Positions 1-64,000 of a stretch of DNA of 64,000 nucleotides are shown piece after piece; the first letter of the stretch is position 1; each line of letters starts with the position of its first letter. The notes below the pieces were generated by a model. It saw only the letters and a list, made by a program, of their open reading frames with translations, was not told where the DNA came from and ran no database searches. The stretch comes from Flavobacteriia bacterium. GTDB taxonomy: Bacteria > Bacteroidota > Bacteroidia > Flavobacteriales_D > Crocinitomicaceae. The position numbers were made by a program, and so were the translations under genes. The stretch is from contig CANFHU010000007.1 in the NCBI GenBank assembly GCA_947446925.1, forward strand, positions 54,905 to 118,904. The letters run 5' to 3'.

Positions 1-1
1 T

Positions 2-376
2 GCAACTTATTACGACACCTATAAATTCAGTAATGCAACATCCAAAGATTTTATACATGTATTTGAGCAAGTGACACATACGAATCTTACGCAATTTTAC
101 GAAGAATGGATTTGTCAATCAGGACATCCAATTCTAACGTATTCTATAGCGCAAAAGGAAGAAAAGGTGAAAATAAAATTTAGTCAAATTCAGCCAGAAA
201 ACTTTCATTTCTCCTTAGAATTTTTAGTTTTGTATGAAGACAATACGAAAGAAATAAAAACGTTATTATTTAAGGATAAAGAAGCCAACTTAGAATGGGC
301 AACGCAAAAAAAAGTAACGAGTCTTAAGTTAGATCCAAATTTCAAATTATTGTTTGAAGAAAAAAATAAACCATGA
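2..376 (+). CDS. C-terminal part of an M1-family aminopeptidase-like protein, truncated by window edge
   Basis: Frame is open from base 2 upstream of the listed ATG (ATYYDTYKFSNATSKDFIHVFEQVTHTNLTQFYEEWICQSGHPILTY...), resembling the C-terminal region of M1 peptidases. Confidence 0.65.
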   Translation, partial: ATYYDTYKFSNATSKDFIHVFEQVTHTNLTQFYEEWICQSGHPILTYSIAQKEEKVKIKFSQIQPENFHFSLEFLVLYEDNTKEIKTLLFKDKEANLEWATQKKVTSLKLDPNFKLLFEEKNKP

Positions 377-801
377 AGTTATTACTCTTAAGTTTAACCC
401 TTTTCCTTTTCTCTGGTGCGTCCTTCAAGACGGATGATATTTTGGGTATGTGGTTAGACGAGAGTCAAAAACTGATTGTGGAGTGTTATAAATTTGATAA
501 CAAATATTACGCGCGCATCAAATGGTTTAAAAATGAAAATAAAAAAATAGAGAAATTTTCCGAAAAAGGACTTCCAAAGTCGCAATGGGTGAATTATAAA
601 GTAATGGAGCACTTCACCTTTAATGGTGAATATTGGACCGGAGGAACAATTCACCAAATCAAAAAAGGGACCTCTTACGATGCGACTATTCACATGAAAA
701 GTTACAACGCAATTGTGGTACGAGGATATGTCTTAGTGACACTTTTGGGTGACGACGTGAATTTTTCTAGGTATACAGGAGGGTTACCGAAGCAGGAATG
801 A
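373..801 (+). CDS. DUF2147-like secreted protein
   Basis: Signal peptide, then DDILGMWLDESQKLIVECYKFDNKYYARIKWF pattern; overlaps previous stop by 4 nt. Confidence 0.65.
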   Translation: MKLLLLSLTLFLFSGASFKTDDILGMWLDESQKLIVECYKFDNKYYARIKWFKNENKKIEKFSEKGLPKSQWVNYKVMEHFTFNGEYWTGGTIHQIKKGTSYDATIHMKSYNAIVVRGYVLVTLLGDDVNFSRYTGGLPKQE

Positions 802-808
802 TGGCTTC

Positions 809-893
809 GAGAGCCTCAGCCACCATTGTTTGAGAGCCTCAGCCACCATTGTTCGAGAGCCTCAGCCACCATTGTTCGAGAGCCATAATCGTC
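809..893. repeat. Three tandem 23-bp repeats (GAGAGCCTCAGCCACCATTGTTC) plus a partial fourth
   Basis: Units at 809-831, 832-854, 855-877 differ at one base; fourth truncated. Confidence 0.95.
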
Positions 894-993
894 ATTATTA
901 AAGACCAAAACATACCTCAAAAACACTTTTTTTCTTCTATTTTAAAGTATTAAATGCGATTTTCTTTCTTAAATTAATGTAGAAAAGATTAGA

Positions 994-1287
994 ATGAAAG
1001 GGTATATGTACATTTTAGAATGTTCAAATGGTAGCTATTATACTGGCAGCACGATTAATTTAGAACGTAGAATACAACAACATCAATCAGGCGAAGGAGC
1101 AAAACACACAAAAAAATATTTACCTGTAAGATTGATTTATTTTGAAGAATTTAAACGCATTGATGAAGCCTTCTATAGAGAAAAGCAAGTCCAAAATTGG
1201 AGTAGAAAAAAGAAAGAAGCTTTAATAAATGGAGAACTAGATAAATTGATTTATTTATCAATAGCTTTCAGAGATAAGCGTAGTTAA
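994..1287 (+). CDS. GIY-YIG nuclease family protein
   Basis: MYILECSNGSYYTGSTINLERRIQQHQSGEGAKHTKKYLPVRLIYFEEF: GIY-YIG-type signature. Confidence 0.9.
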   Translation: MKGYMYILECSNGSYYTGSTINLERRIQQHQSGEGAKHTKKYLPVRLIYFEEFKRIDEAFYREKQVQNWSRKKKEALINGELDKLIYLSIAFRDKRS

Positions 1288-1362
1288 GGTAAATTATAAT
1301 TAAGCAGTTTATGCTGTTGATATTAGATTAGAGTATACTATACTGACTGTGACAGAGGCTCT

Positions 1363-1394
1363 CGATTTTAACGGTGGCTGAGGCTCTCGAAGCC
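1363..1394. repeat. Inverted copies of the 809-893 repeat
   Basis: GGTGGCTGAGGCTCTCGAAGCC is the exact reverse complement of GGCTTCGAGAGCCTCAGCCACC at about 803-824. Confidence 0.9.
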
Positions 1395-1397
1395 CCG

Positions 1398-2003
1398 TCA
1401 CTCGATTACCATCGGATTCTCCAACACCGCATCCACTAGTCGTTCTGTGTATTTCTCCATTGCTGGGTTCATCACAATTTTTTGACATTTCGGGAAACTT
1501 TCGGTCATACGAGTTACATGGGCAACAGAACTGAATTTTAAGCATTTTTCAGAATCAACTACTAAAAAGTATTTCAGTTTATTGATGTTAATACCATTTT
1601 GAAAATAAAGTTCATTTACTCGTTTTGGAGTACCAATAACAATGTCGGCACCATTAAACAAATCGTTACGTTGTTTTACTTTTTCACGACTTTCATATGT
1701 AAGCGTATGAATCATTTCTGTACGCTTCGATATTTTCACCCAAAGTGCTTCGATATCTAAACAGGATTGGTTATCCGCTGCTACGATAAGAATACGCGGT
1801 GCATCATCGTTCGCTGGAACTTGAATTTTTTCAACAAATCCAGCAAGTAACGCGATTATCGCTTCTTGTTTTTTATCGTTTAAAATGAGAAGATCTCCCC
1901 CACTTTTCACGCGTTTTAAACAAGCAATTTGAAATTCTGAATCTACTTTTAATTCAAACTTTTCTAAATTTTCGATAAGTTGCTCAAACTTGATGTACTG
2001 CAT
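1398..2003 (-). CDS. Degenerate DEAD-box-helicase-like single RecA-domain protein
   Basis: GTPKRVNELYF and VVDSEKCLKF resemble helicase motifs Ib and II; no helicase C domain; no canonical Walker A. Confidence 0.6.
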   Translation of the reverse strand: MQYIKFEQLIENLEKFELKVDSEFQIACLKRVKSGGDLLILNDKKQEAIIALLAGFVEKIQVPANDDAPRILIVAADNQSCLDIEALWVKISKRTEMIHTLTYESREKVKQRNDLFNGADIVIGTPKRVNELYFQNGININKLKYFLVVDSEKCLKFSSVAHVTRMTESFPKCQKIVMNPAMEKYTERLVDAVLENPMVIE

Positions 2004-2033
2004 TTTGGAAGGTTTTGGAAGGTTTTGGAAGGT
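2004..2033. repeat. Three perfect 10-bp tandem repeats abutting the start codon of 1398-2003
   Basis: TTTGGAAGGT x3, on the coding strand ACCTTCCAAA x3 directly followed by ATG. Confidence 0.95.
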
Positions 2034-2089
2034 ATAAAAACAAAAAAACGGACTTAAAAAAATCCGTTTTCGTTTAAAAAAATGTAGAA

Positions 2090-2347
2090 TTACATTAATT
2101 CATTTAATTTGTGGATAAAGTTTACCGCTGTTTCTTCCACTTCTTTGTGAATTGCAGGGAAATCTTTAGTAGTTTTTGCTTGGTGAATTTTCTCCGTCAT
2201 ACTGTTTCTAAACCCAATTACTTCTTCAATTAATTTATTAGTAACTTCTGTTTTAGATTCGTTATATAACTGTACGCTGAAGCATTCTTCCACTACGTCA
2301 AAAACCATTTTGTTAAGGTCTTTTTTAAAATTTCTTTTACTTGCCAT
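2090..2347 (-). CDS. Conserved hypothetical small protein (85 aa)
   Basis: Intact ORF upstream of efp; family not recognised. Confidence 0.6.
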   Translation of the reverse strand: MASKRNFKKDLNKMVFDVVEECFSVQLYNESKTEVTNKLIEEVIGFRNSMTEKIHQAKTTKDFPAIHKEVEETAVNFIHKLNELM

Positions 2348-2519
2348 TATTCTTATATTTTCTGTAAAGATACGGCTTTCTTTAGATTGAAAAAATAGTT
2401 TGCCGTTAAATATTTTTTAAGGGAACACTCGTTAAGTGCGATTAAATACGATGTTGCACTATTTTTTTTGGATTTCACTACATTTTCCCTAATTTTGCAC
2501 TCAACTAAAAAAACTACTT

Positions 2520-3086
2520 ATGGCAACTACTGCAGATATTAAAAACGGATTATGTATTAAGTTTAACGACAAACTTTGTCAAATCATTGAATTTCAACAC
2601 GTAAAACCAGGTAAAGGTCCTGCATTTGTACGTACAAAATTGAGACAAATTGAATCTGGGAAAGTAATTGACAATACGTTTTCTGCAGGACATAAAATTG
2701 AGCCAGTTCGTATCGAAAACCGTGAATACCAATACTTATACCAAGAAAGTACGGAATATGTATTCATGAATAACGAAACATTTGAGCAAGTAAATATTCC
2801 TGCAAAAATGATTGAAAAACCTGGTTTCTTAGTTGAGGGTATGATGTGTAACATCTTGTTTCACGCGGAAGAAGAGAATCCATTAGTTGTTGAGTTACCA
2901 TTCTACATTGAATCTGAAGTAACTTACACTGAACCAGGGATCAAAGGAGATACTGCTACGAATACAATGAAACCAGCTACCATTGCTACAGGTGCTGAAG
3001 TTCGTGTTCCTTTGTTTATTGACAATGGAGAAAAAATTAAAATTGACACGCGTACTGGAGTTTATGTGGAGCGTGTGAAGAAATAA
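2520..3086 (+). CDS. efp: Translation elongation factor P
   Basis: Full-length EF-P: MATTADIKNGLCIKFNDKLCQIIEFQHVKPGKGPAFVRTKLRQ...IKIDTRTGVYVERVKK; TAATTTTG -7 box upstream. Confidence 0.97.
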   Translation: MATTADIKNGLCIKFNDKLCQIIEFQHVKPGKGPAFVRTKLRQIESGKVIDNTFSAGHKIEPVRIENREYQYLYQESTEYVFMNNETFEQVNIPAKMIEKPGFLVEGMMCNILFHAEEENPLVVELPFYIESEVTYTEPGIKGDTATNTMKPATIATGAEVRVPLFIDNGEKIKIDTRTGVYVERVKK

Positions 3087-3123
3087 TACGTGCAATAACT
3101 AAACCCATTTTAGGCATATAAGA

Positions 3124-3152
3124 AAGGCTACTCGATTTGAGTAGCCTTTTCT
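3124..3152 (+). terminator. Intrinsic terminator downstream of efp
   Basis: AAGGCTACTCgatttGAGTAGCCTTTT hairpin with T tract. Confidence 0.8.
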
Positions 3153-3167
3153 ATTTGAGGTTAGATC

Positions 3168-3323
3168 TTAATTGAGGTGAACCAAGGTTTGTTCGTTCAA
3201 TACCTTCACTGTAGTCACAGACTTGCTGTAATTTAAAATTGCTTCGATTGTTTTAGTGGATGGTTCGCTAGCTAAAACAGCTGATGAAGTCGGAGTAATT
3301 GTTTTAGAGTAGTGTTTATTCAT
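3168..3323 (-). CDS. Small Ser/Thr-rich protein (51 aa) at the end of the peptide/PCAT/kinase locus
   Basis: Not in the ORF track; translates to MNKHYSKTITPTSSAVLASEPSTKTIEAILNYSKSVTTVKVLNEQTLVHLN. Confidence 0.55.
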   Translation of the reverse strand: MNKHYSKTITPTSSAVLASEPSTKTIEAILNYSKSVTTVKVLNEQTLVHLN

Positions 3324-3395
3324 AGTTACTTTTTGAGGTTATAAAATAGATAACGTGAAGTTTATTGGTTTCGTATAAATCAGTGTGCTTTTTTT

Positions 3396-4682
3396 CTACA
3401 GATCTTCTAAAAATTTCACTACCTCCTCAAAACTTGGTCGTTCCATCACTACTTCTAGCATACATTGCTCAGATAGTTTAATCAGCGATGCTTTACCTTC
3501 TTCATTGTCATGCATTAGCGATGCAATATCTTGCACTAAACAACCAAAAGCACGTACATCCAAACGTTCTAAATAAGGGGCTATTTCCGAGTTGTTATCA
3601 TAAAAAGTGGCAGCTCCAAAATCACCAAAATAAGCCTTTCCTTCCGAATTGTATAAGGTGTTGTGCGCATATAAATCCCCATGCATAATTCCTCGTGCAT
3701 GCAGGTGTTTAGCTGCTTGTAAGACTCCTTTAAGTATACATAATCCTTTGGTAAACGTAAACTTTTGATCTCTAGAAAAAACATCACGGGTACATGTGGC
3801 AAAACTTGGTGGTTGACCCAAATTTCTATACTCCGAAGGAATTAACTCCATTACAATCCCTTGTTTTCCTTCTGGATGCTTTGAAATTATTCCTGTTAAA
3901 GGAACAATGTTTTCATGTAAACCAGTTGACAAACAAGTTGCTAATTCGTCATTTGGGTATCCATCACTTGTTACATCTCCTTTGAAAATTTTAATCGCCA
4001 CTTCATTTTCTCCGTCGATTATTGCTTTGCAAATAATACCAGATGCACCTTCCCCAAGTTGTTGTTCAACATGTATACGCGACCAATCGATACGTGGTAA
4101 TTGGACTTCGTTTGTCGGCAGATAGGTAGAAGGATTTCCAGAGAATGCTAACCAAGATAATTTTGGCATTTGCACTAACCAAGTTGGAATCTTAACAAGT
4201 TGGTTTGCAGAAATTCGAAGTAATTCCAAATTTTTACATTGTGCTAATTCCTCTGGTAATTCTGTTAAACGATTCCCAGCCAACATGCATTTTTGTAATT
4301 GTTGATGTTGACCTATTGATTTCGGTAATTTATCAATACAATTATCGGTTAACGTCAACCACTGAATGTTTAATGGAATTGAATTTTCAGGAAATTCGAT
4401 CAATTGATTTGACTTAAAACCTATCATCGTCAATGCAGGACAATCGGCTAATTGTTTGGGAAAAACAGTAAACTTATTTTGCGAAAAAAAAGCAATTTTC
4501 AATTTGGTAAAACGGTACATATCTTCCGGTAAACTAGATAGTTGATTACCAGATAAATCAAGGATTTCTATAGTTTCAGCATAGTCAAATAAAACTTGTG
4601 GAAATTCTGTTAATCCACATGAAAGTGTAATTCTTGTTGGATTCGAAAAGTTCCCTGATTGTAGGTCTTTTAAAGTCGTCAT
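3396..4682 (-). CDS. Leucine-rich-repeat protein kinase
   Basis: N-terminal LRRs (LDLSGNQLSSLPEDM..., LLRISANQLVKIPTWL) and kinase motifs LGEGASG, AIKIFK, HGDLYAHN, GDFGAA. Confidence 0.9.
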   Translation of the reverse strand: MTTLKDLQSGNFSNPTRITLSCGLTEFPQVLFDYAETIEILDLSGNQLSSLPEDMYRFTKLKIAFFSQNKFTVFPKQLADCPALTMIGFKSNQLIEFPENSIPLNIQWLTLTDNCIDKLPKSIGQHQQLQKCMLAGNRLTELPEELAQCKNLELLRISANQLVKIPTWLVQMPKLSWLAFSGNPSTYLPTNEVQLPRIDWSRIHVEQQLGEGASGIICKAIIDGENEVAIKIFKGDVTSDGYPNDELATCLSTGLHENIVPLTGIISKHPEGKQGIVMELIPSEYRNLGQPPSFATCTRDVFSRDQKFTFTKGLCILKGVLQAAKHLHARGIMHGDLYAHNTLYNSEGKAYFGDFGAATFYDNNSEIAPYLERLDVRAFGCLVQDIASLMHDNEEGKASLIKLSEQCMLEVVMERPSFEEVVKFLEDL

Positions 4683-4789
4683 AAAACAAAAATAGGTAAA
4701 TATCCATGAATTATGACTAATAAATAAACGACTAATTAGTATCGTTAATTTCGCTAAAGCAAGAGAATTGTGGTTTATAAAACCGAAAA

Positions 4790-6970
4790 TTATTCCATTT
4801 GATTTTTTACTAATTCAAAATACTTTCCTTTTTGAGAAAGTAATTCATGGTGGTTACCTTTTTCGACTAATTTTCCTTCATGCATCACTAAAATCATATC
4901 GGCATTTTTCACTGTACTTAAACGATGTGCAACCAAAATGACGGTTTTACCAATAAAATAATGGTGTAAATTTTTCATTATTTGCGCTTCGTTTTCCGTA
5001 TCTAAGGCGGAAGTAGCTTCATCAAAAATAAAATAGGCTGCTTTTTTGTAGACTGCCCGAGCAATCAATACACGTTGCTTTTGACCACCACTCAATTGTA
5101 AGCCATTGACACCAATTTTAGTTTCTAAATTCCCTCTAAGATTGTCCCTGACAAATTCTGTAAGATTTGCAATTTCAATGGCAAGTTGGAATCGTTCCAA
5201 ATCAATTTCTTCTTCGTTTCCTAAAATAATATTGTATAAAAAAGATTGATCAAAAAGATATCCTTGTTGCATCACGGTTGAAAGTTGACTTCGTAACACT
5301 CTAGAAGGCAGTTGGTTCAAGGCATGATTACCTATCTTTAATTCCCCTTCATATTCTTGATAATAACCTAAAATTAAGCGTAATATCGTCGTTTTCCCAC
5401 TCCCGCTCTCCCCTACAATGGCAGTCGTTTTTCCTACAGGAATTACCAAATTTAAGTCTTGAATCATTGATTTATATTGACCATAATATTTAAAATTAAA
5501 AGAACTAAAAACAATATCCCCAGGAATTAACTCCATACTTGTTGTTGAATTTTCTTCTTTCAATAATTGAATACTCAACAAACGATTCATACTTAACTTC
5601 GCTTCTTGTAAAGAATGTGCAAAAGTTAAAAGTTGATTCAACGGATTCGTCGCTTGACCCAACACGAATGACAAACTCAGTAAACCTCCAAAAGAAAGTT
5701 GCTCGTTCATAACTAGTTGTGCTGCTAGGTAGGTAATTATAATGTTCTTTCCAGATTGAAAAAACGAATAACCTATGGATTGAAACATGTCGATTTTCGT
5801 GCTTTTCAGAGAAAGTTTAACCGAATCCTGTTGGGTTGTTTTCCAATTCGCATTTTGTTGTTCTTCCACTCCAAACAACTTTACGTCTTGTATTCCTCCA
5901 ACGATCTCGTGAAGAATATTCTGACTCTCCACGTGTTTTTGAAATTGTAAATATTCCACTTTTCTACGTTTAGCTTGAAATGCATACATCCAAACAATTC
6001 CGAGTAGTATACTAACTATGAAAATAGTAAATATGGTCACACCATACATCCAAACCACAAACGAATAGATGATAATATTGGTAACCGAAAACAAAGTATT
6101 AACTAGATCAGAAGTCAAAAACTGCTCCAATCGCGAGTGGTCATTGATTCGTTGTGAAAGATCTCCATATGATTTTGCGTCAAAAAATCGCATCGGTAAT
6201 TTGAACAATTTCTGAAGAAAATCTTGAATAATATCTAGACCAATTTTACCTGAAACATAGGTCGTTAACCAGGTTCTAAAAAATGAGATCAATGAATCTC
6301 CAAAAAATAACCCGAGTTGAGAAAAGAGTAACAATTGAAGTAGTTGTTCATTTTTAAATTTCATTGCTTTGTCAACCATCAACTGAGTTGTGTAAGGAAT
6401 AATCAACGTGACTGCACTTGCTAAAATCATCAATCCGATGATTTGTAAAAATTGACGATAATAGGTTTTGATGTATTTGAGAGTGTATTTCGAAACTTCA
6501 AAATTACGTTGTTGGTTTTTCAAATTATCGAAAGCAGCTTCTTTGGTGAAAAGCATTACATAGCCAAAATCTGCATCCTGTTTCAAAAAGTGTTTTACAA
6601 AAACAGCTTTCGTAATCTTATGTTTTTTAAAAGCCGGGTCAGCAATGTAATAATAGGTTGTACGACCAATGTTTTTCACCTTGTACAATACGACAAAATG
6701 GTTATTGTTCCAATGAAGTATACAAGGTAATGCCTCCTCCGAAAAATCATCCACGCCCATCCGAATTGCTGAGCTTGACATACCCAGTTGCTGAGCAGCG
6801 GTCGACAAACTCATAAAATCGATGCCCAATACAGACTTTTGACAAAGTTCATTTAAATAGTCTAAAGAATACTTAGCACCGAAGTAGCGCGCTACCATAG
6901 ACAAACAAGCGGTACCACAGTCGGTACTATCTATTTGTCGGATAAATTTTATTTTTCGAGAGGAGAACAT
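4790..6970 (-). CDS. Peptidase-containing ABC transporter (C39 peptidase + TMD + NBD)
   Basis: N-terminal C39 domain (IRQIDSTDCGTACLSMVARYFG; HWNNNHFVVLYK), NBD Walker A GESGSGKTT, signature LSGGQKQR, Walker B AYFIFDEATSALD. Confidence 0.95.
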   Translation of the reverse strand: MFSSRKIKFIRQIDSTDCGTACLSMVARYFGAKYSLDYLNELCQKSVLGIDFMSLSTAAQQLGMSSSAIRMGVDDFSEEALPCILHWNNNHFVVLYKVKNIGRTTYYYIADPAFKKHKITKAVFVKHFLKQDADFGYVMLFTKEAAFDNLKNQQRNFEVSKYTLKYIKTYYRQFLQIIGLMILASAVTLIIPYTTQLMVDKAMKFKNEQLLQLLLFSQLGLFFGDSLISFFRTWLTTYVSGKIGLDIIQDFLQKLFKLPMRFFDAKSYGDLSQRINDHSRLEQFLTSDLVNTLFSVTNIIIYSFVVWMYGVTIFTIFIVSILLGIVWMYAFQAKRRKVEYLQFQKHVESQNILHEIVGGIQDVKLFGVEEQQNANWKTTQQDSVKLSLKSTKIDMFQSIGYSFFQSGKNIIITYLAAQLVMNEQLSFGGLLSLSFVLGQATNPLNQLLTFAHSLQEAKLSMNRLLSIQLLKEENSTTSMELIPGDIVFSSFNFKYYGQYKSMIQDLNLVIPVGKTTAIVGESGSGKTTILRLILGYYQEYEGELKIGNHALNQLPSRVLRSQLSTVMQQGYLFDQSFLYNIILGNEEEIDLERFQLAIEIANLTEFVRDNLRGNLETKIGVNGLQLSGGQKQRVLIARAVYKKAAYFIFDEATSALDTENEAQIMKNLHHYFIGKTVILVAHRLSTVKNADMILVMHEGKLVEKGNHHELLSQKGKYFELVKNQME

Positions 6971-6987
6971 TAGGTATTAATTGATTA

Positions 6988-7061
6988 GAGAAGCAAGGAT
7001 AAGTTTGTAAATTTTAATGAGGTTAACCTCATATCAGTTGATTTGTCCTTCCTTGCTTCTC
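6988..7061. promoter_or_regulatory. Long-loop inverted repeat between a GG-peptide gene and the transporter gene, with an internal palindrome
   Basis: GAGAAGCAAGGA (6988-6999) and TCCTTGCTTCTC (7050-7061); loop contains ATGAGGTTAACCTCAT. Confidence 0.6.
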
Positions 7062-7075
7062 AAGGTTATTAGATA

Positions 7076-7222
7076 TTACCAAAAAATTGTAACCGTAAAT
7101 GTAGTTGTAGTTTTAGTCGTAGTTTTTGATGCCACGATTGCAATTTTTCTTGGAGTTGTAGCTGATTCTAAACCTCCCATAATTACTAATTGTTCTTCGA
7201 TTGTGATTAATTGATTTTTCAT
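7076..7222 (-). CDS. Double-glycine leader peptide 1, Thr-rich core
   Basis: Not in the ORF track; MKNQLITIEEQLVIMGG|LESATTPRKIAIVASKTTTKTTTTFTVTIFW; I(-12), E(-8), I(-4), GG fit the C39 leader consensus. Confidence 0.8.
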   Translation of the reverse strand: MKNQLITIEEQLVIMGGLESATTPRKIAIVASKTTTKTTTTFTVTIFW

Positions 7223-7288
7223 TTTTTAAAATTTAAATTGTTATAAAATATTCCTTTAAGTTTTACCACATCAAAGGATTACGGTGGT

Positions 7289-7298
7289 GATGTACATC
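7289..7298. promoter_or_regulatory. GATGTACATC palindrome 67 nt upstream of GG-peptide 1
   Basis: Perfect 10-bp palindrome within a conserved block shared with 7589-7598. Confidence 0.65.
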
Positions 7299-7356
7299 GC
7301 TTATCGAAATCGATTTAAGGCCCTACGACTTCAATGCGAATATTTTTTTTCTCTTA

Positions 7357-7524
7357 TTAATAACTAATAATCGGAGTGAATGTTGTTGGAAAAGGATTAG
7401 GATTATATGGAGGCGTTCCCGTTGGAAATGGCAATTTTGGTTTTCTAGGACCGATTTCATTTCCACCCATAACTTTTCCTAACTCATCTATCGCAATAGA
7501 TGCAGTGTTTGTTTTATTGTTCAT
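7357..7524 (-). CDS. Double-glycine leader peptide 2, Pro-rich core
   Basis: Not in the ORF track; MNNKTNTASIAIDELGKVMGG|NEIGPRKPKLPFPTGTPPYNPNPFPTTFTPIISY; I(-12), E(-8), L(-7), V(-4), GG. Confidence 0.85.
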   Translation of the reverse strand: MNNKTNTASIAIDELGKVMGGNEIGPRKPKLPFPTGTPPYNPNPFPTTFTPIISY

Positions 7525-7588
7525 CTTAAAAAAATTACATTGATTTTCTGTTCACCAAAGTTTATTCACATTCGGTGTTCCTGGTGAC

Positions 7589-7598
7589 GATGTACATC
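7589..7598. promoter_or_regulatory. GATGTACATC palindrome 65 nt upstream of GG-peptide 2
   Basis: Second copy, exactly 300 bp from the first. Confidence 0.65.
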
Positions 7599-7650
7599 AG
7601 TTCTTAAAGTCTTTTTGGGCCTTCGACTTTAATCTCTAATAAGTAGGTGA

Positions 7651-10017
7651 TTATTCTTTTGTACGTTCGATTTCTTCGGTGTTTTTGATCTCACGATCTT
7701 CCACTTGCACTTTAGTATTTCCAAAATTATAAGTCAATGAAAAACGAGCTGAACGTTGATCTTGATAATTCATTACATCCAACAACACTCCGTTAGAATA
7801 CATTTGCAATTTTGGTCTCATAGATCGAAAAATATCGTTAAATGTAATCCCTAATACAAACTTCTTATTCTTTGTGCGATACAAAAACCCTGGATTTATA
7901 GTATAGAACGTTTGCATTTTCACTAATCCAGTTATTCCAGGAAAACTATATATTACTCCCAAATTCATTGTCAATCCTTTTAATGGCATTTTTATCTGAT
8001 TGTTAAGATTTATGGAAGAACTGAATCCTTTTAAGGAAGAGTAAGTGATTTCAGAATTGGAATATGAATTGGAGTAAATTAAATCCCATTGAACATCAGA
8101 TTGTATTACCCTGTTTTTTATGGAATATACCGAAGCTAATGATAGGATGTCAGAAGTTAAAAAATTCAGATTAGTATATACTTGTGTATTTGTTTTTTGA
8201 TCGACAATTGGAATTTGGCTATATAAATTCTCATTATGAGAATAATTTAAAGTACTCGAAAATTTGTCTTTAAAAATATAGTAAATGTCGATGTTGTTTG
8301 TAAATGAAGGTCTAAGAAATGGATTACCGATTGAATACTGATTTGCATTCATATACAATCTAAAAGGATTTAATTCTGAATAATTTGGTCTGTCGATTCT
8401 CCTAGAGTAAGACCCTCCTAAATATACCTCTTCTTTCAAAGCATAGAGCACATATAAAGACGGGAAAAATTTCAAATAATTATAGTTATTTACAGTATTG
8501 TAAGTAAATGACTTACTTTCAATGATCGAATTCTCCGCACGTATGCCAGCACTAATTTCCAACTTATTGAATGATTTAGAAAACGTAAAATACAAAGATT
8601 GAATCTTTTCATTATACAAAAACTTATCTTTTTCAAGAAGTTGTGGCAAATTATTTACTTTATACTCATTATCAAAAAAATTAAGATTTTCATTACTGCT
8701 AAGCCTTCCTCCAGTAGAAATTAAAAATTTCTCAAAAGGCAATTCAAAATCTACATCTAAAGAATTAGATAATACCTCCTGTATACTTGATGTTTGTATA
8801 GTAGACAAATTATATGGTGAAAATAAAAATTGTGTATAACTTTCGACTAATCGATTTTTGGATTGATCATAACTGAAATTATTGTAATCTATCGACATTT
8901 TTTTTCCTAGTGTATCAAAAATGTAAGAATAATTTAATCCTGTATTGATTGACTTTAAATTAGAATTACCATCTCCAAAAGATTTTGTAATTGAATCACT
9001 AATCAAATTTCTAAGGTAATTAATATTAGTTGTATTCGTAAGTGTAGGTTGAGAAGAATTAATTTGGGTAGAAAGTACAATTCTTGATCTTTCATTAATT
9101 TTATACGTTAGATTAGCGTTATTACTTAATCCAACTTGATTGTTTTTTGCAACGGAATTATTTTGATTATTACTCGTTGGTAATTTCAAATCAACATCTA
9201 TTAATTGTTGAAATACATTTTGACTTGCGCTTAGTCTATTCTTAAAACTTATTTTTCCCTTATTATAAGTCAGTCCTCCACTTACAGACTCTGACCAATA
9301 GGTATTTCTAGAAATTGATGAATTTACGTCTCCAGTATATCCTTTCTTCAATACCGACTTCAAAACAATATTTATAATCCCAGAAGAACCCTCAGCTTGA
9401 TATTTTGCTGGAGGATTACTTATAACTTCGATACGAGAAACATCCTCGCTTGGCACATTCATTAAATAATTGATTAAGTCTTCTCCAGCCAACTGTACCA
9501 CCTGATTATCGATGTATATGATTACTTCTCCTTTACCTACAATCTTTACGGATTTATCATCAACCCGAACTCCTGGTGTCATTGCTAACATGTTATAAAG
9601 ATTATTCCCATAGGAAATCAAAGAATTCTCCACATGAAACACCATACGATCCGCATTGCGTTTAAACACTGGTTTTTTATTATTAATAGTCGCTGCCTCT
9701 AATTGTTTGGACTTCGCCATTTCAATCACAATGGTGGTATCACTAGAAATCATGGCAACTTGCTCCGTTACCACTCCGTATTGCGAAACTTTAAACGAAT
9801 ATTCTCCTGCAATAACTTTTTGAAATACACATATTCCGCTACTATCTGTATATTCCGTTTGTAAAAAAGCATCTTGCTGACGCAATGAAACGGTTGTCAA
9901 TTCCATCCCTTTACCTTTAAAATCTATAATTTTTGTTGTAACCTTGAACTGAGCTTGTACGCTTGTTACTAGAAGACAAGAAATAAAAAAAAGGAATAAA
10001 TAGAAGTACTTTTTCAT
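7651..10017 (-). CDS. Outer membrane beta-barrel family protein (TonB-receptor-like, N-terminal carboxypeptidase-regulatory-like domain)
   Basis: Signal peptide; plug-like GVRVDDKSVKIVGKGEVIIYIDNQVVQLAGEDLINYLMNVPSEDVSRIEVISNPPAKYQAEGSSGIINIVLK. Confidence 0.9.
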   Translation of the reverse strand: MKKYFYLFLFFISCLLVTSVQAQFKVTTKIIDFKGKGMELTTVSLRQQDAFLQTEYTDSSGICVFQKVIAGEYSFKVSQYGVVTEQVAMISSDTTIVIEMAKSKQLEAATINNKKPVFKRNADRMVFHVENSLISYGNNLYNMLAMTPGVRVDDKSVKIVGKGEVIIYIDNQVVQLAGEDLINYLMNVPSEDVSRIEVISNPPAKYQAEGSSGIINIVLKSVLKKGYTGDVNSSISRNTYWSESVSGGLTYNKGKISFKNRLSASQNVFQQLIDVDLKLPTSNNQNNSVAKNNQVGLSNNANLTYKINERSRIVLSTQINSSQPTLTNTTNINYLRNLISDSITKSFGDGNSNLKSINTGLNYSYIFDTLGKKMSIDYNNFSYDQSKNRLVESYTQFLFSPYNLSTIQTSSIQEVLSNSLDVDFELPFEKFLISTGGRLSSNENLNFFDNEYKVNNLPQLLEKDKFLYNEKIQSLYFTFSKSFNKLEISAGIRAENSIIESKSFTYNTVNNYNYLKFFPSLYVLYALKEEVYLGGSYSRRIDRPNYSELNPFRLYMNANQYSIGNPFLRPSFTNNIDIYYIFKDKFSSTLNYSHNENLYSQIPIVDQKTNTQVYTNLNFLTSDILSLASVYSIKNRVIQSDVQWDLIYSNSYSNSEITYSSLKGFSSSINLNNQIKMPLKGLTMNLGVIYSFPGITGLVKMQTFYTINPGFLYRTKNKKFVLGITFNDIFRSMRPKLQMYSNGVLLDVMNYQDQRSARFSLTYNFGNTKVQVEDREIKNTEEIERTKE

Positions 10018-10191
10018 CTGTATTTTCGTTTATTTTTCTAGAACAAAACTACTAACAGATTTCACAACTACCAAATTATCAGTGTAAATCGCGTATAAAT
10101 ACGATGGTTTTCAATCGTGCTTTTTGTCAGATTTAGACAAAAAAAAGACCGCTTTCACAAGCAGTCTCTTACATTTTTTAAGTTCTATTTT

Positions 10192-11034
10192 TTACTTCTG
10201 CATCTCTGCAATGAAGGTATTCAAAAGTGTAATGTAGGTTTTATTATTTATTTTTTCAGCGACAACTAATCCTGCTTTTGCAGTCTCCATTGCTCCTTTT
10301 TTATCCCCTAACTCTTTTTGAATCATTGCTTTTGTGCGGTACATATAATACGCTGAAGGATTCCCTTGAATTGCTTTGGAAACCCATTCTAACGCTTGTT
10401 TATTATCTATTTTATTCGTGTAATAATAGTTTCCTGCAGCATAATAATCCGATGCAGATGGACCTGCCATTACTTTTTGAATATTTACAATCGTTCTTTG
10501 CGCAGTTAATAAGGTAAAAGGAAAAGTTACCGATGTTTTATCCCACGTAAAAGTCAATGCTGCTGATTCGTTTTCTAGATTATCTAGCGCTATCGTAAAC
10601 GTTTCTACCACTGATGGTAAAGTAGTAACAGCAGCTTTTGTGCGTAAAGCGACCTTGTTTTCCTCCCATTTTTCTGGTGTTCCCCAATTGGTTACATCCG
10701 TATAAAAAATTAATTCCCAACTATCTACCGCTGGTTTAGTGAAAATTGCATACGTCCCTGCTTTTAATGTATCTTTTCCGAAAATCAATACATCGCTTGT
10801 TGTAATTTTAGTATTTTCGTTTGCACCAGTTCTCCAAATTTCATTCAAAGGAACTACCTCTCCAAAGACATTCCGGTTATTTTTTCCTGGTCTAGAATAT
10901 TCAATTTTAATATCTGTCAAACCTACACGTTGCTCCATTTTTGCAACTGGACTCGCTTTTGGCGTTTGTAACTGTGCTCCTGCACTTACTGCTAATCCTA
11001 AAATTAAGACAATACTTGTGATACTTCTTTTCAT
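10192..11034 (-). CDS. DUF2911 domain-containing protein
   Basis: MKRSITSIVLILGLAVSAGAQLQTPKASPVAKMEQRVGLTDIKIEYSRPGKNNRNVFGEVVPLNEIWRTGANENTKI; track start at 11259 is over-extended. Confidence 0.85.
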   Translation of the reverse strand: MKRSITSIVLILGLAVSAGAQLQTPKASPVAKMEQRVGLTDIKIEYSRPGKNNRNVFGEVVPLNEIWRTGANENTKITTSDVLIFGKDTLKAGTYAIFTKPAVDSWELIFYTDVTNWGTPEKWEENKVALRTKAAVTTLPSVVETFTIALDNLENESAALTFTWDKTSVTFPFTLLTAQRTIVNIQKVMAGPSASDYYAAGNYYYTNKIDNKQALEWVSKAIQGNPSAYYMYRTKAMIQKELGDKKGAMETAKAGLVVAEKINNKTYITLLNTFIAEMQK

Positions 11035-11036
11035 AA

Positions 11037-11558
11037 TTAATTCGTTAAGTGTTTTAAATTGATTGTGTACAAACCGACCATGATACCTGACCACAATAAT
11101 AGAGAAAGGACATCTTCCATCGCAATAAGTTTGGTTGGTAATATTAAATACAAAGAGATAACCGATAAAACAGAGTATACCAAATATAAATAATACCCTG
11201 AACGTTGACGTTTTTTGAACATTTTGAAAACTCCAAAAAAGCCCAGTGAATACACCCAAATATTTATTGTTGCATTTAAATAAAATTTGTCATTCATCAC
11301 TTTTTGCTTTTCGTATGCTAATTCTAACAAACGTGCTTTTTCCTGTTTACTGATCGAATTTGGGACTAAAGAACTTACATTTTGAAATGTTTCGTTCAAT
11401 TCCGTTTCAGACATTGGTCCAGAAAACAAGCCGAAAATTGCTGGTATTAAGATGATTCCGATGTAGATAAAACTCAAAATACAAAGTACCTTTAAAAATA
11501 TAGGCATCTTTTTTTCTTCTTGAATTTCTTCTACTTCTTGGTATTCTACATTTTCCAT
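11037..11558 (-). CDS. Hypothetical membrane protein
   Basis: Several hydrophobic segments; overlaps hutH end. Confidence 0.7.
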   Translation of the reverse strand: MENVEYQEVEEIQEEKKMPIFLKVLCILSFIYIGIILIPAIFGLFSGPMSETELNETFQNVSSLVPNSISKQEKARLLELAYEKQKVMNDKFYLNATINIWVYSLGFFGVFKMFKKRQRSGYYLYLVYSVLSVISLYLILPTKLIAMEDVLSLLLWSGIMVGLYTINLKHLTN

Positions 11559-13039
11559 GAAATATTTTTTACAAAGTTTGTACTCGCACTAATTAATGGA
11601 TGTAAATAACAATCTTCCTCTACAAATGGCACTACTTCACGGTACGAAGCATGTAAACTTTGTAAAATGGAACTTGATTTTAAAGGCTTTCTGAATTCGT
11701 ATGCTTGCGCTGCGTTTAACAATTCAATTCCCTGAATCGTATAACAATTCTCCAACACACGGTATAATTTTGTTGCTGCATTTGCCCCCATACTCACGTG
11801 GTCTTCTTGCCCATTGGAAGAATCTACAGTATCACAACTTGCTGGAAAACAAAGCGATTTATTTTGACTCACAATCGAGGCACAGGTATATTGTGGAATC
11901 ATGAACCCAGAATTTAAGCCTGGATTTGCCACTAAGAATGCTGGTAAACCTCTTGTCCCTGAAATCAATTTATACACACGACGCTCAGAGATACTTCCCA
12001 TTTCAGCCATTGCCAATGCTAAGAAATCCATCGATATCGCCAATGGTTGTCCGTGGAAATTTCCTGCTGAAACTACCAACCCTTCTTCTGGGAAAATCGT
12101 AGGATTATCAGTCACCGCATTGATTTCGTTTTCAACTACTTTCGCACAATGTTCGATCGCATCATAACTTGCACCATGCACTTGTGGTATACATCTAAAC
12201 GAATATGGATCTTGTACGTGCGCTTTTTCTTGCGCTACAATCTGACTTCCTTTCAATAAATTGCGCATTTCTTCTGCGGCATGTATTTGACCTGCTTGTT
12301 TACGAATTTCATTCACAGAAACGCCAAACGGCTCGATACGACCATCGTACCCTTCTAAGGATAAAGCTGCAATGTGGTTGAATTGATTCCATAATTTATA
12401 GGAAGTTGCTACTGCATACGAAGCATAACTACTCATGAATTGTGTTCCGTTCAACAAGGCCAAACCTTCTTTGGATTGCAATTCTACTGGCTCTAATCCA
12501 CAAATTGCTAAAACCTCTCTTCCCGAAAAACGTTTTCCTTGGTAGGCAACTTCTCCTTCTCCAAAAATCGGTAAAGACAAATGAGCCAAGGGCGCTAAAT
12601 CTCCCGAAGCACCTAAACTTCCTTGTTGGTAAACAATTGGTAAAATATCGTTATTGAAGAAATACACCAAACGCTCTACCGTTGCTAATTGTACCCCTGA
12701 ATGTCCGTGCGACAAACCTAATACTTTCAATAAAAGCATACGTTTCACCAAATGACTAGGAACTTCTTCTCCAGCCCCACAAGCATGGGAAAGCACTAAG
12801 TTTTTCTGTAATAATGCTAAATCTTCGTTTGGAATCACGGTATTACACAAGGAACCAAATCCAGTGTTAATTCCATAAATAACGCGATTTTCCTTTGCAA
12901 CAACCTCATCCAGGTACGCACGACACTTCGTGATTTTTTCTTTTGCATTCTCGGATAATTCAATCGTATATCCTTCATTTAAAATCTCTTCTAGTTGTTC
13001 TAGAGAAATCCAATCGTTGTTAATTAAGTACTTTTTCAT
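11546..13039 (-). CDS. hutH: Histidine ammonia-lyase
   Basis: INTGFGSL, GSLGASGDLAPLAHLSL (MIO-forming ASG), QDPYSFRCIPQVHGA, NGQEDHVSMG. Confidence 0.95.
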   Translation of the reverse strand: MKKYLINNDWISLEQLEEILNEGYTIELSENAKEKITKCRAYLDEVVAKENRVIYGINTGFGSLCNTVIPNEDLALLQKNLVLSHACGAGEEVPSHLVKRMLLLKVLGLSHGHSGVQLATVERLVYFFNNDILPIVYQQGSLGASGDLAPLAHLSLPIFGEGEVAYQGKRFSGREVLAICGLEPVELQSKEGLALLNGTQFMSSYASYAVATSYKLWNQFNHIAALSLEGYDGRIEPFGVSVNEIRKQAGQIHAAEEMRNLLKGSQIVAQEKAHVQDPYSFRCIPQVHGASYDAIEHCAKVVENEINAVTDNPTIFPEEGLVVSAGNFHGQPLAISMDFLALAMAEMGSISERRVYKLISGTRGLPAFLVANPGLNSGFMIPQYTCASIVSQNKSLCFPASCDTVDSSNGQEDHVSMGANAATKLYRVLENCYTIQGIELLNAAQAYEFRKPLKSSSILQSLHASYREVVPFVEEDCYLHPLISASTNFVKNISWKM

Positions 13040-13116
13040 TTTATTATTTTTATTCTTCCCCCTTGGAAGGGGGACCGAGGGGGATGACTCTGGTATCTTT
13101 CACCCCACTCATTTTA

Positions 13117-14517
13117 CTATTTAATTAAATTTTCAAAAACATATTTCAGTGCATTATCAGACTCTACTTCAAAATTTGGTGCTACACCAACTTTATCTAA
13201 TCTAACTCCGTCATTTGTAAAATAATCTGTTGTAGGCACAGTCAATATAAAGTCATCGGACAAATTAATAAAGGACATACCTAACATTGCGCCAGCAGTA
13301 TTCTCACCAACAACGATACCTCTTCCCGTATTTTTTAATGCGTATACTAAAGGTTCACAAGTACTTGCAGTACGTTTGTCTGTTAAAACAAATATTTTTC
13401 CTTTATAAACTTCTTTCGCTGGTATTACTTTTAATACAATTGCTTTTTCAGTTTTCATCTGAGCTAAAAACTGAAATAAATCTGGTTGAATTACATAAGG
13501 TAAGTCTGTATATTGCAGAGATGTTGGAATTACATTTGTTGAATCAAACCATCTTCTAGTCAGAAAAACACCTGTATTCAATTCATTTTCAATAACTCTT
13601 TTTCCAAACATTAATGAAGAAGCTATTCCTCCTCCACCATTTTTTCTTAAATCAACTATCAAATTTTTATAGTTTTTAGATAAAATAATTTTAAAAACAC
13701 TATCCATTTCTTCTGCAGAACCAGCAAAAGATTTGATTCTTAATATACCTGTTTGTCTTGACAAACTATCTGAAAGAAATACTGTATTGGAAGGAGTTCC
13801 ATTTCCAAATTCCATTTTTCGTATTAAATTAAAATGCGAAAAAGGAAATTTCTTATTTTTTCTAGTTGAAAAATAATGAAATATTAATAATTCTAAATCA
13901 TCCTCAATATGAATTGGTTTACGTAACTTATACTTGTATCTTTTCCAAATTCTATGATTTAAAATAGCCTTATCGTAGATATACTTACTTGTAGTATCAA
14001 TTATTCCTGACATTACTCTAGAATAATCAGTTGTATTTGTTGTTTCCTTATTTGAAAAAAATGTACCTATTTCAGAATGATTTATTTTAGAATAAATTGT
14101 ACCCGAAATTTTAGAATTGTAGAGATAACCTTCAATATCACCTGATTGATTTAAAACATCAGAATAAGTTCCCTTAATGAATAATGTATCATTCTTAAGA
14201 TAAGTTGTTCCATTAGTAATTTTAACCAACGATCCATCTGAAACACTTTTTATTACTTTTTTAATGAATTTAGATTTAATTGATCCAAAAAGATCCTTTA
14301 ATACATTTTTACGTGTATAAGCATTAAAGGTATTTGATTTGGTTTCAAAAATTAAATTAATTCTATATTCACCAAAATTAGTTTCAGGAAAAACTACATT
14401 CCATTTACCCTCCAATAAATTAGTCGAGTTATCTTTTTGGGCATGAACACTTAAAGAAAAGAAACCAATAATTACTATCGGAATAATTCTTAACAATTTT
14501 AATGTGTAATTTTTCAT
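13117..14517 (-). CDS. S41-family peptidase
   Basis: NLIVDLRKNGGGG, KIFVLTDKRTASTCEPLVYALKNTGRGIVVGENTAGAM. Confidence 0.85.
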   Translation of the reverse strand: MKNYTLKLLRIIPIVIIGFFSLSVHAQKDNSTNLLEGKWNVVFPETNFGEYRINLIFETKSNTFNAYTRKNVLKDLFGSIKSKFIKKVIKSVSDGSLVKITNGTTYLKNDTLFIKGTYSDVLNQSGDIEGYLYNSKISGTIYSKINHSEIGTFFSNKETTNTTDYSRVMSGIIDTTSKYIYDKAILNHRIWKRYKYKLRKPIHIEDDLELLIFHYFSTRKNKKFPFSHFNLIRKMEFGNGTPSNTVFLSDSLSRQTGILRIKSFAGSAEEMDSVFKIILSKNYKNLIVDLRKNGGGGIASSLMFGKRVIENELNTGVFLTRRWFDSTNVIPTSLQYTDLPYVIQPDLFQFLAQMKTEKAIVLKVIPAKEVYKGKIFVLTDKRTASTCEPLVYALKNTGRGIVVGENTAGAMLGMSFINLSDDFILTVPTTDYFTNDGVRLDKVGVAPNFEVESDNALKYVFENLIK

Positions 14518-14590
14518 TTATTACTTCTTTTCACCTCCCTCAATCCCTGCACTTACGTTTGGTCTTCGAAAGCAATGCTTTCTCTCCTCA

Positions 14591-14723
14591 CTTCGACAAG
14601 CTCAGTGTAAACTCGGGAAGTCTTAAATTTTGCTTCTATTTATTATCTTCAATCGTTTCCTTGTCTTCGACTACGCTCAGACTGACGGAAACCCTCTTCG
14701 TCCCCCTGAGCGGAGTCGAAGGG
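14591..14723. repeat. Dispersed CTTCGAC...GCTCAG repeat cluster
   Basis: CTTCGACAAGCTCAGTGTAA (14591), CTTCGACTACGCTCAGACTGACGG (14665), CCTGAGCGGAGTCGAAGGG (14705). Confidence 0.8.
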
Positions 14724-16094
14724 CTACTTTTTAACTAAAGAGATCAACTCCTCCACACTCACTTCTTCCTGTTCTCCTGTTTCCATGTTTTTTAATTGGA
14801 TGATCTCATTGGCCATTTCATCTTCCCCAACAATCGCTACGTATTTCACGCGCACATCGTTTGCATACTTCATTTGCTTTTGCATTTTCGCTTTGGATGG
14901 ATACAATTCACAGGAAATACCGTTTTTACGAATGTCTTTCACCAATGGTAGACAATATGCTTCTTCCACTGCACCAAAATTCACGAACAATACTTCCAAT
15001 CCTTGCTCTACTTCTTTTGGAAACAATTCTAATTCTTTCAATACATCATAAATACGGTCAGCGCCAAACGAAATCCCTACACCAGACATATTTGGCATTC
15101 CAAACAAATCCGTCAAGTTATCGTAACGACCACCACCGCAAATACTTCCCATTTTTACGCCATCCGCTTTTACTTCGAAAATTGCTCCCGTATAGTAGTT
15201 CAAACCACGTGCTAAGGTCACATCAAACACCAAGCTTGCTTTTTCTAGACCTAGTTTCGTAGCCGTATCTAGCACATACACCAACTCTTCGATTCCTTTC
15301 AAACCAATTTCACTTGTCGCTAAATAGTTTTTCATCGCTTCGATGCGTTCTTGGTTCGAACCAGTCATCGTCAACAACGGCTTAATGCGTTCTATCGAAC
15401 TTTCAGCAACTCCTTTTTCCTGTAATTCTTTGATAACACCATCTTCCCCAATTTTATCTAACTTATCCAAAGCCACTGTGATGTCAATCAAACGATCAGA
15501 CTCCCCAGAAACCTCAGCGATTCCAGATAAAATTTTACGGTTATTGATATATATTGTGAAGGCTGGCAACTTTAAATTGCTCAACACCTCATCAAACAAC
15601 TGAATAAAATCCACTTCGTACAACAACGAGTCGCTTCCTACCACATCCGCATCGCATTGAAAAAACTCCTGGTAACGACCATGTTGCGGACGATCTGCTC
15701 TCCAAACCGGTTGAATTTGGTAACGCTTAAACGGAAACGATAATTCATTTTGGTGTTGAACCACAAAACGTGCAAACGGCACGGTCAAGTCATAACGCAA
15801 GGCTTTTTCCGCTAAGGAATTCGCAAAACGCGCTAAGTTCCCTTCTTCCAATGCTTGGATATCTGCTTTCTTTTGCTTGTCGCCCGAATTTAATATCCTA
15901 AAAATCAAACGATCTCCCTCTTCGCCATACTTCCCCATCAAGGTAGAAGACAACTCAAAGGAAGGAGTTTCAATCGGTAAGAATCCAAAGTTTTTATAAG
16001 AGGCCTTAATCGTGTCGAAGATATAATTTCTACGAGCTACTTCATAAGGTAAAAAATCACGTGTTCCTTTCGGTATGGATGGTTTTTGCGCCAT
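14724..16094 (-). CDS. hisS: Histidyl-tRNA synthetase
   Basis: [42 protein letters not shown]. Confidence 0.97.
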
Positions 16095-16243
16095 GGTTGA
16101 ATAGTTTGTCGCAAAGATAAGTTTATTAATTTGAAAATTTGAAAATGAGGTACACTTCGATAAACTCAGTGTAAAATTTGAAAATTAATGTAGCAATGAA
16201 TTCAATGTAGCAATGTGTAAATGGAAAGTAGAAATCTTATTTT

Positions 16244-16852
16244 CTAAATCTCTTTTACTTCATGGAGGATTCTTTCTTTTACTTGACTCCAGGTAATCGG
16301 AATTAACATAATAGGATCTGGCTCAATTTCAGCATCATCAAAATACAATAAACTTTTTAAGACCATAAATTCAGATCCATTTGGATATTTTTGAGAATAA
16401 AAAGTCAACATCTCGGACAACGAGAAATCATTCAGCAATTGATAAACATCCATAAAATCCTTTTTACTTCCGCGTCCAGCAATAGCATTAAGCTTCATCG
16501 CTGCTATATCTTTCTTTGAAACTAAACGAATACCATCAATAACATTTACAGGTTCTAATAATTGAAAATTATAGTCAACAAAATCTACCTTAATGTTATT
16601 AATTACATAAATCAAAATTTTTGAACTCTGAGAAAGAATGATTGTTTCTCCTTTGTCTTTCAATATTTCAGTAAAAAAATCAGGATTAATCTCACTTTTA
16701 CCAAATAAATCAATGTCTACGGATAATCGATGTCCCTCATACAATGCTAACGCAGTTCCTCCAACCAAATTAAAATCAGTAAATTCATTTACTAACATTA
16801 ACTCTTCTAATAACTCCAATAATTCTGGTTTGACTGCTTGTTTTTGTAGCAT
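16244..16852 (-). CDS. Nucleotidyltransferase, AbiEii toxin family-like
   Basis: FTDFNLVGGTALALYEGHRLSVDIDLFGK motif; DIAAMKLNAIAGRGSKKDFMDVYQLL. Confidence 0.85.
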   Translation of the reverse strand: MLQKQAVKPELLELLEELMLVNEFTDFNLVGGTALALYEGHRLSVDIDLFGKSEINPDFFTEILKDKGETIILSQSSKILIYVINNIKVDFVDYNFQLLEPVNVIDGIRLVSKKDIAAMKLNAIAGRGSKKDFMDVYQLLNDFSLSEMLTFYSQKYPNGSEFMVLKSLLYFDDAEIEPDPIMLIPITWSQVKERILHEVKEI

Positions 16853-17106
16853 TTAAATTCGGATTTATCAATTTTATATAGGTTGGATAAAAAAGAAATA
16901 GAAACATCATCTAAAGTGGGTAACTGAACAGCAAGTGCTTTTATATTCTCAACCCCTATTATAGATTTAAGTAATAACCAATCCTTTAAAATACCATATT
17001 GTAAAACTCTTTGCAACACAAAAACACCATTCTTCTCCATGTCTACTGACTGAACATCAACATCCCAAAAAATATGTGGTGACAAACTTGTAATTAAAGA
17101 TGACAT
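16807..17106 (-). CDS. Partner protein of the AbiEii-like toxin (DUF6922-like)
   Basis: HIFWDVDVQSVDMEKNGVFVLQRVLQYGILKDWLLLKSIIG; overlaps the AbiEii-like gene. Confidence 0.7.
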   Translation of the reverse strand: MSSLITSLSPHIFWDVDVQSVDMEKNGVFVLQRVLQYGILKDWLLLKSIIGVENIKALAVQLPTLDDVSISFLSNLYKIDKSEFKCYKNKQSNQNYWSY

Positions 17107-17276
17107 CTTTTCCTATTTGATATAAAAATACAAAATTTAAAATTTAAAGCCTAAAAAAATATGTAAACTAAACTTACCAATCAGTATGTTACTAATAGGT
17201 AAGTTACCTAATGGTAATATTTTAATAAACTCAATTATAAGTGGTAAAAGAAAACATTAATAATTTAGTGGTAAAA

Positions 17277-18761
17277 TCAATTCTCCAAATACTTTACAAC
17301 CTCATCTACCCATTCTACTTCAGGGACTAATCCTTGAAAATAAATATCTGGCTGAACCCCTACGTCGTCGATACAAAAATTCGGTATACGATAACTTTTG
17401 GTCATACCATAACAAAAATTCAAATTACCATCTGGGGAATTTATGCAATTCAAATTAGAGATATCTAACATTCCACCAGTTGTACAACCGAATATTTTGA
17501 CTTTTTTGCTTTGACGAGCTTCCATTAAAAATGCTTCATCAGTGCTTCCATTATTTTTATTGCAAATAATAGCTACCTGTTTTGGATATTCAGATTTTAT
17601 TAATTCTAATTTAGTTATAGTATCTTGTACAAAAAATTCTGAATAATCAACATCGATCATTTTTCCTAGATTGTCTCTCATCTTTTTTGCAATTTCAGTA
17701 CAAAATCTCTTTGACAGACTATCTTGAATCATGTTCGCATAAAATTCATAACCTTTAGAATTTAATTCTGTAGCATAATACTGTTGACCGGTACTATAAG
17801 TAGTATTTGTCTGAATAAAAGGGATTAATCCTCCGTATGAATCATCACTTCCCCCAGTTCCATTACGAATATCGATTATTAAATTTGGAACACTTTTAAT
17901 TAATGCTTCATTTTGTTTTAAGATACTATCGATAATTACTTTATTCTCATATCTAAAAGAAGGTATACGTAAATACAATGTTTGAGGTGTTAACTTTTCA
18001 AAATAAGGCTTAGTATTTGTAAAAAAATTATACGTTGAACTTAGTGTTTGTGTAACATTCGTATTATCTGGTAATTTAACAAAAAAATGTTCGATTCCTT
18101 TTCTATAATAACTGAGTGTGTTTCGTAATGTATCTAAAGTCAATTTATCTCCTTTAATTAAGTGATATAAATTGTTTAATAAATAACTTTTTTGTGTACT
18201 ATCATAATCCACATCAAAAATGATATCTATATTTTCAAAATCCACATCATACGCAAGCTTGTAAAAGGAAAAATTATTAGGATTATTTTCATTTTGTAGT
18301 ACTCCAAATTTTGTATTCCATTCCGGAAAAAGCCAAATACCCTCTAAAAAATGAGATTTCTTTTTCTTGCCAATGATTTTTAAAATTTCCTTTTCTGAAT
18401 AATTCTTACCAAATAGTTTGCTTGTTGCTTTTTTAACTGTTTGTTCTGCAAATTCCGTGAAAGAACGATTCCAACCAACTTGTATATGTCCACCTCTAAA
18501 AAAGCTGGTATACTCACCCATTAACTTCATACAAGTTTTTGGAGTCAAAGTATCATTCAATTTAGCTGTCAAACGTTTTTTATAATCTTCGTAATAATCT
18601 TTCCCCTTCTTATCCAACACATATTGAAAACCTGCGTCATTCTCTTCAAAGGTTTTTACCATCCAATTAAAATTCTCTACACAATTACACGATTGACCAA
18701 ATGACAAACTAGAAAATAACACTAACAAAAGCGTCCCAATAAATGAAGTTATACTATTCAT
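17277..18761 (-). CDS. S41-family peptidase-like protein
   Basis: NLIIDIRNGTGGSDDSYGGLIPFI, QVAIICNKNNGSTDEAFLMEARQSKKVKIFGCTTGG; likely start MNSITSF at 18761. Confidence 0.8.
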   Translation of the reverse strand: MNSITSFIGTLLLVLFSSLSFGQSCNCVENFNWMVKTFEENDAGFQYVLDKKGKDYYEDYKKRLTAKLNDTLTPKTCMKLMGEYTSFFRGGHIQVGWNRSFTEFAEQTVKKATSKLFGKNYSEKEILKIIGKKKKSHFLEGIWLFPEWNTKFGVLQNENNPNNFSFYKLAYDVDFENIDIIFDVDYDSTQKSYLLNNLYHLIKGDKLTLDTLRNTLSYYRKGIEHFFVKLPDNTNVTQTLSSTYNFFTNTKPYFEKLTPQTLYLRIPSFRYENKVIIDSILKQNEALIKSVPNLIIDIRNGTGGSDDSYGGLIPFIQTNTTYSTGQQYYATELNSKGYEFYANMIQDSLSKRFCTEIAKKMRDNLGKMIDVDYSEFFVQDTITKLELIKSEYPKQVAIICNKNNGSTDEAFLMEARQSKKVKIFGCTTGGMLDISNLNCINSPDGNLNFCYGMTKSYRIPNFCIDDVGVQPDIYFQGLVPEVEWVDEVVKYLEN

Positions 18762-18810
18762 ATCAATAATTTTAGTCGCAAAAGTAAAAGTTTCAAATAA
18801 AGAAAATCCA

Positions 18811-18947
18811 ATTTCCTTTACACGTTTTATTTTCATGTAAAGATTTTTCGATTTTCTTTACACGTTCTACTTTTCATGTAAAGATTTTTCGATTTCCTTT
18901 ACACGTTCTGTTTTCGTGTAAAGATTTTCCGATTTTCTTTACCCGTT
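18811..18947. repeat. Tandem ~40-bp repeats, each with an internal inverted repeat
   Basis: Three units (18811-18850, 18851-18891, 18892-18931) ATTT(T/C)CTTTACACGTTyTrnTTTCrTGTAAAGATTTTyCG plus a partial fourth. Confidence 0.9.
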
Positions 18948-18983
18948 ATTATAGATAGTATGAAAACAACCTGACTTTGAGAT

Positions 18984-21407
18984 TTAAAACAATACTTTTT
19001 CTAGCATCAATTTATAAAAGTTTTCCCCTTGAAAAGCTTCAATCTTTTGCTTAATCAACTTCTTGTTGTCCTCAACAATATAAAAATGTTTCAGTATATC
19101 AGAAGAAACTTCTGACAATTTACCATTCTTATTGATAATACCATCTATACAATTTTCTACCAGTGTTTCATTGCAATAATTTAAACGACGTAATACTTTC
19201 ATTGCATTCGTTCGTGTTGCAAATTCATAGGAAACGGAAGTATACCCAACCAATTGCTTGAGATAAGACGTGTCTTTTGTTTGAACAAACGCGATACGAA
19301 GCCATTTCATTCGCACATTTTTTCCAATCGTCCCCTCCACGTCTTTTGTTTGTTCTAAATAGGAAAGCGTATTTTTCGGGAAATTTTGTGCTAACAAATC
19401 CAATGTATTACCAATCAAATCATAGGAAGAATCGTTCAAAAGCGCCTTATAATCCGCCTCTAAACTTGGATGAATTTTCTTCGTGTTTTTAACAATTTCT
19501 TTTCGAAGTTTAATATCGGAATCCGAAAGTCCTTTTTTAATCATTTGAAGTACGCGTGTAGAAGTATCCGACTGTAATTGACTTAGAACCTCTCCTTTGA
19601 TGACATAAAACGTATTGGCATTGTATACTTCTTCGAATAAACTGATTTTCTTATCTACCGGAACGTTTTTAAGTGCTAGTAATGCTTCATAACGATCCAA
19701 CATATTTGTTGCTTTCAAGGCTTGCGCTTTAAGTTCTTCCAAACTTCTTTCAAAGGTCACCGTTTTCAACACGCGATTATTTGGATCAAACAATACAAAA
19801 GCAATCTTCTTATTTTTGGTATTTGGAACACGTACCACATGTCGTTGTTTTTCTATCCATTCCGTTACTTTCTCACTCGTTCCATCGGTATAATGCACCT
19901 CAAATTCAATCGGCATTTTAAAAAGTCCAATTTGCTCATTTATGGTATGCGTTTGTGTAACCACGATTTCCGTAAATCGCTTTTTATCGGCACCTAACAG
20001 GTCTGTATATGCTACGTTGTAAGCAGGCTCCCCTTCACGATAAATCCATTGATCCCAAAACCAATGGAGGCTTAAACCTAATTCATCGTGAAAAGCATCT
20101 AGTAAATCCTCGGAATCCACATTTGCGTATTTATGATCCGTTAAATAACGTTTAATTCCTCTATTAAAAGCTTTTCTTCCAATGACATATTTTAACATTT
20201 CAAGCACCTGTGAACCTTTTTGATACACTAATTCTACTGGTAAATTAGAAGTTGCCAAAGGTTTTTTATTGGTAACAGACAAAGCTGAATTACACGCTTT
20301 TAAACGTTCCCAATCAAAATGATCTTGGCCAAAACAAACTTGTTCCGCCAACTGGTTATAATGTGTCGCAAAACTTTCTTGCAACCAAACATGTGTTGTT
20401 GTTCGTGCTGTAACTAAATCCCCAAACCATTGATGTGCTAATTCATGTGCATTTACGGATACATAATTTTTATCGTTATAACTCCTTGCATCTACCATGA
20501 AAAAGTCACCAAACAGAGTAGCGGTAGTATTCTCCATTGCACCATACATAAAATCTTGCACCGGAATTTGTGCATACGATTCCCAAGCATACGGAACTCC
20601 TATTTCTTGTTCTAAAAAATCAAAAATCTTACCCATAAACTTATAGGTTAAATCCACACGACTTTTCCACTCCGGATAATAATAAAGTTTCATCGGAACA
20701 CCAGACAACGATTTCGTTTCCAAAATATCGTATTTACCAATCCCTAACATCAACAAATAAGTGGGTTGCGGATGATCCATTTTATACCGCCATGTGATTG
20801 TTCGATCTGCATTTATTTTTTCGGATAATTTACGTCCATTCGACAAAACTTTATAATCACTGTTGAAATTTACAATTACCTCGGTAATCAACTTGTCATT
20901 CGCTAAATCGAAACATGGAATCCAATAACGATTATCAAATGCTTGTCCTTGCGTCCAAATTTGTTTTCGGGAAAGATTATTTGGATCATTCCATCCGATA
21001 AAATAGAGACCTTTTTTAGGATTAGCTTCATAGGTAATAGTCAAACTATCTTTCGAGCCCCAAGTCAATGTTTTTCCTGTAAAAAAAGTAATTCCTGTAT
21101 GGTCATTTCGAAATGTAATTGGCTGACCATTCAAACGTGCTTCTTGAATTCGAATATCTATCCCATCAAAATAAATAGAATCTACTTTATCGCGCAACGG
21201 CGTAAAATAATGGGTTACCTCCCCTTTCACAAGCCCCTGCTCTGGTACAAATGAAACTGACAATTTCATGTGTTCAACATCAATAGGATGTTCTCTCGGA
21301 ATAGATACTGGGTCAAACAAATGGGTTACAGTGGTGCACTGCGCAAATACAGTTGCATTACTTAACAGAAAAACGAATAAAAAAAAGATAACTCGAAATG
21401 AAACCAT
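18984..21407 (-). CDS. M1-family metallopeptidase
   Basis: GAMEN (YGAMENTTATLF) and HELAHQWFGDLVT with downstream WLQESFATH. Confidence 0.95.
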   Translation of the reverse strand: MVSFRVIFFLFVFLLSNATVFAQCTTVTHLFDPVSIPREHPIDVEHMKLSVSFVPEQGLVKGEVTHYFTPLRDKVDSIYFDGIDIRIQEARLNGQPITFRNDHTGITFFTGKTLTWGSKDSLTITYEANPKKGLYFIGWNDPNNLSRKQIWTQGQAFDNRYWIPCFDLANDKLITEVIVNFNSDYKVLSNGRKLSEKINADRTITWRYKMDHPQPTYLLMLGIGKYDILETKSLSGVPMKLYYYPEWKSRVDLTYKFMGKIFDFLEQEIGVPYAWESYAQIPVQDFMYGAMENTTATLFGDFFMVDARSYNDKNYVSVNAHELAHQWFGDLVTARTTTHVWLQESFATHYNQLAEQVCFGQDHFDWERLKACNSALSVTNKKPLATSNLPVELVYQKGSQVLEMLKYVIGRKAFNRGIKRYLTDHKYANVDSEDLLDAFHDELGLSLHWFWDQWIYREGEPAYNVAYTDLLGADKKRFTEIVVTQTHTINEQIGLFKMPIEFEVHYTDGTSEKVTEWIEKQRHVVRVPNTKNKKIAFVLFDPNNRVLKTVTFERSLEELKAQALKATNMLDRYEALLALKNVPVDKKISLFEEVYNANTFYVIKGEVLSQLQSDTSTRVLQMIKKGLSDSDIKLRKEIVKNTKKIHPSLEADYKALLNDSSYDLIGNTLDLLAQNFPKNTLSYLEQTKDVEGTIGKNVRMKWLRIAFVQTKDTSYLKQLVGYTSVSYEFATRTNAMKVLRRLNYCNETLVENCIDGIINKNGKLSEVSSDILKHFYIVEDNKKLIKQKIEAFQGENFYKLMLEKVLF

Positions 21408-21629
21408 GGAATATTTTTATTAAAATGGAATTAGGTACTTAATCAAATACACAAAAAGTTTTTTGGTTAAACGAAAATAAATAAATAACACGAAAAAGTC
21501 ATACGAATGCGCTTCTAATCCATACTTTTCTTATTGAAATTTAAACTTTTACACATCTACTACAAACGTTGAAATTGAAAAATCATAAAAACTAATCGCC
21601 ATTCCTCCCTCCTAAAAAACACAATCCCA

Positions 21630-22410
21630 CCTCCTAAAAAGACCGCAGGTCTCTCAATTCCCCTCTAACCAACCATTCCCTCCACTTCTAAATGGTAAAC
21701 CCTACCCTCCAAAAGCAAAGCGACTCAAAATCCTCCGTGTCCTTCGTGCTCTCCTTTCCTCCGTGTAACAAAAAGTCCCCTTAAATTTGTCTACACCCAC
21801 CTCCTAAAAAGACCGCAGGTCTCTCAATTCCCCTCCTAAAACCATTCCTCCACTTCTAAATGGTAAACCCCACCCCCCCAATAGCAAAGCGCCTCAATAA
21901 CCTCCGTGTCCTTCGTGCTCTCCTTTCCTCCGTGTTACAAAAAAGTCCCCTTAAATTTGTCTACACCCACCTCCTAAAAAGACCGCAGGTCTCTCAATTC
22001 CCCTCCTAAAACCATTCCTCCACTTCTAAATGGTAAACCCCACCCCCCAAAAGCAAAGCGCCTCAATAACCTCCGTGTCCTTCGTGCTCTCCTTTCCTCC
22101 GTGTAACAAAAAATACAACCCCCTTAAATGTGTCAACACCCTCCTCCTAAAAAGACCGCAGGTCTCTCAATTCCCCTCCTAAAACCATTCCTCCACTTCT
22201 TAACTTCTCCATGGTAAATCCCACACTCCAAAAGCAAAGCGCCTTAAAAACCTCCGTGTCCTTCGTGCTCTCCTTTCCTCCGTGTAACAAAAAATCCAGC
22301 CCCTCAATTTGACACATCCTGCTCCTCTTATTTCCACATAGTACCTCTGTCCCCCTCCTCCTCAAAAGACCGCAGGTCTCTCAATCCCACTCCCCTCCAG
22401 CCATTCCCTC
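21630..22410. repeat. ~170-bp tandem intergenic repeat, four to five copies
   Basis: CTCCTAAAAAGACCGCAGGTCTCTCAATTCCC with following CCGTGTCCTTCGTGCTCTCCTTTCCTCCGTGT; GACCGCAGGTC at about 21641, 21811, 21981, 22154, 22368. Confidence 0.93.
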
Positions 22411-22611
22411 AACTTCTTAATGGTACCACCCCCCAAAAAAAAGCCTATCAATTTGCCTCCTCCCCCACAAACAAGCCTTCCATAATGCCTTAATGTCTCA
22501 ATAGTTACACAAACTCCCCAACTAAAATGTCATTTTGTCACTTCCTCCCCCTTGGCACAATCATTGTCAATTCCCTACCATATCAGTTTAAATTCTAAAA
22601 AAAATAAAACT

Positions 22612-24498
22612 ATGAGAACAGGTCAAATTAATGTATCAACGGAAAATATCTTTCCAATCATTAAAAAATTCTTGTATTCGGATCACGAAATTTTCTTGAG
22701 AGAATTAGTTTCCAATGCAGTGGATGCGTCACAAAAATTAAAAGTTCTTACATCAACAGGTGAATTTAAAGGTGATTTAGGTAACCTTGAAGTAAATGTC
22801 ATCTTAGATAAAGAAGCGAAAACATTAACTATCAGCGATCGTGGTATCGGTATGACAGGAGATGAAATCGATAAATACATCAATCAAATTGCATTTTCAG
22901 GAGCAGAAGAATTCGTAAAACAATACGAAGGAAAAGAAGGCGCTGAAAACATTATTGGTCACTTCGGACTTGGATTCTACTCTGCGTTCATGGTTGCTGA
23001 AAAAGTACAAATCAGAACATTATCTCGTCACGAAGGATCTCAAGCGGTTCAATGGGAAAGTAACGGAACAACAGAATTCACCATTACAGACATTGAAAAA
23101 GCAGAAAGAGGTACAGATATCGTATTATATATCACTGAAGAATCTGTTGAATTCTTAGAAAAAGCACGTATCCAAGGTATCCTTGACAAATACTGTAAAT
23201 TCTTACCTATTCCAGTAATCTTCGGAACTAAAACAGATTACATCGATTCTCCAGAAGGGGAAAAAGACGAAAACGATAAAATCAAACGTGTTTCTATCGA
23301 AGTTCCTAACCAAGTGAACAACCCTGCTCCAGCATGGACAAAAGCACCAATCGACTTAAAAGACGAGGATTATAAAACGTTCTACCGTGAATTATACCCA
23401 ATGTCTTTTGAAGAACCATTGTTTCATATTCACTTAAACGTAGATTACCCATTCAACTTAACAGGGATTCTTTATTTCCCAAAAATTAAGGAGAATGTGG
23501 AAATTCAACGCAACAAAATCAATTTATACTCCAACCAAGTATTCATTACAGACAGCGTTGCTGAAATCGTACCTGAATTCTTGACGTTATTACATGGTGT
23601 TATAGATTCTCCAGATATTCCATTAAACGTTTCTCGTTCTTACTTACAAAGCGATGGTAACGTGAAGAAAATTTCTGCACATATCACGAAAAAAGTAGCG
23701 GACAAATTAGCAGAAATGTACAAAAAAGACCGCGCTGATTTTGAAGCAAAATGGGATGATTTAAAATTATTCGTTGAATACGGAACATTATCGGATGATA
23801 AATTCGCAGAAAAATCTAAATCGTTCTCTTTATTAAAATCTACGGACGGAACATACAATACGATTGAAGAATACATCGAGAAAATCAAACCGTTGCAAAC
23901 GGACAAAGACAACAAAATTGTTGCGCTTTACACACACGATGCGGATGCACAATACGGATTCGTAAAAGCGGCAAAAGACAGAGGATACGATGTAGTTGTA
24001 TTAGACGGACCATTAGTTCCTCATTGGGTTCAAAAAATGGAAATGTCTCATGAAAACGTAACATTTGCACGTGTAGATGCGGATACGTTGGATAAATTGA
24101 TCAAAAAATCAGAAGAAATTCCTTCTGTATTGACAAAAGAAGACGAAGAAAAATTGAAACCAGTGTTTGAAGGTTCTGTAAACAAGGATAAATTCCGTGT
24201 TGAATTTGAAAGCATGAGTTCTTCTGAAGCTCCGATCATCATCACACAACCAGAGTTTATCCGTCGTATGATGGAACAACAACGTACTGGTGGAGGTGGT
24301 TTCATGGGAGCTTTCCCAGAAATGTACCAATTGGTTGTAAATAGTAATCACCCTAAAGTGAGTGAATTATTAGCAGCGGAAGATGGCGTACGTGCAGAAA
24401 AAGCAAAACAATTAGCGGATTTAGCATTGCTTTCACAAGGATTGTTAAAAGGGGCTGATTTAAATAAATTTATTGAACGTTCCATTGAATTAGTATAA
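22612..24498 (+). CDS. htpG: Molecular chaperone HtpG (Hsp90)
   Basis: MRTGQINVSTENIFPIIKKFLYSDHEIFLRELVSNAVDASQKLK, DRGIGMT, GHFGLGFYSAFMVAEKV; track start 22552 over-extended. Confidence 0.97.
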   Translation: MRTGQINVSTENIFPIIKKFLYSDHEIFLRELVSNAVDASQKLKVLTSTGEFKGDLGNLEVNVILDKEAKTLTISDRGIGMTGDEIDKYINQIAFSGAEEFVKQYEGKEGAENIIGHFGLGFYSAFMVAEKVQIRTLSRHEGSQAVQWESNGTTEFTITDIEKAERGTDIVLYITEESVEFLEKARIQGILDKYCKFLPIPVIFGTKTDYIDSPEGEKDENDKIKRVSIEVPNQVNNPAPAWTKAPIDLKDEDYKTFYRELYPMSFEEPLFHIHLNVDYPFNLTGILYFPKIKENVEIQRNKINLYSNQVFITDSVAEIVPEFLTLLHGVIDSPDIPLNVSRSYLQSDGNVKKISAHITKKVADKLAEMYKKDRADFEAKWDDLKLFVEYGTLSDDKFAEKSKSFSLLKSTDGTYNTIEEYIEKIKPLQTDKDNKIVALYTHDADAQYGFVKAAKDRGYDVVVLDGPLVPHWVQKMEMSHENVTFARVDADTLDKLIKKSEEIPSVLTKEDEEKLKPVFEGSVNKDKFRVEFESMSSSEAPIIITQPEFIRRMMEQQRTGGGGFMGAFPEMYQLVVNSNHPKVSELLAAEDGVRAEKAKQLADLALLSQGLLKGADLNKFIERSIELV

Positions 24499-24515
24499 TA
24501 AATCTTAATACTTTT

Positions 24516-24563
24516 ATCCCCTGCAGTAGAGACGCAATGCGTTGCGTCTCTACTGCAGGGGAT
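24516..24563. terminator. Hairpin (22-bp arms) with the GTAGAGACGCAA core
   Basis: ATCCCCTGCAGTAGAGACGCAA-tgcg-TTGCGTCTCTACTGCAGGGGAT followed by T-rich sequence. Confidence 0.85.
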
Positions 24564-24591
24564 TTTTTATTTACCATTAAAACATACGATT

Positions 24592-25362
24592 TTGTTTAAA
24601 ATTATTTTCGCCGTTGGAGGTTTCCTGCTTACTAAAAGTTTTATCGGAGCAATTATTGGATTTTCTGTCGGTTCCTTAGTGGACAACTACCAAAAAATGA
24701 AAGCAAACGGCGGAACACAAGGAAATGGAGGTAGCGGGTTTTCGTCTGACGATATCTTTGGTTTCTACCAACAACGTACTTCTACGAATGATTTCCCAAC
24801 TATGTTAATCGCTTTGTCTGCAGCAGTAATGCGTGCCGATGGAAAAGTAGTAAAAGCAGAATTATCGTATGTAAAATCCTTTTTCGCGCAACAATTTGGA
24901 CCAGATTTTTCCGTACAACACTTACAAACACTGAAACAATTTTTAGATTCCAACGATATACCATTAGAGCGTATTTGTCAAGATATTCGCATGCGTACGC
25001 AAGAAGAAGTACGTATACAATTGTTACACTACCTATTTGGAATCGCAAAAGCAGATGGGAATGTCGCAGATATCGAAATCACCTTATTGGAGCGAATAGC
25101 AACATTAATGGGTATCCAACATGCGGATTTTAGAACGGTTAAAAACATGTTCTACCGCGATGTAAACTCGGATTATGCAGTACTTGGTATCGAACCAACT
25201 GCTACGGACGAAGAAGTGAAAAAAGCCTACCGTCAATTGGCAATACGTTACCACCCAGACAAAGTCGCATCTTTAGGGGAGGAATACCAACATGGTGCAA
25301 AAGAGAAATTCCAAAAAATTCAAGAAGCATACGAAACGGTGAAGAAAAGTCGCGGAATGTAA
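24592..25362 (+). CDS. TerB-like/DnaJ-domain protein (DjlA-like)
   Basis: C-terminal [31 protein letters not shown]-domain; acidic TerB-like helical region; TTG start. Confidence 0.85.
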
Positions 25363-25367
25363 TTTGG

Positions 25368-25414
25368 TTGTTTTTTTGTAGAGATGCAATGCATTGCGTC
25401 TCTACAAAAAAACA
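25368..25414. terminator. Second copy of the GTAGAGAnGCAATGC palindrome
   Basis: TTGTTTTTTTGTAGAGATGCAATGCATTGCGTCTCTACAAAAAAACAA between convergent genes. Confidence 0.85.
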
Positions 25415-25417
25415 ATA

Positions 25418-26632
25418 TTAATCGTGATTAATTCGCAAATATAAAAACAACCCTATTAATAATATAATCGCCGCTAACGCAAAAATAATTCCATGATTCA
25501 TGGTGTAAACAGCAGCAGCTCCAATCGGAACAATAACGCGATATAGCGCTTGCAAACTATGATTTGTTCCCTGTAACACCCCTTGTTTTGTATCACTTAC
25601 TGCATTCGACAATTGGGAATTATACGAAGGGTCAAACAGCCCTTCACCTAGAACAATAAAAGCGACTGCAGTAAAAATTAAGTAGGGAGACGGGAAATAA
25701 CTTGTTGCAAACAAACAAACCAAGCCTAGACTTAATCCCAGTAAACCAATTGCACCAAGTGTTTTTTCGCTCCATTTTTTCAACAATAATGGTAGAAGAA
25801 CTACCCTCGATAATATGTCGCAAACACCTACTGTCATAAAAACCGCACCGATAAACGTGGTTCCCCAATGCAACTCATCTTTTAAATAAACACTTGTATT
25901 AAATTGCCAAATAATCAATCCAACAAAGAAAAAACCGCCCATAATTAATAAGGTTCTTGCTTGTTTGAGTTGAAATACTTCGCGGAATTGATGATACAAA
26001 TTAAAACTTTTGAGGTTGAAATGGGTACTTCGTTTTTCAACAGGCAAAGATTCAGGAAGCAATAGCATCACACATATTATTGAAACAATCGTAATTCCCG
26101 CGGTCACGAAAAAGGGCAAGGTAATCGAAATAGAACCGAGTGTTCCGCCTATTACGGGACCAATCATAAATCCTAATCCGATGGCACCACCCAAAATTCC
26201 AAACCATTTTCCACGCTCTGCAGCTTCGGTACTATCCGATATATAAGCAAACAAGGTACTTTGATTTCCAGCGGTAAGTCCGTCAATAATGCGACCTAGA
26301 AACAAAACCCAAATGGCACCACCGATACCAAGTAAGAAATAACCTACCGCAGAACCTATCAAACTGAAAATTAATATGCGCTTGCGACCAAAGCGATCAC
26401 TCAAGGCACCAAAAATCGGCGCCGCAAAAAATGTACACAAGGCAAACACCGAAACCAAGGCGCTCATATACGTAGCAACTTGTTTTTCTGCGACATACTC
26501 CGATAATAAAAAAGGAAGAATGGGTAAAACAATTGTTAAACCAATGGCATTTAACACCGTAATTCCGGTGATGATCCACAGATTTCGTTTTTTCGGGAAA
26601 AGGGTTTTAGACATAGGTTTAGGTTGTTTCAT
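25418..26632 (-). CDS. MFS transporter (TetA/multidrug-like)
   Basis: LSDRFGRKRILIFSL motif, 12-TM-like hydrophobic profile. Confidence 0.88.
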   Translation of the reverse strand: MKQPKPMSKTLFPKKRNLWIITGITVLNAIGLTIVLPILPFLLSEYVAEKQVATYMSALVSVFALCTFFAAPIFGALSDRFGRKRILIFSLIGSAVGYFLLGIGGAIWVLFLGRIIDGLTAGNQSTLFAYISDSTEAAERGKWFGILGGAIGLGFMIGPVIGGTLGSISITLPFFVTAGITIVSIICVMLLLPESLPVEKRSTHFNLKSFNLYHQFREVFQLKQARTLLIMGGFFFVGLIIWQFNTSVYLKDELHWGTTFIGAVFMTVGVCDILSRVVLLPLLLKKWSEKTLGAIGLLGLSLGLVCLFATSYFPSPYLIFTAVAFIVLGEGLFDPSYNSQLSNAVSDTKQGVLQGTNHSLQALYRVIVPIGAAAVYTMNHGIIFALAAIILLIGLFLYLRINHD

Positions 26633-26714
26633 AAAAATAGATAAATATTTAAAACAATTGTAAAAATTAATAATTAATCGTAAATTAGATTAATAAATAA
26701 TCAAAATAAATAAA

Positions 26715-27308
26715 ATGACACTTACAAACTCTAACCCAAACTATGTTGTAGAAATTAAAGAAATTCTATCAAACGCACGAAAAAGAGCATACTCAGCAGT
26801 AAATTCCGCAATGGTTGAAGCGTATTGGAATATTGGAAAACGCATTGTAGAAGAAGAACAAGATGGTAAGGAAAGGGCTGAATATGGAAAGGAAATTATC
26901 AAGAAGTTGTCAAAGGAACTAACTACTGAATTCGGAAAAGGATTTTCAGAGAGAACATTATGGGAAATAAAACAATTTTATCTAATTTTTATCGATTTTG
27001 AAAAACTGCGCACAGTGTGCGCAGTTTTGAAATGGTCTCATATTAAATTAATTATGAGGGTCTCAAACAAAGATGCTCAACAATGGTACATCAAAGAAGC
27101 TGCGGAACAAAATTGGTCTGTACGAACACTTGACCGAAACATCTCAACGTTGTACTATCAACGTTTACTCTCTTCTCAAGAAAAGGATAGTGTTCAAAAT
27201 GAAATGAAACAAAACACACAAGAATTTCAAAATGATTCTTTCGAATTCATCAAAAAACCAGTAGAGACGCAATGCATTGCGTCTCTACTGGTTTTTTTAT
27301 TTTTTTAA
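26715..27308 (+). pseudogene. Truncated DUF1016/YhcG-type protein (N-terminal domain only)
   Basis: DUF1016_N-like sequence through SFEFIKKP, then frame runs into the palindromic repeat (VETQCIASLLVFLFF*); no nuclease domain. Confidence 0.7.
27252..27297. terminator. Third copy of the GTAGAGACGCAATGC palindrome (23-bp arms)
   Basis: AAAAAACCAGTAGAGACGCAATG/CATTGCGTCTCTACTGGTTTTTT perfect palindrome. Confidence 0.88.
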
Positions 27309-28286
27309 TTTTTCTATCACTTCCTCCACACTCCTCTCCTCCGCAAACAAATCATTTGTCAGCAACAACGGTCCATCCAAATCCACCCAATCCGCAAGGG
27401 ACGAAATTTGCTTCGCTGCATTACTCACCACACTCGATTCACTCATGCAACCAATAATACTTTTCAATTCCATTTCTTTAGCGCGCTGCAGAGCAGCAAC
27501 ACCTTCCGAAATTCCACCGCACTTCATGACTTTCAAATTGATTCCATCGAAATACTTGACCACTTTTTCTAAATCGGCATAATTCTGAAACGATTCATCC
27601 GCAATGATAGGAATGGGACTTTGTTTCTTTAACCACAAATGACTCTCAAAATCTTCTTTATGAAAAGGTTGCTCTAAATATCCTACGCCTAAATCAGCGA
27701 GCTTATAACTCCACGCAAGGGCTAGTTTTCGATCCGTAAATCCTTGATTTGCATCAATCGTAAATGGCGTTGAAGTCAAGCGTTGAAAGGTGTTTACGAT
27801 CCGACCTATTTCTTCCTGGTTAACTTTTAATTTATAGTACTGCATGTCCGGACGACCCTGGAATTTCTGCTCCATTTCTGCATCCGAAGCAATACCTAAA
27901 GTGTAAGAAGTCGTTTTATCATTCTCCAAAAGTCCATACTGTTGCGCTATCGTCTGACCAGTAGTAGCAGTACGTAAGTTATGCAGGGCAATATCCAACG
28001 CACCGATACAAAAATAACTATCTGAAAAACGTCTTTTTAAATCGGTGATATACTCCCCAATCGCGTCGGTGTTAACCGGTAAAACACTAGAATTAATCAA
28101 TGCTTTAAACGTATCTAATGTCTCCGTATAATAAGGGATGAAAACACATTCTCCCCATGCCTGATGGTTACCTTGTGTCAACAAAACATAGACATTGTCT
28201 GTACCAGTTCTTTCCGTATGCGCAATGCGAAAAGGATACTTAAAATTAAGTCTGTAAGGGTAATACGCAAGTTTGATTGAATCCAT
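27297..28286 (-). CDS. Dipeptide epimerase (enolase superfamily, L-Ala-D/L-Glu epimerase-like)
   Basis: YKLKVNQ, IDANQGF, LEQPF, IIADESF, NLKVMKCGGI, IGCMSES. Confidence 0.9.
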   Translation of the reverse strand: MDSIKLAYYPYRLNFKYPFRIAHTERTGTDNVYVLLTQGNHQAWGECVFIPYYTETLDTFKALINSSVLPVNTDAIGEYITDLKRRFSDSYFCIGALDIALHNLRTATTGQTIAQQYGLLENDKTTSYTLGIASDAEMEQKFQGRPDMQYYKLKVNQEEIGRIVNTFQRLTSTPFTIDANQGFTDRKLALAWSYKLADLGVGYLEQPFHKEDFESHLWLKKQSPIPIIADESFQNYADLEKVVKYFDGINLKVMKCGGISEGVAALQRAKEMELKSIIGCMSESSVVSNAAKQISSLADWVDLDGPLLLTNDLFAEERSVEEVIEKLKK

Positions 28287-28369
28287 AAAACGAATGTAAG
28301 TAAGATTTTTAATTTTTTCATTGAATATTTAAGCAATTAGCTATACATTTACACAGCAAAATTCAGATT

Positions 28370-29581
28370 ATGAACTTACACGAATATCAAGGTAAATCGA
28401 TACTTACAAAGTACGGTGTAGCAATACAAAGAGGTGTTGTTGTAGAAAAAGTTGAAGATGCAGTTGCTGCAGCTAAAAAACTTACAGAAGAAACTGGTAC
28501 AAGCTGGTACGTTGTTAAAGCACAAATCCATGCAGGTGGACGTGGAAAAGGCTTAGTTGCTGAAACTGGATCTAACGGGGTTGTTCTTGCTAAAGGAATT
28601 GACCATGTAGAAGAAAAAGTAAAAGGTATTTTAGGTGGTCACCTAGAAACTGCTCAAACAAACGGAAAAGGAAAATTAGTTTCTAAAGTATTGTTAGCGG
28701 AAGACGTTTACTACCCAGGAGAAAGTGAAGTTTCTGAATTCTATATGTCTGTATTATTAGACAGAGAAAAAGGACGCAACGTTATCATGTATTCTACAGA
28801 AGGTGGAATGGATATCGAAACAGTTTCTGAAAACACACCACACTTGATTTTCAAAGAAGAGATCGATCCTAAAGTTGGTATCCAAGGATTCCAAGCTAGA
28901 AAAATCGCGTTCAACTTAGGTTTATCTGGTGAAGCGTTCAAACAAATGACAAAATTTGTTGTGAACTTATATAGCGCTTACGAAGGTTGTGATGCTGCGA
29001 TGTTTGAAATCAATCCAGTATTAAAAACTTCTGACAATAAAATTATAGCAGTTGATGCAAAAGTTACATTAGATGGTAACTCATTGTTCAGACACCCAGA
29101 CTATGCTGCTATGCGTGACTTCACAGAAGAAGATCCAACAGAAGTGGAAGCAGATGCTGCAGGATTAAACTTCGTGAAATTAGATGGTAACGTTGCTTGT
29201 ATGGTTAACGGTGCTGGTCTTGCGATGGCAACAATGGATATTATTAAATTATCTGGTGGTAACCCAGCGAACTTCTTGGACGTGGGTGGAACAGCTAACG
29301 CAGAACGTGTAGAGAAAGCGTTCCATATCATCTTGAAAGATCCTAACGTAAAAGCTATCTTAATCAATATCTTTGGTGGTATCGTTCGTTGTGACCGTGT
29401 TGCGCAAGGTGTAGTAGATGCATACAAAAACATGGGATCTATTCCAGTTCCAATTATCGTTCGTTTACAAGGAACTAACGCGGTGGAAGCGAAAAAATTA
29501 ATTGATGAGTCTGGATTAAATGTTCACTCAGCAGTTTTATTACAAGAAGCATCTGATAAAGTAAAAGCTGTTTTAGCTTAA
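28370..29581 (+). CDS. sucC: ADP-forming succinate-CoA ligase subunit beta
   Basis: MNLHEYQGKSILTKYGV, AQIHAGGRGK, FLDVGGTA, NIFGGIVRCD. Confidence 0.97.
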   Translation: MNLHEYQGKSILTKYGVAIQRGVVVEKVEDAVAAAKKLTEETGTSWYVVKAQIHAGGRGKGLVAETGSNGVVLAKGIDHVEEKVKGILGGHLETAQTNGKGKLVSKVLLAEDVYYPGESEVSEFYMSVLLDREKGRNVIMYSTEGGMDIETVSENTPHLIFKEEIDPKVGIQGFQARKIAFNLGLSGEAFKQMTKFVVNLYSAYEGCDAAMFEINPVLKTSDNKIIAVDAKVTLDGNSLFRHPDYAAMRDFTEEDPTEVEADAAGLNFVKLDGNVACMVNGAGLAMATMDIIKLSGGNPANFLDVGGTANAERVEKAFHIILKDPNVKAILINIFGGIVRCDRVAQGVVDAYKNMGSIPVPIIVRLQGTNAVEAKKLIDESGLNVHSAVLLQEASDKVKAVLA

Positions 29582-29600
29582 TCTTTAGCAAAAAGATAAA

Positions 29601-29628
29601 GAGGCTATCTCATCAGAGGTAGCCTTTT
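29601..29628 (+). terminator. Terminator downstream of sucC
   Basis: AGGCTATCTcatcAGAGGTAGCCTTTT hairpin. Confidence 0.7.
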
Positions 29629-29784
29629 GTATTTAACAAGAAATTTAACTAAGGCAAAATAAAAAATTCAATAACGAGGCGTTTGAAAATGAAAAAAGCG
29701 GAGTTTACTAGAGTAAATGAGCATTTTTGAATTAAAAACAACGATGTTAGTGTGTTTTTTAGAATGCCGTAAATAATAAAGACA

Positions 29785-30582
29785 TTGGGAATTTTCAATC
29801 GTAAACAAATACTTTATAAGACAGCCGCTGAAATCGAAATCATGCGTGAAGCAGCACAAATTGTAAGTAGAACACTAGGAATAATAGCTGCAGAAATCAA
29901 ACCGGGAGTAACTCCGCTGCATTTAGATAAAATCGCAGAAGAGTACATTCGTTCTCAAAATGCTATCCCAGGATTCTTAGGCTTATACGATTTCCCAAAT
30001 ACCTTATGTATTTCCATCAACGAACAAGTAGTACACGGTATCCCTGGTAACAAACCATTAAACGAGGGAGATATCATTTCTGTAGACTGCGGTTCGTATT
30101 TCGAAGGATATTACGGAGACCACGCCTATACGTTTGAAGTAGGCGAAGTAAGCCCTGAAATCAAAAAATTATTACAAGTTACCAAAGAATGTTTGGAAAT
30201 TGGTGTTGCACAAACCAAAGTGGGTAACCGCATTGGAGATATTGGGTTCCACATCCAACAACATGCCGAAAAACATGGCTACGGCGTTGTTCGCGACTTA
30301 GTAGGACACGGTTTAGGTCAAGCAATGCATGAAGAACCACAAGTTCCAAATTACGGACGCAGAGGAACTGGAAAACAAATCCAAAATGGATTGGTGATTG
30401 CGATTGAACCAATGATCAACATGGGGACAGAACAAGTGATTCAAGCATCCGACAACTGGACTATCATTACAGCAGACAACCAACCAAGTGCACATTTCGA
30501 GCACGACGTAGCAGTAGTGAACGGAAAACCAGAAGTACTATCCACCTTCAAATACATCGAGGAAGCATTGGCGAAAAAATAA
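29785..30582 (+). CDS. map: Type I methionyl aminopeptidase
   Basis: EIEIMREAAQIVSRTL, INEQVVHGIPG, DCGSYFEGYYGD, VGHGLGQAMHEEPQVPNYG. Confidence 0.96.
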   Translation: MGIFNRKQILYKTAAEIEIMREAAQIVSRTLGIIAAEIKPGVTPLHLDKIAEEYIRSQNAIPGFLGLYDFPNTLCISINEQVVHGIPGNKPLNEGDIISVDCGSYFEGYYGDHAYTFEVGEVSPEIKKLLQVTKECLEIGVAQTKVGNRIGDIGFHIQQHAEKHGYGVVRDLVGHGLGQAMHEEPQVPNYGRRGTGKQIQNGLVIAIEPMINMGTEQVIQASDNWTIITADNQPSAHFEHDVAVVNGKPEVLSTFKYIEEALAKK

Positions 30583-31148
30583 TGGCAACCGAAAAAAGAA
30601 CCATTTTCTTAGCATGTGTCACCCTGACGGTGTATGCCCTATCTGGATTATTACAGCAAGGAAAATTCTTATATCCTTTTCCGTTAAATGAGTTTATCTT
30701 TTTAGGGATAAGTGCTTATATCGCTATTCGCAACTTCAACCAACAGAAACTTCTATACAGTTTGCTGGCGTTTGCAGCAATTTGTTTTGTTGCTAGCAAA
30801 ACTTATAATTGGAATTTAATTTTAAGTAGTGAATCCATGGAACGCCTGGACCATGGTTACACCACGGATGTATTTTACGTGTTATTTTATGGTGTCCTAA
30901 GCACTCTCACCTTTCACTTAGCAAAAAACAACTTGAAACGGGTACACCTACCCACCTATTTAAGTTCGATTCTTTTGATTCTATTAGGTTCAATTTTCGC
31001 ACTGGATAGTATTTGTATACTTGGCATCCTCGTTCAATTAAAAACATTTTACAACAAAGAAAACACGACCACTACCCCATTTGTGTATTTATATAGTTTC
31101 TTAGCGTTTTTGATAGCGACAAAAGAATTGACGTTGTTGTTGGCATAG
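30582..31148 (+). CDS. Hypothetical membrane protein
   Basis: Hydrophobic segments; start overlaps map stop. Confidence 0.7.
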   Translation: MATEKRTIFLACVTLTVYALSGLLQQGKFLYPFPLNEFIFLGISAYIAIRNFNQQKLLYSLLAFAAICFVASKTYNWNLILSSESMERLDHGYTTDVFYVLFYGVLSTLTFHLAKNNLKRVHLPTYLSSILLILLGSIFALDSICILGILVQLKTFYNKENTTTTPFVYLYSFLAFLIATKELTLLLA

Positions 31149-31156
31149 CTCGAACT

Positions 31157-31650
31157 CTTCTTTTCTTTTTCCGCAAAAGAAAAGAAGCAAAAGAAAACTC
31201 GTCGCTGTATTTTTCATATTGCATTCCACTCTTGAAATACGACCTTTTCGGTGATCTCTCCACATCCGTTTCGAGTTACCTCAAGGTGCCCGTATTTCAA
31301 TTCGCTTCATTTATATAAAAAATAAGGCGACAATTTATGTTTCGCTTCGAATTATTATTTTCCTTAAGCCTTACAAATTCAAATACCTGTAACTTTTCCA
31401 TATTAACTAAACATTTTAAAAATATTGAAACCATAAATCGGCCATTTATAAAGTTTACGTAGAAAATAAGTGGAATGAAACGTCGTCAAACCCTTGTTTG
31501 AACTCAGCCTTCTAATTTTTAGTATAAAAATTAGCTAAAGGCGTTTGTGAGTTTGGGTGAAGACAGTGAAATGCAACGTAATTTTCAAGGAAACTTTATA
31601 GAGGCCTAGACTTTTTGGCTCCACCTTTTTTGGCAATGAAAAAAGGTGGA
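31157..31650. repeat. ~500-bp hairpin-bounded non-coding element (candidate dispersed repeat)
   Basis: CTTCTTTTCTTTT-tccgc-AAAAGAAAAGAAG (31157-31187) at one side, TCCACCTTTTTT-ggcaatg-AAAAAAGGTGGA (31620-31650) at the other; no convincing ORF. Confidence 0.45.
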
Positions 31651-31735
31651 ATAAAAAAACAAAAAAATATTTCCAATTTTCCTTTCATTTTATAATCCTT
31701 TTATTACTTTTGCACTCAGTTCTTTTCAGATCTAA

Positions 31736-31822
31736 GGTGGAGTGGGTGAGTGGCTAAAACCACCAGTTTGCTAAACTGACGTACGGGTAACTGTACCGCG
31801 AGTTCGAATCTCGCCTCCACCG
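31736..31822 (+). tRNA. tRNA-Ser(GCT)
   Basis: GGTGGAG...CTCCACC acceptor, long variable arm, loop TTGCTAA, GTTCGAATC T-arm; TACTTTTG promoter upstream. Confidence 0.95.
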
Positions 31823-31920
31823 CAAATTAAAAAAAAACTTGCATATTAAGAAAAAGTTCTTATATTTGCACACCGGAAAAGGAAACTTTGACATATTAAA
31901 GAGAAAAGAGAAATCTTCCT

Positions 31921-31994
31921 CGGGGTGTAGCGTAGCCCGGTATCGCGCCTGCTTTGGGAGCAGGAGGTCGTCAGTTCGAATCTGGCCACCCCGA
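31921..31994 (+). tRNA. tRNA-Pro(TGG)
   Basis: CGGGGTG...CACCCCG acceptor; CCTGC-TTTGGGA-GCAGG anticodon arm. Confidence 0.95.
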
Positions 31995-32074
31995 CACTTA
32001 AGGGGATGAGAAATCATCCCCTTTTTTTTTCCCTTTTCGACAAGTAAAACGTTGCTTGTTAAACAAAAATTACT

Positions 32075-32148
32075 GGCCCCGTAGCTCAGCTGGATAGAGC
32101 AACTGCCTTCTAAGCAGTAGGTCTTTGGTTCGAATCCAAACGGGGTCA
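32075..32148 (+). tRNA. tRNA-Arg(TCT)
   Basis: GGCCCCG TA GCTCAGC; CTGC-CTTCTAA-GCAG anticodon arm; GGTTCGAATCC T-arm. Confidence 0.95.
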
Positions 32149-32255
32149 CTTCATTAAGCTATAAACCCTTGTAAATTAAATATTTACAAGGGTTTTTTAA
32201 TTTTAGGGTAAACATTTAACTTTTTTCACTTATTATCTGATAAATGCATTTGGTA

Positions 32256-33185
32256 CTAATTTACTTCATCAGGTTCAATGAAATATTCATAATCATCAAT
32301 AAAGTTAACAGCTTCTAATCTATCCTTGTCAAATTTATTTACTTCATCTAATTGTTCTACCTCATCTAAAATAGAAGAACTTATAAAATCACCAAGAAGA
32401 TAATTTATATAGCTTTTCGTATTATAACTTTCGAAACCCAATGGCTTAATTCTTTTTATAAAAGTGATTAAATGATCATCATCTTTTAAATTTAATAAAT
32501 GAATTAAAATTTCTTTCTGTAACCGTCGTTCATTAGAAAATGAAAACTCTTCACAAATAAATATTTTAAATGCTTTAGATTCATAGGAAAGCTCATATGT
32601 GAAAGTACCAATCCTATGAGCTTGATCTTTTATAACTGAATATAATGGTAACGAAATTTTTTTTACTATGTTTCCAATAAATTTCTTTATTCTTTCGTCA
32701 ACTTTTATATAAGTTTTATCTAAATCACCAAATTTTAATTCAGTATCTAAAAACTTAATTAAACGCTCTTTATCTTGACTAGGATTATTAACTGAATCTA
32801 AATTAAATCTTTGATATCTTGTAGATTTATAAAATTCAGCAATCAATTCTATAAACCGATGATGAACTGATCCAAAGTTAATTTCTTGATGTTTAGAGAT
32901 TCTATTTTGTAATTCTACATGATTGTGTGTGATAAGGCTTTTCTCAAATAACTTTTGATTCTCAATTGTTGTGTTTTCATGTTCAAAAAGAATAATTGTT
33001 ATTTTTTGCAATCTTTCGATTCCTACAGAAATATTATAAAGAAATTCAAAACAGTCTTCTTCATAACGAAAATTTTTCATCTTATCTAAATGATAAAGAG
33101 CATTGTAAATGAAACTTCCTGAAATTTGTAATTCAGTACCTAGATTAAAATTCTTCCAAAATAATTCAGGATTTTTAAAAATCAT
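32256..33185 (-). CDS. Hypothetical protein at the end of the type I R-M operon
   Basis: 309-aa ORF 19 nt downstream of hsdR; family not recognised. Confidence 0.7.
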   Translation of the reverse strand: MIFKNPELFWKNFNLGTELQISGSFIYNALYHLDKMKNFRYEEDCFEFLYNISVGIERLQKITIILFEHENTTIENQKLFEKSLITHNHVELQNRISKHQEINFGSVHHRFIELIAEFYKSTRYQRFNLDSVNNPSQDKERLIKFLDTELKFGDLDKTYIKVDERIKKFIGNIVKKISLPLYSVIKDQAHRIGTFTYELSYESKAFKIFICEEFSFSNERRLQKEILIHLLNLKDDDHLITFIKRIKPLGFESYNTKSYINYLLGDFISSSILDEVEQLDEVNKFDKDRLEAVNFIDDYEYFIEPDEVN

Positions 33186-33204
33186 ATAACATTAATTACT
33201 ATCA

Positions 33205-35583
33205 TCACCCAACTTTCTTATCATACAAATGTTTCTGAAACCCAATAAACATTTCGCTGATTGATTTCACTTCTCCTAAAGTTGCTTTTGCATCCTCTAG
33301 TGATTGGTATTTATTTGTAAGAAGTATTGGTAATTTCTCTTGATCTAATTCTTCAACTCCTGATTCAATATATTTACTCAATACAAAATCAATAAACTCT
33401 TTTTGCTTATCATTCAATAATGCGAAAATGGTAGCTTTTGCAGCTGCAACTCGTTCTTCTCTTGTCATAGTTCTGATTTCACTATTGAAAACATACTCTA
33501 GGACATCAAACAAATCACTTTTTTCTAAACTAACCAACTTCTGAAGTGTTTGTAAATCATCTTTACTGAATCCTGTAGCTTCTAATTTTTCTAATAAAAT
33601 TCTTCGAGTTAAAGGATTACTCCAAATGGTTCTTAATTCTTCTTCAGACTGAAATAAATCAGGTAAAGTTCCAAATAGATTCTCCATAAATTCAGTAGCT
33701 GAAATTGGCTTACCATCTGCACCCCAGAAAGAAGTTGAAATCATATGTTGAATTTCTCTTTCTTTACCATCACGAAGTTTAATCTTTAACTTTTTAGGTT
33801 TTTCATAGTCATCAGGTTTTTCCTTACCCTCGTTACCTGGAGGTTTTTTACCATATGGAACTGGCGGTTCATTAACACCTGGTTTTTCATTTGGTTCTTC
33901 AGGTTCACCATCCCATTCAGGATCTGCAAAATGATGGTAAGCATCCACGAAGTCATAGATGGTAAAAAATTCTTTTCCATCAAACATTCGTGTGCCTCTT
34001 CCAACAATCTGTTTAAATTCAATCATTGAGTTAACCGGACGCATTAATACGATGTTTCGTACATTCCTTGCATCTACACCTGTTGAAAGTTTTTGCGAAG
34101 TGGTCAACACTGTAGGAATAAACTTTTCATTATCCTGAAATATTCTCAAAAACTCTTCTCCAATTTCCCCATCATTTGCTGTAACTCTGACACAATAGTT
34201 GGGTTCTTTGGACTTTTTATATTGGTTAATTAAATCTCTTACAACAGAAGCATGTTCTTGATTCGCACAGAATACGATGGTTTTTTCATTTTGATCCACC
34301 TCATCCATATATATCTTGATACGTTTTGCTTCACGTTCTTTGATTACAATAATTTTATTAAAATCTTTCTCTTCGTATAGTCGACCTTGTTGAACTTCTC
34401 CATCAATGATTTGGTCGTCGCTTGTGTACAAATAATCATCAAGGGTAGTCTTTATCCTTTTTACTTTGAAAGGTGTTAAGAATCCATCATTGATACCTTC
34501 TTTTAAAGAATATATGTAAACAGGTTCACCAAAATATTTATATGTGTCTACGTTGTCTTTACGTTTTGGTGTAGCTGTTAAGCCTAATTGAATTGCCGGT
34601 TCAAAATATTCTAATATTCCTCTCCAGTTTCCTTCATCATTTGCTCCACCTCTATGACACTCATCTATGATAATGAAATCAAAATAATCCGGTGGGTATT
34701 GACCAAAATTTGGTACAGGATTACCTTCCTGATCTGTGCCTGACATGAAACTTTGAAAGATGGTAAAGAAGATACTTCCATTGGTTGGAACTTTACCTGT
34801 CTTCTTAATTTCGGATGGCTTAATACGTACCAATGCATCTTCAGGAAACGAAGAAAAAGAGTTATAAGCTTGGTCTGCTAAAATATTTCTATCTGCAAGA
34901 AACAAAATACGTGGTCTTCTTGAAACGTACTCTTTTCCTACAGTGATGGTAGTTAAATTCCAACGTGTTTGAAATAGTTTCCATGCAATTTGAAAAGAAA
35001 TAGCTGTTTTACCAGTTCCGGTTGCTAACGTTAACAAGATACGTTTTTGTTTATTAGCAACTGCTTCTAATGTATTTTTGACTGCTAATTCTTGGTAGTA
35101 ACGTAATTGCCAACTTCCACTTTTATCTTCAAAGGGAACTGCAGAAAACTTTTCTCTCCAGGCTTCGACTTGCTCAGCCTCCTTAGATTCAGTTTTAGGG
35201 TATGTTTTATTCCAAAGTTCTTCTGGTGACAGGTAATTTTCAACTAGACCCTCCACTCCCGTCTTCATACAAATACTGTAAATTTTTTTACCATTTGTAG
35301 CGTAAGTAGTTTCTAAATGTAACTTTTCAGCATATTGTTTTGCTTGAGCTACACCTTCACCAACTTCTAAATTATCACTTTTAGCTTCTACAACAGCCAA
35401 CTTAAGACCTTTGAAAACTAATACATAGTCGGCAGTAAGTTTTTTAGCTCTTCCTCCTCCTGTTTGGATTTTTCCATCTGTGATGTTGTATTCGCGCAAG
35501 ATTCTTGAACCTTCAACAACTCCCCAACCACACGCTTTTAGCTTTGGATCAATCAGTTCTGCTCTTGTTTCTGCTTCATTCAT
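33205..35583 (-). CDS. hsdR: Type I restriction endonuclease subunit R
   Basis: LAVVEAKSDNLEVGEGVAQAKQYAE nuclease region; LATGTGKT; IIDECHRG; LTATPKR; QIVGRGTR. Confidence 0.95.
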   Translation of the reverse strand: MNEAETRAELIDPKLKACGWGVVEGSRILREYNITDGKIQTGGGRAKKLTADYVLVFKGLKLAVVEAKSDNLEVGEGVAQAKQYAEKLHLETTYATNGKKIYSICMKTGVEGLVENYLSPEELWNKTYPKTESKEAEQVEAWREKFSAVPFEDKSGSWQLRYYQELAVKNTLEAVANKQKRILLTLATGTGKTAISFQIAWKLFQTRWNLTTITVGKEYVSRRPRILFLADRNILADQAYNSFSSFPEDALVRIKPSEIKKTGKVPTNGSIFFTIFQSFMSGTDQEGNPVPNFGQYPPDYFDFIIIDECHRGGANDEGNWRGILEYFEPAIQLGLTATPKRKDNVDTYKYFGEPVYIYSLKEGINDGFLTPFKVKRIKTTLDDYLYTSDDQIIDGEVQQGRLYEEKDFNKIIVIKEREAKRIKIYMDEVDQNEKTIVFCANQEHASVVRDLINQYKKSKEPNYCVRVTANDGEIGEEFLRIFQDNEKFIPTVLTTSQKLSTGVDARNVRNIVLMRPVNSMIEFKQIVGRGTRMFDGKEFFTIYDFVDAYHHFADPEWDGEPEEPNEKPGVNEPPVPYGKKPPGNEGKEKPDDYEKPKKLKIKLRDGKEREIQHMISTSFWGADGKPISATEFMENLFGTLPDLFQSEEELRTIWSNPLTRRILLEKLEATGFSKDDLQTLQKLVSLEKSDLFDVLEYVFNSEIRTMTREERVAAAKATIFALLNDKQKEFIDFVLSKYIESGVEELDQEKLPILLTNKYQSLEDAKATLGEVKSISEMFIGFQKHLYDKKVG

Positions 35584-35604
35584 ATTTTAAATATTTATTG
35601 AGAA

Positions 35605-36501
35605 TTAAGCCCTCTCTATAATTGCTTTAATCCTTTTAAACAATTCATTAAAAAGTGTACGGTAACCTTCATCATTTGGTAAATACTTTAATGCTCTGTG
35701 ATGTGTTAAATCAGAAGGAATATCTTCAAAGTTTTGACAAATTGGAATTACTTCTTTTCCTAAAGTATGTGCAATTCCTGTTTCATACATTACATTCGGA
35801 TTTCTACCTGTAAAATCTACTATCACTATTCTTGCACAATAAATGAGATCAAAAATATCTTGAATAAAAGTAGAGTTATTCCAAATATCATCAGCTCGCA
35901 AACATTCAAAACTAATTTCAGTATGATCTGCAACTCTTTTAATTGCTGAAAAAGTATCATCAAAACTTTTATTAAAAGGCATCATTACTGAAATCAATTT
36001 AACATTCAATGGTTTTTCAGGAACTTTAAAAACGGAAGGTGAAAAGGTTATATGTTTTACAGATCCTGTATTTTTAACTGCTGTTGATATAAATTCACCA
36101 TTTAATAGAGCTACTTTAGATTGACCGTCCCAATCCGTTTGTAATATCAATCCTGAACTTTTAAGTGCTTTATTAAGATCTTCAATAGCTTTTGAATGAT
36201 CGTATTTTACATCCATTAAAAAATGATCCGGATTAATAAGATATTCAATGACTTTACATAATTCAACACTTGGAAATTTATCTGTTTCGGAAGATTTATC
36301 ATTCAACTCCAACAAAACAGATTCAACCCAAACTGCTCTGGTTGTACCATCGTGTCCATAATCTAAATCTATATCAAAAAAGAATTTGGTTAACTGTGAA
36401 GAAGTACGATATGGAAAATGATCAAATGATTCGTTTCCACAAATCATTTCTGATAATCTTCGTATAGCAGGTTTTCCTAATTTCATATTATACCACCTCA
36501 A
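35605..36501 (-). CDS. Putative effector: AbiJ-NTD-like N-terminus plus nucleoside 2-deoxyribosyltransferase/TIR-like C-terminal domain
   Basis: C-terminus VMMPFNKSFDDTFSAIKRV...DIFDLIYCARIVIVDFTGRNPNVMYETGIAHTLGKEVIPI; N-terminus FDHFPYRTSSQLTKFFFDIDLDYGHDGTTRAVWVESVLLELN. Confidence 0.7.
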   Translation of the reverse strand: MRWYNMKLGKPAIRRLSEMICGNESFDHFPYRTSSQLTKFFFDIDLDYGHDGTTRAVWVESVLLELNDKSSETDKFPSVELCKVIEYLINPDHFLMDVKYDHSKAIEDLNKALKSSGLILQTDWDGQSKVALLNGEFISTAVKNTGSVKHITFSPSVFKVPEKPLNVKLISVMMPFNKSFDDTFSAIKRVADHTEISFECLRADDIWNNSTFIQDIFDLIYCARIVIVDFTGRNPNVMYETGIAHTLGKEVIPICQNFEDIPSDLTHHRALKYLPNDEGYRTLFNELFKRIKAIIERA

Positions 36502-37705
36502 TTTTCTCCGTTTTCAACTCCCCTTTAAATGCCTTCTCCAACAATGATTTTTTTAACTCTTCTAAATCAATCAATTTTTGCTGATAGATTGCTTCTAATC
36601 TTTTTGTTTCTTTTGAAAGGGATTCTAATTTTTTAACGATGTTATTTTGTTCTTGTATAGGAGGAACGTTAATAATCAAAGATTTGATAAATGGTAATTT
36701 TACACCTTGTACCGTTGCACCAGTTCCTTCTTCAACAATTTTATTTGCAATTGATTTAAACCATCTGAATAAAAAATCAACTGATAACTTATTTAGATTT
36801 ATAGGTACCACACCTCTTAAATCTTGATTTATTGCTGTGTCATTTTGTATTAAACAAACCCTTCCTAATCCAACTCTCGTTGCAATTACTACATTACCTT
36901 TTGGAATAATATTTGTTGAACTATTTTTAACCGCATCTAATGTTATTTTATGCTCTGTATCTGTTATTAAGTCACCTTTCATATCTCTAACAGTAGCCCA
37001 ATATATACTACCATCATAAAATTTACCGTTTGCTTTTGAGGGAGTTCCTCCACCAATAACATTACAAAGATCTCCCAATGTCTTCTCTTCCCAACCCTCA
37101 CCTTTTGAAGAAAAAATATTCTGCAAATAACTCTCAAACAATTCTTTGCTATTTTTTAAGTTTTGTTCTGCGTTAGCTTTTGCTTTATCTATTGCTTCAA
37201 ATGCAGTATCTAAAATAGAAACTATGCGTTGTTGCTCTGGAATTGAAGGAATTGAAATTTTTATCTTTTTTAATAGACTTGATTTAATACCCAAAACAGT
37301 TGCACCAGTTCCTTTATCCAAAATTTTTCTCCTTGTAGAATCAGATAATAATAAAAACTTCAAAAAAGTTGAATCAATTTTATCTTTTTGTGGTTGCATC
37401 ACAATAATTCTTTGAGCAAAAGCCACTTTGTCATATGTATCTATTTGAGCAACATTTGCAAGAGGTGCTTCAGTTGTGAATATTACATCTCCAAAGTTTG
37501 GAATACCTCTTGTCATCCAACTCTCATAATTATCTTCTGCTATAAATTCTTGCGGTTCTAATTGTAAGTAACCTAGCTTTACATTTTTAGCTGTGATTAA
37601 TCTTATACCGCTTTCCGTTTTAACTGGTGTCCTACCTCTATAATCTATTAATTTTATGTAATCCTCTAGAATACATTCTTCCCAACCTTGCTTCATATCA
37701 GTCAT
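36488..37705 (-). CDS. hsdS: Type I restriction specificity subunit S
   Basis: Two TRD/helix modules with GTGATV(L/Q)G(I/V)K...IPEQQRIVSILD and IQEQNNIVKKLE. Confidence 0.93.
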   Translation of the reverse strand: MTDMKQGWEECILEDYIKLIDYRGRTPVKTESGIRLITAKNVKLGYLQLEPQEFIAEDNYESWMTRGIPNFGDVIFTTEAPLANVAQIDTYDKVAFAQRIIVMQPQKDKIDSTFLKFLLLSDSTRRKILDKGTGATVLGIKSSLLKKIKISIPSIPEQQRIVSILDTAFEAIDKAKANAEQNLKNSKELFESYLQNIFSSKGEGWEEKTLGDLCNVIGGGTPSKANGKFYDGSIYWATVRDMKGDLITDTEHKITLDAVKNSSTNIIPKGNVVIATRVGLGRVCLIQNDTAINQDLRGVVPINLNKLSVDFLFRWFKSIANKIVEEGTGATVQGVKLPFIKSLIINVPPIQEQNNIVKKLESLSKETKRLEAIYQQKLIDLEELKKSLLEKAFKGELKTEKIEVV

Positions 37706-38843
37706 GATTTTTATCGTTTAAAATTTGTTTAAACTCGTCTGCAGTTGGCAATTTACCTAAAAACTCGTTTGGTAAATTTTTACTTAAAGTATAGTTTGCA
37801 ACTCCAATTGGTTTGTTTGCAATTCTTAGGGCATATTCTACTTCTAATTGGTCTTTATGTGGTACTAACAATATTCCAATGCTTGGTTTATCGTCGGGCT
37901 GTTTTAATTGTTCATCAATTAATTGCAAATAAAAATCAAGTTTACCCACAAATTCTGGTTCAAACTCGGTTACTTTTAACTCAACTGCAACCATACATTT
38001 TAAAATGCGGTGGTAAAAAAGTAAATCAATGTAATAATCTTTTTCGCCCAAAGAAATACGATATTGGTTTCCGATAAAGCAAAAACCATATCCCAATTCC
38101 ATCATTAGGCGTTTTACTTTTTCTACCATTGTAGATTCCAGTTGTCTTTCAGTAACTGGTTTATTGATATCGAGAAAATCAAGGCTATATACACTTTTGA
38201 TACTTTCTCGTGTTTGCTCTAACAAATGCTCTGGTAATGCCGTTGCGAAATTGTGTTGAGAAGGGTTTTCTATAAAATTTCGATAAGCATCTGCTTTAAT
38301 TTGATGTAATAAAACGGCTCTGCTGTATCTGTTTTTAATTGTGCTTTGCAAATAAAATATCCGTGCTTCGGGATCCTTTACTTTTTGAATGATTAAAATG
38401 TTGTGATACCAAGGCACTTCATAAATTAGATTTTTGATTTTTTCTAATTCTGAAGCAGCCTGCTTCACATTTGAAACAGTTTTTGAAGAAAGATCTAAAT
38501 CTGAATCAAGCTGCTTCAGATTTGATAAATGTGAAACAGCTTGTTTCACATTTGAGTATTCATCAACTATTTGCCTCATAAACCACAAATTACGAGGAGA
38601 CCAACTCACAGCATCACCAATATGATGAGGCAAATCTTTGCTCAAACGTTCAACAATTGATTTCCCCCAGCCGTATTCTTTCTGTCTTTGAATGATTAAT
38701 TCTCCAATGTTCCAATACAATTGATTTGAAATTCTTTGGACAGATTGCACAGCGTGAACACGATGGGTGTGAACCATGTTTACAATTTCAGATAAAAATT
38801 GCTGATAGATTTCAGGAGAATTATTTTTATCAAGAACCTTCAT
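37698..38843 (-). CDS. DUF1016 domain protein with C-terminal PDDEXK-type nuclease (YhcG-like)
   Basis: YWNIGELIIQRQKEYGWGKSIVERLSKDL...; FIGNQYRISLGEKDYYIDLLFYHRILKCMVAVELK. Confidence 0.9.
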   Translation of the reverse strand: MKVLDKNNSPEIYQQFLSEIVNMVHTHRVHAVQSVQRISNQLYWNIGELIIQRQKEYGWGKSIVERLSKDLPHHIGDAVSWSPRNLWFMRQIVDEYSNVKQAVSHLSNLKQLDSDLDLSSKTVSNVKQAASELEKIKNLIYEVPWYHNILIIQKVKDPEARIFYLQSTIKNRYSRAVLLHQIKADAYRNFIENPSQHNFATALPEHLLEQTRESIKSVYSLDFLDINKPVTERQLESTMVEKVKRLMMELGYGFCFIGNQYRISLGEKDYYIDLLFYHRILKCMVAVELKVTEFEPEFVGKLDFYLQLIDEQLKQPDDKPSIGILLVPHKDQLEVEYALRIANKPIGVANYTLSKNLPNEFLGKLPTADEFKQILNDKNHD

Positions 38844-39688
38844 ATCAACTCCAAAATTTCGTTCATAATAGATGCTACTGAGCTTTTCTCCATTTTAGAA
38901 AAAGCAAACCATTTCTTTCCTAAATCTTTTAAGGAAGCACCGAGGTGGTAAATGTCGTTTTCATCAATAATTAAAAACCGGTCATGGCTTTTTGGGAATA
39001 ATTTTAATTCAAAATTGCCGTATTGTTCTTGCGCTTTTTGTACATCCAATAAAAGGGTTTTACCGTGTGATTTGCATAATAAAGTTACACTTACGTTTTT
39101 CTCTTTTTTAGCCAATTGCGCAATTGTATTTTCATCGATGTAATTATCAATCAACACGATTGATTTTGTAGCCGAACGGATTATTTTCGATGTAAGTTCG
39201 TAGGCATCAAAAACCTGTCCGTCAAAAAATACACCTTGGGTAGGGATAGCGTGGGTAATGATTTTAAAATCTATTTCATTTACCTTCTGAACCAAGTGTT
39301 GCACTTCGTTTTCGAGTTTATTCATTCTATTATTTACAGAATATCCTTTTAAAAGGTAATCTTTTAAAATGTTGTTAGCCCAAATCCTAAACTGAATTCC
39401 TCGTTGGGATTTTACACGATAACCTAGAGAAATTATCATATCTAAGTTATAATGCTCCGTTTGATAAACTTTACCGTCCGATGCAGTTGTCGCAAATTTT
39501 GCGACAACTGAAATACCTGCTAACTCTTCCCTTAATACGTTTGCAATATGTTTACCAATAGTTTTTACATCCCTATCAAATAAAACAGAAATTTGTTGCC
39601 TATTGAGCCAAACAGTTTCATTTTCAACTTTAACTTCAATATGTTCAGGTAGTTTATCTAATTGATAAAGTACTATTTCATTCTTCAT
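38840..39688 (-). CDS. RhuM-like protein with C-terminal PLD-like region
   Basis: VWLNRQQISVLFDRDVKTIGKHI...EHYNLDMIISLGYRVKSQRGIQFRIWANNILKDYLLKGY; C-terminal HDRFLIIDENDIYHLGASLKDLG. Confidence 0.85.
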   Translation of the reverse strand: MKNEIVLYQLDKLPEHIEVKVENETVWLNRQQISVLFDRDVKTIGKHIANVLREELAGISVVAKFATTASDGKVYQTEHYNLDMIISLGYRVKSQRGIQFRIWANNILKDYLLKGYSVNNRMNKLENEVQHLVQKVNEIDFKIITHAIPTQGVFFDGQVFDAYELTSKIIRSATKSIVLIDNYIDENTIAQLAKKEKNVSVTLLCKSHGKTLLLDVQKAQEQYGNFELKLFPKSHDRFLIIDENDIYHLGASLKDLGKKWFAFSKMEKSSVASIMNEILELI

Positions 39689-41154
39689 ATCAACTCCAAA
39701 ATAGATTTTAATACTTCAGCGCTTTCTTCATCTAAACGTTGCATCTCTTCCACAATCTCATTAGGTTGTCTTAAAGCAACTTCTTCTTTTTTATTTGGGT
39801 TTTTTGCACTTAAATCGTAGGTAGCTTTATCAATAGTAGCAACATCTATTGACCAAGAGTTTTCACTTTCGGAAAATGTTTTTTGTAATTCCACAAATTC
39901 TGCTAAATCCTTTTCATTCAAGGCATTTGTTTTTCCTAAATTTCTATCCAAGTTTAATTGATAGAACCATACTTTACGAGTTGGAGCTCCTTTCTCAAAG
40001 AAAAGTACAACCGTTTTTACACCTGCACCTGTGAATGTACCACCTGGTAAATCCAATACCGTATGTAAATTACAATCTTCCAATAAGAGTTTACGCAAAC
40101 TAATAGAAGCATTATCTGTATTGGAAAGGAAAGTGTTTTTGATTACTACCCCTGCTTTACCACCTGCTTTCAATATTTTTACAAAATGTTGCATAAACAA
40201 GGAAGCTGTTTCTCCTGTCTTGATTGGGAAGTTTTGTTGTACTTCAACTCGTTCTTTCCCACCAAATGGAGGATTGGCTAATATAACATCATAGCGGTCT
40301 TTCTCTTGAATATCCGCAATGTTTTCAGCTAATGTGTTTGTATGGATAATGTTTGGAGCTTCAACACCGTGAAGAATCATATTCATTGTAGCAATGATGT
40401 AGGCTAATGATTTCTTTTCCTTACCGTAAAACGTTTTCTTTTGTAAAGTTTCAATGTCTTTGGTAGTCAATTCTTTACTATTACGTAAATAATCAAATGC
40501 TTCTACCAAGAATCCTGCAGAACCAACAGCACCATCATAAATACGATCTCCGATTTTAGGGTGAACCACCTTGATAATGGTTTTAATCAATGGACGAGGA
40601 GTATAATATTCACCTCCATTACGTCCGGCATTACCCATATTTTTAATCTTGTCTTCATACAAGTGACTCATTTCGTGCTTTTCTGCATGGGTTCTGAAAC
40701 GCAGTGTATCAATTAAATTGATTACTTCACGCAAATTATAACCACTTTGAATTCTGTTTTTTAATTCAGAAAAGATTTCACCAATTTTATATTCTAACGT
40801 ATCTGCACTCGTTGCTTCTGTTTTGAATTTCTTCAAATAAGGAAACAATTGAATGTTTACGAAATCTGCTAAATCATCCCCTGACAATGCGTTATGATCC
40901 ATTTCGACTCCGCTCAATGTACCACTTTTTTTGATTTTAGGCGCAGCCCATACATTCCATTGAAATTCTGGAGCAATGATTGGTGTATATTCTTTACCTG
41001 TAAGTTCGGCAGCTGTTGCTTTATCTTGTTCTAAATCATCTAAATACTTTAGGAATAAAACCCAAGAGGTTTGCTCTACATAGTCTAATTCACTCCCACA
41101 TCCTGCATCTTTGTGCAAAATATCATCAATATTCTTAAATGTTTGTTCGAACAT
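39685..41154 (-). CDS. hsdM: Type I restriction-modification DNA methyltransferase
   Basis: GEYYTPRPLIKTIIKVVHPKIGDRIYDGAVGSAGFLVEAF; ANPPFGGKE. Confidence 0.96.
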   Translation of the reverse strand: MFEQTFKNIDDILHKDAGCGSELDYVEQTSWVLFLKYLDDLEQDKATAAELTGKEYTPIIAPEFQWNVWAAPKIKKSGTLSGVEMDHNALSGDDLADFVNIQLFPYLKKFKTEATSADTLEYKIGEIFSELKNRIQSGYNLREVINLIDTLRFRTHAEKHEMSHLYEDKIKNMGNAGRNGGEYYTPRPLIKTIIKVVHPKIGDRIYDGAVGSAGFLVEAFDYLRNSKELTTKDIETLQKKTFYGKEKKSLAYIIATMNMILHGVEAPNIIHTNTLAENIADIQEKDRYDVILANPPFGGKERVEVQQNFPIKTGETASLFMQHFVKILKAGGKAGVVIKNTFLSNTDNASISLRKLLLEDCNLHTVLDLPGGTFTGAGVKTVVLFFEKGAPTRKVWFYQLNLDRNLGKTNALNEKDLAEFVELQKTFSESENSWSIDVATIDKATYDLSAKNPNKKEEVALRQPNEIVEEMQRLDEESAEVLKSILELI

Positions 41155-41583
41155 ATGGTATTGTTTAGTGTTTAAAATGTGATTTACAATCTTTTAATCT
41201 ACAATGAGTTACTATCATCAATATAGCAAAGATTGAAACACCTTTTGAAAAGGTGAATATAAGAAAATATATGAAAAGGGGTGGATTTTAATTGATGGTT
41301 TTTTGTGTGCTAGGGCACCTTTCCTAACCTTAATTAAAGAAATCTTAAAATAATAAATGTCTTAATTAAAAAAGAATCAACCGTTGAAAAATTGATTGTA
41401 AATTATATAGAAAAAATGCAACTTTTTTTTTATTACATAGCCTACCTACCCTACCCCAGAGCCTCCTTCAACACCTTCGCCAAGAGGAAGAGTTGCGCGC
41501 TAATTTATAGGTAATTCGTTTGTTCTTTTGGCGTTTTTTGAGTACATTTAGTACATTAGGCAGTAATCAAACTAAACTTCGTC

Positions 41584-42510
41584 ATGGCAAAAAATTCCAA
41601 CAAACCAGCCCTCCCACAATTAACGAAGGTAAATTCTCTTAAAACCTTGGTGGAAAATCGTACGATCTACAATTTAGAACATTGTGAACTAAACCTCTTT
41701 GAAACCTACCAACAAGCAGATATGGTTTCCTTGAAATTTAATGATTTGGTAGTTACGAGTATGTTGCGCGGAAAAAAAATCATGCACCTCTTCGACCAGG
41801 AAGGTTTTGAATATGTCCCAGGACAATCGGTATTGGTTCCTTCCCAAGTTGAAATGAAAATTGATTTTCCGGAAGCCGAACTCAATAATCCTACCCAATG
41901 TTTAGCACTGGCTATCGACAATAAAAAAATCATGCAGACACTCGAATTCCTGAACGAAAAATACCCAAAAGAAGGCGTCAACAACTTCTGGACACTGGAT
42001 GAACGCAATTTCTTTTTCTATAATAATCCAGAATTATCTCAAACAATTAACAAACTCATCACGATATGTCAAAGTTCTAACCTTACCAAAGACGTTCTTG
42101 CGGATTTAGCGCTCCAAGAATTAATTGTGCAAATTTCACAAAGCCAGAATGTAACAGCAATAAACAATAACCGTACGATGGAACAAAATTCCTACCTCAC
42201 CGAAATTTTAGCGTACATCCAAGCAAACCTAACCGCGAAAATCAACCTACAAGACATCGCCAACAAAGTAGGACTTAGCACCACTTCTTTTTATCGCTTG
42301 TTTAAACGAGAATTAGGAATGAGTCCTTTGGAATATATCATGTTAGAACGTATCAAACTTGCCAAACAACTTCTCAAAGACCAAAACGCTTACATCAAAA
42401 ATGTATGTTACGAAACTGGTTTTGAAGATAGTAACTATTTTATTCGCGCATTTAAATTACATGAAGGTATAACGCCGAAACAATACCAATTATTGAATAG
42501 AGGGGCGTGA
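41584..42510 (+). CDS. AraC-family transcriptional regulator
   Basis: C-terminal double HTH: LQDIANKVGLSTTSFYRLFKRELGMSPLEYIMLERIKLAKQLL...NYFIRAFKLHEGITPKQY. Confidence 0.92.
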   Translation: MAKNSNKPALPQLTKVNSLKTLVENRTIYNLEHCELNLFETYQQADMVSLKFNDLVVTSMLRGKKIMHLFDQEGFEYVPGQSVLVPSQVEMKIDFPEAELNNPTQCLALAIDNKKIMQTLEFLNEKYPKEGVNNFWTLDERNFFFYNNPELSQTINKLITICQSSNLTKDVLADLALQELIVQISQSQNVTAINNNRTMEQNSYLTEILAYIQANLTAKINLQDIANKVGLSTTSFYRLFKRELGMSPLEYIMLERIKLAKQLLKDQNAYIKNVCYETGFEDSNYFIRAFKLHEGITPKQYQLLNRGA

Positions 42511-42655
42511 CGGGAGTGACGGAAGTGAGGAGTGACGGAAGTGAGGAGTGACGGAAGTGAGGAGTGACGGAAGTGAGGAGTGACGGAAGTGACGGGAGTG
42601 ATGAGTGACGAAAGTGAAGAGTGACGGAAGTGAAGAGAGACGGAAGTGACGAAAA
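42506..42655. repeat. 16-bp tandem repeat array (GGAAGTGAGGAGTGAC) with degenerate flanks
   Basis: Four perfect copies 42521-42584, degenerate copies on both sides. Confidence 0.95.
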
Positions 42656-42679
42656 AAGAGAAGATTGAAAACTACAGTA

Positions 42680-43057
42680 TTATTCACCATATTTTAGTGC
42701 GTGAAGATGTTCCAATTCTTCAGGGGTAAACATACGAGAATGAACTATAAATCGATATCCCATTGGGATTTCTAAGGAAAAACTCGAACCTCGACCAACC
42801 GTAATATCTATGGTGAGTTCGGTATATTGCCAATATTCAAATTGGTCTTTTGCCATCCAAAATTCACAGCCTGCAATTTCTCCCAGACAGACATCACTAG
42901 CACCAATGATAAAATCTCCTTTTTCAAAACACATCGGTTGTGAACCATCACAACATCCACCGCTTTGATGAAATAAGAGTTCGCCAAATTGTTGTTTCAA
43001 CGTTTCTACCAACGCACGTGCTGCATCGGTCATCTGAATTCTTGCTACTGTTTTCAT
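42680..43057 (-). CDS. DUF779 domain-containing protein
   Basis: HQSGGCCDGSQPMCFEKGDFIIGASDVCLGEIAGCEFWMAKDQFEYWQYTELTIDI; adjacent to ALDH. Confidence 0.9.
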   Translation of the reverse strand: MKTVARIQMTDAARALVETLKQQFGELLFHQSGGCCDGSQPMCFEKGDFIIGASDVCLGEIAGCEFWMAKDQFEYWQYTELTIDITVGRGSSFSLEIPMGYRFIVHSRMFTPEELEHLHALKYGE

Positions 43058-43110
43058 GGCGTAATTCATTAAAAACCCCTCGACCATAGCCGAGGGGAAT
43101 GATTAATTTA

Positions 43111-44610
43111 TCAAAAGAAACCTAATTTGTTTTTGCTGTAAGAAATCAACATGTTTTTCGTTTGACGGTAATAACCCAACATCATTTTGTGGTTTTCACG
43201 ACCAAATCCAGATTTTTTGTAGCCTCCAAATGGTGCGTGTGCTGGATAAGCATGGTAACAATTTACCCATACCCTACCCGCTTGAATCGCTCTTGGTACT
43301 TGGTATAATTCGTGTGCGTCGCGGGTCCAAACTCCTGCACCTAATCCATACATGGTATCATTCGCAATTTCAATCGCTTCTTCAGTAGTTTTAAACGTAG
43401 TCACACATACCACAGGACCAAAAATCTCTTCTTGGAAAATGCGCATTTTGTTGTGTCCTTTAAATAGTGTTGGTTGAATGTAATATCCACCTTCCAATTC
43501 ACCATCTAATTTTTTTACATCTCCACCGCAAAGTAATTCAGCACCTTCTTCTCTGCCTAATTTCAAATACGATTGAATTTTTTCATATTGATCATTCGAT
43601 GCTTGCGCTCCCATCATTGTGTTTGGATCCAAAGGATTTCCCATCACAATTGCATTGGTGCGTTCGATCACACGGGACATAAATTTGTCGTAAATACTTT
43701 CATGTACTAAGATACGCGAAGGACAAGTACAAACTTCACCTTGGTTTACCGCAAATAATACTGCACCTTCAATCGCTTTATCGAAGAATTCATCGTCTGC
43801 ATCCGCTATGGATGGGAAGAAAATATTCGGGGATTTACCACCTAGTTCCATGGTCACCGGAATTAAATTTTCCGATGCATATTGCATTATCAAACGACCA
43901 GTAGTAGTTTCTCCCGTAAAGGAAACTTTCGCAATACGCGGAGATTGCGCCAATGGTTTTCCTGCTTCAGGACCAAATCCTGTCACCACATTTATCACCC
44001 CTGCAGGCAATACATCTTGGATCAATTCCATAAAACACATGATGGAAGTTGGTGTTTGTTCCGCAGGTTTAACTACTGCACAACATCCAGCAGCCAAGGC
44101 AGGTGCTATTTTCCATATCGCCATTAACAGCGGGAAATTCCATGGAATAATTTGCCCAACAACACCTAATGGTTCATGCAAAACGATACTTACTGTGGTT
44201 TCATCGTGCTCTGAAATAGAACCTTCTTCTGCACGAATCACGCCTGCAAAATAACGTAAATGGTCGATACACAAAGGCAAATCCACGTTGATTGTTTCAC
44301 GAATAGGCTTGCCATTATCAATCGTTTCCACCGTTGCCAAATAAGTTAAATTGGCCTCCATGATGTCTGCAATTTTATGCATAATCCCTGCACGGTATGC
44401 AGCGGATGTTTTGCTCCACGTTTTAAATGCTTCATGTGCAGCATCTAACGCTAATTCAATATCTTCTTTACCCGAACGAGCGGCTGTTGTAAATACTTTA
44501 CCATCAATTGGACTTGTATTCTCAAAATAAACCCCATTTACAGGAGCAACAAATTTACCTCCGATAAAATTATCATATTGAGCTTTGAAAGTTGGTCTAA
44601 CGTGTGTCAT
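43111..44610 (-). CDS. Aldehyde dehydrogenase family protein (ExaC/AcoD-like)
   Basis: [54 protein letters not shown]; track start over-extended. Confidence 0.93.
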
Positions 44611-44844
44611 GACTTTAGGTTTTAATAGGTTTATACTGCAATAATACCGAACGAAATTCCAAACGAATAGCACAATCGTGTCAGATGATAGCACAAAATG
44701 AGCGACGAGTTTAGAGAGAAGAGTGACGAAAGCTAAATATTTTATAAGGGACGAGCGATTGAAGAAATAGTAAAAGAGAAGCGAGAAGTCGATAAATAAA
44801 ACGTGTGATTTTTTCGTAAATTTGCACGCGCAAAAGGCAAACTT

Positions 44845-45426
44845 ATGTTAGGACTAAAATTACGTACCGATCCACGATGGGTAAACATCGCAGAATCAAA
44901 TTTAGAGGAATTATTGACAGACCACGCTTGGTGTGAGCAAAAGGCTGCATCCAACGCGATTTCGTTGGTGGCGTACAATTCTGAATTAGAGGATTTAGTA
45001 ACAGACCTATTAGCGATTGCGAAGGAAGAAGTAGAACATTTCCAGCAGGTGCACGAACTCATGAAACGCAGAGGATATGTACTTGGTCGTGAACGTAAAG
45101 ACGACTATGTCAACGAACTATACAAATTCATGAAAAAAGATGGAAGTCGTAACGATGCATTAATCGATCGTTTGCTTTTTGCTGCCATGATTGAAGCGCG
45201 TAGTTGCGAACGTTTCAAAGTACTCTCAGAAAACATACAAGACGAAGAATTAAAAGTGTTTTACCGTGATTTAATGGCAAGTGAAGCAGGGCATTACACG
45301 ACATTTTTAGGCTATGCCCGCAAATACACACTAAGTGTAGACGTTGAAAAACGTTGGAAAGAATGGATCGACTTTGAAGATTCTATCATCACCAAATACG
45401 GAAATAAAGAAACAGTCCACGGATAA
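44845..45426 (+). CDS. miaE: tRNA-(ms2io6A)-hydroxylase
   Basis: [61 protein letters not shown] di-iron pattern. Confidence 0.9.
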
Positions 45427-45427
45427 C

Positions 45428-45616
45428 ATGGAAGACGATTACAGCGCTTTCTCCAAAGCCAATCAATTAGACAAAGATGATTTCTACCTCACGCCTGAGG
45501 GTTACCGAGTATTCACCGAAAAATACTTGCTCAAACGTGGTTATTGCTGCAAAAATGGTTGCAGACATTGTCCATATGGTTTCGATAAAAAAAGCGGAAG
45601 GATTAAGAATCGGTAA
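45428..45616 (+). CDS. DUF5522-like small Cys-rich protein
   Basis: FYLTPEGYRVFTEKYLLKRGYCCKNGCRHCPYGF. Confidence 0.8.
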   Translation: MEDDYSAFSKANQLDKDDFYLTPEGYRVFTEKYLLKRGYCCKNGCRHCPYGFDKKSGRIKNR

Positions 45617-45855
45617 AAAATCAAACCCTTTAATTAAAATACATTAACACTAGTTATTTAGTGCGTTTTACATAATCTAGATAAGATTGGTGTGAAACCA
45701 ATAATCCTATTACTGAAGTAAATAAGAGGATAATAATATTCAATTCGTGATACTAATCTTGTAATACGTTCACGAAAAAAATAATTGAAAAACCAAAAAA
45801 GATTAAAAATTAATCACTAAATTAGATTGTAAATTAATCAAAAAAACAATCAATT

Positions 45856-46689
45856 ATGAAAAGTGACGACATTAAATCTTTATTTAAACAATTTGAAAAC
45901 ATTACCTCCGAATATAATGGAGTCGAATGTTGGAGCGCTCGAGAATTACAAATATTATTAGGGTATAGCAAATGGGAAAATTTTGTGAAAGTCATAGAAA
46001 AAGCAAAGTTTTCATGTGTTAATTCAGGTGAAAAAATAGAACATCATTTTCCTGACGTCAGGAAGTCAATAATCACAGGTAAAAGAACTGAAAAACAGAT
46101 AGATGACATACTTTTAACACGCTATGCATGCTACTTAATTGCACAAAATGGTGATGCTCGAAAAGTCGAAATCGCTTTTGCTCAAACCTATTTTGCTGTT
46201 CAAACACGTAAAGCTGAAGTAGTTGAACAACGATTATTAGATTACGAACGAATAAAAGCAAGGGAAAAATTAAGCCAAACAGAAAAACAATTATCTGGAA
46301 TTTTATTCGAACGCGGAATCAATGAAAAAGGTTTTGCAATAATTCGTTCTAAAGGAGATCAAGCACTTTTTAATATAAGTACCCACGAGTTAAAGAAAAA
46401 AATGGGTGTACCAATAAACAGACCTGTTGCAGATTTCCTTCCTACCATCGGCATAAAAGCAAAAGACCTCGCAGCTGAAATGACTAGCATGAACGTACAA
46501 ACTAAAGCATTGAAAGGACATTCTCCCATCGAAAAAGAACACATCGATAATAATAAAGCAGTGCGTGGTGTACTTGTAAATCGAGGTATTCAGCTAGAAA
46601 AACTTCCGCCAAGTGAGGATGTCAAAAAATTGCAGCGTAAATTAGCAAACGAAGAAAAAAAAGTGGTGAAAATAAAACCGAAAAAATAA
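45856..46689 (+). CDS. dinD: DNA damage-inducible protein D-like
   Basis: WSARELQILLGYSKWENFVKVIEKA; KGHSPIEKEHIDNNKAVRGVLVNRGI. Confidence 0.9.
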   Translation: MKSDDIKSLFKQFENITSEYNGVECWSARELQILLGYSKWENFVKVIEKAKFSCVNSGEKIEHHFPDVRKSIITGKRTEKQIDDILLTRYACYLIAQNGDARKVEIAFAQTYFAVQTRKAEVVEQRLLDYERIKAREKLSQTEKQLSGILFERGINEKGFAIIRSKGDQALFNISTHELKKKMGVPINRPVADFLPTIGIKAKDLAAEMTSMNVQTKALKGHSPIEKEHIDNNKAVRGVLVNRGIQLEKLPPSEDVKKLQRKLANEEKKVVKIKPKK

Positions 46690-46693
46690 GGAA

Positions 46694-47065
46694 ATGCAAC
46701 AAAAACAACCTTTCTCCCTGCGTGCTCGCATCAAAAGTTTTGACTACGCTATACAGGGAATAATTACGTTCTTCAAAAATGAACACAATGCAAGGATACA
46801 TGCAGTTGCAGCGATTGCGGTAATTGCTTTAGGTTGGTATTGCAAGTTAAACCGAATGGAATGGTGTTGGATTAGCCTTTCAATAGGATTGGTAATCCTT
46901 GCAGAAATGTTGAATACAGCCATTGAATATCTAACCGATTTAGTTTCTCCAGCAATGCATCCACTTGCTAAAAAAACAAAAGATGTTGCATCTGGCGCAG
47001 TACTTATTACTGCACTGATGGCAGTTGTCATTGGATTATTCATCTTTTTACCAAAGTTTTTATAG
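46694..47065 (+). CDS. dgkA: Diacylglycerol kinase family protein
   Basis: EHNARIHAVAAIAVIALGW, AEMLNTAIEYLTDLVSP, AKKTKDVASGAVL. Confidence 0.93.
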   Translation: MQQKQPFSLRARIKSFDYAIQGIITFFKNEHNARIHAVAAIAVIALGWYCKLNRMEWCWISLSIGLVILAEMLNTAIEYLTDLVSPAMHPLAKKTKDVASGAVLITALMAVVIGLFIFLPKFL

Positions 47066-47148
47066 CCCTTTTAATTAATCCCTGACTGCTTATTACTGCT
47101 TGTAATTCAAACTTTATTCGGAACTTTACACACTAGATTTTTTTTAAA

Positions 47149-48042
47149 ATGACCAACGACATTACCGACGAACAAACAGCAATCAAAACCACTTGGTTTA
47201 GCATTTTTGGAAACACAAGTTTAGCAATTATAAAAGGGTTAGCTGGTTTTTTTGGCAATTCCTATGCATTAATAGCGGATGCAATTGAGTCAACCACCGA
47301 CATATTTGCTTCATTCTTAGTGTTATTTGGAATAAAATACGCTAGTAGACCAGCAGACGAAAATCATCCTTACGGACATGGTCGTGCAGAACCTCTTATC
47401 ACGTTTTTAGTCGTTGCTTTCCTTATTACTTCCGCATGCATTATTGCCTATGAAAGCATTCTGAATATTGGAACTCCGCATGGACTACCAAAACCGTGGA
47501 CTTTATTCTTTTTGGGCGGTATCATTTTATGGAAGGAAATCTCCTACCGTTTAGTCATTAAAAAAGCAAAAGAAATAAATAGTTCCTCCTTAAAAGCAGA
47601 CGCTTGGCATCACCGGAGCGATGCAATCACCTCTATTTCTGCCTTTATCGGAATTTCTATCGCTTTATATTTTGGAAAAGGGTATGAATCTGCAGACGAT
47701 TGGGCCGCACTTTTTGCCTCTGGATTTATACTTTATAATAGTTACCTCATCTTTAGACCTGCATTGGGAGAAATCATGGATGAACATACCTACGACGAAT
47801 TAGTAGAAGAAATACGGATTGTAGCACTTGAGGTTCCTGGCGTATATGGCACCGAAAAATGTTTTATTCGCAAAGCAGGCATGAAATACCACGTTGACTT
47901 ACATGCACGCGTGGATGGTTCAATTTCGGTTACGGAAGGACATACTATTTCCCATTTACTGAAAGACACGTTACGCAAGGAAATTAAAACGCTTGGACAT
48001 GTATTAATCCACATTGAACCAACCGAACCTAGCAAATTATAA
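47149..48042 (+). CDS. Cation diffusion facilitator family transporter
   Basis: LIADAIESTTDIFAS, HPYGHGRAEPL, DAWHHRSDA. Confidence 0.93.
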   Translation: MTNDITDEQTAIKTTWFSIFGNTSLAIIKGLAGFFGNSYALIADAIESTTDIFASFLVLFGIKYASRPADENHPYGHGRAEPLITFLVVAFLITSACIIAYESILNIGTPHGLPKPWTLFFLGGIILWKEISYRLVIKKAKEINSSSLKADAWHHRSDAITSISAFIGISIALYFGKGYESADDWAALFASGFILYNSYLIFRPALGEIMDEHTYDELVEEIRIVALEVPGVYGTEKCFIRKAGMKYHVDLHARVDGSISVTEGHTISHLLKDTLRKEIKTLGHVLIHIEPTEPSKL

Positions 48043-48089
48043 ATCGAGCAAAAAAAGTTTTCGAATAGATTAATCTTTACTTTTGTATC

Positions 48090-49082
48090 GTGGTAAAAAT
48101 TAGAGATATTGAATTGGGAGAATTCCCATTATTATTGGCTCCAATGGAGGATGTAAGTGATCCACCATTTCGTGCATTATGCAAAAAACATGGAGCAGAC
48201 TTAATGTACACCGAATTTATTTCCTCCGAAGGATTGATTCGCGATGCTGCAAAAAGTGTCAAAAAATTGGACATCTACGAATATGAGCGACCTGTTGGAA
48301 TCCAAATTTTCGGGTATGATATCGAAAGTATGAAAACCTCGGCGCAAATTATCGAGAAAACGAATCCAGATATTATTGACATCAATTTTGGTTGTCCAGT
48401 AAAAAAAGTAACCTGTAAAGGTGCTGGTGCAGGTATGTTACAAGACATTCCCAAGCTGATCAAAATGACAGAAGAAATTGTGAAAATCACGAATCTACCC
48501 GTTACAGTGAAAACACGTTTAGGCTGGGACGATAAATCGAAATTTGTAGTTTCCACTGCTGAAAAATTACAAGATGTTGGTGTGGAAGCAGTTTCTATTC
48601 ACGGTCGAACGAGACAACAATTATATAAAGGAGACGCTGATTGGACCTTAATTGGGGAAGTCAAAAACAATCCTCGTATGCATATTCCGATATTTGGAAA
48701 TGGAGATATCGACACACCCGAAAAAGCATTGGAATATAAAAACCGCTATGGTGTAGACGGTATCATGATTGGGCGTGCTAGTATCGGCTACCCATGGATT
48801 TTCAATGAAGTAAAGCATTTCATGAAAACTGGTGAATATCTAGCTCCACCTTCCGTTGCAGACCGCGTAGCGATTGCAAAAGAACACTTACAAATGAGTG
48901 TGGCTTGGAAAGGAGAAGGATTAGGTATTGCAGAAATGAAACGTCACTATTCCAATTATTTTAAAGGAATTTCACATATGAAAGAATACCGCATGAAATT
49001 AGTAACTTCCTTTAACCTACAAGAAATCTATGACACCTTAGATTATATACAAGATCACGCAGATGAATTCACATTTATATAA
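48090..49082 (+). CDS. dusB: tRNA-dihydrouridine synthase
   Basis: LLLAPMEDVSDPPFRALCKKHGADLMYTEFISSEGL, NFGCPVKKV, HGRTRQQLYKG; GTG start. Confidence 0.93.
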   Translation: MVKIRDIELGEFPLLLAPMEDVSDPPFRALCKKHGADLMYTEFISSEGLIRDAAKSVKKLDIYEYERPVGIQIFGYDIESMKTSAQIIEKTNPDIIDINFGCPVKKVTCKGAGAGMLQDIPKLIKMTEEIVKITNLPVTVKTRLGWDDKSKFVVSTAEKLQDVGVEAVSIHGRTRQQLYKGDADWTLIGEVKNNPRMHIPIFGNGDIDTPEKALEYKNRYGVDGIMIGRASIGYPWIFNEVKHFMKTGEYLAPPSVADRVAIAKEHLQMSVAWKGEGLGIAEMKRHYSNYFKGISHMKEYRMKLVTSFNLQEIYDTLDYIQDHADEFTFI

Positions 49083-49122
49083 CAAGAAAAGGGCGATTAA
49101 TATCGCCCTTTTCTTGTTATAA
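49081..49122 (+). terminator. Terminator downstream of dusB
   Basis: AACAAGAAAAGGGCGAttaataTCGCCCTTTTCTTGTT. Confidence 0.9.
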
Positions 49123-49134
49123 AAGCATTACTAT

Positions 49135-49974
49135 TTAATGTTTCATCACAAAAGGAAATGTTTTATTTGCAACCGTTACCGTTGCCTGATCATCGCAGGT
49201 TCCATCGCCATAATCTACGATAGCATCCAATTTACCAGTACGTTCAATTTTTAATTTACCAGATTTAATCCAAGAACATCCGTTCGCTTTAACCAATGGT
49301 GTAATTGTAGTGAATTTGTATGCGTTACCCGTAGCATTGATCCCAGAACTTGTTCCAGAAATTTCAAAAACATCATCCGAAAAGTTATCTTTCGTATCAT
49401 ATCCTGCAGTCATTGTTCGAGTTCTATCCGTATTCCAAGTAATTACTCCTCCATCCGCTTTTGTAACTTTTCCATTTACAACTACAATACGGAAAGAATG
49501 ATCGTCTAAAACAGTTAAGGTTTTAGTTCCAGAAACTCCATTATTATTCACAAAATAATCTTGCGTTGTATATACGACTGAAGATCCTACGATATTTTTA
49601 TTTCCGATAAGTTTAACTTGAATTTTACCTCTTCTATATTTACCATCTTTACACAAACAATTCTCTAAACCAAAATCCACCGTTGCAGTAAATGTTTTTA
49701 AAATAGTATCAACAGTTGTTGTGATTTTTGCACATGGATACTTCGTTGAGTCTATTCCCTTAACCGTTGCTTCTAATCCTGTTTGATCTGTCACTTCTTT
49801 TAAATCCATAAATGCTGCATCAGCAGTATTATCATCATTAGCACTTGTTGAAATTGCCGAAGAAGCGGTTGATGGATCTTCAGAGATTACACTTTCTTTT
49901 TTACATGCAATAAATACAACGAAAGATCCGAGTAATAGTAATGATTTAGCAGAAAAAATTGATTTTAATTTCAT
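49135..49974 (-). CDS. Hypothetical lipoprotein
   Basis: Signal with lipobox-like FIACKKE. Confidence 0.75.
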   Translation of the reverse strand: MKLKSIFSAKSLLLLGSFVVFIACKKESVISEDPSTASSAISTSANDDNTADAAFMDLKEVTDQTGLEATVKGIDSTKYPCAKITTTVDTILKTFTATVDFGLENCLCKDGKYRRGKIQVKLIGNKNIVGSSVVYTTQDYFVNNNGVSGTKTLTVLDDHSFRIVVVNGKVTKADGGVITWNTDRTRTMTAGYDTKDNFSDDVFEISGTSSGINATGNAYKFTTITPLVKANGCSWIKSGKLKIERTGKLDAIVDYGDGTCDDQATVTVANKTFPFVMKH

Positions 49975-50419
49975 ATTTCTTAATTTTTATTGGTTTATAT
50001 AAATATAGACGACAAAAAAACAAAAAGGTTTAATCTACAATGAAAAAAAGTATTAATTTTTTAGTACCTCAATAGATAAAGTTATATAAAAATATATTTT
50101 TTGACACGCATAAATTCAGTGAATTTAAAAAAAGAAGGGATGAAAATCAGATGAAATTAAGTTAGAATTAACTTTAAATAAGGTATGCTTATTATATAAT
50201 TATCAATTTACAAAATAGGATTATATAAAGTAAATTATATAGGATTGATAAAACACTCATGGAATTATTCATTTACAAAAATAGCGATATTGGAAGTCTC
50301 ACTTTCACGGGAAAAGAAAAGTTATGAAAACGAAAATGTGTGTGAATCAAAACCGATATTTTTTTTGTCAATTTTATTTATTTTGTATACATTTATTAAA
50401 CATGTTTAAGTTTAAAACC

Positions 50420-51013
50420 ATGAAACAAATTCTTTTCTTTTTTGCAACTATTTTAATCTTATCTAGTTGTAATAAATTTAAATTCGAAAACCTAGACGAC
50501 ACACTCCAATCCTCCGAGGGTAAAACCGCTGCGAAGGTTGAATTTGTGCGAGATTGTACAGGTTCCTATATTCAGATAGATAGTAACGATTATAAAATTT
50601 GTAATTACCAAGATGTACAAAAATTCGAAAGTGGGGATGTGCTTAAAGTGTCTTATGACTCCATCGGGAAATGTGAAAATACTAACCCTGAACAATTAAC
50701 CTGTAAAATGGCACATTTATATGTACATAATATACATATTCATAAAGCAGAATTATTGTACAAGCCCAAAAAAGAAATTACGATCTCTAATCAAAAAATG
50801 AAGGTCGTTAAAGATTGCTCTGGTACATATATTCAATACGAGAATACAGATTATCAAGTATGTAACAAAGATTTATTAGCAAAATACAAGGACGGAGATT
50901 GGATTCTAGCGAGTTTTTATACTTTAACCGAATGTATAGAAAAAGCAGATGAAGTTGTATGCTTGCTTTACCACGAAAATAAAGGATTTGTAAAAGTCTT
51001 TGGAATACAATAA
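50420..51013 (+). CDS. Lipoprotein with two internal homologous repeats
   Basis: MKQILFFFATILILSSCNK; repeat pair VEFVRDCTGSYIQIDSNDYKICN... / MKVVKDCSGTYIQYENTDYQVCN... Confidence 0.8.
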   Translation: MKQILFFFATILILSSCNKFKFENLDDTLQSSEGKTAAKVEFVRDCTGSYIQIDSNDYKICNYQDVQKFESGDVLKVSYDSIGKCENTNPEQLTCKMAHLYVHNIHIHKAELLYKPKKEITISNQKMKVVKDCSGTYIQYENTDYQVCNKDLLAKYKDGDWILASFYTLTECIEKADEVVCLLYHENKGFVKVFGIQ

Positions 51014-51224
51014 TTACAAAGCCATCAATAGTTTTAGCATAATCTAAAGAACTATTATTCATTCTCGCTTTAGGTAAAAAAGTAGGTGTGTGACATTGAA
51101 CCTAATTTAAAATTGATTTACATTTTTTAAATAATCGAACTAAAGAAAATTTAGAAAGAATATAAACTAAAGAATCTTCGAAATTTTAAATATCGTTTAA
51201 AAACAAATTCCCTACATTTGCACC

Positions 51225-51614
51225 ATGAATAAAGCATTCTACAAAATATTTTTGTTAGTTATGGTTGGTATGTTGTTATCCAACTCACTGATCAAAGGTG
51301 CTTTATTTGTAAATTATTTGGTAAACCAAGCGGAAATCACAAAACAATTTTGTGAAAACAAAGCAAAACCAAAACTAAATTGTAATGGTAAATGTCATTT
51401 AGCAAAACAATTCGCAAAACAAGATAAACAGGAAAAATCAACTTCTGAAACACAAAAATTCAAAGTAGAGAGTGTAGAAATTGCTGCACAAATTAACGAA
51501 GCGATTACATTTGTTTATCCAATTCAATCTAATAAAACTAACAATCATTACGCATACTCAGAAGCGCGCTCTGATGCTCATTTATTGGAAATATTCCACC
51601 CACCAACGGTTTAA
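51225..51614 (+). CDS. Hypothetical membrane-anchored protein with NCNGKCHLAKQ motif
   Basis: Single TM plus Cys motif; TACATTTG -7 box 4 nt before ATG. Confidence 0.75.
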   Translation: MNKAFYKIFLLVMVGMLLSNSLIKGALFVNYLVNQAEITKQFCENKAKPKLNCNGKCHLAKQFAKQDKQEKSTSETQKFKVESVEIAAQINEAITFVYPIQSNKTNNHYAYSEARSDAHLLEIFHPPTV

Positions 51615-51787
51615 TTACTTCGTATTAAGTTTTCTATTTTCATTCCCTTTTTATAGGGTGATGTTTGGTATTCTATATGCTTAATACGCGTTACGTTCTC
51701 TTGTTAGAACGTAAACTTGGCTTGAACCTCAATTATTTTTTGAAGTTCATCCAATCAATCCCTTTTTCGTAATTAAACAATCAAAGG

Positions 51788-52852
51788 ATGTTTTTCAAAC
51801 AACTTTGCCTTGTGTTTGTTTTGTGCATTAGCCATTGGTTCGTAGCACAAGAAGACACAACAACATGCGATGTGTCTTGCCATTGCATCCGTAATTTAAC
51901 ACCTGCAAGCGTGATGATTAGTCATGTGCATCCTAAAAATGAATGGATGGTGAGTTATCGCTTTATGCAAATGGGTATGGGAACACCCATGCAAGGAAGT
52001 AATTCAATTGCTGATTTGGCAATCTATACTTCTTATATTGCAAATACCCCTTCCATGCAAATGGACATGCACATGGTAATGGGAATGGTTGGTCTTACGG
52101 ATCGACTTACTGCCATGGTGATGTTTAACTACCTTGCAACGAAGATGGATATGCACATGTTGGCAGGGCATAATCATATGATGAATGGCATACCTATGTC
52201 TTCCGCTTCCACCATGGAGATGAACACCCAAGGCTTAGGCGACACGAAATTACAGGTACTATATGGCATTGTAAAAAATGAACGTACACAACTTGTAGCA
52301 AATTTCGGAGCGTCTATTCCGACAGGGTCTATTCAACAAAAAGGAAATGCAGAGGATATGTTCTACCCAACTTCTCGTTTACCTTACATGATGCAATTAG
52401 GTTCTGGAACGATTGATTTTCAACCAGGAATCACCTTTGTGTATCAAAAAGATAAACTAGCATATAGTGTTCAAGCACAAGGAACTATTCGTCCATTTGT
52501 AAACTCAGTAGGATATCGGTATGGCAATGAACTAAATACAACAGCTTGGTTGGGGTATAATTGGTGGAAAGGTTTCGGCAGCACAATTCGTATAGAAGGA
52601 AATTGGATGTCAGCATTAGATGGTTCTGACAAAAGTATCGACTATGCTTTCAATGAAATTTCTGCAAATCCAAACAATTATGGCGGTACACGTGTGCAAG
52701 GAAATCTAGGTCTCTCGTATCAATTCGAAGAAGGATTCATTGCGAATCATCGTATTGCTATTGAAGCAGGATTACCAATTTACCAACATTGGAAAGGAAT
52801 TCAAAACAAGTTAAATCAAACCTGGATAGCTTCTTGGAGCTATTCTTTTTAA
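51788..52852 (+). CDS. Met/His-rich outer-membrane transporter-like protein
   Basis: RFMQMGMGTPMQG, MQMDMHMVMGMV, KMDMHMLAGHNHMMNGIPM; beta-barrel-like remainder. Confidence 0.75.
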   Translation: MFFKQLCLVFVLCISHWFVAQEDTTTCDVSCHCIRNLTPASVMISHVHPKNEWMVSYRFMQMGMGTPMQGSNSIADLAIYTSYIANTPSMQMDMHMVMGMVGLTDRLTAMVMFNYLATKMDMHMLAGHNHMMNGIPMSSASTMEMNTQGLGDTKLQVLYGIVKNERTQLVANFGASIPTGSIQQKGNAEDMFYPTSRLPYMMQLGSGTIDFQPGITFVYQKDKLAYSVQAQGTIRPFVNSVGYRYGNELNTTAWLGYNWWKGFGSTIRIEGNWMSALDGSDKSIDYAFNEISANPNNYGGTRVQGNLGLSYQFEEGFIANHRIAIEAGLPIYQHWKGIQNKLNQTWIASWSYSF

Positions 52853-52861
52853 TGCGAAATT

Positions 52862-53641
52862 ATGAAGTATACATTCGGAATTTTAATGGTATTAGTGAGT
52901 ATCTCACTTCTTACTTCTTGCGGAAAAGTTGAGCCAACTCCTACTACCTCAACGGAATCCGTACCAACTGGGCAACTAAAATTTCACTTACATACTTTTA
53001 TCGGTGAAAACGAAGTAGATGCCTACGGAATCGAAACCGCTATGCCAGATGGTCGCATGATTTCCTTGAATATGGCACAACTTTATATTTCAGACATTCA
53101 ACTTGTTAAATTAGATGGTTCTTATTACAATGTTCCAAGTAATGGTGTATTAAAAGTGTTCGAATCGGAAAGTGTAATTATTGGCGATGTTCCTGTTGGT
53201 AATTATAAAACTGTGCGATTCAAGGTAGGCTTAACTCCAACCGTGAATGCTTTAGAAGCTTCGACTACTGGGTATACTAATTTGTTAAATCAATCGGAAA
53301 TGTGGCTTTCTTCCTCTGCACAACCAGATGGATATGCATTCTTAAATTTTTCAGGAAGTATAGACACAACCGTTGCTAAAACAGGGGATAAAATTCCTTT
53401 TGAGTTCAAAATTGGCACCAATGCTAACTTGACTCAAATTGAAATGCCTGCTCAAAACTTTACGATTTACAAAGATGTCGTAGGGTATGTGCACATGAAG
53501 ATCGAATACGATCGCTTGTTTGAGGGAATCCAACTTTCCAACAATGCGAATTTGCACGTTAAGACAAAAGCAGACAACGCATTGCCAATCGTGGAAACGT
53601 TGAAGAAAAACATCCAGAAACTATTTATTTACGAAAATTAA
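52862..53641 (+). CDS. MbnP-like protein (divergent)
   Basis: Lipoprotein; GQLKFHLHTFIGENEVDAYGIET...LNMAQLYISDIQLVKLDGSYYNV...GNYKTVRFKVGL. Confidence 0.8.
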   Translation: MKYTFGILMVLVSISLLTSCGKVEPTPTTSTESVPTGQLKFHLHTFIGENEVDAYGIETAMPDGRMISLNMAQLYISDIQLVKLDGSYYNVPSNGVLKVFESESVIIGDVPVGNYKTVRFKVGLTPTVNALEASTTGYTNLLNQSEMWLSSSAQPDGYAFLNFSGSIDTTVAKTGDKIPFEFKIGTNANLTQIEMPAQNFTIYKDVVGYVHMKIEYDRLFEGIQLSNNANLHVKTKADNALPIVETLKKNIQKLFIYEN

Positions 53642-53652
53642 AAACAGATCGC

Positions 53653-54030
53653 ATGTCTAAATTCGTTGTATTTCTTTCTTTGAGTTTATTGTTTTCTTGT
53701 ACGAAAGCAAAGGTAGAAGATGTTTGTACAACACCTGCAACGGTTTCTTTTCAAAAAGACATTCAGCCAATTTTCAATACGAATTGCGCTACATCCGGGT
53801 GTCATGCGGGAACAAAACCAGCGGGATCGTTGAATTTAGAAGCATCTGTTGCTTATGCAAATTTAACGGATTCAAAAAGTGGCTATTTAGACACCGTGCA
53901 TCCAAAGGCAAGTTTGCTCTATACTTCGATGACTTCCATTACAAACCCAATGCCACCAAATGGTAAACTGGGTAAATGTACGACGGACCTCATCTTAGAA
54001 TGGATCGAACAAAAAGCAAAAAACAATTGA
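53653..54030 (+). CDS. Cytochrome c-like lipoprotein with CX4CH
   Basis: FQKDIQPIFNTNCATSGCHAGTKPAGSLNLE...NPMPPNGKLGKCTTDLILEWI. Confidence 0.75.
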   Translation: MSKFVVFLSLSLLFSCTKAKVEDVCTTPATVSFQKDIQPIFNTNCATSGCHAGTKPAGSLNLEASVAYANLTDSKSGYLDTVHPKASLLYTSMTSITNPMPPNGKLGKCTTDLILEWIEQKAKNN

Positions 54031-54122
54031 CTTCGAGAGCCTGTCGAAATCTAAACACTTTTTCAATATCAGGTTGAGCGGAGTCGAAATCACATTGAAA
54101 AACTTAAATAATAAACTTAAAA

Positions 54123-56516
54123 ATGAAAAAAACAATTACTAAATTATCCTTGGCGCTAACAGCAGTAGCACTTACAGCTACTTCTGCATTCGCACACTTT
54201 GGTTCTAAAGGACCTTATGGAGGTGGAACAGTTACTTCCTACGTAATACAAAAAGATACGATTTATGTTGGTACCGCAAACGGAGGTGTATATGCTGCAA
54301 CCTGGACAAAAGGTGCAACTGTAAATGACTCTATCCTTTCAAATTGGTCCGCTAAACCTGTAGGTTTAAAAAGCGGGAAAATCGTTTCCTTAGCACACAC
54401 AGGAAAATATGCGATTGCAGCAACTGCAGATAGTGGAATCTTCCGTTTTTCAGGATATGTTGGTTCAGACCGCTATTGGGTAAAAATCAATAAAGGGTTA
54501 ACAGATTTAAACATTACATCTGTGAGTGCATTGGATGCAAACACCTTGCTTGCAGGTACTAGTACAGGTAAAATCTTTAAATCAACCGATTTAGGAGCTA
54601 ACTGGACAGAAGTTACAGGGCTTGCATTTGCTGGGAAAAAAGTTGCTGGAATTGAATTAGCTGGCTCAAGAGTTTTTGTATTAGTAGAAGGAAAAGGTGT
54701 TTATTACTCCGACAACCAAGGAGCGAATTGGACTGCTTTAAATGACACCAATACAGAAAACGTACTTGGTAAAGCTTCCTTTTCGTACAATAAAAGTACC
54801 GACGAATTAATGCTTGCAAACGCTTCAGGATTATTCGTATTGAGTGCTGCTAAAACATCGATTACTGCACTATATAACAAAGTATCTACACCTTCCAATG
54901 GGGTCATAAATTCAATTTCGAACAATGGTGGATTTTGGTATGTCGCAACAAACAAAGGTGTACAAGGTTCTTCCTCCAATCAAATTTTCTGGATGGAATT
55001 AAATGATGGTTTACCTACTGATGTTAATGTTAATGTGGTTACGCTTTTTAAAAAATCAGGAATTGCAGGAACAGAAAATAAAGGAATTTTTAAAATTGTA
55101 GGAACCGTTCCTTTTGCTTGGGGAGAAGCGAATACAGGATTTAACAATTTAAAAACTTCTGCTTTAGCGACTAACGGCTCTCCTTTGATTTATGTTGCTA
55201 CTGAAAAAGGTGTTTTTGTAACTAAAAATCTTGCAACTTCATACTCACGTGCAAATAAAGGGTTAACCGACAGTTTGCATGTAAATGACTTAGCAATATT
55301 TGGTTCTAAAGTATTTGCAGTTACAGAAAATGCAGGTGTTTTTGTAAGTGCTGACTCTGGTAAAGTTTGGAATGCATTCAATAAAGGTTTAACGAACATG
55401 GCCGTAAGAAAATTATTTGCTTCTAAAGGATATGTCTATGTAATTTGTAGTACTGGAAATGTATATGAAACAAATGGAACTGCGGATTGGAAATTAATTC
55501 AAGCAGGTTTACCAAATGGATCTGAACCAGTTTCGTTAGCATTCTTAGGAGGTCAAGTATTCTTAGCAGCGCATGGTCAAGGTGCTTTTGTGAAACCAGA
55601 AGGTAGCGGTGAATGGAAAGACATCAATAAAAATCTACCAACAGATCATTTAACAAGTATTACCGCATTGGGTACAAATGTTTATGTAGGTGCGCATCAT
55701 GGTGGTGTTTATGTTTCGGACATCAACAACATCGACTGGAAAGCAACTGCTGAAACATCCATTGATCATACAACATTATTAGGCTTGGACGGGGATGCTA
55801 TCCAAGCATTAGGTAACTACGGTGGGTATGTATTTGCTTCTTACAAAGGTGGTTTGTTAGCAACATCTGACGAAGGTAAAACATGGGAAAGAGGTGGAAA
55901 CCAATTCAACTTACCAAGCTTCACAGACGTTAACAAAATCGGTTTTGCTGGTGAAAGAGTATTTGTAACTACTGAAAACAACTGTATCTATTCCAACGCA
56001 TTGTCTGAATTACCAATCAATGTGGCATTCCAAGAAGTGAAAGCTGCTGCTTGTGATAATAAAGCGGGTCAATTAACAATCGCATTCACAGGAGGAACAA
56101 TCTTTACTACTCCAGCTGCACCATACAAAATCAAATGGAGTACAGGAGATACAACAAATACGATTCTTGCAGATTTATCAAAAGGTAACTACTGGGTAGA
56201 AATTACAGATAAAAATGGAGTTACAAGTAGAGATTCTATTGTTTTAATAAAAGAAACTTGTGCTAGTATTTCAGAATTATCTACTGAAACAAAGTTCCAA
56301 GTATACCCAAATCCGAGTAAAGGAAACTTTACGGTTAATACTTCTACGCTAGTAAACAACATTCGTATATACAATGAATTAGGGATGTTAGTGAAAGAAA
56401 TCGAAAAGGTAAATACAACACAATTCGAAGTAAATACAACATTCGAAAAAGGAGTGTATTTTGTATACGCGACTTCGGAAGCTGGTACACATGTTCAAAA
56501 ATTGATTATTGAATAG
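54123..56516 (+). CDS. T9SS type A sorting-domain protein with BNR/beta-propeller-like repeats
   Basis: Repeated GIFRF/GVYYSDNQGANWTAL/GVFVSADSGKVWNAF motifs; C-terminal KFQVYPNPSKGNFTV...GVYFVYATSEAGTHVQKLIIE. Confidence 0.88.
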   Translation: MKKTITKLSLALTAVALTATSAFAHFGSKGPYGGGTVTSYVIQKDTIYVGTANGGVYAATWTKGATVNDSILSNWSAKPVGLKSGKIVSLAHTGKYAIAATADSGIFRFSGYVGSDRYWVKINKGLTDLNITSVSALDANTLLAGTSTGKIFKSTDLGANWTEVTGLAFAGKKVAGIELAGSRVFVLVEGKGVYYSDNQGANWTALNDTNTENVLGKASFSYNKSTDELMLANASGLFVLSAAKTSITALYNKVSTPSNGVINSISNNGGFWYVATNKGVQGSSSNQIFWMELNDGLPTDVNVNVVTLFKKSGIAGTENKGIFKIVGTVPFAWGEANTGFNNLKTSALATNGSPLIYVATEKGVFVTKNLATSYSRANKGLTDSLHVNDLAIFGSKVFAVTENAGVFVSADSGKVWNAFNKGLTNMAVRKLFASKGYVYVICSTGNVYETNGTADWKLIQAGLPNGSEPVSLAFLGGQVFLAAHGQGAFVKPEGSGEWKDINKNLPTDHLTSITALGTNVYVGAHHGGVYVSDINNIDWKATAETSIDHTTLLGLDGDAIQALGNYGGYVFASYKGGLLATSDEGKTWERGGNQFNLPSFTDVNKIGFAGERVFVTTENNCIYSNALSELPINVAFQEVKAAACDNKAGQLTIAFTGGTIFTTPAAPYKIKWSTGDTTNTILADLSKGNYWVEITDKNGVTSRDSIVLIKETCASISELSTETKFQVYPNPSKGNFTVNTSTLVNNIRIYNELGMLVKEIEKVNTTQFEVNTTFEKGVYFVYATSEAGTHVQKLIIE

Positions 56517-56605
56517 ACTTCGTCAAACTCAGTCTGACTAAATCGACAAGCTCAGTTTGACAATTTAAATGTCGGACTGAGCATAGTCGAAGTATGACGG
56601 AAAAA
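56517..56605. repeat. Dispersed CTTCG...CTCAG repeat cluster, direct and inverted
   Basis: GACTTCGTCAAACTCAGTCTGACTAAATCGACAAGCTCAGTTTGAC... / GTCGGACTGAGCATAGTCGAAGTATGACGG. Confidence 0.8.
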
Positions 56606-56642
56606 AATATAAAAAAATAAATAAAACTAAAATAAACCCAAC

Positions 56643-57449
56643 ATGAAAACAATTAAATTATCTATCGCTGCAGTTGCAGCATTAATCTTAGGATTAACAT
56701 CTTGTAAAAAAGAAGAGACAGTAACACCTACTCCGTCTGCAGTTGGTAATGGTTCTGTATCCGTTGAATTATCCCACAAGTTTGGAATGATGAATGAGCA
56801 AACGTTAGCGATTGGGTCGCCAGTAGTTCATCCTATGAAAGGAGATACGTTAACGTTCTCCAAGTTCAAATATTTTATTTCTAACGTGAAATTTAAAAAA
56901 GCGGATGGTACCTATTGGACAGAAAGTGAAAGCTACCATATAGTTGATTTAGCAACACCAGGTTCATTAAAATTAAATTTCTCTGATTTACCTGCAGGCA
57001 CTTATACGCAAATGGAATATACTATTGGTGTGGATAGTGCTAGAAATGTATCTGGTGCGCAAACAGGAGCGTTATCATCTACAAACGATATGTATTGGGA
57101 TTGGAATAGTGGTTACATCATGTTAAAAGCAGAGGGTACATACAAAGACAACAAAGCAGATAAAATGTTTGCATTCCATCTAGGCGGATTTAGTGGTGCT
57201 GATAATATTGTTACTAAACGTACAATGGTATTTGAAGGAGCAACTGCGTTGACCGTAACAAAAGACCAAACAAGTACTGTAGGTGTTGAAGTGAATCCAG
57301 GATTATTGTGGCATTCCGCTCCAAGTGTAAAAACATTAAACATGGTGCATATGCCAGGTGCTGCCGCTAAATTAATGGCTTTAGGCGACGGAGGACTAGG
57401 ATTCTTTGCTAATCCAATGTATTCGTTTCAAGTTAAAAGTGTTAAATAA
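56643..57449 (+). CDS. MbnP family protein
   Basis: VSVELSHKFG...LTFSKFKYFISNVKFKKADGTYW...DMYWDWNSGYIMLKAEG...FHLGG. Confidence 0.9.
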   Translation: MKTIKLSIAAVAALILGLTSCKKEETVTPTPSAVGNGSVSVELSHKFGMMNEQTLAIGSPVVHPMKGDTLTFSKFKYFISNVKFKKADGTYWTESESYHIVDLATPGSLKLNFSDLPAGTYTQMEYTIGVDSARNVSGAQTGALSSTNDMYWDWNSGYIMLKAEGTYKDNKADKMFAFHLGGFSGADNIVTKRTMVFEGATALTVTKDQTSTVGVEVNPGLLWHSAPSVKTLNMVHMPGAAAKLMALGDGGLGFFANPMYSFQVKSVK

Positions 57450-57488
57450 TTAATTCTAAAGGCTGTTCTGTGGAACAGCCTTTTTTAT

Positions 57489-58529
57489 TTGTTAACTACA
57501 ATGCGAAAAATTCTAATTTTATTTGCTTTTACACTTTTTTTAGTGAGTTGTAAAAAAGAAGTGGTGATATCTCCAATTACAAAAGATGCTTTCAGATTTA
57601 ATCAACCGGAACAATTTTCATCACCACATTATAACTTCGAAAATAATCCACTTACAGAAAAAGGATTTGAACTAGGACGTTATTTATTTTATGACCCCAT
57701 TTTATCCCTTGACAGTTCTATTTCTTGTAGTTCGTGTCATGCACAAGCACATGGTTTTGCTGATCATAATATTCCATTGAGTAAAGGAGTTGATAAAAAA
57801 TTTGGAACACGAAACGCTCCTGCGTTGATGAATCTTGCTTGGTCGACCTCTTTTATGTGGGATGGCGGAGTAAACCACATTGAAGTACAACCACTTGTAC
57901 CTTTAACGAGTGAACATGAACTTGGAGAAACAATGGCAAATTTGGTCATCAAACTCAACAAAAATTCATTTTACAAGAAAAAATTTAAGGAAGCATTTGG
58001 CGTTGAAACGATTAATGACCAAAAACTTTTACACGCACTAGCACAATTTACATCCATGCTTATTTCCTCTAATGCGAAATACGATCAAGTAATGGCAGGA
58101 AAAACGAGTTTTACAAACCAAGAACAACAAGGTTATGAATTGTTTAAAGCTAAATGTGCTAATTGCCATACCGAACCGCTTTTCACGGATTATTCTTATC
58201 GAAACACTGGTTTGGAATCGAATTTCAAAGACATTGGTCGCGAAAAAGTTACGCAAGATCCAGCGGATAGGGGTAAATTTAAAGTACCGACACTACGCAA
58301 CGTTGAATTTACCTACCCCTATATGCACGATGGTCGCTTATTTAATTTAGAACAAGTACTCACTTTTAAATCTAATGGTATTCAAGACTCCCCTACTTTA
58401 GATACTTCCTTAAAAAACGGGTTGAATCTTTCCAAAGAAGAACAACAAGCAATTATCGTTTTTCTGAAAACATTGAGCGATTATACTTTTATCGGGAATC
58501 CGATGTACGCGGAACCTGTAATACAATAA
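57489..58529 (+). CDS. Di-heme cytochrome c peroxidase/MauG family, MbnH-like
   Basis: Two heme motifs CSSCHAQAHGFADH and CANCHTEPLF; GTRNAPALMNLAW; FKVPTLRNVEFTYPYMHDGRL. Confidence 0.92.
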   Translation: MLTTMRKILILFAFTLFLVSCKKEVVISPITKDAFRFNQPEQFSSPHYNFENNPLTEKGFELGRYLFYDPILSLDSSISCSSCHAQAHGFADHNIPLSKGVDKKFGTRNAPALMNLAWSTSFMWDGGVNHIEVQPLVPLTSEHELGETMANLVIKLNKNSFYKKKFKEAFGVETINDQKLLHALAQFTSMLISSNAKYDQVMAGKTSFTNQEQQGYELFKAKCANCHTEPLFTDYSYRNTGLESNFKDIGREKVTQDPADRGKFKVPTLRNVEFTYPYMHDGRLFNLEQVLTFKSNGIQDSPTLDTSLKNGLNLSKEEQQAIIVFLKTLSDYTFIGNPMYAEPVIQ

Positions 58530-58578
58530 TAAAGTAAATTAAACGTTAATCCATATTACTATTACTAAATTGACAATT

Positions 58579-58923
58579 ATGAAAAAACTCCATCTTCTAT
58601 TTTTAGGGATTTCATCCTTATTTATTGCTACTTCTTGTACCAAAACAACCTCAGCAAGCACAACACTTTCCACTGCAGATTGTGTCGCTATTTCATACAA
58701 AACCGATATAGCACCTATCATGAGTGCAAATTGTATAAGCTGTCATAATGCTAATCAAGCAAGTGCAGGTATTAATTTGAGTACGTATGCAAATGTTGCG
58801 AAATACGCTTCTAGTTCCCTAAATGCGATGAATAACGGCTCTATGCCACCCGCAGGAAAATTACCGACAGGTACCATTCAAAAATTAAACTGCTGGATTT
58901 CGCAAGGGAAATTGAATAACTAA
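58579..58923 (+). CDS. Cytochrome c-like lipoprotein
   Basis: APIMSANCISCHNANQASAGINLSTYANVAKYASSSL...NGSMPPAGKLP. Confidence 0.85.
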   Translation: MKKLHLLFLGISSLFIATSCTKTTSASTTLSTADCVAISYKTDIAPIMSANCISCHNANQASAGINLSTYANVAKYASSSLNAMNNGSMPPAGKLPTGTIQKLNCWISQGKLNN

Positions 58924-58963
58924 TAGATGTTAGGGTATAATATAAATGGTATTAGACCCTAAC

Positions 58964-60226
58964 CTATTTCTGTTGATCTAAAATTCTTACGTAGGATTTT
59001 TCAAAGATTTCCGCCCCTTTTTCAAGTGCAAAAATCTCTTTACAGTTTTGAGATATTTCTGAAAATTCAGTAAAATCACTTTTTTCGATTGCATCAACAA
59101 CTAGCTGGTAATTCGCTTCCGTAAAATTATCAACCACCCAACCTGCGTTGTGTTTTTGGACAATTAAATCAGAATCTCCTACCCCAGCATTACAAATTAC
59201 TGGAATTCCCATAGACATTAATTCTGCCTGTTTGGTTGGAGACGATGCTTTTTTGGAATATGCTGGTATAATAAAATAAATAGAAGCGGTAAATAGTGAA
59301 ATATAACTTGCTACCTGACTATGCAAACAAGAAACAACACGAATTTTATCTTGCGAAATTCCTTTTTGCGCAGCGAGTTCTTTCACCTTGTCCCCCTCAT
59401 TACTAATAAATAAAAATAAAGCAGTTGGATTCGATTTTTCTAATACTTGAAAGAAATCAAGCATCTCGGGCAACATGTACCACGTACCGATGGAACCAAC
59501 ATATCCTAGCACAAATTGATCTGCTTGAATATTTAAACTTGTTCTTAACTCCGATTGGCGATCAAAAGTAACTTTCTCAGGATTAAAAAGTTCTGTATCC
59601 ACACAACAAGGAATTACCGAAATATCTAATTTTTTTTGGCGTAAAGCTAGAGGTGTTGTTTGTTTGTGTTGCCAAGATAAAATTTCTTCCTTTCCATTTT
59701 CAGTTAAAGAAATTACAGCTCCGGCATCGATGAGAAATTCGATTTCTTTTTTCTTGTAGAAATTATAAATAAATTTAAAAATTGGATTCGATAACTTCCA
59801 TATACCTCCATCTACTCGTTCATCTGCCCAAAACCCACGCATGTCAAACAACCATGGAATATTAGATTTTGATTGCATTCGTTGACCGATGGATGCAGCT
59901 TGATAACTTCTACAATGAATTATATCAATTGGCGATTTTTTGTGTATCGTTTTTGTTTCTTGATACATTCTAAAAATATCCCAAATTGTACTTAAAATAG
60001 GTGGTTTTTTAGTATAACTTTTAGGATGCCATTCGATATTATTTTCACTGCAAAGCCGCTTGACTGTATCTTTAAACTTATTATAATTAGTCTCTTTTTC
60101 AAAACTTATTAGACTAAATTTAAATTCTTTTTTACTTAGTTCAATGATGTACGGTATAACTTGTGATTGACCAAGGGAATCTGTCATTCCATCGTAAGAA
60201 ACGAAAAGTATGTGTTTTTTTTGCAT
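58964..60226 (-). CDS. Glycosyltransferase (GT4-like)
   Basis: VLGYVGSIGTWYMLPEMLDFF; PTKQAELMSMGIPVICNAGVGDSD. Confidence 0.87.
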   Translation of the reverse strand: MQKKHILFVSYDGMTDSLGQSQVIPYIIELSKKEFKFSLISFEKETNYNKFKDTVKRLCSENNIEWHPKSYTKKPPILSTIWDIFRMYQETKTIHKKSPIDIIHCRSYQAASIGQRMQSKSNIPWLFDMRGFWADERVDGGIWKLSNPIFKFIYNFYKKKEIEFLIDAGAVISLTENGKEEILSWQHKQTTPLALRQKKLDISVIPCCVDTELFNPEKVTFDRQSELRTSLNIQADQFVLGYVGSIGTWYMLPEMLDFFQVLEKSNPTALFLFISNEGDKVKELAAQKGISQDKIRVVSCLHSQVASYISLFTASIYFIIPAYSKKASSPTKQAELMSMGIPVICNAGVGDSDLIVQKHNAGWVVDNFTEANYQLVVDAIEKSDFTEFSEISQNCKEIFALEKGAEIFEKSYVRILDQQK

Positions 60227-60352
60227 TTGAACAAAAATACTAATTTGAAAATACTTTGGTGAATTTAATTTCTTTTATCTACTAGTCTTTCATCTTTTGT
60301 CTAAAAGTCTTTTATCTAAAAGTCTTTTATCTTATCTTTGTAAAACAATACT

Positions 60353-60753
60353 GGGGCTGTATTGGATTTGACAGCATAAGCGATAGTCAAGTGTAAGCAT
60401 GTAGAGCGTTGAGGTGGAGCTCTTTAATATCCTGTCTCGAACTATAATTGACAACACGTCATACGCACTTGCTGCTTAATCTATTAGATAGATAAAGCTT
60501 AATTCCAGCTGAAACATAGTAGGCGGAACAAGTTCTCCCTCCGCTGCCTCCGTCTTTTAGGCATGGAACTCGGGAGAATCATTCATTTAAGACTGGTGCC
60601 AACCTTACTTCGTGGAAGGCATAAGACAACAGAAGATAAGTTGTATATTGGGTGTTTTTGTCCGTTGTACAATCGAAAATTAACCAAAAACTAAACATGT
60701 AGAAGCCTTGAAAATTCTATGTTTGGACGAGGGTTCAACCCCCTCCAGCTCCA
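60353..60753 (+). ncRNA. ssrA: tmRNA
   Basis: GGGGCTGTATTGGATTTGACAGC 5' end, GAC AAC ACG TCA TAC GCA CTT GCT GCT TAA tag end (DNTSYALAA*), GGGTTCAACCCCCTCCAGCTCCA 3' tRNA-like end. Confidence 0.95.
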
Positions 60754-61259
60754 CTTTAAAGCAATTATCAAAGCGTAATCACTTAAAATAAAAGAGATTA
60801 CGCTTTTTTATTTTAACACTTAGCCCACATCTAGCCCACAATTCAAAACTTATTCTATTAAATAATTTTTTCGCAAAGAGGTAATGTTAGGTCTTGAAAC
60901 GTAACAAACTGATTAAATGTTTGATGAGAAAATTTCAATTATTTTAGAAAATAATAAAAGGATAATATATTAGAGGAGGAAAAAGGGGGATTATATACAG
61001 ATTTATGCAGAAAATTAAAAGTTGATTTTAACAAAGTAAAAATTGAAACATTCTGATTTAATAAATTAAACCCTCTCTCTATATTAAAGAAATCCATTTA
61101 GTTTCTGCTCCTTTCTGAAATTCAAAATCACAATAAATATATTAAAGAATTACTCGTTATTAAAGTAGTTTTTAAAAACATTAAAAATTCTGTCACAAAA
61201 ATTATCTTTTGTTAGTTATCTATTTAAGAAGCGAATATTCACTCTTAAAATAAAAGATT

Positions 61260-61727
61260 ATGAAAAGTAAAAGTAAGTTGATATTGTCAACAAATGTCCC
61301 ATTTGATTTTTATGTCAAAAACAATCAGTCTAACAAATTCAAGTATATGTTAGTTTTATTCATCCTTTCTTCGAGTATTTCATTCACTGGATTAAGTCAA
61401 GAAATAAAAAATGATTCCATCGTTACTCTTGGTGTTGAAATAGACACTTTAAAGACAAAGTGTAAAACGACATTAGATAAAGTAAAATTTGATTCCATTT
61501 CTAAAGGATCTTCTTTTGAGGAATATGAATTTGCTATTTATATTTTAGAGCACGGTTTAAAAAACATACTTGACGATAAAGACGTTCTTGGATTTCAATA
61601 TCAAACTACAGATCCCGAAACTGGGGATGCATTAATCCCTTGGCAAATTACTTTTAGCGTTGATGAACGAGGTAATTTAAGTTTTAAAGGTATTAGTAAT
61701 CCGTATGGAATATATAGTATAGATTAA
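61260..61727 (+). CDS. Hypothetical protein
   Basis: Intact 155-aa ORF; no recognised motif. Confidence 0.6.
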   Translation: MKSKSKLILSTNVPFDFYVKNNQSNKFKYMLVLFILSSSISFTGLSQEIKNDSIVTLGVEIDTLKTKCKTTLDKVKFDSISKGSSFEEYEFAIYILEHGLKNILDDKDVLGFQYQTTDPETGDALIPWQITFSVDERGNLSFKGISNPYGIYSID

Positions 61728-61882
61728 TAGTGCAAATATATATTAGACTTATTTAAGTTCAAAAATCGTATTCTATTTCCTGATTTATCTAAAATAATAG
61801 ATTAAACCGATTCTAACGGTTTTAAAAGAATACAAAATCATTAGTAATTTACTCAATATTAATCATATATAAATCCAACTCT

Positions 61883-63304
61883 ATGAATAGTATCCAGAAA
61901 AATAGTGTGTCAAGTTTAAAGTTAGCAATTCAAAAACTGGCAAACCAAGAAACCATTTGTTTAAACGAAAACTTTTTTAATGGTCATTCTTTAACCAATC
62001 TAAAATGTTTGTTTTTAAATTTAAAATCGGGTAAAATAAAACTCAAAATTGGGAGAAATAGTTCCTCCTTATCGGTTGAATTAAATCAATCCTCCAATGT
62101 TGAGGAAAGTGAACTAAACCTCTTTTATAAGGAAGGATATCTACTTTTCAATTTCTTTTTAGCAAACACCAATGCGAAAAAATTTCTTGATTTTAAGCAT
62201 GCATTTTTTGGAAAAAACTTTCAAAACACATTTTTAGACTTTATAATTAGCAACAAAATAAATGATCTAGAAATAAAAATTTTACTTTATGTTGTTAGTC
62301 ATTTTTTAGAAAATGATCATCCTGTTTTCTTAAGTGAAATTAAATTATCCCCTACTGAACATTATCAAATAACACAATTGTTTATAGACCAAGAAGGGAA
62401 AAATATGGAGCAAGAATTGTTAAACGTAAAAATTGAGAATGGAATTTGTGCTAGAATTGCACCAACTAAAAGATGTGTCATGTTAATGAACGGAGTGGAT
62501 GTGCCAATTTTAGAAGAACTAAAAACTAAACAGTATGATTTTTATTCTTTAATCGATTCAAACGACATCAAACCAATCACTTTACATTACAATGCTTCAA
62601 ACAGAAAACTTTTCGATTCGCTAGAAGGAATCATTCACGCTAAAAAACACTTGCAGCATTCATTGACTACTTTATTATTTGGTCCTTCGGGCACTGGAAA
62701 AACAGAATTTGTATATCAATTGACAAAAAATACAAATGCAATTTTGATGCATGTAGATTATACCAAAATCGTTTCGAAATGGATTGGTGAATCAGAAAAA
62801 AACATGAAACAACTTTTTAAAGCATATCATACTTTAGCACGAGAAACAGACCGTCCTGTAATACTTCTTTTGAATGAAGCAGATGGTTTGATGAATAAAC
62901 GCGTTGCTGTTAACCAAAGTAATGACATCTTCTCAAATCAACTACAAGCGCAGATTTTAGAATTATTAGAAAACTTCAAAGGGATATTAATTGCGACAAC
63001 CAATATGGAGAAAAATATGGATAAAGCATTCGAAAGAAGATTTTTATTTAAATCAAAAATTGATTTTCCATCTTTAGAAGTTAGAGAAATATTAATGCAT
63101 GCTTCCCCAATAAATCAACGAATTTCAAAAGCATTTTCTAAACAAATTATTCAATCCGACTGGACTCCTGCACAATTAATAAACTGCGAACTTAAAATGG
63201 AATTATTAAGCGAATTAGGCGAACTAAATCAAAATGAAATTGAAACGATATTGCAAGAAGATGGTTTATTAAAATCCAATGGGAAAATTGGATTTCGTTG
63301 TTAG
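61883..63304 (+). CDS. AAA+ ATPase (FtsH/26S-like ATPase domain)
   Basis: LLFGPSGTGKTEF, SKWIGESEKNMKQLF, VILLLNEADGLMNKR, IATTNMEKNMDKAFERRF. Confidence 0.9.
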   Translation: MNSIQKNSVSSLKLAIQKLANQETICLNENFFNGHSLTNLKCLFLNLKSGKIKLKIGRNSSSLSVELNQSSNVEESELNLFYKEGYLLFNFFLANTNAKKFLDFKHAFFGKNFQNTFLDFIISNKINDLEIKILLYVVSHFLENDHPVFLSEIKLSPTEHYQITQLFIDQEGKNMEQELLNVKIENGICARIAPTKRCVMLMNGVDVPILEELKTKQYDFYSLIDSNDIKPITLHYNASNRKLFDSLEGIIHAKKHLQHSLTTLLFGPSGTGKTEFVYQLTKNTNAILMHVDYTKIVSKWIGESEKNMKQLFKAYHTLARETDRPVILLLNEADGLMNKRVAVNQSNDIFSNQLQAQILELLENFKGILIATTNMEKNMDKAFERRFLFKSKIDFPSLEVREILMHASPINQRISKAFSKQIIQSDWTPAQLINCELKMELLSELGELNQNEIETILQEDGLLKSNGKIGFRC

Positions 63305-63831
63305 GAATAATAATTATCAAAAACTCAACTCTTATGACAGAAAATGAATTAGACAAATCAGTTTATTACTTAAGAAAGTTAGAATTACACAAACGATTTG
63401 GGAAAGTCTTTGGAAAGATTCCATTACCAAACGGAGTTCCTTTTTATTTTCAATTATTTCTATTTTTTGTAGTTTTCTTCATCGAAGTCAATATAGGAAC
63501 CTGTTTCATACTCCCGATACTTGCAAATTTGTATGCAATGGATTTGTATTATATTGTTCAAATACGAAAACTAGTAATAGATCGATGCTTGATTCAAGAA
63601 GATATTTTAGAAGAAGATATCGCATGTAATCCGATGGATGAAAAAGAATGGGGTCCAAATCGTGTGATAAATGAGGATAGAGATTCTATCTTCGATGATT
63701 CTTTAGATTGGTATCGAATTACACCTTTTTGGTATTATCTAAAAAATATTTATCCATTTTCACTTTATTCTATCGGATTAAGTGCTTTGTTTTATGGACT
63801 ATTTTATTTACTAAACTTTTATTTACGATGA
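63298..63831 (+). CDS. Hypothetical membrane protein
   Basis: Two to three hydrophobic segments; overlaps end of AAA+ gene. Confidence 0.65.
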   Translation: MLGIIIIKNSTLMTENELDKSVYYLRKLELHKRFGKVFGKIPLPNGVPFYFQLFLFFVVFFIEVNIGTCFILPILANLYAMDLYYIVQIRKLVIDRCLIQEDILEEDIACNPMDEKEWGPNRVINEDRDSIFDDSLDWYRITPFWYYLKNIYPFSLYSIGLSALFYGLFYLLNFYLR

Positions 63832-63908
63832 CAAACGAATTTTTAAAACACGAATTTGACTAGTCCTAAATAAGCGATACAGATTATTAAAGACTAAAAT
63901 ACATAATT

Positions 63909-63940
63909 ATATCCCAGTAAACACGTGTTTACTGGGATAT
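63909..63940 (+). terminator. Perfect 32-nt palindromic terminator
   Basis: ATATCCCAGTAAACACGTGTTTACTGGGATAT followed by TTGTTTTTT. Confidence 0.85.
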
Positions 63941-64000
63941 TTGTTTTTTATAAGTTTTTATTTTGATTCTATTTTGTAAATGCATTTGAATAGGTGTCAA

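Follow-up and report, generated by a model that had tools for sequence, protein, structure and literature searches.

The module and its two small peptide genes

The window analysed here, a 64,000-nucleotide stretch of contig CANFHU010000007.1 from a Flavobacteriia bacterium of the Crocinitomicaceae, carries on its minus strand a module that begins with a gene for an outer-membrane barrel, continues with two small peptide genes and ends with a gene for a C39 peptidase-containing ABC transporter (PCAT). The features are given below in the order in which they would be transcribed.

10143..10170, minus strand: intrinsic terminator of the preceding transcription unit, a 12-pair stem followed by a T run
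10044..10074, minus strand: Bacteroidota-type promoter, TTG-N20-TAGTTTTG, conserved before the barrel gene
7651..10017, minus strand: TonB-dependent-transporter-like barrel, 788 aa, with signal peptide, CarboxypepD_reg-like domain, plug and barrel
7551..7634, minus strand: first copy of the predicted RNA element, ahead of Pro-rich peptide A (covariance model R1, 94.6 bits)
7357..7524, minus strand: predicted precursor peptide A, 55 aa (leader 7462-7524, core 7360-7461), with a Pro-rich core in the window genome
7251..7336, minus strand: second copy of the predicted RNA element, ahead of Thr-rich peptide B (covariance model R1, 94.0 bits)
7076..7222, minus strand: predicted precursor peptide B, 48 aa (leader 7172-7222, core 7079-7171), with a Thr-rich, beta-like core in the window genome
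6988..7061, minus strand: long hairpin separating peptide B from the PCAT (-27.3 kcal/mol, z -5.8), with no poly-U tail
4790..6970, minus strand: PCAT, 726 aa, with C39 peptidase, ABC transmembrane and ABC ATPase domains (Pfam, ortholog alignment)

The two minus-strand ORFs were originally pointed out by a first-pass annotation of this DNA, and they were found where it had placed them and with the sequences it had given, including a 34-aa core with 10 Pro in peptide A. The next gene is, as it had also claimed, a C39 ABC transporter (Pfam PF03412, E 5.6e-30, followed by ABC_membrane and ABC_tran, at 4790-6970), whose start lies 105 nt past the stop of peptide B. Lack of conservation, or frameshifts in relatives, had been named as what would speak against these genes; the comparison was run, and the ORFs are kept and intact beside the orthologous transporters. 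Of the 12 other genomes in the genus, 6 have an orthologous locus, each with two or three small intact ORFs separating the barrel gene from the PCAT, which brings the peptides to 15 in seven genomes, distributed over two positional families, A and B. Moreover, a profile of the family recovered exactly these 15 loci from the 13 genus genomes (E 1e-14 to 1e-25), with nothing else above noise, and the cores of four of five close pairs showed dN/dS values of 0.18-0.31, indicative of purifying selection (0.95 in the fifth pair, with few changes). Altogether, the same location beside orthologous transporters in six congeners, the specificity of the profile and the purifying selection take the ORFs beyond chance: both are genuine protein-coding genes, overlooked by ordinary gene finding. 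No meaningful match to a known family was obtained in Pfam, NCBIfam or PHROG, including no known bacteriocin family, and to judge from their sequences the peptides are a fast-changing family of small exported peptides from an uncultured genus of Bacteroidota.

A closer view of the family shows a conserved leader followed by a divergent core. The leaders of all 15 peptides have I(-12), a hydrophobic residue at -10, E(-8), I/V(-4), a hydrophobic residue at -3 and the final GG, which extends to the whole family the pattern noticed beforehand in the window peptides (hydrophobic -12, E -8, hydrophobic -4 and GG). The hydrophobic residue at -7 (the Leu of ComA and LahT substrates), described as important in LahT (PMC6363468), is not a feature of this family: position -7 is Gln in 13 of the 15 peptides and Leu in the other two, among them peptide A of the window. 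Gln at this position counts against the best explanation proposed below; a hydrophobic -10, present in 15 of 15, may substitute for it, and, as a hydrophobic -7 is common and not universal, the assignment to the double-glycine substrates of C39 proteins and PCATs rests on the other features.

The cores predicted after a GG cut are 29-46 aa long, and all 15 carry a net charge of +2 to +4 and end in an aromatic residue, with a hydrophobic one two positions ahead of it. Other traits proposed from the two window cores turned out to be local: Pro-richness is limited to the window and G005, with 4-7 Pro in the other A cores and 0-4 in the B cores; the PRK motif common to both window cores is missing from their closest homologues; and the abundance of Thr is not conserved in the family. 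The reading as proline-rich antimicrobial peptides was therefore dropped, the Pro-rich core being found in two genomes only. The other A cores resemble LEIRPKSKSIIDQIKEAMKPTPTIPLPTIYISF, with a KSIIDQIK-type segment that looks amphipathic (by inspection only), and the B cores of the family are beta-like (for example ATATQGGFSISLEKKNTKTGTIYTVSISW), with alternating hydrophobic residues (FSISLEKKNTKTGTIYTVSISW) and aromatic ends.

With regard to transcription, a Bacteroidota-type promoter (TTG-N20-TAnnTTTG) lies 53-123 nt before the ATG of the barrel gene in all six genomes having that region, and none was found in the peptide or PCAT intergenic regions of these genomes, so that barrel, peptides and PCAT look like one operon. 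A terminator similar to that of the window (GACTGCTT...AGCGGTCTTTTTTT) is present at the same place in the other genomes having upstream sequence. The hairpin at 6988-7061 (GAGAAGCAAGGA..TCCTTGCTTCTC) recurs almost unchanged in G008 (z -3.6) and G009 (z -5.1), gives way to different and weaker hairpins in G001 and G005, and has no counterpart of such length in the short intergenic regions of G004 and G010; a possible role is that of 3' end protection or processing point. Plausibly, the structures that bracket the peptide cistrons raise or tune their expression relative to both membrane proteins.

A probable RNA element before each peptide gene

Each peptide gene is preceded by an element of ~85 nt which consists of a hairpin (P1), an invariant GUACAUC linker and an H-type pseudoknot (P2/P3), and in which AAACUU is also invariant. 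This element was absent from the first-pass annotation, as were the co-inherited barrel and the C-terminal hydrophobic-x-aromatic signature of the cores. The covariance model detects a single copy ahead of every one of the 15 peptide genes, always in the same orientation and directly before the ORF, and, given the single upstream promoter, we infer that these copies are probably intercistronic leaders in one transcript. The alignment comprises 13 copies, with 10 pairs in P1, 5 in P2 and 5 in P3, and standard pairs occupy 90% of its cells versus 26-40% after sliding the partners 1-3 columns, a percentage biased towards the structure, which was drawn by hand from the same aligned sequences. Double changes are the stronger evidence: both sides have changed in 9 of the 20 pairs, across all three helices (0-3 pairs in the slid controls), the covariation score was reached by none of 500 shuffles, and the pseudoknot pair 51-72 is seen as UA, CG and AU. 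P1 and P3 were recovered independently by RNAalifold, and copies folded one at a time depart only moderately from expectation (mean z -2.0).

The A elements of G008 and G009 fall outside the 13-copy alignment and score weakly (41-44 bits versus 85-100). Here (G008 C3:221743-221825; G009 C58:2008-2087), P1 and the linker are kept and a simple hairpin replaces the pseudoknot, which makes of both copies a natural experiment on the role of P2/P3. As the peptide stays intact where the pseudoknot has been lost, P2/P3 would be dispensable, a point that counts against the best explanation.

The distribution of the element follows that of the peptides. Under strict filters, which distant relatives may escape, no further copies were found elsewhere in the genus genomes, in 246 genomes of the family or in 399 genomes drawn from the order, and the model gave no match at 45 other PCAT loci. 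Searches of the window and the loci of its seven relatives against Rfam 15 yielded no match at the gathering score or at E up to 5, some snoRNA matches being discarded for their chance level and wrong strand, and a literature search for a known RNA of this kind returned nothing closer. The identity of the element is 71-82%, as compared with 36-45% for the cores; when A paralogs are set against B paralogs, identity falls from 71% in the element to 63% in the leader and 36% in the core. The element is thus more conserved than the peptides, and it was previously uncatalogued. In four of five pairs, the leaders also show fewer synonymous differences (pS 0.07-0.24) than the cores (0.34-0.64), a hint of constraint at the nucleotide level or of an RNA element reaching into the ORF (leaders 7462-7524 and 7172-7222 in the window), or else of leader homogenisation.

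High overall conservation, unpaired positions included, would also suit a DNA feature, such as the operator of a regulator or a recombination site for gaining or swapping peptide cassettes, and so would the palindromic GATGTACATC and GGCC and the tandem arrangement of element plus ORF, with three such cassettes in G001. That the element is a DNA feature of this sort and not a functional RNA is nevertheless quite unlikely, since compensatory changes occur in three helices (including the pseudoknot pair found as UA, CG and AU), the orientation is constant directly before the ORF within an apparent single transcript, no Bacteroidota-type promoter adjoins the element and the locus has no integrase. 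An integron-like cassette was considered too, and is retained as no more than a weak rival, given that no integrase is present and that the covariation favours RNA. A functional RNA before each peptide ORF is very probable in the light of the covariation, and cis-control of precursor expression is its likely role.

Transporter, modification and the outer-membrane barrel

The C39 catalytic set Q12, C18, H91 and D111 is invariant in an alignment of six PCAT orthologs; orthologs occur in six congeneric genomes with 66-89% identity. In the 3.15-Mb genome of the window, this PCAT is the only C39-containing transporter, other ABC matches beginning past residue 130 of the query. A second, graspetide-type PCAT system exists in G001, G005 and G010 but not in the window genome, and at L046, L047 and L048 (G001, G010) such a second PCAT accompanies HlyD and TolC-like genes, GG peptides and apparent ATP-grasp/SPASM graspetide genes. 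PADLOC matches on the PCAT and on an LRR-kinase further downstream were rejected as generic domain matches.

No LanB/C/M, rSAM or ATP-grasp gene was found at any of the seven orthologous loci, and 13 of the 15 peptides have no Cys, including both window peptides as already observed in the annotation (the other two, both B cores, have one). Its judgement that thioether lanthipeptides are unlikely is borne out by these data, and its proposal that the ORFs encode exported double-glycine peptides of the adjacent PCAT finds support in the family as well. Related PCATs of Bacteroidota adjoin rSAM, LanB/LanC or ATP-grasp genes, so the peptides might, like the substrates of those systems, be RiPPs modified by an enzyme encoded elsewhere; this is improbable, given that the seven orthologous loci have no such enzyme gene, that the cores show neither the Cys nor the repeated Thr/Glu/Asp core motifs of those systems, and that no NCBIfam RiPP precursor model matches. 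On sequence grounds, the peptides are very likely exported, GG-processed and unmodified.

The barrel protein matches PF14905 (E 5.8e-70) and, weakly, the Plug domain. In its AF2 model, built on a 17-sequence alignment (pLDDT 80.6, pTM 0.69), a plug is predicted within a large outer-membrane beta-barrel, a feature of TonB-dependent transporters, and the top Foldseek matches of the model are all proteins of that kind (PhuR, PfeA, FhuA and Cir, E 1e-18 to 9e-21); a PDB sequence search gave no match. Its ortholog exists in the 7 peptide-bearing genomes only, the other six having at most a paralog of 25-26% identity. Barrel, peptides, RNA and PCAT occur together in 7 of the 13 genomes of the genus, and the other six, some of them incomplete, have no ortholog of any of these components, an absence that counts against the best explanation.

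Of the other PCAT loci of Bacteroidota that were compared, about 35 show a full-length HlyD next to the PCAT and lack such a barrel, about 11 show the converse, a barrel with no full-length HlyD (two of the barrel matches being weak), one has both (again with a weak barrel match) and one has neither. Full-length HlyD and barrel are, in the loci sampled, almost mutually exclusive partners of the PCAT, a pattern that reflects few independent events, as the two labels are strongly clustered on the PCAT tree (2-3 changes versus about 14 when shuffled). Four of the barrel-type loci (L078, L088, L096 and L068) carry after the PCAT a short HlyD-like ORF of 160-188 aa, perhaps a reduced fusion protein, and at L057 (G041), L078, L091 and L096 an rSAM-like gene accompanies a PF14905 or CarboxypepD_reg barrel and the PCAT, L057 having four tandem GG precursors with Cys-rich, NNCxGxNC-like cores. 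In the window genome, no HlyD of the PCAT type was found at E 1e-5 and none lies beside the PCAT, whereas congeners with the graspetide-type PCAT do match; three other HlyD_3 proteins are encoded there, which makes an adaptor in trans possible and counts against the best explanation.

Two candidate roles are considered for the barrel: that of receptor or self-protection, which is possible if somewhat short of probable, and that of exit route, which we propose tentatively and with some doubt. The idea of a fusion-less export, or one through TonB-type proteins, predates the present analysis: a PCAT with an outer-membrane protein and no fusion protein has already been noted in Bacteroidales clusters (PMC10352776), and an export role for TonB-type proteins was predicted for graspetide loci (PMC8939145). 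Nothing closer was found in the literature on PF14905 with peptide export.

Proposed mechanism and comparison with known systems

The chromosomal neighbours of the module are near-identical between genomes (HAL 99%, HisS 96-98% amino acid identity), and the module itself diverges to 62-75% in the barrel and 66-89% in the PCAT. Moreover, the gene adjoining the module is closest to those of G008 (95%) and G009 (94%), and the module is closest to those of G005 and G001. At fourfold sites, the identity to G008 is 72% in the adjoining gene, 36% in the barrel and 32% in the transporter. An exchange of module alleles at one fixed place in the chromosome is probable, and such divergence with conflicting relationships would fit loci of either antagonism or recognition. 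No clean empty site is available, as the DUF2911-like flanking gene is in another context in G007 and G011. The LRR and protein-kinase protein at 3396-4682 (minus strand) was rejected as part of the system: it follows the PCAT directly in the window and in G005 alone, and with other genes lying between both in the remaining genomes it behaves as a backbone gene. It is 71-76% identical between genomes, stands beside conserved housekeeping genes, and its kinase domain has a generic similarity to MAD6.

The best explanation, which we hold as a whole to be somewhat probable, combines unmodified antagonist peptides processed by the PCAT, a barrel partner and an RNA control for each precursor cistron. 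One operon, in the order promoter - barrel - RNA element - peptide A - RNA element - peptide B - hairpin - PCAT, would give rise to two small unmodified cationic peptides. The C39 domain of the PCAT would cut the precursors after GG during export across the inner membrane, freeing cores of 29-46 aa, and the co-inherited barrel would be the outer-membrane partner, either as an exit route replacing HlyD/TolC or as a self-receptor. The cores would then be directed at close relatives, in the manner of class II microcins, as antagonists in which the C-terminal hydrophobic-x-aromatic end is conserved and the middle diversifies. On the RNA side, the pseudoknot in each intercistronic leader would set how well the precursor cistron is translated, or how stable it is, compared with the membrane-protein cistrons on either side, possibly under the influence of a signal. 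No immunity gene was recognised, which counts against this explanation. The peptides are most likely antagonistic or kin-directed, and antagonism towards relatives is moderately favoured over a signalling or a structural role.

The co-inheritance of barrel and peptides, both divergent, the predicted TonB-dependent transporter fold of the former and the allelic replacement at a fixed site would also be in line with signalling pheromones, exported by the PCAT and sensed through the TonB-type barrel, with allele-specific cores comparable to pherotypes. Such a role appears rather unlikely, since the N-terminal domain of the barrel is CarboxypepD_reg-like and not a signalling (STN) domain, and the operon has no sigma/anti-sigma pair, two-component system or regulator. 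In Pseudomonas, C39-linked export of the Fap amyloid involves FapD. The cores might similarly have a structural role, as secreted peptides that form beta structure and build assemblies at the surface or within the matrix, in keeping with the alternating hydrophobics and aromatic ends of the B cores and with the service of C39 proteases in amyloid export (PMC5557850). Against such a function, which is highly unlikely, the A cores are Pro-rich or helix-like, no curlin or Fap-like repeats are present, the peptides are very small and the divergence pattern is unlike that of a structural protein.

A more far-reaching scheme would join two-protein secretion with no HlyD/TolC (the PCAT taking the peptides over the inner membrane and a dedicated barrel over the outer one), a new class of signal-sensing pseudoknot RNA that gates precursor synthesis and a core C-terminus that mimics the outer-membrane beta-signal. 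This is a long shot, and the resemblance of the C-terminal pattern to the beta-signal is a lead only; if the scheme is true, the RNA, with its one copy per precursor gene, would sense a ligand, a protein or the export load, and the hydrophobic-x-aromatic end would direct the peptide to the BAM machine or the barrel.

As for known systems, the SAM-II riboswitch and the Downstream-peptide motif also place a hairpin plus H-type pseudoknot before an ORF; unlike them, the present element has no Rfam match and is confined to one genus and gene family. Colicin V and other class II microcins of the microcin V kind share the double-glycine leader, PCAT export and an unmodified linear peptide (here predicted from the genes), but colicin V uses a PCAT with fusion protein and TolC, and no HlyD lies beside the present PCAT. 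Bacteroidetocins, class II-like antibacterial peptides of Bacteroidota with mature forms of 42-53 aa, target BamA (PMC8546649). They are alike in their GG-cleaved leader, similar size (29-46 aa here), phylum and lack of a modification enzyme, but they resemble class IIa bacteriocins of Gram-positives, whereas the present peptides match no known family, have little or no Cys, and share their operon with a TonB-type barrel and an RNA element.

The Bacteroidales RiPP clusters BGC6-9 (PMC10352776) likewise pair a PCAT with an outer-membrane protein and lack a fusion protein, and the graspetide loci (PMC8939145) contain pfam14905; both works already bring up either a separate route of export or the participation of TonB-type proteins in export. 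Those loci encode RiPP modification enzymes, in contrast with the present module, which has none and adds an RNA element per precursor. Class I lanthipeptide-like loci of Flavobacterium and Tenacibaculum (L072, L086, L087 and L094) are similar in their tandem GG precursors, PF14905 barrel and HlyD-less PCAT, and differ in their LanB/LanC-like genes (named by size and order), their Cys-rich cores and their PCATs, 38-39% identical to this one. Altogether, this is a new precursor family of a known kind, described by no protein-family library, and unusual for the uncatalogued pseudoknot RNA together with a barrel-linked, HlyD-less PCAT. The RNA marks the precursor genes better than their coding sequence does, and could aid in finding hypervariable peptide genes missed by gene callers, while the module sharpens the question raised by the two earlier papers about a fusion-less outer-membrane export of PCAT-processed peptides in Bacteroidota.
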